64,000 bases of DNA, from assembly GCA_004519485.1 (NCBI GenBank), contig CP038109.1, forward strand, positions 1,060,745 through 1,124,744, written 5' to 3'. The translations under genes were made by a program, and so were the position numbers. Shown here piece after piece: positions 1 to 64,000 of the stretch. Source of the DNA: Nannochloropsis oceanica. Lineage: Eukaryota; Sar; Eustigmatophyceae; Eustigmatales; Monodopsidaceae. Under the pieces are notes generated by a model. That model was not told the DNA's origin. It did no database searches and worked only from the letters and a program-made list of their open reading frames with translations. The first letter of the stretch is position 1, and every line of letters starts with the position of its first letter.

Positions 1-2006
1 TCGCGATGGGATTAATGATGTGGTGCTTGATCTTGAGAGAGAAAGGGGGAAATGTAAGCGAGGCGAGTAAGAGGAAGGCGTGGAAGACGGAAGGTGGGGA
101 GGCAGATAGAACAAGCCTACCTTGACATCAATCTTGACAAGGGCGTCGAATAGTGCCGCCTCCCTCTTCAGGGACTCGGCGTGATGTCCTATGGCTTGGT
201 ACATGAGGGCCAGGGTGTGGCACAAGCCGTCTAATACCTCCAGGTAGTCGAGTTGAAACGGGATGTGCGGCGAAAAGAAGCTCTGGTGGATGATGGACCG
301 GGAGTCGGGATGGCGGGGAAGGGAGGGACGGTGCATGGATGAATGAATAAAGTACCCCCTTCGTCATCCCCCTCCTTCGATTGATTGTGTGATTGTCCTC
401 TTTTTCTTTCTCCTCCTCCGATTGTCTAATATTTGCAGGAACATGTCTTCAACCTATTGTTCCACCCTTCCTTCCCTCCCTCTCTCCCTTCCCCACCTCT
501 CCTTCCCTCGCTCCCTCCAATCCATACCTCGAAAACAACATCAGAACCAAAGCGGTAGATCCTAGGATTGATGGGCTCATTCGGATCTAAGGGAGGAAAT
601 TAGGGAAGGAGGGAGGAGGGGAGGGAAGGGGAGATGTGTGGGAAGGGAGGGGCCCAAGTTGGGGCGAAAGTTAATAAATTATAGAAGCAAGAAAGAGGTT
701 GGATGTGGCCGCCATAGAAGAAGAAAACAACAAGGAAACAATGAAATCAATGTCACAACAAAATTTCGACTTAATGGTAATAATGGTGATAAATACGAGG
801 AGGGAGGGCGGGAGGGGGGGGGGGCAGTGCCTCCTGTACCTGCCGGGGTCTGCTCGGGATAGGGAGACTCAGAGGGCTTGGCCAGAAAAAGCTTGACAGC
901 TTGTGCGGCCCCGCTGGCGGTGTGGTATTCCATTTCCTGGGGAGAGACAAAGGGAGGGAGGGAGGGGGGCAGGGAGGGAAAATGCGAGAGTAAGGAGCGC
1001 AAGAGGTCAGAATCGATCGAGTTGGTAAGGTCAGGCAATCACTTCCTCTTTCCCTCCCTCCCTCCCTTTCTCCCATCCTCCCTCACTACCTCTTTTCCTT
1101 TCTTCCTACCTCAAATATCTGCGCCAGAGCCCTTAGCAGTGCGGTGCATGCCTCCGCATCCTCTCTCTCCTCTTGCTCCCTCAGCCTCCCCCCCCCCCCC
1201 TCGGATAACAGAGAAGAGGGTCGGGGGGGGGGCAGGGCGTCGAGGAGCTTAGCCAGGGAAAGGCCTAGGTGGAAGAAGACAAGAGGACGGGAGGGAGGTG
1301 CCTATGTTTGGGGGTGACGCCGGGACAAATCAATTAGGGTGGCGCTGCTTCCATGCCTCACTTCTCCACCCAACGCCCTTGCTATCTTTCCTTCTTGCCC
1401 TGCATCTCTCCATCATTCTCCGCGCCCTCTCTTTCCCTACCTCCGTCTCGATGTACCGCTGTATGGTGGCCTTGGAGAGAACGACGGTGCTGAGCCAGTG
1501 CTGTCCTCCTGTGAGAGCGGGAAAGGAAGGAGGGAGGGAGAAAGGGATGGAAGGGCTTGTGGGATATGGACCATGAGTCACCGGCAGCTTCTGCACCGAG
1601 CCTGTACATTATGGTAGCCGGTCTTCTAAGTCTCGATGAATGCTCACGCTGATCTCGCCATCGCCACACCGCCCTTTCCATCCAACACTCCCTCTCCTTT
1701 CCCCTCCTATCCTCCTCACGCACCGTCGTGCACTCTGCGTATGTAGTCTAGATTCAGAATCCGCTTTTCCACCAACGCCTGAACCTGCACGTGCCGCGTG
1801 TGCCGATCGCCTCCTCCTCCTTTCCCCCCATCCCCGGCTCTCGACCCCGCTTCCTCCTCCTCGTCTTCATCGTCGTCCTCCTCTCCTTCGAAAGGCAGTC
1901 GTGTGGTGGGTCTTGGCGCGACGGTGGAGTAGCGTGCGCTTGGTGAAGACGGAGGGGAAGATGAGGAGCCCCCCGTGGGTTGCCGACGTGTGGGGGACAG
2001 GTGCAT
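1..2006 (-). CDS. conserved protein of unknown function, 5' part (3' end outside window)
   Basis: I do not recognise this family. Protein-like exons on the minus strand are about 1724-2006, 1441-1508, 1107-1260, 840-936 and 121-282. The chosen start (2004-2006) gives an acidic Ser-rich leader, then VEKRILNLDYIRRVHDG, which joins in frame to GQHWLSTVVLSKATIQRYIE. Later exons hold a leucine-rich stretch (LAKLLDALPP, ALLRALAQIFE), a Tyr/Ala stretch (EYHTASGAAQAVKLFL) and SFFSPHIPFQLDYLEVLDGL. Their low repeat content and hydrophobic periodicity look like a folded helical protein. Phase does not close perfectly between all exons, and a C10-14 run near 1190-1203 may be mis-sequenced, so an exon may be missing. 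The gene runs off the left edge. Confidence 0.55.
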
Positions 2007-2423
2007 TGCTTGTTGCTTGGCTGGAGCGTGTGAATGAATTGGGGTGGAGTGAGAGGAAGGGTGTGGGAGAGATATGGTGGGAGGTTGGTACGATTGTGGA
2101 TGCCAGCAGTGTTGCAGTACAAAGCGTAGAAAGACAAGGACACAACGTATAATAATGACCAACATAAAATGGATGCATGATGCCCTGGTCACTGCACTGA
2201 ATGGTTTGGCGCGGGTGTGTTTCGCGAGGAGGCGGTTCGGGATTACGTGCCCAGCTCCCACCCCCTCATCTGCCTCGTGCTTCCAACCAATCAATCAATC
2301 AAACCTCTTGCTTCCCACACCCGCACCAAGGCGAGTGACAACACGATCGACAGTGTCTATCTTTCTTTTGTTATTTCTTTCTTCTGTGTGCCTTTACATC
2401 GTTGTCCCCTCATTCGACCACCT
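2007..2423. other. intergenic, 417 bp
   Basis: This stretch lies upstream of the left-edge gene and just past the stop of the ABC1 kinase gene. It is mixed sequence with little of the GGGA repeat seen in introns, so it probably holds the left-edge gene's promoter and the kinase 3' UTR. I see no further gene. Confidence 0.5.
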
Positions 2424-5400
2424 CTACGCCTCTTTTTTCACCGCGTTCTCGCTGCCTCCTCCTCTTCCACCTCCACCTCCAATCCCCCCAAAAGCCCTAC
2501 TGAGCCGTGGGACTGCCCTGTCATTCAAGAGGCCCCGCAGGATTTCACTACCAAAGGCGACGATGTTCCGACTGGAGGGAGTGCCGGGCTCGAGCAGGCG
2601 GGCGACGTCCATCTGAGGGAGAGGAGGGAGGGAGGGAAGGAGGGAAGGGTAAGCTGAGAGCTGCTTTATCGACTTTTTACCCGACAGGGTAACCAAACTA
2701 CCATTACTTCATCCAGACCTTCCTTCCTCCCTCCCTCCCTTAAACCCTCCCCCCTCCTCACTCCCCAGACCTCACTCCTCACTCCCCAGACCATCCTTCT
2801 CCACCAGCCACCAGTCACCACCCCACACACCCCTTCGCCCCCTTCCCTCTTCCCTCCTCTCCACTCACCACATCCTCCGTATTCACACTCGTCAGCCATG
2901 CCACCACTCGGTCCGGTCTCGGTAAGGCTGCCAGGCCCCCAAGCCCTCCTCCTCCTCCTTCCAGGACCTTCATCCCCTCCTCCCCTACCACCGTCGCCCC
3001 CAGCTCGGCAAGGGAGCCCAAAAACACTTCCTCTTCAAGAGAAAGGGGAGGGGCCAGCTCGTCCACCAGAGAGGGGGGGAGGAAAGGAGGGAGGAAGGGA
3101 AGGGGGGGGGGGCGGGGGAGGAGGGAGACCGTGCGGCGGAACTGTTGCCGGAGGAGGAGGTCGCCGGTGTTGGTGATTTCTGGGGAGGGAGAAGGGGAGG
3201 GAGGAGGAAGGGGAAGACAAGGGACGTGTGGCTATCTCGCGTAAAGAAGACCGCAAGCGGAGGGGAGAGGAAAAGGTGGGCGGAAGGGAGAGAAGGAAGG
3301 GAGAGAGGGAGGGAGGGAGAGGAAAAGGAGCGATGCGAGAGACGCACCTGAGACGAGCAGGGCCCGGAGAGGGGATGCATTGTCGGCCAGGAGGAAGGAG
3401 AGCGTGTCGTTGAGGCGCAAGGCCGTCGAGGCCGGAGCGCTATCGAAGTCCACGAAAAGCGAGGCCGAGGAAGCAGCAGCAGCGGCAGCTGATCCGCCCT
3501 CACCCCCCCCGAGACCCTGCTGTACGTTCATAGCATAGGCCAGGAGAGAGGAGAGGCGGCGGAAGGAGAGGCGCTCTCCTCCTGCTTGGGAGGAGCCGTA
3601 GAGGATGTCGTTCAGAGCTGGAGGGAGGGAGGGAGGGAGGGAGGGAGGGAGGGAGGGAGGGAGGGAGGGAGGGTGGGAGGATAGCTGCGTTTGTGCCGGT
3701 CTTGTGCTCTTGCACTTTCCTTCATTCGAACCGTCTGTTTCACCCCCATCCTCCTTCCCTCCCTCCCTCCTTCCCTCCCTCCCTCCCTCCCTCCCTCCCT
3801 CCCTCCCTCCCTCCCTCCCTCCCTCCCTCCCTCCCAACCTTGCTGCAGCCTGGGCGATCCCTCATTGGTCAGGAGGCGGCGCGAGACGAAAGGGTAGGAT
3901 TCCATCACGATCCGGTAGTCGCTGTCGCCCGTCAGAGCGATGCCTGCAGGGAGGGAGGGAGGACGGGCGGGTGGGTCACCGGGAAGACAACTGTAGGATT
4001 CATTATTCGTCCACGCTCGTCGACCCTTGTTACTCCGCCCTCCAGGCCCCTTTCTCTCCCTCCTTCCTTCCCTCGCTACCTTCCAAGATGCCGAGGGCCC
4101 TGGCTATGAGGGCGAAGTAGGAGGGGATGGAGAAGGGTATCTCGAGGGTGGCCTGGAGGGAGGGAGGGAGGGAGGGAGGGAGGGAGGGAGGGAGGGAGGA
4201 AGGAAGGGAGGGGGGGAGGGTGGGCGTACCTTGGTCAGGTCTCGGGAGAGGGATTGAAAGTTGAGATTCTTGGCTCCTCCGCCTGAAGGAAAAGGGAGGA
4301 AAACGATGAGGAGGGAGGAAAACGATGAGGAGGGAGGAAAACGATGAGGAGGGAGGAAAACGATGAGGAGGGAGGAAAACAATGAGGAGGGAGAAAAACG
4401 ATGAGGAGGGAGGAAAACGATGAGGAGGGAGAAAAACGATGAGGAGGGAGGAAAACGACCGCAGGACAAGGGAATGCGAGGGGGACGAGCGATGACGTCT
4501 CCACACAACCCTTCCTTCCTTCCCTCCCTTCCTCCCTACCCTGGAAGACGTAAGGCCCGATGACCCTCTGCATGACAGGGAGGACTTGCGCTCGGTCGAT
4601 GTTTGCGGGCAACACCTTTAAGTCAACCAGGTCGTCAATGAGCCTGGAGGGGGAGGGAGGGCGGGAGGAGGGAAGGGAGGGGGGAAGGGAGGGAAGGCGG
4701 GAGAGAGGAGGGGGTGGATGAGAGGTCTGTGCTTAACGGCAGCACCTAAGGAGGGAGGGAGAGAGGGAAGGGGGGTAGGTGGGAGGGAGGGAGGGAGGGA
4801 GGGAGGGCACGCACCTGGCAAAGTCCTTGTTGGCGGTGTGGATGAGGGCGGAAACCATCACCTCCATATCCCCCGGCTGCAGCTCCGACACCAGGCCCCT
4901 GGGAGGGGGAGGGGAAGAGGGAGGGAGGGAGTGAGGGGTCCGTACGTGCGTGCGTTATGTGCGTCTGCGTGGATTCCAAAACCTATGCTTATCTTATCAC
5001 ATCTCTCTCTCCTTCTCTCCTTCTCTCCCTCTCTCCCTCCCTCCCTCCCTTCTACTCTCACCAATCGAGGATGGCTAGCTCGCCTTTGCTCTTGTCGTCC
5101 ATGAGGAGGAGGTTGCCGGGGTGCGGGTCCTGGAGGGAGAGAGGGAGGGAGGGAGGGAGGGAGGGTGAGTATGGGATATGGCGGGAAAGAAGGGAGGAAG
5201 GGAGGGAGAAGAGGAGGAAGATTCGGCATGGGGCATTGGATATGCAGGTATAGAAACATATCTACATACATAAGTACATACATATATCTATGTATATGTA
5301 AAGCATAAAGCATTCGAGCTCACGTGACAAGAAACAAGGCCAAGCAGGAGGGAGGGAAAGAGGGAGGGAAAGAGGGAGGGCGATTCAGTCTCTCACCGCG

Positions 5401-7914
5401 TGGAAAGTACCGAGCTCGAGGAGCTGGCGGAGGAAGCACTCTTGTGCGAGTTTAGTGAGTCGCCGAATGTCTTGCTGCGATGCTTGTGTGAGCTTGATGC
5501 CGTCGATCCACTCGCTCTGGAGGGAGGGTTGAGGAGGGAGGGTTGAGGAGGGAGGAAGAGAGGGATGCGTGGCGGTTGATAGGAGGGGGAGGAACGAAGG
5601 CGGGTGAGAGGGGCAGGGACATACCACGAGCAGTCGGCGGGTGCTGAGTTGGCTGTAGACTTTGGGGATGTAAACGCCTGGAGAAGAACTTTCTAGAAGC
5701 TCCTTCATCTTCATCTGGCTCGTGGCCTCGTTCAGGAAGTCCAGCTCTAGGGAAGGGGAAGGGGGTCAGGGAGGGAGGGAGGGAGGGAGGGAGGGAGGGA
5801 GGGAGGGAGGGAGGGAGGGAAGAATAGGGGAGTTTGCTCACCTTCATAGAAGCCGGTGGCGAACACCTGATGGGTAAGACGGAGGGAGGGGAGGAAAGGA
5901 CGGAGGGAGAGATGGAGGGAGGAACAGACGGCGTGGTAAGCTCCTGCGGGCTGATGGCATTGTCCTCACCCGGACATTCCTCCCTCCCTCCTTCCCTCCC
6001 TTCCTCCCTCTACCCCCACCTGCAGCAGCTCCTTATAGTCCGTTTTTTGGGCCGTAAATCGCTCCACGATATACGTTTGGTACACCTGCAGAGGGGGGGG
6101 GAGGAGGGAGGGAGGGAGGGAGGGAGGGAACACGTCGGTTAGGAAATAGTGGACGTGAGAAAATCCTGCTTGCGATGCCACTTCCTCTCTCCCTCCCTCC
6201 CTCCCTCCCTCCCTCCCTCCCTCCTCCTCTCTCTCGTTCCCTCCCTCACCTCCACCGCCCGGCGCATGACGTAAAGATCCTTGCTCACGGTGGCCAGCAT
6301 GTCCGGCCGTTGCACTTTAACTGCCACCCACTCGCCGTTTTCTTGGGAGGGAGGAGGGAGGGAGGGAGGGAAGGAGAGAAGGAGGGAAAGGAGGGAAGGA
6401 GGTGGGTGTCACAATAGAGTGGGAAGAGGGAAGGGAGGGAGGGAGGGGAGGGAGGGAAGGAGGGGAGGGAGGGGAGGGAGGGGAGGGAGGGGAGGGAGGG
6501 AGGGAGGGAGGGAGGGAGGGAGGGAGGGAGGGAGGGAGGGAGAGAGGGAGGGCAGGCGTACCTTTGAGCTTGGCCTTGTAGACTTGGGCGAGAGAGGCGG
6601 CGGCGATGGGCTCCGTGGATAACTCGGAGAAAACGTCCTAGAGGAGGGAGGGAGGGAGGGAGGGAGGGAGGGAGGAAGGGAGGGAGGGTGGGTGGAGGGG
6701 AATGGAGGAGGGGGGCTGTCAATGCTGTCTGACCCATGAGGAGCGAGGGAAGGGTGGATAGAGGGAGGGAGGGAGGGAGGGAGGGAGGGACGGACGGACG
6801 GACCTGCCAGGGGCAGCCCAACTCCTCCTCCAGAATCTTGAAGGCGATATCGTTGGAGAAGGGAGGCACTGCGTCCTGCAGCTTCTGAAGCTCGTCCGTG
6901 GCCGCAGGGCCGATGATGTCGGGCCGGATGGAGAGGGCTTGGCCTGAGGGGGAAGGGAGGGGGAAATTGAGGAAGAGAGGGAGGGAGCAAGGAGGGAGGA
7001 TGAGTACGGTAGACTTGTAGAGAGGGTTGAGGGATGGAAAGAGAGATGGAGGGAGAGAGGGGGGGGGAGAAAAGAGAATATGACAGAGCACAGGGTGAAG
7101 AAAGAGAAGAAATAGTGGAGGGAGGAAGGGAGGAAGGGAGGGAGGGAGGGAGGGAGAACGCACCGAGCTTGACAAAGGTGGGGCCAAGTTTTTCGAGGAC
7201 AACGCGAAGGTCTCGGGCTAGCTCAGCCTCCTTGTTGAAAAGCGTGCCTTGGGTGAAGCCTTTCACTGCGCGGGGAAGGAGGGAGAAAGGGAGGGTGAGG
7301 AGGGTTTGATGGAAAGGGGCGTACTCGATAGGGTAAAATTATCCTTCCTCCCGGAAGGACCTCCCTCCCTCCCACCCTCCCCTTCCTCGCCCTTCCTCCC
7401 TCTCACCGAGCTTGGTCACGAAGGGCGCCGTCACACTCAGGAACAAGGCCCATCGCCTCTGCATCTCTGCGGGGCGTGCGTCCCAGTACTTCTTGATCGT
7501 CTTCGGCTCGTACACCAGGGGCAGGCCATCGCGGGACATGAGGGTATCGCGGTGGTTGTAGGCGGGGACTGCAGGCACCGTGGCAGAGGGGGACGAGTCC
7601 GATGAGGGAGGGGGAGGGATGGAGGGAGTGGTGTCTTTCTTTTGGTAGGTAGAGGGCTTCGGGATGGTCACGGCGTAGAGGCGGGTTTGCGTGGGATATG
7701 GAGTGGTGGCCCAATTTCTCCGACGTGATGATGAGGTGGCAGCAGATGACAAGGGGGGGGGAGACGCAAAGAGGAAGCCACTCTGTCGTGTGGTTGCGGC
7801 GGCACTGGCCTTCCTCACGTGGGCCAACATGGCGACCGTGAGCACGGTGCTCAGGAGCAGGAAGAAGGAAGACACGGGGCGGAGGAGGGCGTGGCTTGGG
7901 TTCAGGCGGGGCAT
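2424..7914 (-). CDS. ABC1/UbiB-family (ABC1K/ADCK) atypical kinase, probably organellar
   Basis: About 18 exons on the minus strand: 7407-7914, 7164-7265, 6804-6943, 6562-6637, 6250-6341, 6020-6085, 5842-5866, 5625-5746, 5397-5516, 5062-5129, 4815-4898, 4540-4643, 4230-4282, 4080-4152, 3839-3943, 3348-3617, 2869-3179 and 2424-2612. Family marks are complete: LGPTFVKLGQALSIRPD (KxGQ motif, split by an intron), EPIAAASLAQVY (AAAS loop), WVAVKVQRP (ATP-site Lys), DPHPGN and AILDWG (metal-binding Asp residues). It therefore looks catalytically competent. ABC1Ks regulate isoprenoid-quinone metabolism in mitochondria or plastids. The N-terminus (MPRLNP, then FFLLLSTVLTVAML and KASAAATTRQ) resembles a signal peptide plus transit peptide, suggesting a complex plastid. 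An upstream in-frame ATG at 7965 is an alternative start. The C-terminus has a poly-Pro segment made by CCCT repeats. Confidence 0.9.
3618..3835. repeat. (GGGA)n then (TCCC)n arrays in one ABC1K intron
   Basis: A GGGA array on the plus strand (about 3622-3672) is followed after roughly 80 bp by a long TCCC array (about 3757-3834). The two arms are complementary and could fold the intron into a hairpin. In the sense (minus) strand this intron starts purine-rich and ends pyrimidine-rich, next to the AG acceptor. Confidence 0.85.
4297..4456. repeat. 19-bp minisatellite, about 8-9 copies, in an ABC1K intron
   Basis: A unit close to GGAAAACGATGAGGAGGGA repeats with an exact 19-bp spacing; CGATG recurs at 4304, 4323, 4342 and onward. 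One or two units vary (CAATG, GAGAAAAACG). It sits wholly inside the intron between exons 4540-4643 and 4230-4282. Confidence 0.9.
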
Positions 7915-8607
7915 GTGGGGAGGCAGGCAATGCACGACGCGAGCGGCTCGGCTGGCAACGTGCAAAAAGGGTGTGCTGGCTAGGCCTGTGAGTTAAGTAA
8001 AACTACAGAAACAGAATGAACTGGTGTTAGAACTGGGAGTCGTAAGTTTCTTTAGTGAAAAAGGAGGTACATAAATGGAACAAGAAGCAGATGCACAGCA
8101 CAGCGGTGCAACGCGTCAGTCTATCCGGTGACGACACCCTGCCCCACCGACGAGACGAGCCTACTGCGGGGACGGGGGACACGACGCCCGAGTGGTATGC
8201 GATAGATGCCCTGCGTGCCAATGTCTTTGGGGAGGCTCTTTTCAAGATTACAGGCGAAGATCAAGGGGAGAGGCCTGTGCTAGCACATGTTTGCGGGTCG
8301 CGGCGGGGCTTCAGGGCATGTCTTACATTTTTTTTGTCTTTCGGAAAAAGGCGATATAGGAGGACAAGGAGGTTTTCATTTTCCGTCTGCCCCCCGCCAA
8401 ATGCCTCTCTACAATGCCACGGCCCTCTTTTCATTCCTATTTACCAAAGCTAACAGCCACTCACAAATCCTAGCCATCAATGCTCGAGGTGGAGTGACAT
8501 GGATACCTCCATCCACCCTCAATTATTCCCAACATTCTGCTCCTACACACCCAAAATAAACACACCCACAGCAGCACACGGCTCCCGGAAAAACGTGCGC
8601 CCCCAAA
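7915..8607. promoter_or_regulatory. divergent intergenic promoter region, 693 bp
   Basis: This lies between the ABC1K start (minus) and the start of the next gene (plus, 8608), so it must hold both promoters. It lacks GGGA/TCCC arrays, unlike the introns around it. I could not assign a TATA box or named motif with confidence. Confidence 0.4.
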
Positions 8608-11256
8608 ATGGCAAAGGCTCCATCATCTTCGTCACCATCACCGCCGTCCGCATGGTCTCCTCTCTTTCTCCGTCTCCACCACCAGGGTGTGGTGCATGCT
8701 GTGCTTCTCTACGAGGTACGCAAGGCTAAGGGGAGAGTGAAGGGGGAAAACGACGCGACAAAAAAAAGGGTGTTAACCCTACATCTCACACGCCCTCAAT
8801 CGGCAACATTATGACGATTATTAAAGAAGCCGCTGATCTTTTTTATATGCTCTTTCTCTTGATTCTCAGTTTACTGAAATCCCTCTCCTTTCTATCCTCC
8901 CTCTCTTCCTCTTTTTTTCCTTCCTTCCCTTCCTCCACATCTCCACTGTCATTTAATCTACCAGGGCCTTCCCGTGTTGGAGCTGAAAGCCATGGTGACG
9001 AGTCTGTTCTTGTTGTCACCTTCCGCAGGTTGCTTGGTGGGAATCAAGGTGGGTGAGGGCCGGGAGGAGGGACAGCAGGGATTAAATGAATATGGGAAAG
9101 AGGCGAAAGGCGCGCTGGATGGCTGAGGTATACTTCCCTGTGTGCCGAAAGAGATGGTGAATAAAGAAGATGATTAAATTGATGTGCTTGCACTCTTACT
9201 CGTTGTCATCCCTCCATCTCCAGGAAAGGAAGACCAGGGAGAGTAAACAAGAGGAAGAGGGTGGCAGCGAAAGCATGAGAGGCCGAGACAAAGCACAACC
9301 CACGGCAGTTTCAGAGCAGCATGTCGTGGTACCTCTGTCGTGTGTTTGTCGTTACCCTCATCAGCTGCAGCACCGCGAGTACGATCTGATTCTTTTCCCC
9401 TCGACCTGCTCTGCGCCTAACCCCCCCGCCCTCCCCCCCGCCCTCCCAGCCCGCCTCCCTGTCTCCCCTACCTTCCCATTGGCCCATGCCACTCCCTTCA
9501 TGCATCGACGCCCTGCCTCCTCCCCCTCCTTTCTTCCTAATCTCCTCAATCCTCCATTGAGGTCGCTACCGGCAGGCCCCTCCTCGCCCTCTCCAACCAC
9601 CCCTCTATCCTCCTTCTCCCCTCTTATCCCCTCGACATCCTCTCTTTCCTCCTCCCTCAAGCCCTCTTCTGCTTCCAACCCTACATCTTCCACTTCACTT
9701 TTCCCGAGAGAGATGATCACGGATGGATATAAAAACCACCACGCCCGAATGATGCAGGGGGGGGGGTTTGGCGAGGAAGACGAGGCAGAGGCAGAGGAGG
9801 AGAGAAAGGAGGAGGACCAGCAGCAGCAGCAGCAGGAGGAGCAGGAGGATGGTGAGGAGCCGCAGGAGGAGGAGCTGCAGGAGGAGGAGAACGAAATGCT
9901 CGCCGCGGAGGTAGAAAAGGAAGGAGCAGCGCAGTCTTCAGCCTTGTCTACGCCTGCACCAATGGCATTGGCAGCAGCAACAGCAGCGGCACTGGAGCAA
10001 GCCGTAGTTGACTTGGTGTCTTCAACACAACAAAAGAAAAAGGCTGATGAAAGGGCGCATGCAAACCGCGAGGAAGAGAAGGAGGGACTGCAGGAAGACA
10101 AAAGCGGCCCCTCTTCCCCTCCCTCCCTCCCTCCCTCACGCTTACATCCACATCTGCAGATAAAAGAAAACCAAGAGAATGAGGCGGACCGCGTTTCACG
10201 CACTCACTCCCCTTCCCTTCGTCCCTCATCCCCCTCACTCCACCACCTCCTCTTACCTCCCGTACCACCTCCCTATGTCCCGCCTCCCCGCCCTGCCAGC
10301 CCTCCTTCCTTTTCTGCAACTGATACCGAAGAAGGGTTGGACGAACAGGAGGAGGAGGAGGAGGAGGAGGGGGAGGAGGAGGCTCCGTGGGAGGCCGTGG
10401 GGGAGCTTCTGGACTTTATGATCAAGGGTAAGAAGGGCGAAGGGAGGAGGATGGGGGGGAGGAAGGGAAGGGAAAGCAGGAGGGAACGCTGAGAGGCATG
10501 GGTGAGAGGTTGATTTGCACTAATCCTCGCCTGCCGTCTTTTCTTTCCCCCAAACCTCTTTTCGGTTCATCAATGTGCGAAGCCGCCCTCCTCGTTCCCC
10601 CCGATCTCCTCATTCTCCGTGGCTTCCTCTCCTCCTCCACCTCCGCCCGTCGCTCCCTCTTCTTCTCCTACCGCTCCTTCCTCTCCCGCACCAGCAACCT
10701 CGATGCCCTGGTGCAGGTCATTTGTGATCTTGTCCAGCAGGCACGGCGGGAGGGAGGGCGGGAGGGAGGGCGGGAGGGAGGGCGAGAGAGAGTGTCGGTA
10801 GCGACGCAGACGGGGTGGGGGAAGGAGAGGGTGGATTGCAGCATTAGCATTAGCAGCATTAGCAGTAGCAGCAGCAGCAGCAGCAGGAGGAGATCGAGCA
10901 CCCCATGGCGCGGAAGACCGCCTTTCAACCTCTTTAAATCATCCTATGCCTCCTCTTCAGCCTCCTCTCACCCATCGCCTCCCACAACCTACAGAGGGGC
11001 CGCTCGAAATCCATCCTTGTCCAAGTCCTCCCTCCCTCCCTCCTCCTCTTCTTTCCTCTCCCTCCTCTCCTCCCTGCATCTGACCCCCGTGCAGCTCCGC
11101 GCCTTGCGCCGAGCGCTTGTGGAGGAAGACGAAGAGATTATGGTATGCATAAAAAGCTACCAAGAAACACATGATATAGACAAGTTGAAAGCGGACTTGA
11201 GGGCGGCGGTACGGTTGGTGGTGCTGGAAGGGGGGAAAAAGGGAAGACGGGAGTGA
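8608..11256 (+). CDS. unrecognised multi-exon protein with acidic low-complexity centre
   Basis: Likely exons: 8608-8715, 8965-9048, 9224-10427 and 10583-11256. The start MAKAPSSSS is chosen because exon 1 then ends HAVLLYE at a GTACG donor and joins GLPVLELKAMVTSLFLLSP in frame. Exon 3 is a long Pro/Ser-rich then Glu/Gln-rich disordered region. Exon 4 is more protein-like: AALLVPPDLLILRGFLSS, FFSYRSFLSRTSNLDALVQ and, near the end, LTPVQLRALRRALVEEDEE with a helical tail. The FFSYRSFL...LDALVQVI stretch is faintly like RasGEF N-terminal domains (fl.tYrsF..peelLdlL), but no catalytic domain follows, so I do not assign that function. A GGGA/GCGG tract at 10748-10790 could be coding (REGGREGG) or a small intron. 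The 3' end is a TGA at 11254. Confidence 0.6.
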
Positions 11257-13846
11257 GGAGCGGTGAGGGAAAGGGAGGGACGGAGGGGAGGTCTAATGCA
11301 CCTTCGGGGCTGCTATCAATTCAACAACAATGACAAGAAAATAAAAAATAAGGAGAAGAGGGAGGAGGTGGGAAGGGAGGACGGGAAGGAGGGCTCCCTT
11401 GTACGCATAAGAAATGGCAACTATTGAGATGCACGAAATAGTTAGACACTTGGAGAAAAGACTGAGCTTTGTGCACTCTCTTTTGGTGCACCCCCTTATT
11501 TCCGCGTGTACAAAGTGCACAGACCACACATACCAACTATAGTCAACCAGGAAAATCAATAAAAATGTTAACGATACCAAGGCTTTTTTTCTCTCGTTGC
11601 TCACTCGATTTCTTCAAATTTTGTCCCCCTTTGCTTTCATCCTTTGAGCTTGCGATACAGGAGGAACTATTGTAAAAAATAATAACAATAAGTAGGGGTA
11701 GAGTACGAAGGGAAAATTGCCGCCTGAGGATGGGAAAGAGCACAAGTGAAATCGAAACACTGGTACAATTCCATGAATTCGTGCTTCACACAGCGCATGC
11801 GGTACGTGGAAAGCCTGTCCCAAAGGTTGCACGACCTTCGGCTTCAGTGTCTTTCTTTTCCCACCATTATTTGGCTTGTCAAATACTGTGCAATGGCAGT
11901 TTTTAAAACTCCTTGCTCGTCCTTGCTGCCACTCGATGCTCACCCGTTTCTGTCCCAAGTTGAATTGATTTGGCTCATGTGTAAGACAGTGGGTCATAAG
12001 ATAACACGCATGTTATCAGGTTAACCCATGTGCTGCATTGGAAAGGAGGGAAACGCCTCCTGCTCCCTCCTGGAAATTGAAATTATCGCTGTGTGGAGAA
12101 CATATGAGGCAACTTTCCCTTCTGTCCTTGCAATGAGTCATCCCTTTGTACGTACTCGCCTTTTTTAGGAGGAGAAGTTGAGTGTGTCGTTTCGAACAGC
12201 CCTATGAGCTTTGACGTTCCCTTGAAGGAGGACACCGTGCACACGCAATGACGATCCGGTACGTGACAACGGAAGGGCGAGAACCAAGTATATATATATA
12301 TGTGTGGGAGAGAATGACGAGAACCAAGGTAGGAACGCCCACTCATGTTTGGTTGCCTTGCTGCCGCATTCCTGTTTGGACTTTTTGACATCATGGGACG
12401 CTCTTATATCATTCGACCGAGCGAGCTTTTCCGGTGCGTTACAAGAAGTACATGTGGGCAATGCCCGAGTGCCCGAGTGAGGTGTGCTGCTAAATTAATG
12501 CACGGCAAGACTGATGCCCACATTTCTGTGAGTGCAAGCAAACAAGGAAGGGGTAAATATTTTGGCTTTACTCAAGGCTCAAGTTTCACGCGTAAACTGC
12601 GATGCATATTCACGCTGCCCGGGTAAACTCCGAGGGATTTCCCCTGGTGTGATGCGTCGTTGTTCGTTTTCTGTATTGCTTCCGAGAAGTTGATTTTTGC
12701 TGGTCGCACACCTGTGTCCGGTCAATGATTCTTTGCCTTGCCGCCATTGGAATCTATAGCGCTATAAATTGTGGAAGGACACCCACAAGACTTGCTCACT
12801 TTTACTGTTTTGGGCTATGTTTGCAGAAAAGAGGAAGGAAAAGGGCCTCCCAGAGAGAGCTAGCTAGCATTGTTCCCGCCATGGTGTGCGCCCTTTGGCA
12901 CATGGTTTTTGCCATGAGTGTCTATCCAATGCTAGTCCTTCCTTTGAATCAGAGATATATTGGGCTCTAGACCCCACACTGGCCGAAGCCCAATAATATC
13001 GAGACTGGCAAGAGACTGGCAGACACTTCACCTCTCGTGCAGAAGCAGATGTTCGGGCCGATCAACGTTCAAGTTGTTCAACTGCCATGGTTGCATATGG
13101 TGCGTGTCCTTGCGCGCCTTTGCTCCCTCCGATGAAATTTTGCGTAGCTATTCATGTCTGACTGGCAAGCGTGATCATCTAGGAAGTGCTATCGCATCAA
13201 CCTCAACACCTGTTGTGGCCTTTTGTAAGTAGCCTTCCGCTCCAGACAAAGCATTGTGTGGTGCAGTCCCACATCGGAACAGACAGCGTCGTGCTGGAGG
13301 AGACATTTCAATAGTCCTGCCTCGGGCTCTTCAAGCCCTTGATCGGCACACTACCCCATCTGTCCTCTACTACTTGGACCAAGGAAGACAGCATGGTTTT
13401 TCGAAAGGTATTTGTGGCCGTGTCTTTCACGTTAAACTACACACATGGGGCACCTAGACTGCTTGCCGAAAAGCCCGAGCCCGAAAAAATTATCAGGCTT
13501 TGAAGCGTCGGGCTGACATGACAAAGAGAACTCCCTCTCACCCTCACCGTCCCACAGAGAGTTTTCCTTCAGGTCCTACTGTACCTGCCTGTTTGCGTTT
13601 CGGCGTTTGGCAGGCCACAATGGCCATACAAGGCCAACACACCGAAGCGACGATTCGCACCGGATCCCTCGCTCTGCCGGCGGGCGCTCTTTTTTGCATA
13701 CTTAGGTATTTCGGCAAATAGCCAAAGCTCATGAAAACTAACTATCTCTATCTTTCCCATTACAAATTCCTCAGCAGAACCAATAGTGTCTGAACACGAC
13801 ATCTCAAGGGGCAAAGAGGCCAACGGAGCACTAGGGGAGGGGGAGG
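11257..13846. other. gene-poor stretch, 2.6 kb
   Basis: Base composition is more balanced here and the GGGA/TCCC arrays almost vanish. Open frames are short (under about 130 codons), overlap on both strands and show no recognisable domain. A short (TA)n run lies near 12292-12302. It could hold a non-coding transcript, UTRs or an old degraded repeat. I see nothing I can name. Confidence 0.5.
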
Positions 13847-16800
13847 ATGTACGGGTCCGCCTCTCTTTACCACCGAGCAGGGGGGCCGTGTCAAGTGGGG
13901 ATCAGTGCCAGGAGCACTAATGAGGTCAGCAGCAGGAGCAAAAGCAGTGAAGCCTGGGAAGATGAGCGCAAAGGCAAGACAGGCGGAGGGGGTGCAGGCA
14001 AGGGGCTTTCCACCCTTCTATCCATGGGCGAGGGATATGGCGTGCACGTTCAGCAGCAAGAGCCGCAGAAGCAGTCCTCTTTGACCGCCTTCCAGCCGCA
14101 GTTCTATGTGCAGCAGCGCTCCCAAGGCCACGGGCAGGTAGGCCAGGCCCTTTCCAATCTCTCCCTCTACCCACCGCCGGTGCAGCACTACAGCATCAGC
14201 AGCAGCCAGCAGCACCTGCATCCACCCCACGCCCTCCAGTTGGCCTCCAACTCCTCCTGCTTCATTCGTCCTCCTGTTCGGACCACCACTACCACGACCC
14301 GCACTTTTCTCCCTCTTTCTTCCATTGTGAGCCACCCTTCCTCGTCTTCTTCTTCCTCCTCTTCCTCCTCCCCCACCGTCCCTGCCTTGCCGGCGGCCTC
14401 CGCGTCGGGGAAACGGTCGAGAGAAAATGACGGAGGAGAACGAGGAGGAGGAGGAGGAGGAGGAGGAGGTGGGAAGGGGGCTCCAAATCAGGGAGTGTGG
14501 TCGGCAGCCTTGCGGACTGAGTACCGAGGATGGCTGCAGCTAAACAGGGGTATAAGTAAAGAGGTGAGGAGTGAGGAGGGGAAGGAGGAGGCGGCATGCA
14601 TATACCTATCAAGCCAAGCCCGCCGACATCGAATCGAAATCACACTGACTTGACCTAACCTCCTCCCTCCCTCCTTCCTCCCTAGACTTCCATCACCTAC
14701 TCCCATGCCGTCCATGGTGTCTTGAAGGAGCTCGTCGTCAAGCGGGTCCGCGAGGGCCGTGTCGGACAGGTGGGTAGGGAGGGAGGGAGGAGAAAGGAGG
14801 AAGGGAGGGAGCGATATGATGGAAATCGTCTGCCCCGTCTGACCGTCTGTCTGCTCGAAGCGCCCTTTGACCTCCCCTCGCACCCTCCCTCCCTCCCTGC
14901 GTAGCCGACTCACGGGATGGACGTGGCCCAGCTCCAGGCTCTGATTGAAGAGCAAGCGCATGAGGCGGAGCGCATCATCAAGAGGGACAAGCGCTCTTCC
15001 TACTTCCGGTACCTTAAGGAGTTCATGGGCATGCAGGTAGGGAGGGAGGGAGGAAGAAAGGGGGAGGGTAGTTGCTTTCTATCGATGGCTCTCGCCGCGG
15101 GATGTACTTTCATGAAGTGCCTCTTGTCACGTGGCTGTCCTCCTTTTCTCGCTTCCTCGAAACAGGAGGACGATCTGAACGCATTCAATGTGGCGGCCCT
15201 TCCCTCCTCCTCCTTCCAGCCCTTCTCCTACGCCTCCTCCAATACCTCCACCAGCTCCTCCGCCTCCCTCCCTCCCACCCACACAGACGAACACCACAAC
15301 GCCTCCTGCTCCTCCTTCTCCTCTTCGCCCTCCCTCCCTCCCTCCTCCTCACCCCCTACCTCCATCCCGTCCTCCGTGTCTTCGTTCCTGCTGCAGCAAC
15401 AGGCAGGGGACGAAACGGCGAGAGCAGGTGAGCAAGCGAAGGCATATATCCCTCCCTCCCTCTCCCTCCCTCCCTCTTTCCCTCCCCCCCTCTCTCGGTT
15501 TTATCCTTATCTATCCTTTTCTCTGGTCATCCACTGACCTCCCTCCCTCCTTCCCTCTCTCCTCCCTTCCCTCTCTCCCTCCCTCTTTCCCTCCCTCCTT
15601 CCCCCCCTCCCTCTCTCTCCCAGGCACTGACACGCCTCTATGGTCGCCGGCCCTCCAACAGGAATATCACAGATGGCTGGAGGGTAGGAGGGAGGAAGGG
15701 GGGTGGGGGCTGGGGGAGGCGCCGTGGGAGGACGTTTTGACGCACGTGCAGATGGCCCATGTCTTGCTGCGGAAGGTAAAGGAGGAAGGGAGGGAGGGAG
15801 GGAGGGAGGGATCGAGGGGGTGGGGAAATCGCATACAACCATACAAAACGGTGGGCATGACCTCTCCGTATGGTGAGGAGCAGCTGTTCACCTTTCGGTC
15901 TCTCTCCCCGCCCTCCCTCCCTCCCTCTCTCCCTCCCTCAGGTTTTTGCCGACGAACTGTCACGCGATCCCAAGGCCGCCCGGGCCTACGCGAAGCTCGG
16001 CCGAGAGGAACTAGGTAAGGGGGGAGGGAGGGAGGGAGGGGGGGAGGGAGAGAGAGAGGGAGGGGGGAGGAGACAAATCTTACCACAGGCCCATCACCAG
16101 TTGCTCAGCCCGTCCGTCGCTCCCTCCCTCCCTCCCTCCCTCCCTCCCTCCACAGGCACTACGCTCAAAGCCCTCATTGTCCGCAAGCCGGGCCTCCTCG
16201 CACGTGTTATCAAAGGTCCCCGAAACCGGCGTTTCTTCCAGGTACGCCTCTCCCTCCCTCCCTTTCTCCCTCCCTCCCTCCCTCCCTCCTTTCCTCCCTC
16301 CCTCCTTATAAGTTCTCACATCGGCCAATCTACCTTCTCTACCATCTTCCTCCCTCCCTCCCTCCCTCCCTCCCTCTTTCCTCCTTCCCATAGCCGGTGA
16401 CCACCTTTTTCGGCCTCTCCCCCCACCCCTCCTCCCTCTCCCCGCCCCTCGTCGCTCCCTCCCTCCAACCTTCTCACTCCTCGTCCTCCATCACCTCCTC
16501 CTCTCCCTCCTCCTCCTCCTCCTCCTCCTCCTCCTCCGTCCCTGTCTGGAGCGACGAGCTGCGGTGCGCCTACAAGCGGCGACTGGTCATGGACCTGGGC
16601 TGTGGCGAAAGTGAAGTCTCCTCTAACATGCAGGTAAGGAAAGAGGGAGAGAAGGAGGGCTCAGGGGAGGAAGGGAAGAAAGGAGGGGGATGGCTGTATG
16701 CTAATTTACCTTCTGTTCGGCCTCATCCTCCCTACCTTTTTCCCTCCCTCCCTCGTCCAGTCTGCCGTGGCGCTCCTTCGATCCCTGCTTGAGCGTCGGG

Positions 16801-17877
16801 CCGCGCGTCGAGAAGGAGGCCGTTTTTCGTCCCTCACTCGAACGGAGGCCTGCGGCCTTGCTGCGGGAGGAAGGGGGAGGAGGGGAGGGATGGTCACCGT
16901 CGTCGTTTCAGATGTTCCTGCAGAGTGGAATGATGAATGAGGATGAGCAGGAGGAGGAGGAGGAGGAGGAGGAGGAGGGAGAAGAAGAGGTGGGGGAAAC
17001 GGAGAAAGAAGAGGAAGAGGAAGAGGAAATGCAGGCAGAGAGGGAAGGACCCCTTCACCCGCACCCCTCGTCCTCCTTCGTCTCCGCCTCCGCCTCCTCC
17101 CCCTCCTCCTTGGGCTGTATAAAGTGCAGTGAGCTTCAGCAGGAGCGAGATATGTGGGCACAGCGAGCCTCTGCCTTGCAATGCCGGGTCCTCGAGCTCG
17201 AACGTACTCTCCGTGCCTCCTGCCCTCCCGTCTCCCCTCCCCCCTCTCCCGCCAGCAGAAATTGCAGCGGCGTCGACAGCGTCAGCAGCAGCAACAGCAG
17301 CAATAGGAAGAAGAAGAAGCGGCATTTTGTGTCTACTCTGCCGCCGCTTGGAGGAGAAGGAAGAGGAAGAGGAGGAGGAGGAGGAGGAGGAGGAGGAAGA
17401 AGAGGAAGAGGAAGAGGAGGAAGAGGAGAAGAAGGAGGAGAAAGAGGGGGAGAAGGAGGAGGAGGTAGAGGAGGAGTGACGGCTGACGGTTCCGGTTGTG
17501 CGATGCATTCAGATGCAGAGGCGGACAAGGAAGGAGGAGAGGAAGGCAGGCTGTATTCATCCTCCCCCCCTCCTCCCTCCACCACCTCCTCCCATCGTTG
17601 GCATCCCAAAAAGATGCGACTTGCTCCTTCCGCCATTTATCCTTCTACGGCATCCGCACCAGGCCCAGCACCTGTGGTACCTGAGGCAGCACCATCGCCC
17701 ACCCTCCTTCCCTCCCTCATCGCCCCCCCAATCACCACCGTCGCTCTGCACAAATCCTCCCCCCCTTCCTCCTTCCCTCCCTCCCGCCCTCCCTCGTCCT
17801 GCCTCCTCATTCCTCCGACAGCGAGCAACAAGATGGCCTCTCTGCTTTCGGCTTGTCAGGCGGTGGAGGCGGAGTAA
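13847..17877 (+). CDS. protein with three WSxxLxxxY modules, Ser/Gly-rich linkers and C-terminal coiled coil
   Basis: Exons: 13847-14563, 14686-14769, 14905-15036, 15166-15427, 15624-15775, 15942-16014, 16156-16241, 16394-16633, then 16761 onward. Three modules begin alike: VWSAALRTEYRGWLQLNRG, LWSPALQQEYHRWLEG and VWSDELRCAYKRRLVMDLG. Each is followed by a helix of the type SHAVHGVLKEL, HVQMAHVLLRKV or MQSAVALLRSLLE. The first module superficially resembles the helical core-binding domain of tyrosine recombinases, but no catalytic domain is present. The family is unknown to me. A poly-Glu region and a coiled coil (CSELQQERDMWAQRASALQCR) in the frame 16789-17877 belong to the C-terminus or to a separate exon. 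The join between 16761 and 16930 changes frame and I could not place that splice. Poly-Ser, poly-Gly and poly-Glu tracts mark disorder, perhaps a nuclear regulator. Confidence 0.6.
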
Positions 17878-19492
17878 GCAGTAGGAAGAAGGGAAGGAGA
17901 GCGGGAGGGAAGGAGTAGTCCCCTCAACACGGAAGCTCGGGCATGGTTGTAAATATTCTCAAATTACGAAATGAAGAGGGGGCTCTTTTAAATGAAGAGG
18001 AAATAATTCATGATTTGCTCAGGTAAAGGAGACATGAGCCTATAGCTTTTCCGACAAAGAGGACAAAGGCTGATTTAATGGGGGAAGTTGTAATTTTGCC
18101 ACATTCATACATTTATCAGGTGCGGCTATAACTACTGTCGCTGCTTGTAATACAGGATTGGAAAGACCAACAAGACTGAAGCACAAGAAGAAGACAGTGA
18201 GGATGCATTAATGACGACGACAGAGAGAGAAAGGGAGTTGTAGAACGAGCACAAGAGTACCAACGAAGATAGCAATTGTCATGAGGAGGAGGAGAAATGG
18301 GCGAGGAGAAGGACAGGGAGGAGGAGGAGGAGAAGGAGGATGAAAAAGGAGGATAAAGGTGAGTTAAGGCCAAGGAATAAATCGTCTGAGAGGTACGTCA
18401 AGAAATAGAGAATAGAATAGAAGGGAGATTGAAAACGAGAACAAAAAGTAGGTGGAGCGCACCTCCCAAAGATCACAAAGATTAGATACAGAATTTATAG
18501 TTATGAATTGTCGATTTGTTAATATATTGGATTGCGTGAAGCATCGGGGACTCAGATAATGCGAGCGAGGAGTAGAATAAGGGCGACGAAGGAAAAGAAG
18601 GAGTAAAGCCTCACAAGCCACATGAAAGAGAACAAGAGGATAGAGAATATTAGCTACAGTTATAAAATACAGCAAAATTTGGTGGTGGTGGTGCTTATGG
18701 TGGCACTGGCAGAGGCTTTTCAATTCAATGTTTGAATGAAAAGAAGGCCCATTGTAGCTACGTCCTTCCCAACCATCCACCCATTGTCTGAGAAAGAATA
18801 GCAAGGAGAAGGCTTGACAGTGATACAGAGAGGAGAAAAGGAGAGAGAAGGCGTGAGAGGACCGAGAACGCGAGCCAGTGGCGCTGTGGGGGCTCTAACA
18901 GCGAAACACGTTTTGAAGCTGAAGCCGATTCACATGCAGAATTTAAAATATTGACAATATTGGAATAGACAGACCGAGGGCGAAGAGCATGGTCTTGGTG
19001 TTGATTCGGTGCATTGATTTCCTCGGTAGATTGATACATATTAGTGGTGATTTGATCATTTTAACGGCTTCCTCCTCCGCCGCCGAGCAAATGCGGGAGA
19101 GAGGATCGACTTTGTGCTATGTCTTCTCCTAACCATATATGCTCGTTCTCCTCGAGATTGGGGAAAGGGAATTCAAAATCTTCGCGCAAAAATGTCTCTG
19201 CTTCCAGTCAATCAATCGCCTCTTTCGCCAAATGCCTTCCTCCGCTGTCTTTTGCATCACTCGCATACACTCATCAAGTCTGTCTCTTGCCGTTCAAGGC
19301 CCTTTACCATCCTCCATACACCGACAAAAGATGGCTCTCTAAGCTATTCCTCCCTCCTTACCTATTGCCGTCCCTCTTCTCATTCTGGCAACTCATGTCT
19401 CGCCATTTTATGCATACGATAGACTTATCCTCCTTCTCCCTTTTTCTTCAGAATGACATCCTCCCTCCCATCCTCCCTCCCTTATTCGCTCC
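17878..19492. other. intergenic, 1.6 kb, no gene seen
   Basis: This lies between the convergent ends of the three-module gene (plus) and the ABCC gene (minus). It is AT-richer than its surroundings, with a purine-rich patch near 18280-18340. Short open frames on both strands show no domain. The outer parts are presumably 3' UTRs. Confidence 0.5.
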
Positions 19493-29811
<10,319 letters not shown>

Positions 29812-32110
29812 CTACCCGAAGCTATCTCTGTCTTCATGGAGTCATGATTTCTGTGTTTGTGGAGTCCAAATCATACCTTTAAAAGAAGTTGTGGCCAATT
29901 TGGTAACCTCCCCACTCTCTTCGGGCTGAAAGCTAAAACGACCTTTTTGAGACGCCAAATTCGTGTATATCATTGCACCTTTCTCCCTCCCTGAACAAGA
30001 TTATTTACATATCAACATGTTGTTCACATTTTCTTTAGGGTGTAGTTCACATTTTCTTTAGGGTGTAGTCTTCAGGAGGGCATTTATGGCGCTTGAGAAG
30101 CACAGTGTACCGTACAGGCGATCTATGGATCTCCCATGGGCCTTGCACTCAGGTCTATAAGCCTAGCATTTCGATGCGTCCCGGGGCGTGTGAAGCTTTG
30201 ACTTTGACGCATGTATGCTTGTCGTGGGCCGTATAAATGATCGAAAAACTTGATATGTCACCAGAAACTCTCTCACCAGGTTTTTTGTGCGATCGATGAT
30301 TACTTGGTATGGCGCGACGCATCTAAGTACTCCCCAAATTCTTATTACCTGGCAATTTCTTTGTATGCTCCAGGCGCCCGAAGACTCCAGTAGCGAGATC
30401 ATCGGTGCGGTACAAGGCGCTGTAGTAATTTTGCGAGACTTGTAGGCGTGGTTCTGCTCTCGGGGTGGGAAGGTCTTCCAGGTCTTTGTTGCGCAAAACC
30501 TGTACTGCTCCTTATGATTTGCATCTACATTCTTTCCTTCAGAGACAATCTTTCCCACTTAAAATACCTTCTTAATGCGACTATTGCTCTTCTTCCCTGT
30601 CAAGAAATTGCCTGGTAATAGCCTCAGGTAGCGTGTCCTTTCTTATGCTTTCAACAACGCAATCCATGGTTCAGTTTCGTAAATACTTATTGTTGCTCAA
30701 ATTGGCTGATGGATGCTGGACCTGATCCTTTCATTTACCCTCTTGCCAGTAATCATTGGGCTCGAACTATATCTCCTGCTCACGAAGACCAAAACATCGA
30801 CTACCAGTCCCTCTATAGACATCCGCTGCCTCACTAACCCGCAAATGTCCTTACGTGATATTGTCAAGAGTCAAAAAACGTCGACTCTTTCTCAAGGCAC
30901 TTCCGATGCGACCGACGGGAAAACTAATCCGGCTCGTAAACTACGATCTTTGCTTTGACCATTATAATGATGAGTACGATGCACGAGTAGACTTCTCATC
31001 AAGCGTCTTATAAAAACCTTCCCTTACACAAAGGGCACAACGACTCTTCTGAATCGCCCTAACATATCTTTCTTTCCATTGACACTATTTTTAGGGCTTG
31101 TTGAGAACCCTCCTGACGAAAGCCATCATAAAGGGCTTCCTATACATATCGTACAGTATCTCTCATTAATTTCCTACCTTGTCAACCACTAACTCAGCGC
31201 GCTATGACTAAGGAAAGATTATATACTTATTGCTGAGACCCAGTACCCCTTTTGTATGTGGTGATGGGCTCACTGCCTTTGAGCGTGTAACTATTAAACA
31301 GCTGAGATAGAAGACCGCGTTGGAGTGATGCCAAGGCTATATAACTTCTTACTGTTGTTGAGTTTTCCTTACCGCCCCAGCAACTTTCCTTTTGTGTGAT
31401 TCTATGAAGTATGACTTCATTCGGAGGTCAGGCGTCTATCAGGCATTAACTAAGCCGGTGATGACCCGGAAGTTGCCGACACCTTAGGCTTTACTGAACA
31501 CTGGCAGCCTTGGCATGCGCATGCTTGTTTACAATATCCGAGGCCGGCGGCAGGATCAAATTTGGCTGAGGACTCAAGCACTGCTTGACCATACACTTGG
31601 CAAGTGCCTTGGATCTATCCTCGAGAAGATTTCTACCTGTATCTCTGAGACGACAAATGACCTGCCTACGGCCTTCTTCCTCTTGGGCAGCTTAACATCG
31701 ACACATTTCTCCGGTGGTACCTGCTTTCTTCGCGCAGCCCATTCCATTGATCACAGCGACATGGCTGTGGACTTGGCATCGATAATCATACTGGCCGCTT
31801 TCTCCTATGACCTCGCCAATGCAATGTGACAAAATTATCAGCTACGGGGGATATGATGTATACATATATCGCGCTTGAAAGCCGATACCCCGATGTGGCT
31901 ATGAGGATGTAGGTGAAGGAGAGGAACCAAAGGAACATAAAGAGACGACTTGTTTTCTGCCTGAAGGTAGAAGAGATATAATTAGGTCACATCGAAATGC
32001 GTTCATTTGTTCTTCTCTCATTTCCTCTTCTTTGTCATTTCTTCAAGTTTTCTTCTCTTTTCTTTCTTGGGGAAGTTCTTGATACATATTTCCTTAGTTT
32101 TGTGGGGCAA
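29812..32110. other. non-coding part of the duplicated block (copy 1), 2.3 kb
   Basis: AT-richer and free of GGGA arrays. It contains a 2 x 24-bp direct repeat at about 30022-30069 (CACATTTTCTTTAGGGTGTAG twice) and a repeated module at 31230-31344. Small open frames (for example 30713-30958 plus, 30163-30558 minus, 31515-31829 plus) occur also in copy 2 only because the DNA is nearly identical, and the frame at 31515 is interrupted there. I found no reverse transcriptase, integrase or other mobile-element motif. Confidence 0.6.
31230..31344. repeat. dispersed module (copy M1)
   Basis: Contains TGGTGATGGGCTCACTGCC and TTGGAGTGATGCCAAGG. Related copies lie at 35085-35140, 38591-38710 and 38870-38984. 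The last is the block duplicate of this one. Confidence 0.75.
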
Positions 32111-32291
32111 GCTCACATACGTCGATCATCACGCCGCCACCATTCACGCCCAAGGGAGCCTCAACAAGAGAAAGCATCTTGGCATGGATATGGAGGTTGT
32201 GCGGGTCGACCGAAACGAGATCGCCTCTGCGAAGTGCATGAACGGGCTTAGACGTGCCATCCGCCATGACCACGAGTGCGTCCTTGTTGAA
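32111..32291 (-). pseudogene. remnant of the Hint domain, copy 1
   Basis: Sequence matching the start of the Hint domain of the copy 2 gene (ALVVMADGTSKPVHALRRGD and HNLHIHAKMLSLVEAPLG equivalents) survives on the minus strand but lies beyond the stop of the copy 1 gene. It ends abruptly at 32110, the deletion junction. The rest of the domain is absent. Confidence 0.85.
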
Positions 32292-33413
32292 TCAAATTGG
32301 ACTATTCGCCGTCGGAGATGTAGTAGGCGTGGCCGTCGGGGCTGTCGTAGGCGTGGCAGTCGGGGATGTAGTAGGCGTGGCCGTTGGAGATTGGGTCGGA
32401 CTGCCCGAGGCAGATGCAGATGGCGATGAAGATGGGCTCGCGGTAGGGGCAGTTGTAGGGCTGCCCGAGGGAGAAGCCGAAGGGCTGCTTGAGGGAGACG
32501 CAGAGGGAGCCCCAGTAGCGGCCTCGACAACCTTGAAGGCATTGAAATCAGGGTCAAGAATCAAAGTACATTCTCCACCGCAGCAAAAGCACTGAGTGGT
32601 CACCGTGTTCCAGTTGAAGAAAAACGGAGTCGATTCATTCCCATTGATCGAGCAGTATTCGAAGCACTCCGTCGGGGTATCAATCTGCACAGGCAGTCGA
32701 CGGTGCTTGCCACCAACATCGCTTAGCGAATCAAGTTCCCCATCACCTAGGGCCGACAGACGGCGATCTGGAGCAAAAGGCGCCAGTTGCCCTGCCTGCA
32801 AGCATCGCTGCCCCTCACCAAAAAGTTGGAAGGGAGTTGCGGGGTTGACGCTCGGGGCCGGGGTCGGCGCGCATGTGACAGGTTTCGACGAAGCGTGTTT
32901 GCCCGTCTTCTTGTCGCCTGGATACCGCACACGCACGACCGCGGGCTCGGCCAAGGGTACAGCACAGTAAGCGGACAGGTCCGTGGCGTTGACAAGGTAA
33001 ACCAGGGCAGTGACATCCAGCGTCTCAGGGGCACAGTCGTCGGCGATCACCACGGCCTGGAAGACACGCTTGGAGCTCTTTTTGAAGTCAAAGTCCGTCC
33101 AGTAGATGGCCGTCGTCCCATCCGGGTTCTGGATGCTCTGCGCCGGGGAGAGCATGCGGGACGGGCGGGCCTTCAGCTTCACCACGGACAAGCCGGCGGG
33201 CAGATCCATCTTGAAATTGACGTCCTGTGCGGCTTCCATACTTCGAAGCCTAATGGTGATCTTGGCCTTCTGTCGGCCTGCCAGGATCCCACGCTTGGCA
33301 TTGGGTTGCACCTTGGCGCCCAGAACAAGATCGGGACAGTCCTGGGCAACGGCGGTAGGCGCCCAGGCGCCGCCCAGGACGGCAAGCAGGGGGAGGGCGA
33401 GGGGCAGGTACAT
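32292..33413 (-). CDS. secreted Cys-rich protein, Hint-less paralogue (copy 1)
   Basis: Intronless, 373 codons. Signal peptide MYLPLALPLLAVLGGAWAPTAVA, then a beta-sandwich-like region (DLPAGLSVVKLKARPSRM, FQAVVIADDCAPETLDV) and a Cys-rich region (GEGQRCLQAGQLAPF, PTECFEYCSINGNES, TQCFCCGGECTLI) that resembles PAN/Apple-like or WSC-like surface domains. A Ser/Thr/Pro/Ala repeat tail (PSASPSSSPSASPSGS) follows and ends at a stop just before where copy 2 enters its Hint domain. It is probably extracellular or cell-wall associated. The N-terminal ~300 residues are nearly identical to copy 2, so the duplication is young. Whether the truncated form still works is unknown. Confidence 0.8.
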   Translation of the reverse strand: MYLPLALPLLAVLGGAWAPTAVAQDCPDLVLGAKVQPNAKRGILAGRQKAKITIRLRSMEAAQDVNFKMDLPAGLSVVKLKARPSRMLSPAQSIQNPDGTTAIYWTDFDFKKSSKRVFQAVVIADDCAPETLDVTALVYLVNATDLSAYCAVPLAEPAVVRVRYPGDKKTGKHASSKPVTCAPTPAPSVNPATPFQLFGEGQRCLQAGQLAPFAPDRRLSALGDGELDSLSDVGGKHRRLPVQIDTPTECFEYCSINGNESTPFFFNWNTVTTQCFCCGGECTLILDPDFNAFKVVEAATGAPSASPSSSPSASPSGSPTTAPTASPSSSPSASASGSPTQSPTATPTTSPTATPTTAPTATPTTSPTANSPI

Positions 33414-33621
33414 GCTTCTCGGTTGAATACCAGTCTATAAGACGGCGTGTATCTGTATCTGTGTCTTGAAGTATGAAGTGTTTGAGACTGTAGCGTGAGA
33501 GAGAACCAGGAGAATGAGAACGTAAGTCCCATTTCCACGGACACCACGGTGTATGATCTGTCCCTTTTCTGCCTCGTGCATGGAGGTCACCCATGAGTGT
33601 ATGCATGGTGTGTGAGATCGT

Positions 33622-34254
33622 TTGTATCATCTGTGTCTACATGTGGTATACATAGGGGAAAGAGGGACGAGTGATGCCCCCAGAAAGTCTCCCAAGAAAG
33701 TAACGCCTCGTCGCATGGGCCTCCCGGCCACACACAGCATCGCCTTGGCTTCTCACGACGAAGGGCTGCCCACAAACAGGGGCAAGGACCGCATGCTCAT
33801 TGATTCCAAGCCCAACAGAAAGGACAATCATGTGTCTTGTGTCTCGAAGAAGCAAGGGAGAATACGACAAATCTTCTTGCTCTCACTATATAGATGTTCT
33901 ACATCTATATATCTTACAGCCATGAGTTACTATTGGGAGGTGAAACGCCTGAAACGGCCAAATGTGGAGGGCTTCAACGGCTTTTTTGTGGCGCGAAACG
34001 GGGTTTTTGCTTGTCTTTTTAAAAACTCCATGTATGTATCATATGACCCATTCATGTGTATTGAGCGTGTACTAGAGCCCACAGAGCTGACGAGGAGAGA
34101 AGGAGGAAAGGGAGAAAGAGAGGGAGAAGGAGGAGGACAAGGAAAGGGAAAAGGAGGGGGGCAAGGAGGGGGACAGGAGGGGAAGGAGAAGGGAAGGAGA
34201 AGGGGGAGGGAGGGAAGGAGAAAGAAGGAGAAGAGAAAGGGGGACAGAGGGTAG
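33622..34254 (+). other. open frame, 210 codons, in shared upstream flank (copy 1)
   Basis: This frame runs divergently from the secreted gene and ends in a GGGA-type Gly/Arg/Lys tail. The twin at 42204-42830 stays open with 208 codons, but the underlying DNA is nearly identical, so conservation is no test of coding. No domain is recognised. I rate it more likely to be non-coding. Confidence 0.2.
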
Positions 34255-34364
34255 GAGGGAGCAATTATGTAGGGCAGGAAGAAGGGAGGATAGAAGTGAG
34301 GGGAGGAGGGGGTGGGAGAGGAGGTGTGGGAGGGAGAGAAGTAGGGAAGGAGCAGGGGAAGGAG

Positions 34365-34737
34365 GAGCTTGCGCTGGGGTTTTCGACATATACCTACATT
34401 AAGACTCGCTTCTCCGATGCTACAGTCTTTGATCCTTAAACCAACAAAAAGTACGAAGCGCGTAATTTATACAAAAACACGACTATCGATAGCCAATTTG
34501 AGTCAATTTGAGCAATATTAAGTATCTGAAAAGTGAACCAGATAACTGGCGATATGGTTAGAGAACCAAAGCTCTGGGAACCATAAGCCTCGGTAATGGG
34601 AACCAAAAGCTTAAGCCTTGGCCACAAGCCTTGACTTTTGGGAACCAGACGCCTTAGCCATCATCACTTGGTAATCAAACTTCCTGGGGCAACCCATATT
34701 TCACTCCTTAATCATCAAAGCGCGAAGCGCGTTAATC
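34365..34737. other. unique spacer before the inverted-repeat element
   Basis: The homology with copy 2 ends near 34364. The spacer is AT-rich and has a reiterated phrase (GGGAACCA...AAGCCT) near 34570-34660 and two related short segments, ACGAAGCGCG at about 34451 and GCGAAGCGCG at about 34721, each leading into a stretch like the element's outer end. No gene seen. Confidence 0.5.
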
Positions 34738-35346
34738 AATACGAAAACACCAAAAATAACATAAACCGTACGGATTATACAGAAAGTTATATAAGTTTTT
34801 TGCTCTTTTCACTTTTTTTGGGTTTTAATCACCATTACGAACTTTGTCACCGGCATTGTGACATCTCCTTCTATCATATTTTGAGCACCAAAATAAGCCC
34901 CCCCCGCATGACGGGGAAGCTGCCGGCGTCAGGCAACTGGTGTTGGCGCGGGATAACCGGCAGCCAAAGGAGCGGAAAGGAGGATGGAGGATTTGGGGAT
35001 GGGAGGAGGCAGGGAGGGGCACACACGCAGATAAGTTTCCTACTCACACAGCGCGCCATAAGCAAGGATAAATTATACTGTTTTTGCTGAGGGCACTTTT
35101 GTGAGTGGTGATGGGTTCACAGCCTTGGGGCGTGTATTCGTCCCGCGAAAACGCCACTGGCCTGATACCGGCAGCTACCTCGCCATGAGGGGCGGACTTA
35201 TTTTGGTGCTCACATTATGATAGAGATAGATGCCATCATGTCGATGGCAAGGCTCGTAAATGCCAAAGAAAGTAAAAAGAGCAAAGAATGTACATAACTT
35301 TCTGTATAATCCGTACGGTTTATGTTATTTTTGGTGTTTTCGTATT
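34738..35346. mobile_element. 609-bp foldback/MITE-like DNA element with about 200-bp terminal inverted repeats
   Basis: The outer 53 bp, starting AATACGAAAACACC, are identical in inverted orientation at 34738-34790 and 35294-35346. The inverted match then continues, with mismatches, to about 34951 on the left and 35140 on the right (shared landmarks GAGCACCAAAATAAG and CTGCCGG). The central ~190 bp has no coding frame of note, so the element is non-autonomous. Long inverted repeats recall Mutator-like or foldback elements, but I could not assign a superfamily. No target-site duplication is visible: the right flank is directly the start of duplicated ABCC sequence. Confidence 0.8.
35085..35140. 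repeat. dispersed module (copy M2), inside the foldback element
   Basis: Starts TGCTGAGGGCACTTTTGTG and carries GGTGATGGGTTCACAGCC and GGGGCGTGTATTC. It is closest to M3 at 38591-38710, but only the left half of the module is present. Confidence 0.75.
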
Positions 35347-35347
35347 G

Positions 35348-36604
<1,257 letters not shown>

Positions 36605-38590
36605 TGCAGCAGTAGCAGCGTCTCGCGTGTAAAGAGGACGGGCCAGGGTGGTGGAGGGGAGGGACGGAGTAAGGGAGAACGGACGCTATGTGGCGATAGA
36701 GGAAGAAGGAAAGCTTTGAGGGCACGGGTGCTGCTGCTGCTGTCTTCGTCGTCGTTAGCCATGTTTGTAGAAGAGTGATTGTAAGCACCAACACCACCCC
36801 CTTTTTTAGAATGTCCAATATGAAGAGGAGGAAGAGGAGGAGGAGGGAAGAGGGAATACGAAGGAGGATAAGGAGTGGCTTGCTCAGGTGTTCTGCCACA
36901 TTTCGGTGAGTTCCTCTGGTGTCCAGTAGCAGCATCAGAACAATCAAGATGAACACCATTACCACCAGCCATGGCAGTACGAGCAGGCCTGTCTGTGTCA
37001 TCAGCACAAGCGCGGTGCAGTGCCCGCCATCGTCGCCGTCCCCTCTGCCATGCACATGCTTGATACACACAGGTGGCCAACAAACGCAGTACACCCAATC
37101 CCCAAAATGAGGCTACGCACAGTGCGGTCGATGGAGAGGATGACATGGTAGCAAAGAATTGTTGCCATTGGTCAGCGGCACCATGGTTGCTGGTGGTGCT
37201 TGGACAGCTATAGGGGAGATCCATCAAATGATGGCCTGTACTCGTGATAGAGTGGACAGTTTGTAAGTGCCGGTCTGTGTATTGTCGCATGGGGAGCGAG
37301 ATCGACGGGGTGGATCCATGCATCTACCCGAAGCTATCTCTGTCTTCATGGAGTCATGATTTCTGTGTTTGTGGAGTCCAAATCATACCTTTAAAAGAAG
37401 TTGTGGCCAATTTGGTAACCTCCCCACTCTCTTCGGGCTGAAAGCTAAAACGACCTTTTTGAGACGCCAAATTCGTGTATATCATTGCACCTTTCTCCCT
37501 CCCTGAACAAGATTATTTACATATCAACATGTTGTTCACATTTTCTTTAGGGTGTAGTTCACATTTTCTTTAGGGTGTAGTCTTCAGGAGGGCATTTATG
37601 GCGCTTGAGAAGCACAGTGTACCGTACAGGCGATCTATGGATCTCCCATGGGCCTTGCACTCAGGTCTATAAGCCTAGCATTTCGATGCGTCCCGGGGCG
37701 TGTGAAGCTTTGACTTTGACGCATGTATGCTTGTCGTGGGCCGTATAAATGATCGAAAAACTTGATATGTCACCAGAAACTCTCTCACCAGGTTTTTTGT
37801 GCGATCGATGATTACTTGGTATGGCGCGACGCATCTAAGTACTCCCCAAATTCTTATTACCTGGCAATTTCTTTGTATGCTCCAGGCGCCCGAAGACTCC
37901 AGTAGCGAGATCATCGGTGCGGTACAAGGCGCTGTAGTAATTTTGCGAGACTTGTAGGCGTGGTTCTGCTCTCGGGGTGGGAAGGTCTTCCAGGTCTTTG
38001 TTGCGCAAAACCTGTACTGCTCCTTATGATTTGCATCTACATTCTTTCCTTCAGAGACAATCTTTCCCACTTAAAATACCTTCTTAATGCGACTATTGCT
38101 CTTCTTCCCTGTCAAGAAATTGCCTGGTAATAGCCTCAGGTAGCGTGTCCTTTCTTATGCTTTCAACAACGCAATCCATGGTTCAGTTTCGTAAATACTT
38201 ATTGTTGCTCAAATTGGCTGATGGATGCTGGACCTGATCCTTTCATTTACCCTCTTGCCAGTAATCATTGGGCTCGAACTATATCTCCTGCTCACGAAGA
38301 CCAAAACATCGACTACCAGTCCCTCTATAGACATCCGCTGCCTCACTAACCCGCAAATGTCCTTACGTGATATTGTCAAGAGTCAAAAAACGTCGACTCT
38401 TTCTCAAGGCACTTCCGATGCGACCGACGGGAAAACTAATCCGGCTCGTAAACTACGATCTTTGCTTTGACCATTATAATGATGAGTACGATGCACGAGT
38501 AGACTTCTCATCAAGCGTCTTATAAAAACCTTCCCTTACACAAAGGGCACAACGACTCTTCTGAATCGCCCTAACATATCTTTCTTTCCA

Positions 38591-38710
38591 TACTGTAGTT
38601 GCCGAGGGCACTTTTGTGAGTGGTGATGGGTTCACAGCCTTTGGGCGTGTATTCATTTATTGAACAGCTGAGATGGTAAACCGCGTTGGAGTGATGCCAA
38701 GGCTATAGCA
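38591..38710. repeat. dispersed module (copy M3), present only in copy 2
   Basis: Contains GTGAGTGGTGATGGGTTCACAG and TTGGAGTGATGCCAAGGC. Copy 1 lacks it at the equivalent place (31080), where TTCTTTCCAT runs straight on. It is either an insertion in copy 2 or a clean loss from copy 1. Confidence 0.75.
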
Positions 38711-38869
38711 CTTTTTTTAGGGCTTGTTGAGAACCCTCCTGACGAAAGCCATCATAAAGGGCTTCCTATACATATCGTACAGTATCTCTCATTAATTTCC
38801 TACCTTGTCAAACACATTACGAATTCCCCTAACTCAGCGCGCTATGACTAAGGAAAGATTATATACTTA

Positions 38870-38984
38870 TTGCTGAGACCCAGTACCCCTTTTGTATGTG
38901 GTGATGGGCTCACTGCCTTTGAGCGTGTAACTATTAAACAGCTGAGATAGAAGACCGCGTTGGAGTGATGCCAAGGCTATATAA
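38870..38984. repeat. dispersed module (copy M4)
   Basis: Block duplicate of M1 (31230-31344), nearly identical to it. Confidence 0.8.
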
Positions 38985-39195
38985 CTTCTTACTGTTGTTG
39001 AGTTTTCCTCACGGCCCCAGCGACTTTCCTTTCGTATGATTCTACAAAGTATGACTTCATTCGGAGGTCAGGCGTCTATCAGGCATTAACTAAGCTGGTG
39101 ATGACCCGGAAGTTGCCGACACCTTAGGCTTTACTGGACGCTGGCAGCCTTGGCATGCGCATGCTTGTTTACAATATCCGAGGCCGGTGGCAGGG

Positions 39196-39310
39196 GTGCC
39201 AATAATCAATCAATAATTTGATAATCACGCCGGTAACATTTTCTAGTCATCAGTATGACGAATATAGGCACCAACAAAATTGGTGCCTTAAATAAGAAAG
39301 TGGCCACGTG
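39196..39310. repeat. short copy 2-specific insertion with perfect hairpin
   Basis: About 115 bp absent from copy 1, where the flanks GGCAG and ATCAAATTTGGCTG are adjacent. It holds a perfect inverted repeat, AGGCACCAA (39266-39274) and TTGGTGCCT (39280-39288), with a 5-nt loop, plus GGTGCC again at its left edge. It may be a small non-autonomous element; I cannot classify it. Confidence 0.6.
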
Positions 39311-40321
39311 AGTAGAATCAAATTTGGCTGAGGAGTGCTCGACCATACACTTGGCAAGTGCCTTGGATCTGTCCTCGAGAAGATTTCTACCTGTATCTCT
39401 GAGACGACAAATGACCTGCCTACGGCCTTCTTCCTCTTGGGCAGCTTAACATCGACACATTTCTCCGATGGTACCTGCTTTCTTCGCGCAGCCCATTCCA
39501 TTGATCACAGCGACATGGCTGTGGACTTGGCAGCGATCACCATACTGGCCACTTTCTTATATAACCTCGCCAATGCAATTTGACAAAATTATCAGCTACG
39601 GGGGATATGATATAAATACATATATATATGGCGCTTGGATGTGGCTATGGGGATGTAGGTGAGGGTGATGAACCAAAGGAACATAAAGAGACGACTTGTT
39701 TTCTGCCTGAAGGTGGAAGAGATACAATTAGGTCACATCGGAATGCGTTCATTTGTTCTTCTCTCTTTTCCTCTTCTTTGTCATTTCTTCAAGTTTTCTT
39801 CTCTTTTCTTTCGGGAAGTTCTTGATACATATTTCCTTAGTTTTGTGGGGCAACCAACAAGAGCGTCCGCCTGTACGAATGTGCTATGCATATTCTTGTT
39901 TGGTTGGGAGGGGCTGTTTCCATCCTATATATCTTAGAAGAAATAAAAAGTGCCAGACTCTATGCCCAATGCCTTTCTTCGTTCACTGATTTTGAAAATA
40001 ATCAAACCCCCCTTACGCATAATTTTCTGTTTGTGAAATTGTAATTTCTTGTTTGTGAAATCGATATCGACCGTGGTAAAGCCTATAATCTTCATACATT
40101 TCATCGACGTATCTGGCGAAGGAGACTACGGATGGTCAGGGAGAGCGATTTATACAGACCAATCAGCCTCCTTAGGTGTTTTCTCTTATTTGAACCGATC
40201 TACGACGAAATAGAAATACGATAGTACTGGGAGAAATGCAGACAGACTGCTTGAGGGAGACAACGACAAAATACGTATATCATTACCATCGATCGTCACC
40301 TCTACTTTATTAGAAGCGTGC

Positions 40322-41995
40322 CTAAAGCTCCATGTGGGGGGAATGCACGGATGACACCGGCGGCAGCGACGACACCTGATGAGAGTCCTCCGCCGCAGCA
40401 ATCGGATTGGCGAGCTGCCAGTCCCTCTTGATTTGGAGGAATTTCAGTGTGTCGATCACCACATGTCCCGTTGCGAACCCGGGGCTCTGTTCCACAATGC
40501 GGTACTGCTCCAACTTGTAGGGTCGATCAATCATGGGCACACCCACGGGATACTTGACGAACGTGCCCACGGCAATTCCCTGGATGTTAACTGTATGGTG
40601 CGGACCTTCCTCCAACACAATCGAAAAGAGGCTCGGGAAGTGCCTCTTAGTGTCACAGGCGAACTCCCAGTGGGGACGAATCCAGCGGGTTCCATTCATG
40701 AGGAGTGGATGAGTAGGATTAATCAGAAAGCCTGGGGCAAGCTCACATACGTCGATCATCGCGCCGCCACCATTCACGCCCAAGGGAGCCTCAACAAGAG
40801 AAAGCATCTTGGCATGGATATGGAGGTTGTGCGGGTCGACCGAGACGAGGTCGCCTCTGCGAAGTGCATGAACGGGCTTAGACGTGCCATCCGCCATGAC
40901 CACGAGTGCGTCCTTGTTGAAGCAAGGTTGAACAGTAGGTGCGGGAGTCGCACTAGGCGTGGCCGTCGGAGATGTAGTAGGCGTGGCCGTCGGAGATGTA
41001 GTAGGCGTGGTAGTAGGAGAAGTAGTAGGCGTGGCTGTTGGAGAGGCCGAGGGAGAAGCCGAAGGGCTGCTTGAGGGCGACGCAGAGGGAGCCCCAGTAG
41101 CGGCCTCGACAACCTTGAAGGCATTGAAATCAGGGTCAAGAATCAAAGTACATTCTCCACCGCAGCAAAAGCACTGAGTGGTCACCGTGTTCCAGTTGAA
41201 GAAAAACGGAGTCGATTCATTCCCATTGATCGAGCAGTATTCGAAGCACTCCGTCGGGGTATCAATCTGCACAGGCAGTCGACGGTGCTTGCCACCAACA
41301 TCGCTTAGCGAATCAAGTTCCCCATCATCTAGGGCCGACAGACGGCGATCTGGAGCAAAAGGCGCCAGTTGCCCTGCCTGCAAGCATCGCTGCCCCTCAC
41401 CAAAAAGTTGGAAGGGAGTTGCGGGGTTGACGCTCGGGGCCGGGGTCGGCGCGCATGTGACAGGTTTCGACGAAGCGTGTTTGCCCGTCTTCTTGTCGCC
41501 TGGATACCGCACACGCACGACCGCGGGCTCGGCCAAGGGTACAGCACAGTAAGCGGACAGGTCCGTGGCGTTGACAAGGTACGCCAGGGCAGTGACATCC
41601 AGCGTCTCAGGGGCACAGTCGTCGGCGATCACCACGGCCTGGAAGACACGCTTGGAGCTCTTTTTGAAGTCAAAGTCCGTCCAGTAGATGGCCGTCGTCC
41701 CATCCGGGTTCTGGATGCTCTGCGCCGGGGAGAGCATGCGGGACGGGCGGGCCTTCAGCTTCACCACGGACAAGCCGGCGGGCAGATCCATCTTGAAATT
41801 GACGTCCTGTGCGGCTTCCAGACTTCGAAGCCTGATGGTGATCTTGGCCTTCTGTCGGCCTGCCAGGATCCCACGCTTGGCATTGGGTTGCACCTTGGCG
41901 CCCAGAACAAGATCGGGACAGTCCTGGGCGACGGCGGTAGGCGCCCAGGCGCCGCCCAGGACGGCAAGCAGGGGGAGGGCGAGGGGCAGGTACAT
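40322..41995 (-). CDS. secreted Cys-rich protein with C-terminal Hint (hedgehog/intein) domain
   Basis: Intronless, 557 codons. Signal peptide (1-23), beta-sandwich-like region (about 25-175), Cys-rich PAN/WSC-like region (about 195-300), a Thr/Ser/Pro-rich linker, then a Hint domain from about residue 365. It opens at a Cys (TVQPCFNKDALVVMADGTS), the nucleophile position. It carries KPVHALRRGDLVSV (block A continuation), INPTHPLLMNGTRW (block B, NPTH equals the TxxH motif), and HTVNIQGIAVGTF (equivalent of the HTVxxNG strand). The order resembles fungal and protist Vint proteins and metazoan Hedgehog (secreted ligand plus self-processing domain). If active, it would cleave itself before the Cys. 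About 90 residues follow the Hint core. The gene is the intact member of the pair with 32292-33413. Confidence 0.85.
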   Translation of the reverse strand: MYLPLALPLLAVLGGAWAPTAVAQDCPDLVLGAKVQPNAKRGILAGRQKAKITIRLRSLEAAQDVNFKMDLPAGLSVVKLKARPSRMLSPAQSIQNPDGTTAIYWTDFDFKKSSKRVFQAVVIADDCAPETLDVTALAYLVNATDLSAYCAVPLAEPAVVRVRYPGDKKTGKHASSKPVTCAPTPAPSVNPATPFQLFGEGQRCLQAGQLAPFAPDRRLSALDDGELDSLSDVGGKHRRLPVQIDTPTECFEYCSINGNESTPFFFNWNTVTTQCFCCGGECTLILDPDFNAFKVVEAATGAPSASPSSSPSASPSASPTATPTTSPTTTPTTSPTATPTTSPTATPSATPAPTVQPCFNKDALVVMADGTSKPVHALRRGDLVSVDPHNLHIHAKMLSLVEAPLGVNGGGAMIDVCELAPGFLINPTHPLLMNGTRWIRPHWEFACDTKRHFPSLFSIVLEEGPHHTVNIQGIAVGTFVKYPVGVPMIDRPYKLEQYRIVEQSPGFATGHVVIDTLKFLQIKRDWQLANPIAAAEDSHQVSSLPPVSSVHSPHMEL

Positions 41996-42203
41996 GCTTC
42001 TCGGTTGAATACCAGTCTATAAGACGGCGTGTATCTGTATCTGTGTCTTGAAGTATGAAGTGTTTGAGACTGTAGCGTGAGAGAGAACCAGGAGAATGAG
42101 AACGTAAGTCCCATTTCCACGGACACCACGGTGTATGATCTGTCCCTTTTCTGCCTCGTGCATGGAGGTCACCCATGAGTGTATGCATGGTGTGTGAGAT
42201 CGT

Positions 42204-42830
42204 TTGTATCGTCTGTTTCTACATGTGGTATACATAGGGGAAAGAGGGACGAGTGATGCCCCCAGAAAGTCTCCCAAGAAAGTAACGCCTCGTCGCATGG
42301 GCCTCCCGGCCACACACAGCATCGCCTTGGCTTCTCACGACGAAGGGCTGCCCACAAACAGGGGCAAGGACCGCATGCTCATTGATTCCAAGCCCAACAG
42401 AAAGGACAATCATGTGTCTTGTGTCTCGAAGAAGCAAGGGAGAATACGACAAATCTTCTTGCACTCACTATATAGATGTTCTACATCTATATATCTTATA
42501 GCCATGAGTTGCTATTGGGAGGTGAAACGCCTGAAACGGCCAAATGTGGAGGGCTTCAACGGCTTTTTTGTGGCGCGAAACGGGGTTTTTGCTTGTCTTT
42601 TTAAAAACTCCATGTATGTATCATATGACCCATTCATGTGTATTGAGCGTGTACTAGAGCCCACAGAGCTGACGAGGAGAGAAGGAGGAAAGGGAGGAAG
42701 AGAGGGAGAAGGAGGAGGACAAGGAGAGGGAAAAGGAGGGGGCCAAGGAGGGGGACAGGAGGGGAAGGAGAAGGGAAGGAGAAGGGGGAGGGAGGGAAGG
42801 AGAAAGAAGGAGAAGGGCGACAGAGGATAG
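42204..42830 (+). other. open frame, 208 codons, in shared upstream flank (copy 2)
   Basis: Twin of 33622-34254. It starts on the strand opposite the secreted gene and ends in a Gly/Arg-rich GGGA-type tail. No domain. I doubt that it is translated. Confidence 0.2.
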
Positions 42831-42942
42831 GTAGGAGGGAGTATGTAGGGCAGGAAGTGGGAAGGATAGAAGTGAGGGGAGGAGGGGGAGGGAGAGGAGG
42901 TGTGGGAGGGAGAGAAGTAGGAAAGGAGTAGGGGAAGGAGGA

Positions 42943-43654
42943 GGGAAAGGAGGATGGAGAATTCGGGGCTGGAGGAATGGAAAGAGGATGGAGAGAAAGA
43001 AGTGTGGGATTTCTCTCGCCCTCCCCCTTCTTAAGACCCTCTATGCCCATATTTAGTTTCTGGTGCATGCACGGTAGTCGGAGATGCAGATGACTACGAT
43101 AGCTATCGGTGCACGCCAAAAATCCTCTGCGTTAATCCAAGTTCATTTCTTCTTCTTCCTCCTTCTCTTCCTCCCCCTTACCCTTTCCCCATCCCCCCCA
43201 TCCCCCCATCCCCCCATGCTTGTTGTATAAGCATGCGCCGCTTCTTTGGCTTCATCGCTTCCTGGCTCCAGCCCTCGCTCATCACCCCCATAACTCAATA
43301 TTTTTTTCCTGGATAGCTAGGATTAGGATTGATTTCGTCGGGGAGAACAAATGTTAGAGTCTCTCCTCAGGCAATTTTGTCACAGAAACAATGTTGGTGC
43401 CGCCTGCTTGCTCGAAGGAGGAGGCAAGCTTCGAAAGAGCAAAAATAGATAGAAAAGGATGAGGTTACTGGGCAAACGCAATGGACGCTATTAAAAAGTC
43501 ATGCAAAGGACAGCACGTCCAATATTCAGCCATAATGGAAAGCAACTATGCAATATCATACATGCCTTGTATGTTCCACTTTATGTCTCCTTCGAGGATT
43601 GATGATTACTTTCACTTGCTATACATATCACACGCCACTCCTTAGGTATGGCAT
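42943..43654. other. intergenic, no protein gene seen
   Basis: After the duplication ends there is a purine-rich patch, then a pyrimidine/CCCCAT-rich patch near 43140-43220, then AT-richer DNA leading to the tRNA gene. No coding frame is supported. Confidence 0.5.
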
Positions 43655-43772
43655 GCCTCGATAGCTCAGTTGGGAGAGCGCACGACTGAAGATCGTGCGG
43701 TCATGTGTTCGACCCGGACGTCTCTCACGTGAGGACGACTTAACGGTCTGCAAGCGATCCACATTCGAGGCA
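43655..43772 (+). tRNA. tRNA-Phe (GAA) with a 45-nt interruption in the T-loop
   Basis: All four stems are perfect. Acceptor GCCTCGA (43655-43661) pairs with TCGAGGC (43765-43771), with discriminator A at 43772. D-stem GCTC/GAGC has loop AGTTGGGA. Anticodon stem CACGA/TCGTG encloses loop CTGAAGA, with anticodon GAA at 43688-43690. The variable loop is CGGTC. T-stem ATGTG (43703-43707) pairs with CACAT (43760-43764). The T-loop reads TTCGA, then 45 extra nucleotides (43713-43757), then TC. Removal gives a 73-nt tRNA with a normal 7-nt TTCGATC loop. CGA occurs at both edges, so the exact cut is ambiguous by 3 nt. The canonical intron position (37/38) is empty. A T6 run follows 17 nt downstream. 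Confidence 0.9.
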
Positions 43773-43789
43773 TATCACTGAACCATATC

Positions 43790-43795
43790 TTTTTT
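43790..43795 (+). terminator. RNA polymerase III T6 terminator
   Basis: CTTTTTTGG begins 17 nt after the discriminator base of the tRNA, the usual distance for a Pol III stop. This supports active transcription through the whole interrupted gene. Confidence 0.8.
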
Positions 43796-44590
43796 GGTTT
43801 TCCCTGACATGAAAAAAGGACGCTTAATTTCTGCATTCTAATATAGCTTTCCTTATTATTCCACCTGTCATTATTACTCCTCCGTGATGGCATGACGAAA
43901 CGGGGAGCCATAAAGTGCAAAGTAAATTGCTATTCGCGCGTGAAGTTAGGCACCATTTTTATGGGCCAGAAAGTCGGTCCAGCCGCAAGAATGACAGCGG
44001 TGCACTTACCCATTATACCGACTGCTATTTTTACTTTTCTGATTGATTGGTAGCGTCGTGTAACTGGGTACATCTGCCGAGTGTGTGGGATTTTTTGTTT
44101 CCCCGCCGACAGTCGGGAGCATTTCTCTCCCCTACTCGACACATTGAGTGTAGCAACAGCTCGATATGCTGGAGTGGAAGCATTCAACTTGGCCTGTGGA
44201 CGCTTCTTGATTGTTAAAACGGTGTGATTTTATCGAAGTAGGCTCCACATGAGCTCTTGAGGACATATCAGTTGTGAAAGGGGCAGGCTGAATCAGTGGA
44301 TACTTTTCACCGCTGCTCTCCTTGTCAAAGTGTTTGTCTTTTTCCTTCTTTATCCACAAACGAAGCCTTCATGAAGTGCGCCAAGAAGGCGAAGGGGCTT
44401 TATTTACATGCATCTCATTTCATTTTCACACTGCTCGCTCTTGTCTATCTCTTTACCTGAGAAGCTCACAGACCTGTGAGTATCCTCTCGATCCACCTTT
44501 TTCTTTCTTGAATCCTTTCGTGAGTCTGTTGACCCACATTGACTTCCTTATTCTCTTGTTGTCTTATGTGTATCTGCAAATCCCCGCTTG
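43796..44590. other. intergenic, 0.8 kb
   Basis: AT-rich DNA after the tRNA, with no coding frame I would defend. The right end would hold the 3' UTR of the ankyrin gene. Confidence 0.5.
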
Positions 44591-46118
44591 CTACCTCCCT
44601 CTCCTCCCTCCCTTCCTTCCCTCCATCACCCTCCCCGCCCACCGGACTTGCACGAAATCCATCAGCTCTTGGAATAAATCCTTACACAGTCCCTTCCGAC
44701 GCTCATCACTGTCCATCACAAAGGTCAATACCGCTGTCATCCGCTTCATCCCACTTTCCTCGTCCTCGTCCTCGTTTTCATCCTCTACGTCAGTCATAAG
44801 GTGCTGGTTATCTGTCCTCCCCGCCCTCCCTCCCTTCCTCCCTTCCTGTCGCTCCTCCCTCCCCTTTCCAGCTACGTCATCCCCCTTCCCCCCTTCCAAC
44901 TTCTCTTCCTCCTCCCCACAACTCAGTCCTCCTACCCCTCCCTCCCTCTTTCCCTCCTCCCTTGCCTTCCTTCCCGCCCTCATCATCCATGCCCTCTCTC
45001 CCTCGCGCATGGCCTCCTCCAGACATTTTTGGGCAAAGGCAGCAGCAGCAACATCCTTCCATCGCAGCCACTTGAGCACATCAAGAGGAGTTCTCCCTCT
45101 CTCGTCTTGCAGTGTGGGGTCGGCGCAGCCTGAAGGAGGCAGGGAGGAGGGGAGGGAAGGAGGGAGGGAAGGGGAGGTGAGGATGACACCCTCCTCTTGC
45201 ACCATGGTGACGGCCAAGACAAAAGGAGGGATGGAGGAAGGGAGGCATGTCGGAAGGGGAGCATGAGAATGACACTCTCTACGAAGGCAGACTGGAAGGA
45301 AGGAAGGAAGGAAGGAAGGAAAGGAGGGTGGGAGGGAAGGAAGGAGGGAAGTAAGAGCTTACCTTGGGTAAGCAGCAGCTGCACCCCCTGAGGAAATTGC
45401 CTGAGACATGCTATATGGAGCGCTGTCTTTCCCACGTGCAGCACATCGGCCACAAGGGGGAGGTCGACGTGGCAAGAGGGTGGAAGAGAGGGCGGGATGG
45501 AGGAGAGGAAGAGTGCGATGAGGCGTTCACGTTTGAAGTAGCAGGCGCAGATGAGCGGCGTGTATCCTTCGTCGTCGGTGGCCAGGAGGGACGCGCCGCG
45601 GGAGAGGAGGAAGGAAGCTAGGGAGACGCTGCCGTTGATGGCGGCGTAGTGAAGGGAGGTTTTGCCTGAGGGGAAGGAGGAAGGAAGGAAAGCAGGGAAT
45701 GAGGGAGGGGTGAGAATCACCCTGTGTGATGAATAATAGTCCTCCTTCCCTCCCTCTCTCCCTCCCTCCCTCCCTCTTCCCCTTCCTATGTACCGGTCCT
45801 CGTCGTTGCCTCCACCCGGGCACCTTTTCTATCGACCAGATACTTGGCTATCTCTCCCTTGTTGTAATAGCAAGCATGCACGAGGAGGGTCCGGCCGTTG
45901 TGCTGAGGGGAGGGCCGTTCTAGCAGGAGGTTGGGAGGGAGGGAAGAGGAGGAGGAGGAGGAGAGCAGCGTGGAGGAGGAGAGCAGCGTGGCCTCGGCTT
46001 GGTAGAAAAGGCGGACGAACCGGTCTAGGGCCCCTTCGCGGACAGCGTCGAATAGGCGGAGGTGGAGGGCCGGAGGGAGGGAAGGATGGAGGGTGGGGAG
46101 GAAGAGGGCGGCGGCCAT
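44591..46118 (-). CDS. ankyrin-repeat protein
   Basis: Three exons: 45794-46118, 45363-45665 and 44591-45129. All joins keep phase: TTRTG/KTSLHYAAINGS and LLLTQG/CADPTLQDERG. At least four ankyrin repeats are seen: NGRTLLVHACYYNKGEIAKYL, KTSLHYAAINGSVSLASFLL, GYTPLICACYFKRERLIALF and KTALHIACLRQFPQGVQLLL, followed by GRTPLDVLKWL. The C-terminal part is charged, rich in Glu/Gly/Arg, ending in a helix (KGLCKDLFQELMDFVQVRWAG). Ankyrin repeats bind proteins, so the partner and process are unknown. The start MAAALFLPTLHPS is chosen as the first ATG in the exon. The introns carry GGGA/CCCT tracts. Confidence 0.85.
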
Positions 46119-47348
46119 ACGGTGCGTGATGGTGTGCCTAGTTTAGTGCTACAGCAAAGGCATCAGGATTACGCATGAGGCACCGGTACACCTGCCTTCA
46201 CTACTGTTTGTTGTGAGAAAAGCGATTGGGAGTAAAGGGGAAGGGTGAGTCCAGGGACGGAGAAGAGGGAGGGAAGGGAGGGGGGAAAAAGAGAAGGAGG
46301 AAAGGATATGTTCCAGCAGAGGAGACGCCGCAAGTGGACTAGCTACCGCTGGCAATGGTTGTCTTTCCTTCCCTTTCCTTCTTTCCTTCCCTTTCCTTCC
46401 GCTCCAAGAAGCTATGTTGCAGTGCACGCGAAATACACGGACGTTGACTTGACACGTTTTCGACTGATCATGGGAAAGTTCCAAACTTAGCTGATGAGCC
46501 TCCGGGCTGCTATGGTATACCAACATGAACACAACCGCGTTTTTGCTTCCACTAGTCCAAAGATCTTTTCACGAGTGCCTTACCGTCAGGCGTCGTGCGT
46601 GTCTTGGAGGGCGCGGCGGATGCACGCCGTCTTGCTTCGGAGTGGACTTGGCCGGGCGCGGCGAGATAATCCTCCAGTTGCGCTATAGGGCATATAAAAG
46701 GAAAAATCAGAGTGTAAATGTGTATAAGTCACGCAAAGTTCTTGTTCTTTTATCATCAGCCATAAAGGAAGCCGGGATTGTTACGTCTCGGTCCCGGCTC
46801 TATAATAATAGTATGATGTAAGATGGACATGGCGCGTGTTCTATGCATGGCCCACACCAACTACCGCTAATAGCGTGAACTTACATTACTGATGTCGACT
46901 AAGTGCTAGAATGAATTAAGTAGGAGAAGTAGAGCAGCAATAAAGGCTATTGTATTCTTGATCGATTTGTCTGAGGTCCGATAGAAATGAGGAGAAAGAG
47001 AAAGAGAGAGGGAGGGAGGGATGGAGGGAGAGAGGAGGTACCAGGCGGTGTTGGGCTTCGGCCACCAGTCTCTCGATGGGCACACAGAGGGGAAAAGAAG
47101 GAAGCACACCAGGGTGAAAATAACACGAAAGGGAGGCGTGTAAAATGAATGCAGAGGAGGAGAAGGAGAAGAAGAACGAGAACGAGAGGGAAAGGAGCAT
47201 TATCTTTTCCCTGCTATCCCCCTCATTTTTGGGGTCTCTTAATTGCGTTTATTTGTCTTCTTGCTTTCTTGCCCTGTATCACCCTAATAAAACATGCTCC
47301 GCCTCTATCCAATCCTTCTTCCCCTTTTTCCCTTCCCCTCTCTCACCT
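46119..47348. other. intergenic, 1.2 kb
   Basis: Lies upstream of the ankyrin gene and downstream of the next minus-strand gene. It includes a tRNA A-box look-alike near 46672-46690 (minus) without a foldable tRNA. No gene is supported. Confidence 0.5.
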
Positions 47349-48233
47349 TCATTCCTTCAAAATCCAGGCCACGGTATAGTCGTCCATTGACACAACAAAC
47401 GGACCCTGTTTCCCTCCCCTTCCCCCTTCCTCCGCCCACGCCCATGTCTCGTGTAGAATAGGAATCGTCTCAAGAGCCTCCACGTGTGAGAATGAGAGGG
47501 AGGACGGATCGTCCTCCTCCGGCGGACCGGAGCCAGGCACCTGGGCGAGGGAGGGAGGGAGGGAGGCGTGCAGGGGGGTAAGGCGTCCAGGGAAGAGAAC
47601 GAGAAGGGAGGAAAATATCGAGGGAGTAGAAAAAGAGGAAGAGGTACCTGCTGCCTACCTGGTACGGATAAAAGACGACTCGAAAACCTTGGATCCGGGT
47701 ATTCGGGCAATGCGCAAATTCAAGCTCGTCCTCATAAGTCTCGCCGGCCACCCACTCCCGGAAGGCAGGAGTCGTGGATTCGTCGCTTTCTCTGCCGGCG
47801 TGGTCCAGTATCATGATGACGCCCAGAGCTCCGTCCTGTAGAGATAAAATAGAAGGGGTGACCATGTGCAGCTCTTTCAAGCTCCCTCCTACCCTCCCTC
47901 CATTCCTCCTTCCTTTCTTACCGACGAGGGCCGCTGATTCCGCGAGACGACCCACTTAAATTGCACCTTGCAGTGCTCCCCTTCTGCGATTTGTGACTCG
48001 GCAGCTGCTGCAGCAGCGGCTCCCGCGGGTGTCTCTGATACAGCAGCTGCTTTGGCAAGAAGAGACGACAGTGGCGGTATGTTTGAGGCAGAGGGACGAT
48101 GGACTCGCAGATCTGTCTCGGTGTCGTTGTCAATCTTAAATGTGAGAGACTTGTCCGCGCCCCGCAGAGTGGGGTGACCATTCAAGCTCTGGAGCAGGAG
48201 GAAGGGCACGAGGTGGGATAGGAAGGTGCACAT
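47349..48233 (-). CDS. small unrecognised protein, possibly secretory
   Basis: Three exons: 47922-48233, 47659-47835 and 47349-47540, about 226 residues, stop TGA at 47349-47351. The start MCTFLSHLVPFLLLQSLNG gives a short hydrophobic N-terminus that could be a signal peptide. A longer in-frame start at 48329 exists. After an Ala-rich linker come beta-strand-like stretches: HCKVQFKWVVSRNQRPSS, GALGVIMILDHAGRESDES, TRIQGFRVVFYPYQ and GPFVVSMDDYTVAWILKE. The pattern loosely recalls GOLD-type beta sandwiches, where the last strand ends in a W-containing segment, but I would not assign that. Confidence 0.6.
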
Positions 48234-48909
48234 TGTGCGCTGTGGTTTTTGTGGTATGTGTGCAAATAAGAGTGGAGAGATGATGACGCTGCTGAAAGGA
48301 GAAAGGAAAGCCAACAACCATCGACGCAATCCCTACACACGTGCCCTTGCTTCTTTTACATTCTTATTGTTGTCAATAAATGTCCCTGTGTGGTGCGTGT
48401 GCTGGCGTGCCCTCTCATCGCCTTTTGTTGCGTCCCATAAGGGTATTAGCGAGATTTGGCGAGGCCGTTAGCTAGTTGACGTTATTTCCTCCAAGTTGGG
48501 CCCATTTTTCTGTCTAAAGAGGATGACGAGCAGATTTACAGGCTAAGCACGACAATTCTCGAGGGCGAGCAAAGCTGCAATATGTGTAAGAGACCTAAGT
48601 GCAGGGTGTATGGATCCGCGGTGCTCTGCACGGTGCATGTCCGTCTGCTGCTCCTCACGCGTCATACAAAGCCCTTCCGGAGGGTGCACTCGCAAGAGGA
48701 ATTTGTTGAGTTGAGTGAAATGAGACAATTTATCAATCATGGACTCTTCTACCAGAGATAATGATGATCAGTCTCGCACCCGTCAGTATCCTACCAAATA
48801 GTTGAATATTACCAATATACTTGAAGCTTCACCATGGAAAGCGTCGTGATGAACGAAAGATAAAATAGAGAGTACTTTCAGTGTTGGTTCTTTATGAATC
48901 CAGCATCCT
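48234..48909. other. intergenic, 0.7 kb
   Basis: Between two minus-strand genes: promoter side of the small gene at 47349-48233 and the 3' side of the methyltransferase gene. No array repeats and no coding frame seen. Confidence 0.5.
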
Positions 48910-51641
48910 CTACCGGCGATGCACCCACGTTATAACCGTCCGTTCTTTTGGTGAGTTGGCGTGCAGCCACAACAAACGCATCATCACCCGTTCCTTCCCT
49001 CCCTCCTTCCCTTCCTCCTTACTGGCCCGGCAGTAGATATGGGGGTCTTCTGCCCAGATCCGTTCCAAGTCACGCAGGCTCTTGTGAAGGCTTTATGAGG
49101 CGGAAGGAGGGAAAGAGAGAAGGCATGTATTAAGTGAGGGAGGATGAAAGAAGGGGAGGAGGGAGAGTGAGAGGAAAGGAGGAGAGGGAGGGATCATCTC
49201 AGGGAGAATGAGAGGAGTTGGAGGGAGGAGTGGAGGAAGAGAGGGAGGACAGGGGGGGGGGAGAGGATTTATGTGAGGAGAATGAGAGGAGGTGGAGAAC
49301 TCGTGGAAAGGAGTGAAGTCGAGGCCTTTATTACTGTGAGGGAGAGAGAGAGCGAGGAAAATGAGGGAAAAGAGGAAAGACAACACAAGAAATGCAACAA
49401 AACAAGCAGGCAGGGGGGGAGGGAGGACCGACGTACCGAGGGCCCGTGGGTATGCGTGGGAACTTAAGGGTGAGGATGAGAAGGGAGTGATGGGCCATGA
49501 AGGGGAAGACGTGCTGCAAGACGAGATCGGCCGCAACCTGTCGAAGGGAGGGAAGGAGGGAGGGAAGGAGGAAGAGAAGGAGGAAGAGAAGGAGGAAGAG
49601 AAGGAGGAAGAGAAGGAGGGAGAGATGGGAGTCGATGCGTCAAATATTATAATTACCAAATGCGTACAGAAGACTGCACACCTCTCCCTCCCTCCCTCCC
49701 TCCTCTTCTTCTAACCTGTGGGAACAGATTCACATCTACGCAGACAAGGTGGAAAGGCCCTTCCTCCTTCAAGACTTCCCTCGCTTCCTCCGCCTGGACC
49801 CGGTGCATGACGTGCCGGACGTTGGGAAGGGCGGGGGGGAGGGAGGGGTGAAGGAAGGCTCCGTCTACGGCGATAACGCGAAATAGCTTGTCGCTATTGA
49901 AGGGGAGGGAAGGAGGGAGGGAGTGAGGTAGGAAGGGAGGGAGAGAGGGAGGGACAAGGCAGTTGAGTTACTACAGCCCAACCACTTTTTTTAACGTCAT
50001 CTTCCCGCTTCTTGCTTTCCCTCCGTCCCTCCCTCCCTCCGTCCCTCCCTCCCTCCGTCTCTCCCTCTCTGTGGTAGCAACGACACTCTATCACACTCCC
50101 TCCCTCCCTCCCTCCTTCCTTCCCTCACCTCAAGTACTGCGTCCATCCCCCAGGCGATGCCCCCACATCCAAACCCTTCCTCTCGGCCTTCCACCGCACG
50201 CCCTCCCTCCCTTCCTCATCCAGGTACTCCTCCCAAACCTCCTTCATTTTGTAATACGCGCGAGAGACGGGAGGAAGGGAGGAGGAGTGCAGCTTGTCGA
50301 ATGTGGGGGGTGCGAAGGAAGGGAAGGAGGGCGGGCGGGAGGGAGGGAGGGAGGACGAGGAGATCGCCGAGGGGTGGCTCTGGGTCAGGCCGAAGTAGAA
50401 CAAGGGACTCCAATCTGTGTGTATTGGTCAGGGGCCAGGAGGGATATAAGGGAAGAAAGCGCAATTAGAAGAGTGATTCAGAAAATGTGACGATACGACT
50501 CGTTGCTGAGCCACCCCTGCCCCCTCCCTCCCTTCCTTCCTTCCTCCTCACCGGGCGAATGCACAACGTGGAGTATATGCGTGGCTTGGGATGCAGAAGG
50601 AGAAAGGTCGCCTTCCTCGAGCCGACAGCCAGAGGAAGCTGAGGCTGTGAGAAACACCTCACCGATTTGAAGCTCCATTGTTTTGGGGAAGGCGGAGATT
50701 TTGAGGCAGAAGGAGGGAGAGGAGGAGGGGGAGGAGGAGGCGGAAGAAGCAGAAAGATGACTGGAGGGAGGGACGGGGAAAGGGGCGTATCAAAGGCGAC
50801 GGGGAAAGGAGGGTAGTGTGAGAGTGGGTTAAAAGGTCGGCTGAGATGATAAACGATAGTCATTTCGTTCCCCCTTCCGTCCCCCCTCCTTCCCTCCATC
50901 CTTTCCTCCCTCCATCCTTTCCTCCCTCCCTTCTTCCCTCCCTCCCTACCTCGTCTTCGCCTTCTTAAGCGCCTCCCGTAGCTCGGGACTGAAGGCCAAC
51001 CAGCCAATATCTCCACAGGCATTCGGTACGTAAAACACCCGACTGATGTGTCGTTGGTGCGAGGGAGGGATGAGGTGGCTTTGATCATCCATGCGGTAGG
51101 TGGCCCCCAACAGGCAGCTGGAGTGGGCTTTCGCGCGGTTGGCAATGCATCCAGCCAGAGGAAGAGTGCTTGGTAGTGGCAAAGGTGAGGAGGAGGGGGC
51201 ATGATTGCTGCTATCCGTGATTTTGGTGGTAGATGAGTGGGAGGAGGAGGAGGGGGAGGAGGAGGAGGAGAAGGAGGAGGAGGAGGAGGAGGAGGAGGGG
51301 AAAGGAGCAGACGGCAGGTAGGAGGAGATGCGACATAGCTGCGTTGGTTCCACCTCAATCGCCCAAATTAAGGGAAAGATCGGGGCCAAGGTGATAGGAC
51401 GTGTGCTGAAAGTAGCAAAGGCATCACAATCGTCGTCGTCGTTAGCATGCTTGAGATGGTGCTGGGGTTGCGGTTGAACATGCTGGCTTGTCCGTGATGG
51501 CGATGACGACTGTGGGGCCATTGCCACTGGCCGTCCCTGCATCAACATGATTGATACGTAAGGGATCAATACATCAGTAGAGCGTGTAAACAAGCACGAA
51601 GGTGTGAGGAGAATCTTGTGTCTTTGGGCGTGTCTTGGCAA
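48910..51641 (-). CDS. FtsJ/RlmM-like SAM-dependent RNA 2'-O-methyltransferase
   Basis: Exons: 50950-51641, 50552-50760, 50129-50414, 49716-49893, 49437-49537, 49023-49090 and about 48910-48985. The core is clear: GLDVGASPGGWTQYL (SAM-binding motif I), DKLFRVIAVDGAFL (motif II with acidic end), FHLVCVDVNLFPQ (motif IV Asp), LLILTLKFPR (the Lys of the K-D-K-E tetrad) and a tail resembling LWLHANSPKERTVI. GASPGGWT is the FtsJ/RlmM pattern, so a ribose 2'-O-methylation role on rRNA or another RNA is likely. The N-terminal ~250 residues are Ser-rich with little similarity I can see, except a compact stretch around AHSSCLLGATYRMDDQ. The first ATG (51641) and MLMQGRPVAM (51548) are both possible starts. 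Confidence 0.78.
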
Positions 51642-51860
51642 TGCATTTCCGTGTGGACGTAAAATCTATGGCAGGTTCTCCGCCCCACAATCCGTTATAC
51701 GATCCATTAAGTATTTCGATTTATCACACTCTCAGTCTTTCCATTTGGGTTAGTTTATTTGATACTTTGCTTTTTTTTCTTATCCCATTTCTGTTTCTCC
51801 TTCATCCTCCCGTACTATACAAGACATTGACGTCGCGGGATCGTTTATTTTATAAAATAA

Positions 51861-51993
51861 CTTTTTGGTGAGGGGCAGCGATGTTTGCAGGCAGGACAAC
51901 TAGCGCCATTTGCTCCAGCTAACACAATGAGGATGATCTTGATTCGCTAAGCGATGTTGGTGGCAAGCACTGTCGCCTGCCTCCTGTGCAGAT
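51861..51993 (+). pseudogene. relic fragment of the secreted Cys-rich gene
   Basis: The plus strand reads LFGEGQRCLQAGQLAPFAP, the same as residues in both secreted paralogues. It then loses frame, while the DNA still matches the segment encoding DSLSDVGGKHRRLPVQ (GATTCGCTAAGCGATGTTGG). Only about 130 bp remain, diverged and frameshifted, on the opposite strand and about 10 kb away from the nearest paralogue. Confidence 0.85.
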
Positions 51994-53069
51994 AGTTTTT
52001 TTCAAAAGCGAGAGAGTAGAGGTGGGTGTACGCACAAGCATGCTAAATGCCAGACTCTGACGGCATAGATGCAAAAGCTTAGATTGAGAAACTGGAAAAG
52101 AAGACTGGAATATTTTCTTTCTTGGATAATTGTCGAAAAGATACCCCCCATCACACCGTAAAATATTAAGGATTAAAAAAAAGGACGGTAATGGTTGAGT
52201 GACGTGCGGGACATGTAGAGATATATCTCGGGGAATAAGGAACAAATCATTGAAGATTTCCCATCGCTGCATGTGCATCAGACTGTGCGTGTTGATAGAC
52301 TACTGTATGGCAGTAGGTTGGCGGGGATGCAGGAATCAGAAAGCGCTTTGATTGGGATGCTCTCCGGTGGATTGCTGCTCCTCCTTTCTTTTCCTTGATT
52401 TTCTTTGATTCTTTGAGATGTGTTGACTCGTCTTTTTCACTCTCATGGCAGATGAGTATTTTGATCTATTGTCTTTTTATAATAGGAGTCTTTGATCGCA
52501 CACACTGCAGCCCACGGCTGACACCCCCCACGCGATCCTTCGACCAATGGCCTTCCCCGCTTCCACTCACAAGGTAGGTGAATTTCTTCAAATATTGTTT
52601 TTTAAGAGTTTGAGGGGGACAAGTTGCAGTTAGCACCTACTTGAACAACAATTTTCAAACCCACATTTATCTAGTTACCTCAGTCTATTTTGCGGCGTTC
52701 GGAACACAAACAGTACTCTAGCACGCAAGCGAGCAAATGGAGGGTTGGGGAAATGAGACGCAGAAAGGGCATTAGCAAGATGGAAACAGAGGAAATTTGA
52801 AAGTAGTAGGTTCACAAGAGATTCTGGAGAAATGACAGCATTTTTGAGTTTGTAGCGAAAGAAAATAATGCGGAAAGTCCTGAGAAAAGGGTTGGGAGGT
52901 ACCACGTACCCCCTCTCTTCTCTCCCTGCCCAGCTCCCCTTCCCTCCACCTTTCCCCAGCACTTATCCGTCCTTATAAGGTCCGCACACAAACACCTACA
53001 GCATCGACAGACTGTAAGTGTACATGAGAAGAAAAGCAATCACAGGGTGACTCGGTTGTCCTGCAGTGA
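51994..53069. promoter_or_regulatory. intergenic, upstream of OGG1
   Basis: About 1.1 kb of AT-richer DNA with no supported frame. With 51642-51860 it separates the divergent methyltransferase and OGG1 genes, so it should include both promoters. I cannot point to a specific motif. Confidence 0.4.
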
Positions 53070-56000
53070 ATGCTCCCCAGGCAGCGAAGGGGAAAGACGA
53101 CACCAGTAGCAGCAGCAGCAGCAGCAGCAGCAGCAGTCGTGTTTTTCTTTCTCCTATCCCTCTCCGTCCTGAGAAGAGGCACCACGCGTGCCGCAGTTGC
53201 CGCGGCGTCCTCCTCGTCCCCCCCCCCCGCTATCTCGTTTTTCGGTCGCTACTGGAGCGGCGGCGGTGGCAGGGCACGACAACGCCGTGAAAACATAAGA
53301 CCCCTGCTCCTCCTATATTCTACTACCCCTTCGTGCAACTCCCCTCAATCACGCACCTCGATAATGGCAGCCAAGCGCAAAGCCACGACATTGAAAGCGG
53401 AAACAACAACACCTGGGGCAGGAGCAGCAGGAGCAGCAGCAGCAGCAGCAGCAGCAGGAGCAGCAGCGACAGCAATGAAAGGGGGAGGGCGCGAGGGGGT
53501 TCGGGGAAATTGGATGGATTTAGGAGTGCCTGCGTATGAGCTTCGACCAGAGTTTTCCCTAATGATGGGACAGTGCTTCAACTGGCGCCGCAAGATTGAT
53601 CAGGGTATAAAGAAGGGAAAGGAGGTGGAGGAGGAGAAGGGAGGGAAGGAGGAGGGAAAGGTGATCGAAGCACCTGCATCAGCAGCAGTCAAAGTAAGAA
53701 AAGGAGGAGAAGGGGAGGAGGAGGGGGAGGAGGAGGAGGAGGACAAGGTGTGGGTAGGGGTCCTGGATCGGTATATTCTGGAAGTGCAACAAACACGTAC
53801 TTCTACATTGGTGCGACGCGTGGTGGTGGCCAGCGGCGGGGGGGTAGGGATAAAGAAGGGGGAGGAAGAGGAGGAAGAGGTGCTGTTGGCGCGCTTGCGG
53901 GATTACTTTCAAGTGGGGGTGAGTGTTGAGTGTTGCGAGGAAGAGGTTTCGTGAGGGAGGGGGATACAGTGGGGAGGGCCCTGTTTCTCCTCTCACACCA
54001 ACAATAAAGGGCATTTACTGACACTACACGACCCACCTTCACCCACTGCCCTCTCTACACGTCTGTGCACAGACGCCTCTGGCCCCTCTTTATGCAACGT
54101 GGGCTCACGGGGATCCTCGTATGAGGTCTGTCGCTGACTCTCTGCCAGGCGTGCGGGTTGTACGGTACGTGGCCGCCCTTCCCTCCCTCCGTCCCTTCCT
54201 CCACCCCCTTCCTGATCCATCCTGGTGCGCCCCACCCCCATTTCCATTCATTCATATTTTGTTTATTCATTCCTTCACCGCCCCTCCCCCCCAAGGCCAA
54301 ATATATGCTCACTCGCATACGCATTTATGACCTTCCCCCTCCCCCTCCCCCTCCCTTTCGCCCGGCAGCCAGGACCCGGTGGAGTGTCTCTTCTCCTTCA
54401 TCTGCTCTTCCAACAACAACATAGCCCGCATCGGCCTCATGCTCACCCGTCTCCGACAAACATATGGCGAACCTCTGGTACCGCCCTCCCTCCCTCCCTC
54501 CCTCCCTCGATTCCTCCCTCCTTCACTGCATACGTGATTTGAATCCTCTCTCATTTATTCCCCGCCCTTCCCTCCCTCCCTCCCTCCCTCCCTCCCTCTT
54601 TCCCTTCCCTCTTCTTAATCCCAGGGCGACGGGCACTACACCTTCCCCTCCGTTTCCTCTCTTGCTGCAGCGTCCGAAGAAGAGCTTCGCGGTCTAGGAC
54701 TGGGTTACCGAGCGCGGTTCATCAAGGTTATCAATCATTCAAGCCCTCCCTCCCTCCCTCCCTCCCTCTCTTTCCTTTCTCTTAAGATTTCGTGTCCCAC
54801 CCTCCGTCTCACCCTCCGTCCCTCCCTCCCTCCCTTCCTCCCTCCCTCCTCCTGCTCAGAAAACTGCGGCCAAGCTAATAGACCTGGGAGGGGAGGAATG
54901 GCTTTTGTCATTACGTGGAAAAGGGCGCGAAGAAGCGCAGGTAGGCTTCTAGAAGCGCGTGTTTCCATTCGTCTCGCCCTCCCTTCCTCCCTTCATTCCC
55001 TCCCCTCGTCCCTGACTCCTTCCTTTTCAACCTTCCCCTCCCTCCCCCCTCCCTCCCTCCCCCCCCCCCCTCCAGGAGGCGACTCCTTCCTTTTCAACCT
55101 TCCCCTCCCTCCCCCCTCCCTCCCTCCCCCCCCCCCCCTCCAGGAGGCGACTCCTTCCTTTTCAACCTTCCCCTCCCTCCCCCCTCCCTCCCTCCCCCCC
55201 TCCCCTCCAGGAGGCCCTCTGTGCCTTCCCCGGTGTAGGGCGGAAGGTGGCTGATTGTGTAGCGCTATTTTCGCTCGATCAGCACGGAGCCATCCCGGTG
55301 GATGTGCATGTAAGGAGGGAGGGAGGGAGGGAGGGAGGGAGGGAGGGAGGGAGGGAGGGAGGGAGGGAGGGAGGGAGGGAGGGAGGGAGGGAGGGAGGGA
55401 GGGAGGGAGGGAGGGAGGGAGGGAGGGAGGGAGGGAGGGAGGGAGGGAGGGAGGGTAGGCAGGCGGGTGCTGCTGGGTAGTAAAAGGAGAGGAAGAGAAA
55501 GAGGGAGGGAGGGAGGGAGGGAGGGAGGGAGGGAGGGAGGGAGGGAGGAGTATCGTGAATTTACACGAGTCTTATTCTCACTCTACGGTCCTTTTCTCTG
55601 TCCCTCCCCCTCTCCCTCCCCCCCTCCCTCCCTCCCTTCCTCCCTCCCTAGGTCTGGCGTATCGCCTGTCGAGACTACGACCTGTCCCTCAAAGACAGCA
55701 AGAGCCTCACCCCCTCCATATATGAGTCTGTGGGTGACATCTTCAGGAACAAATTTGGGCCGCACGCTGGCTGGTAACTAGACATATCGCTTTCTATATC
55801 CCTCTTTTTCTTTTTGATACTGGGTAATTACCTTCCCTCCCTCCCTTCCTCCCTCCCTCCCTAGGGCCCACTCCCTACTGTTTGCCGCAGAGCTGCCCAT
55901 GTACCGCGCCCGTTTACCGCTCGCCCTTCAAAATGAAATGCTAGCGTTCAAGAAAGAAGAAAGCGAGGGAAAATTTCTGAAGAGGGAGAAAAAGAAGCAG

Positions 56001-56381
56001 GAGAAGAAGAACGCGATGGAGAAGGAAGAGGAACAGGAGGAGGAGGGTAAGGGAGGGAGGGTGATGAAGAATCAAAAGGGGCGGGGACGGAAGGAGAAGC
56101 CGGTTGGAACGGCGGCTCCAGGCTCTAGGAAGAGGGCCAAGAAGGAGAAGAAGGATGAAGTGGGAGGGAAAGAAGAAGAAAGAGAAAAGGCGATCGTAAG
56201 AGGGAATGGACAGGCACTAGATACACCGGTGGCGGTGCTGGAGGGGATGGTGAAGAAGGAGGTGAAGGAGAGGAAGATCATAGTCATGAAAAAGGAAGTG
56301 CTGGAGGCGACAACAACGGCCCTGACAGAACCAAGTAGAACGGCAGCGGTGACGAGGAGCAGAGGAAAGGAATGGGAATGA
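53070..56381 (+). CDS. OGG1: 8-oxoguanine DNA glycosylase/AP lyase
   Basis: Eight exons: 53070-53918, 54072-54164, 54369-54477, 54625-54726, 54860-54940, 55211-55309, 55652-55773 and 55865-56381. It removes 8-oxoG paired with C and nicks the AP site. Diagnostic blocks: [20 protein letters not shown] followed by [12 protein letters not shown], the HhH motif [15 protein letters not shown] with the catalytic Lys (GRKVADC), and [14 protein letters not shown] with the catalytic Asp. All joins keep phase. Two in-frame starts exist: 53070 gives an extra 98 residues with a hydrophobic/Arg-rich leader ([15 protein letters not shown]), and 53364 ([11 protein letters not shown]) gives a Lys-rich, nuclear-looking N-terminus. 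An acidic insert interrupts the N-terminal domain, and a long Lys/Glu-rich tail (about 140 residues) follows the catalytic core. Both are unusual for the family. Confidence 0.95.
55005..55210. repeat. 67-68-bp minisatellite that copies a 3' splice site, OGG1 intron 5
   Basis: The phrase CCAGGAGGCGACTCC followed by TTTTCAACCTTCCCC and a poly-C/CCCT tract recurs in tandem. CAG/GAGGC occurs at 55073, 55141 and finally 55208, where it is the true acceptor of the exon at 55211. Confidence 0.9.
55312..55455. repeat. (GGGA)n array at the donor side of OGG1 intron 6
   Basis: More than 30 uninterrupted GGGA units start two bases after GTAA of the donor. A second GGGA array (about 55501-55550) and a CCCT-rich 3' end complete the intron. 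Confidence 0.95.
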
Positions 56382-57715
56382 TTATGACGTCGTGAAATGA
56401 CTTGAGAGGGGAAGGTGGATCTCTGCTGTAAAATAAGAATGTTGGTAAGGCGATGCTGTTCAAATGACGGAAAATTAAAAACTTTGGCACACCTTGAGAC
56501 TTGATCTAGATGGTGATGCTCAGCATTGTGGAAAGATCGTGTTAAATGACGCACTGAGACCCACGATAAGGACAGGGTAGGAGGTCGTGATTTTTTCAAA
56601 TTCAACGGCTGTTTAACGGCAAATGCCTCCTTCGCTGTTCGACACCTCCATCCTATGCCTATACCTGGTGTCTTACTCTAGCCATACCAACAACCCTCGA
56701 CTACAAAGAGCACTGACATAGAAATTGCCATATTTTCTGACACAATATGTAAATGGCGTTTGACCTCGAGCCCCTCTCATCTCATATATTGCACCATATG
56801 CCACTACTAGCTCCTAGTTGCTCCACACGATTCGTTATGTCGTCTCACAGCGATCGACCTTGACGGGAAAGCATCGTAATCCATCGCTTAGACCCCGTAT
56901 GTGGTCATCTTATTCACCAGCACTCAAAACATGAGTCTTTTCCACCACTCTGATTCCTCCTTTCCACCCTACTACACTCCTACCGAGCATGCTTAGGGAC
57001 ATCGACGGGCTGGCTCCAACAAAGGTAATGCCGGATCCAAAACCGCTTCCATCTCCATCTACGTCCTCTGTTGATTTGTCGTTGGCGTCTCCTTTCTCCA
57101 CAGCTGCGGTGACGACCAAAAGCGGGGCGGGGGGAAGAAGCCTCGGTCGCCTCTCCCAGGGAGAAGTGGATGTGGCAGGCAGCAACAGCAATACCAACAC
57201 CACCTCCAGTAAAACCGATGAACACACCCAGAGTATGTGTAAGAAGTCAGGACAGATGTATGACACATCTGCCACAGTTACCGGAGTAGAAGGAGATATA
57301 GCGGCGACGGGAGAGGAGGTGGGCGTCGGCAGCGGCGGTGGCAGCAGAAGACAACCGCCTTGCAACAGCACGAAAGCTGACAAGTCATCGTTCCCCTCAA
57401 ATCTTTCATATTCGATGCGCTCTGCAGATACGCTGGATCATGAAAGCCGTCGACCCCTCCCTCTAGGCTTCTCACCCTTATCCTCTACCTCGTCCCCTGC
57501 TCCTCCCTCTCCCTCCGCACCCTCCCCCTCCTTCTTGCTCTCCAACGACCCCCCCCCCCCGGAGCAAGCAACATCGCCTCGCTACGGTTGCGGCTGCTGT
57601 AGCTATTTCAGCGAGCCTTAAGCAGCAGCAGAACAACAACAATAATCAAATAACAAGAGAAGATAGAGGTTTTCACCGACAGTCCTCAAGGCGGAGACGC
57701 TGGATTCCCACGGTA
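56382..57715. other. spacer before the TRP-like gene, with a polar open frame
   Basis: The first ~600 bp look intergenic. 56989-57621 (plus) is an open frame rich in Ser, Thr and Gly (MLRDIDGLAPTKVMPDPKP onward) with no domain. It could be an N-terminal exon of the channel gene or unrelated. I did not find a convincing splice join. Confidence 0.4.
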
Positions 57716-60700
57716 GTGGAGATGAGTAACACAGTTGCAGACTTGACCCATCGCAATGACAGGCTGCGGCGAGGGCGGAGTCAAATGGTGGAGAAAGGGA
57801 GGGAGGGAAAGAGGGCGGGAGGGGTGGGAGTGGGCGGAGGTGAAGGAGGAGGAGGGGTTGGAGGGATGGGAGGGAAGAGAGTGGTGGTATTGACGACGAC
57901 GGGAGGCGTGGAAGGGGATGTGCCGGGACAAAGAGGGTCTCTACGATTCGTGGATCCAAGTGGAGGAAAAGAGGGGGGGAAAAGAGGGCGAAGAGGATTG
58001 AAAATAGGGAGAAAACTCTTGCATGATGCTTGGCGGCTGTCATTGCAAGAGCTTAAAGTAATGTTGAAACAAGGAATGAAAGAGGCACAATCGAAGGAGG
58101 GAGCAAGGAGGGTTGTTAAAGGCGGAGCGAAGTGGTGGCTTGGGTGGTGGGCTGAGGAAGAAAAACGGGCCAGCCATCAACACACAAACAGCAGCGGTTT
58201 CCTGGGAGCAGCAACGACAGCAGCAGCAGCAGCAGCAACGGCAGCAACGACGGCGACGACGGCTCAGAAGAGCTGTTCTTCCCGGCACCACCTGCATTAT
58301 ACCCACCCAGATATCAACGCAATTGATGTGACGGGCTCTACTCCCCTCATGTACTTCGCAGAGCAGGGCTCCATCGCTCATGGTGAGTGTATACACATAT
58401 AATTATTCCTTCAAAACATCAAAAAAACATTATCTTCTTCTTTCAATTTTCGTCCTTTTCCTCTATTTTCTGTTCATATAAGAACCACAAACGACAAGAT
58501 ATTTTTCCTTATTTTTCCCTCTACGGTAATCATGGCAATACCATGCCCCCATGTCTAATTTTTATACTATGTCGTCCCTTCGTCCACCCCACCAACAGCA
58601 CTTCTCCTCTTGGACTACGGCGCAGATGTGGAGATCGCCGACTTTCAAGGCAGGAACGCGCTAAGTCGCGCTTGTACCTTAGGGCGCACCGACATGGTTG
58701 TGGCTCTTTACGAGTGGGTCAAGAAGAATGACACCAGGGCTGAGCAGAGCCTCATGCTGTGGGCGGCGCTCGAGGAAGGGCAGACGTGTCTGTTGGAGGT
58801 ATTTTTGGAACAAGGCCTGGTAGATGTCGACCGAGTGATTGAAGAGTCTAACCGGCACACAGCTTTGCATATTGGGGCCATGAGAGACAACCTTCCGTTG
58901 GTTGACCTCCTAATTGCGTACAAAGCAGACGTCACCCTCGCAGACGTAAATCAAAACACCCCCCTCCACCTCTCTCTTTTAGAAAGAAACATTGATATCA
59001 GCAGGAGCTTGATTCGCGCAGGAGCTCCTCTTGATGTGCCCAATCGCTCGAACAAGATTCCCTTGGACTTGTGCGCAGAGACCATGACGCTATCAGGTAA
59101 GACACATTCCCAAAGTCTTTTGTGCTTGACCTATTTATTTCATGAAATTCGCCTTGTCCTGTTCTAGCTCTGACTGAAGTCTCTTTCCTCGCTCTTGTCA
59201 TTTTTATTTCTTCAGAATTTACAACCATCACCGAGGATGCCTACCACGGCCCGGTTGCCTTGGTCTGTGCATTTATCCTCCGTACCTCCATGCCACATAA
59301 ACACCATGTGCTCTGTGATGTGCTTGCCGGAAGTGTTGCGGATGAGCCGCCCCAAGATCAAACTAAAAAAAGTGTAAAAGAAGGAAGGGAAGGTTGGGGA
59401 AAGAGGAAGAAAGCGCGCGGGAAGAGGACTACAGTACGCCCCGGAAGCGATGGCGATGACTCTACTGCCGCCAACACAGACACGCAGGTCCAGGACGAAG
59501 AAGAGGATGAGAGTGACGACGACGACGAGTACAGCGAGGAGGAGGATGTGGAGACAGGCGAAAGCGGAGAGAGACTGGTGGCCGGTAACACTCGCAAAGA
59601 GGGGGAGATGACTCCGCCGAGCTTGGGGGACATCGGGAGGGCCGGGGCTGTGAGAGCGCTTAAGACAATGGGCGCGACATTTACTGTCAGGTATAACTTC
59701 ACCACGCATGTCTTTGCCTTAGACCGAAACCGGCGGGAGGACTGGGAGGAGAGCTTGGCGGAGGAATTTGGATCGGCGGCGGAGCGTTTGTTTTTGACAC
59801 TTTTCTTTACGGCCATTGAGGGGCGGAACCTGTGTATGTTGTACCTGAAAAACTTCGACCCCATCGGCCTTTGTGCGGTGGGAATTTCTTATATCTTTTC
59901 CCTTTGTTTGGCCTTCCTAGCAATTTCGATATTTCTTCTTGTGGCCTTATTCTGTGCGTTAGTTGTGCTTCTGTATATAGCCTTAATTCGTTACGGGATG
60001 TGGTTGCCCTGGCGCTACATCATCTCGCCCGCGTATCACATTTCAGGGCGACATTTGCGGGCCATAAAGCGGTGGTGGACGCGAGGGGCTGAGTCGGAAA
60101 GAGCTAACATAAATTGTGCAGGTCGCGAGATGGCGGCGCAGAGTCAGAGCTCTTTGACGCCTTCTCTGTCTAACAGTCAAACCCTAAGCTGCCACAGCCA
60201 CCCTTCTCCTTACCTCAGAACGCCAACAGCCACAGTTTTGCACACTGGGAGCAGTGGAGAATGCAGTGTTGGAGAAAATTGTGGCATGGGAAAGGGCAAA
60301 CATCTTCCACATCATTATCGACGGGAGCGGGACCGACATTCTGCCCCGAGATACCTGATGTCGCTGTACAACCGCTACTCTCCCAGTTACATCACGGCGC
60401 GGATGATCAGTGCGTTCTATTCCAAATGGGAGACCCTGCGAACGAACAAGCATCGGCGGACTACGGAAGTCATTTCGAGGCACATCAAATTGTTGGGTGT
60501 GTGCGAGGCGGAGCCAGAGGGGTTGCTCGGACCCTTGGTCTCATTCAATGTACCAGCATTTGTTTTTGGGATTGAGCCGATCCAAGCCGTAGTGGACTAC
60601 AAATTTCGGACATTCGGCCGGGCGGTGCTGAAGACCGAAGCAGCCATCTACTCGACCCTGCTTCTTACCTTCTCGGCGTATCTCATGGCAGTCCATGACC

Positions 60701-62942
60701 CTGACAGCCCAATCTTTTATGACGTTAAGGTCACCTGGGCCAGTATGCATGGGAAGGGTTCGGTATGTGAGCTCGCTTTTCCTGATTATCCTCCTTCTGA
60801 TCAAATGAATTTATGCTCACTTTCCTCCGTTCCCCATTTTGGCCCCATTCCTTTCTTGTCTACAGGCTGGCGAAGGCCTCGCTCTTCTCAACGCCATCCT
60901 TCTCGCCCGAGTCTTCAAATTGGAGCTGACGCATTTTTCTCGGTGTATGTGGTCTGGTGGTGGCTTCGTCAAATGGGGCTCAAGCATTTGGTCTTGGATG
61001 AATGCCCTCGGGTTCCCGCTCTATCTTCACACCATCCTCCGCGCCCCTAACGAGAAGGTCAGCTACTACTTAGCACTCGTCGCGCTAATTCTCTGGTGGA
61101 AATGCCTATACTACCTTAAGGGGTTCCGAGCCACGGGCCCGCTCGTCCAGATGGTCACGCAGACTGTGGTCGAAGTCCGTTGGTTCATCCTCCTTCTCCT
61201 CATCATCGGCTTCGGCTTCGGCTCGGGATTCTACATTCTCTTCCGGCACAAGTCGGCAGCTTGGGCGGACGTAACTCTCACAGAGCAGGCAACCAAGAGC
61301 GCGGGCGACAGTACGAAGAACCTGTACGGCTGGAGCTCTCCCGTGACTGTCTACTTGTCAATGCTTGCCATTTTGTTGGGGGAATTCAATTTCGGTGATT
61401 TCATTGATCCCGACAATAATGCTGATACGATCATAGCCATCTCTTTCCTTGTGGCTTACGTCGTTTTGGTGGTGATCGTGATGCTGAACCTTTTGATTTC
61501 AATCGTCTCGCGCGTATACGAGCGCTGCCAGGTCAACTATGAAGAGGAATTTTTACGGGCCAAGGCGCAGTTGATCTGCGAGATTGAGCAGGTTGGTAGA
61601 AAGGGATTGACCGAGCTTGGGAGGCCGAAAAGGAGAGAGGGGTGTGAGTTCGAGTCTGCCACGATGCCACTTATTCCCTATATGTTTTTTACTACTATGC
61701 ATGATTGCCAACCAACTCATCTTCCTTTCCTCCCTTTATCTCTCTTTGCCCCTCTCCTTCCTTGCTCTTCTTCAGGGCTTCTTCCTCGACAAAGAGGACC
61801 CTGTTTGGTTCCCGCCTCGGATCTATTACATTTCCAAATTACCCCGCGCCGGCCGTACGATCAATGGAGAAAGGGAGATAGGAAGGGATAAAGACGTGGG
61901 CGGGAGCGACCTCGGCCTAGGGATATTTAGAGGATGGGGAGGTAGGAATGGTAGTGTGGTAGGAGGAGGAGGAGGAGGAAGAGGAGGAGGGAGTGAGGGA
62001 GTAATGGAGGTATATCAACATCTAAATTATCAGCAACAATCGATGAGAAAGTTGCAGGGGGAGATAGACCGGCTCACGGCCCTCCAGGTGGAGAACAACA
62101 AGAGGCAAGGCACGATGGACGACAAGCTCCAGGCTGCGCTCACCCTCCTTCAGTCCGTACATCGACGGGAGGGCGGGAAGGTAGAGGACGGGAAGGAAGG
62201 AGGAGGGATGGTGACGGCGCCCAGCGGGGCAGGGGAGAGCGGGAAGATGGGAGGGGACGTGTTGACGCCAATGTCAGAGGCGATCTCATCTTTGTCGACA
62301 GAGGACTCGTTTGGATTCCTCGAAAGATTACACCCAATGCGGCCACAGCCTTTAATTTCGCCTCTTCATCCTGCGCTTCATTCTCAGAGAGTTCAGGAGC
62401 TGGTGGAGGTGGTGGTGACGGAGGAGGAGGAGGGAGGGGCGGACGGAGAGGTTTCCCCTGTGTGCAATACGCTCACCCCTTCATCCTCGTCATGGTCCCC
62501 GCTGTCTGCTGCTGCTGCTACTGCTGCTGCGACTCCCAAGAGACGAGGGCTACCGGCGCGATCCTTGTCCTCCATTCTTTTTCGAAGCAAAAGCAAATCC
62601 TCCCACACTGTCGTTGAGACTTTGAAGACGACGGAGGGAAGGAAAGAGGAGGAGGAGGAGGAGGAGGAGGAGGAGGAGGAAGAGGAGGAGGAGGAGGAAG
62701 GAAAAGAAGTATTGTTTCACTCTACCGATGATCAACACTCGACTTTAAGCTCGGCGTCATCCTTCTCGTCACCAGCGTCGATTGAGAGGGAGGAAGGGAT
62801 GGAAGGAGGCAGCGCGAGTCCTGTATCGAAAGGAGAAGTGAAAGTGGAACGGGGAGGAGAGAGAATAATTTTGAGATCCAAAAAAGAATCGAGAAGCCCC
62901 ATTATATCACCTCCGATCGCGCGGCGTCGTCAAAAAGGTTAG
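57716..62942 (+). CDS. ankyrin-repeat TRP-type cation channel
   Basis: Exons: 57716-58382, 58599-59096, 59216-60762, 60866-61591 and 61776-62942. Ankyrin repeats span the first two exons (STPLMYFAEQGS; LLLDYGADVEIADFQGRNAL; HTALHIGAMRDNLPLVDLL; NTPLHLSLLERNIDISRSLI). Exons 3-4 hold the six-helix pore unit: RAVLKTEAAIYSTLLLTFSAY (S1), then S2-S4 around ALLNAILLARVFKL to YYLALVALILWW, RWFILLLLIIGFGFGSGFYI (S5), pore MLAILLGEFNFGDF and YVVLVVIVMLNLLISIVSRV (S6). The ankyrin-plus-six-helix plan with LLNLLI-type S6 is that of TRPV/TRPA-like channels, so it is probably a Ca2+-permeable sensory channel in plasma or organelle membrane. The C-terminus has a coiled coil (YQHLNYQQQSMRKLQGE) and a poly-Glu run (about 62648-62698). 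Reading frame is doubtful around 60219-60347. An extra hydrophobic pair near 59870-59995 may include a short unspliced intron. Confidence 0.85.
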
Positions 62943-64000
62943 GGTAGGGAGAAGGATACGAAAGAAAAAGCAAAGCATCAATCGAGCAGTCAATACATAG
63001 TTAGTTAGAGTCTGACATTACTGACATTTATTAAATACTCATCGGTTAAAACAAAAGAGTAACGTATGCTGCTGTATGAGAACGAAGCACACGAGAGAGG
63101 AAAGGTGAACCGAAAACCACTGATGATAATAACGACAACGCATAAAACAAGAACCAAAGAACGTAAAGCACCCCCACACACGCAGCATTCCTTTCTCTCC
63201 TATTTCTTCGCCTGTCTCAGACAAGGACAGCAGCAGTTTTACAAGGAATTCCAATCCGTGACTAACTAACTACCACTACTACCACAGACCTCCCCTCCCC
63301 ACGGCGTATTTATCCGAAGAAAAGAGTGGGATAACAAGGATTCATCACCACCAATAATTGGGAGAGGATACGCTGCATTCTGGCTTATTACGGGATGGCA
63401 GTGAATGATGATGGTCATCGCGAGGGAGGAAGGGAACAACGACGAGCACTGTAGAAAAAGCCACGCCGTGCGAAACTGATGAGAACGGAAGCGAAGAAGA
63501 CCACAATCCCACATATTTACGTCGCGCGATGTTTCTCGATCCCCCCTCCGCCATTTCCTTCGTTTCCCGCCTTTTCTTCTTCTTCTTCTTTGGGGTATTC
63601 TTCCTCTTTTTTTCCCCTTCTAATGCTCATGCTTGTTCTCGTCCTTCTCTTTTTTGGGGTCTTCCACTTAGTCCCTTTCTCACCACTTATCACCCCTTCG
63701 CCCCCCCTGTCATATCTCATTCCTTCATTTACTCCATTCTCTCCCTCTCTTCTCTCTTTCTGACCTGCATCCCTCTCTTCCTTCCTCTTCCCTTTGTTCC
63801 TATACACACGCCAAACCCATCCAGCCACGTTATTCCTTCTTCCATCCCTCCCTCGTTCCCTCCCTCCTTCCCTCAACGGCACAATGCAAGGTCACCCCAC
63901 CTCACTTAAAATCACATTCCCTCCCCCCCCCCCCTCCTGCCCTCCCTCCCTCCCTCCCTTACAGTTCCACGCGTCCCATCACCTCCCCTCCCGCTCTCTC
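62943..64000. other. right-edge region, no gene recognised
   Basis: The first few hundred bases should be the channel gene's 3' UTR. From about 63530 the plus strand becomes pyrimidine-rich, with TCCC runs near 63840-63960, which in this genome usually means an intron, so a gene may begin beyond the edge. No exon could be supported. Confidence 0.4.

Follow-up and report, generated by a model that had tools for sequence, protein, structure and literature searches.

The locus at positions 43655 to 43772 on the forward strand of the 64-kb stretch of DNA from the oil-producing alga Nannochloropsis oceanica analyzed here (the window) is very probably a functional nuclear gene for tRNA-Phe(GAA), apparently present in a single copy; its sequence points to a 45-nt ectopic intron in the T-loop, most likely at 55/56. 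Disrupted tRNA genes occur throughout this genome: among the 32 nuclear tRNA genes that we collected, 16 carry an interruption, which in 11 is at an ectopic site (the T-loop in eight and the D-loop in four). The initial annotation of this DNA had proposed a eukaryotic tRNA-Phe gene with an ectopic T-loop intron, and this central claim is backed by the anatomy of the gene, by its being the only nuclear copy found, and by the 11 ectopically interrupted genes.

All the elements previously claimed for this locus, namely, a tRNA-Phe(GAA) with complete stems and a T-loop split by 45 nt, are present in their places. The acceptor stem pairs GCCTCGA (43655-43661) with TCGAGGC (43765-43771) and is 100% Watson-Crick; it is followed by an intact A box, TAGCTCAGTTGG (43662..43673), a GCTC/GAGC D-stem, and the anticodon arm CACGA-CTGAAGA-TCGTG, with the anticodon GAA at 43688..43690 read alike from the sequence, by ARAGORN, and by our own finder. 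The T-stem joins ATGTG (43703-43707) to CACAT (43760-43764), again Watson-Crick throughout, and the T-loop consists of TTCGA (43708-43712) and TC (43758-43759) on either side of the 45 nt. Reading of the sequence and the loop-insert finder place the 5' exon at 43655..43709, ending with T55, if splicing is at 55/56, and extend it to 43712 if splicing is at 58/59; the corresponding introns are 43710..43754 and 43713-43757, and the mature tRNA is identical. Indeed, because CGA is present at both edges of the insert, excision of any segment from 43710-43754 to at least 43713-43757 would give the same product. The 3' exon of the 55/56 parse (43755..43772) comprises the remaining T-loop, the 3' strands of the T-stem and acceptor stem, and the discriminator A at 43772, and exactly matches bases 56-73 of the exon-joined 73-mer. 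A T6 run resembling a Pol III terminator lies 17 nt downstream (43790..43795). The insert is not at the canonical eukaryotic position 37/38 but about 20 nt further on; anticodon-loop introns also occur in N. oceanica, in Tyr, Asn, Glu, Met, and other genes.

The gene was recovered with a structure-based finder that permits inserts in the loops, one version of which uses a looser A box. At a score of at least 18.5 on both strands of the window, tRNA-Phe(GAA) was the single match, and it was again the only one with the looser A box. Chance matches were absent from the controls: shuffling in two-base blocks gave 5.02 Mb of sequence with no match at a score of at least 20, and with the looser A box, no match reached 19 in 3.84 Mb of shuffled sequence. 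In contrast, ARAGORN returns a wrong, shortened tRNA-Phe at the locus (43660-43728), Rfam has no match within the window at its gathering threshold, and a genome-wide Rfam scan scores the gene at 27.5 bits against a cut-off of 29 bits. This suggests that essential genes of such a build are likely to be missed by standard tools; the methods section of the N. oceanica genome paper names tRNAscan-SE for tRNAs (PMC6610115).

The collection of nuclear tRNAs, an incomplete set of 32 genes and one decayed copy, places the Phe gene in context. Inserts are confined to the T-loop in Phe-GAA, Pro-TGG, Leu-TAG, Leu-TAA, Asp-GTC, and Gly-CCC, to the D-loop in Lys-CTT and Arg-CCT, and to the anticodon loop in Asn-GTT, Glu-TTC, Tyr-GTA, Met-CAT, and a gene read as Val-GAC, whose anticodon is uncertain. 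Three genes carry two introns each: Ser-GCT (T-loop and anticodon loop), Ile-TAT (T-loop and D-loop), and His-GTG (D-loop and anticodon loop). The T-loop inserts of the seven nuclear genes other than Phe measure 49-66 nt. Fourteen genes are uninterrupted (Ala-TGC, Ala-AGC, Arg-ACG, Ile-AAT, Leu-CAG, Leu-CAA, Leu-AAG, Pro-AGG, Ser-AGA, Ser-CGA, Thr-TGT, Thr-CGT, Val-TAC, and Val-CAC); in the remaining two, Ala-CGC and Lys-TTT, the D-loop is larger by 6 nt at about the same place, and these may be micro-introns or simply large loops. Amino acids were assigned by anticodon and, for His-GTG, by resemblance as well. Ser-GCT and Asp-GTC were parsed under relaxed pairing rules alone, and the shuffle controls cover the other settings. 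The 26-nt intron of Met-CAT at 37/38 is a hand reading with an assumed T31-T39 mismatch, and the finder parses this gene differently. Genes for Met-i, Trp, Cys, and Gln, for a number of Arg and Gly anticodons, and for others are absent from this incomplete collection. An earlier impression that hardly any nuclear tRNA gene is intact was dropped once intact Pro-AGG, Leu-CAA, Leu-AAG, and Arg-ACG genes were found. Many candidate loci were rejected as containing no tRNA, by eye in the case of L051-L054, L060, L068, L070-L074, and L077 and by the finder alone in the case of further ones among L051-L107; L108-L113 were rejected as well.

The interrupted genes also bear on where the junctions lie. 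A canonical TTCRA loop is obtained for Ile-TAT with a junction at 55/56 only, for Gly-CCC at 55/56 or 56/57, for Asp at 53/54 to 55/56, and for Phe and Pro at 55/56 or later; Leu-TAG needs a junction no earlier than 56/57, and Leu-TAA and Ser-GCT need one at 58/59 or beyond. A 55/56 junction is thus compatible with each of the five class I genes that have T-loop inserts, Phe included, whereas none of the three class II genes (Leu-TAG, Leu-TAA, and Ser-GCT) has a canonical loop there. The same intron could instead be spliced at 58/59, which yields the 43713-43757 coordinates of the initial annotation; this is a variant of the preferred reading rather than an exclusive rival, and we consider it possible but somewhat doubtful. 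It does not alter the mature tRNA of Phe or Pro, accommodates all three class II genes (Leu-TAG already from 56/57 on, the other two from 58/59 on), and keeps the GTTCRA half of the B box entirely within the 5' exon. However, it leaves Asp, Ile, and Gly without a canonical T-loop, and from the geometry its bulge-helix-bulge (BHB) central helix would have to use the 3' strand of the T-stem. Moreover, 55/56 is the site described for Gly(CCC) of Cyanidioschyzon in PMC3978253, the N. oceanica counterpart of which has its intron at 55/56 or 56/57.

A strict BHB motif at the junctions is not clearly supported. In the Phe gene, a BHB at 55/56 would have the T-stem as its outer helix and three of four pairs in the central helix, with one C-A mismatch. 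Across the eight T-loop introns, 16 of the 32 central-helix positions at 55/56 are paired, where 12.0 would be expected (P ~0.10); across the five class I genes, 9 of 20 are (P 0.30). A stronger signal seen with six genes, for which 55/56 had the smallest P (0.022) among eight junctions, was set aside when the value rose to ~0.10 with all eight. Folding is equally unremarkable: the Phe precursor differs from shuffled sequences by a z of -0.80, or -0.27 with the tRNA arms fixed, and among 13 genes folded, Ser-GCT alone folds clearly better than its shuffles (z -3.36). The complementary segments GACC (43711-43714) and GGTC (43745-43748), to which a role as a splicing helix had been ascribed, are indeed there, but the precursor fold, being no better than that of shuffles, lends no support to such a helix.

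A candidate for the cleaving enzyme is encoded in the genome. A SEN34-like tRNA_int_endo domain was detected in two pieces at C15:810834-811162, one at 30 bits (above the cut-off) and one at 16.2 bits (below it); joined as two exons, the pieces score 59.1 bits in Pfam. Among its 17 PDB matches, 5x89, an EndA-like endonuclease, ranks first, followed by six Sen34 entries. The domain search that gave this SEN34-like piece returned no further tRNA-splicing endonuclease subunits. Because the strict BHB is not clearly supported and the folding of the Phe precursor is unremarkable, we infer that cleavage by a TSEN-type enzyme would be guided mainly by the cloverleaf together with a relaxed motif. The pathway may then run as follows. 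Pol III would transcribe the gene from the intact A box and the read-through B-box core and stop at T6; the T-stem and the remaining cloverleaf would hold the two junctions in an arrangement resembling a relaxed bulge-helix; a tRNA-splicing endonuclease of the TSEN type, as in Cyanidioschyzon, would cut both junctions; and a tRNA ligase would presumably join the exons before CCA is added.

The initial annotation had also stated that a T-loop intron splits the B box, so that promoter recognition and splicing would both have to be unusual. This is so in Ile-TAT and Gly-CCC, but not in the Phe gene: here, the first bases of the insert provide the downstream C, and the core GTTCGACCC (43707..43715) therefore spans the exon/insert edge as a continuous element in the DNA. 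Since the A box is likewise intact, the promoter objection is weaker for the Phe gene. A full GTTCRANNC is found in four of the eight T-loop genes, at the 5' edge in Phe, Leu-TAA, and Ser-GCT and at the 3' edge in Asp; Pro-TGG and Leu-TAG retain GTTCRA alone, and in Ile-TAT and Gly-CCC, the box is lost, ruling out the notion that it is always preserved. Downstream, a run of at least four Ts occurs within 80 nt of all 28 genes tabulated, a raw count for the 32 genes other than His, Ile-TAT, Gly-CCC, and Leu-AAG. An upstream TATA motif precedes 6 of 28 genes, Phe not among them.

Indirect evidence of T-loop splicing in the cell comes from tRNA-Gly(CCC). The interrupted gene, with a 66-nt T-loop insert, lies at C4:689118-689254, while C16:426250-426320 holds an intronless tRNA-Gly(CCC)-like sequence with an encoded CCA. 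The latter aligns with spliced tRNA-Gly(CCC) plus CCA without gaps and with 67 of 73 positions identical, whereas its alignment with the unspliced form requires gaps. According to PMC3978253, nuclear genomes of eukaryotes do not encode CCA. The simplest reading of the sequence is that the C16 copy is a reverse-transcribed mature tRNA and would thus record the exact removal of a T-loop intron in the past of this lineage; it is possible that it is an older paralogue that acquired CCA by chance (1 in 64). Mismatches seen by eye in its acceptor, D, and T stems are as expected of a decayed copy, and our first reading of it as a working gene was replaced by that of a retrocopy.

If the locus were a pseudogene, that is, a copy killed by the insertion, tRNA-Phe would have to be supplied by a different gene or by an organelle. 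The assembly searched has 29,264,788 bases in 32 contigs, and the published genome is described as 30 nuclear, 1 mitochondrial, and 1 chloroplast pseudochromosomes totaling 29,303,273 bases (PMC6610115). Contigs 31 (38,068 bases) and 32 (117,556 bases), which we take for the mitochondrion and plastid, carry 45 of the 63 genome-wide matches to Rfam RF00005, leaving 18 nuclear ones. The exon-joined 73-mer matches this locus alone, as two exon pieces. A pattern built on the Phe D-stem and anticodon arm, with up to two mismatches, occurs at 149 places (4 exact, 6 with one mismatch, and 139 with two). The four exact places are this gene, the plastid and mitochondrial tRNA-Phe genes, and one non-tRNA; five of the six with one mismatch (all but C24:89) were checked, and no tRNA was found there. 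The nine best places thus comprise the Phe gene, two organelle genes, and six non-tRNAs. An intact tRNA-Phe(GAA) elsewhere, which the initial annotation had named as the observation that would make this locus a pseudogene, was found on contigs 31 and 32 alone, and neither the 73-mer search nor the best 9 of the 149 pattern places revealed a second nuclear copy, synonymous or otherwise; by these searches, the disrupted gene is not a redundant one. A strongly diverged second nuclear Phe gene is unlikely but conceivable, given that the Rfam scan overlooked the intact Pro-AGG, Leu-CAA, Leu-AAG, and Arg-ACG genes, which were found by other routes.

The intact organelle genes speak in favor of a pseudogene. 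However, export of organelle tRNAs to the cytosol would be exceptional. Both exons are, moreover, undecayed, all pairs of the acceptor and T-stems being Watson-Crick; similar ectopic interruptions occur in ten other nuclear genes; and a tally of the 32 collected genes shows each anticodon only once. Taken together, these observations render a pseudogene improbable.

More improbable still is an insert that is the remnant of a mobile element or an assembly error. The CGA at both edges does resemble a 3-nt target-site duplication. Yet the assembly was reportedly polished with ~113-fold PacBio and 105-fold Illumina reads (PMC6610115). A 201-nt query including the insert has no match elsewhere in the genome, and neither a mobile element nor an error sits well with eight T-loop inserts at nearly one place in eight different tRNAs. 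At 45 nt, the insert is too short for a group I or II intron, and tRNA genes are Pol III products, which count against a self-splicing or spliceosomal intron. The protein genes of this genome do have spliceosomal introns, with a reported mean of 371 bp (PMC6610115), and the 55/56 parse ends in AG, but a GT start is absent in both parses. An intron of either type is hardly credible.

The functional T-loop intron favored here has its closest parallels in the red alga Cyanidioschyzon, for which D-, anticodon-, and T-loop introns, several per gene, and a downstream T-run are described (PMC3978253, PMC4090602, and PMC9602550), all features common to N. oceanica. In C. merolae, introns are reported in over 62% of nuclear tRNA genes (PMC9602550), and its Ile(UAU) gene is described as having D-, anticodon-, and T-arm introns, the D- and T-arm ones being shared with N. 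oceanica. Among the features of the Cyanidioschyzon type, a non-37/38 intron within an otherwise complete cloverleaf, genome-wide occurrence with more than one intron in some genes, a disrupted gene that by the searches above is not redundant, and an endonuclease domain were found here. Nevertheless, Cyanidioschyzon belongs to another supergroup, whereas the present genes are in a stramenopile nucleus. Among the N. oceanica genes collected, moreover, no permuted one was seen. The two further differ in that the BHB is reported as a critical determinant in Cyanidioschyzon but, in its strict form, is not clearly supported in N. oceanica, and in that the B box can be read in half of the T-loop genes here, while C. 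merolae is reportedly without identified TFC1 and TFC3 homologues.

Eukaryotic D- and T-arm tRNA introns have likewise been described in the nucleomorph of Guillardia theta (Kawach et al. 2005, as cited in PMC4090602 and PMC3978253), where tRNA-Phe(GAA) itself is said to have two introns (PMC4090602). Excision there is reported to have been confirmed by RT-PCR sequencing, and many of those introns are described as having no defined BHB motif. However, the Guillardia inserts are given as 3-24 nt and belong to a relict endosymbiont nucleus, whereas the T-loop introns of N. oceanica measure 45-66 nt and lie in its main nucleus. Crenarchaeal introns listed at 20/21, 53/54, 56/57, 59/60, and other sites (PMC4090602) resemble the present ones in their T- and D-loop positions but are archaeal and BHB dependent. 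The reviews cited here ascribe eukaryotic D- and T-loop tRNA introns to an extremophile red alga and nucleomorphs and call them almost absent in green algae. Among the literature matches listed, a coverage mostly outside subscription journals, none was found that reports tRNA introns at ectopic sites for Nannochloropsis or any other stramenopile. The disrupted tRNA gene is thus of a known kind, but the lineage is new, and the coincidence of intron sites with those of the red alga is of interest.

If the preferred reading is true, non-37/38 sites are handled by eukaryotic tRNA splicing enzymes in an unrelated lineage, and N. oceanica offers a culturable host for learning how ectopic sites are spliced. 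The sites common with Cyanidioschyzon also make independent gain versus endosymbiotic inheritance a testable question. More speculatively, and in our view rather unlikely, N. oceanica might hold a second Cyanidioschyzon-like "shattered" tRNA set, its sites being shared via the red-algal endosymbiont nucleus or a deep common state and the missing isoacceptors (Met-i, Trp, Cys, Gln, and most Arg and Gly) including permuted genes.

Some further observations were made on the collected genes and on the window. tRNA-Ile(TAT), with its D-loop and T-loop inserts, lies on the forward strand of C24, with a T8 near 490415, and tRNA-His(GTG) lies on the reverse strand of C13, with a T8 near 782827, ~0.3 kb from Ala-TGC on the opposite strand. 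With its intron placed at 37/38, an interrupted tRNA at C27:264529-264637 would be Val(GAC), an anticodon unusual in eukaryotes; other junctions would give other anticodons. Pairs of tRNA genes for one amino acid (Ser, Lys, Ala, Val, or Leu) occur ~0.25-4 kb apart on C4, C17, C21, C27, and C28. Within the window, a large duplication relates 23967-24975 and 29091-34367 to 35348-42943, with block identity reaching 99.95% over 1989 bp, and ends ~0.7 kb before the tRNA-Phe gene; its second copy includes a reverse-strand ORF (40322-41995) with a Vint/Hint domain. The window is also very dense in GGGA/CCTC tetranucleotide repeats from 3600 to 28500, and an ORF at 53070-53954 matches the N-terminal domain of 8-oxoguanine glycosylase (OGG_N).
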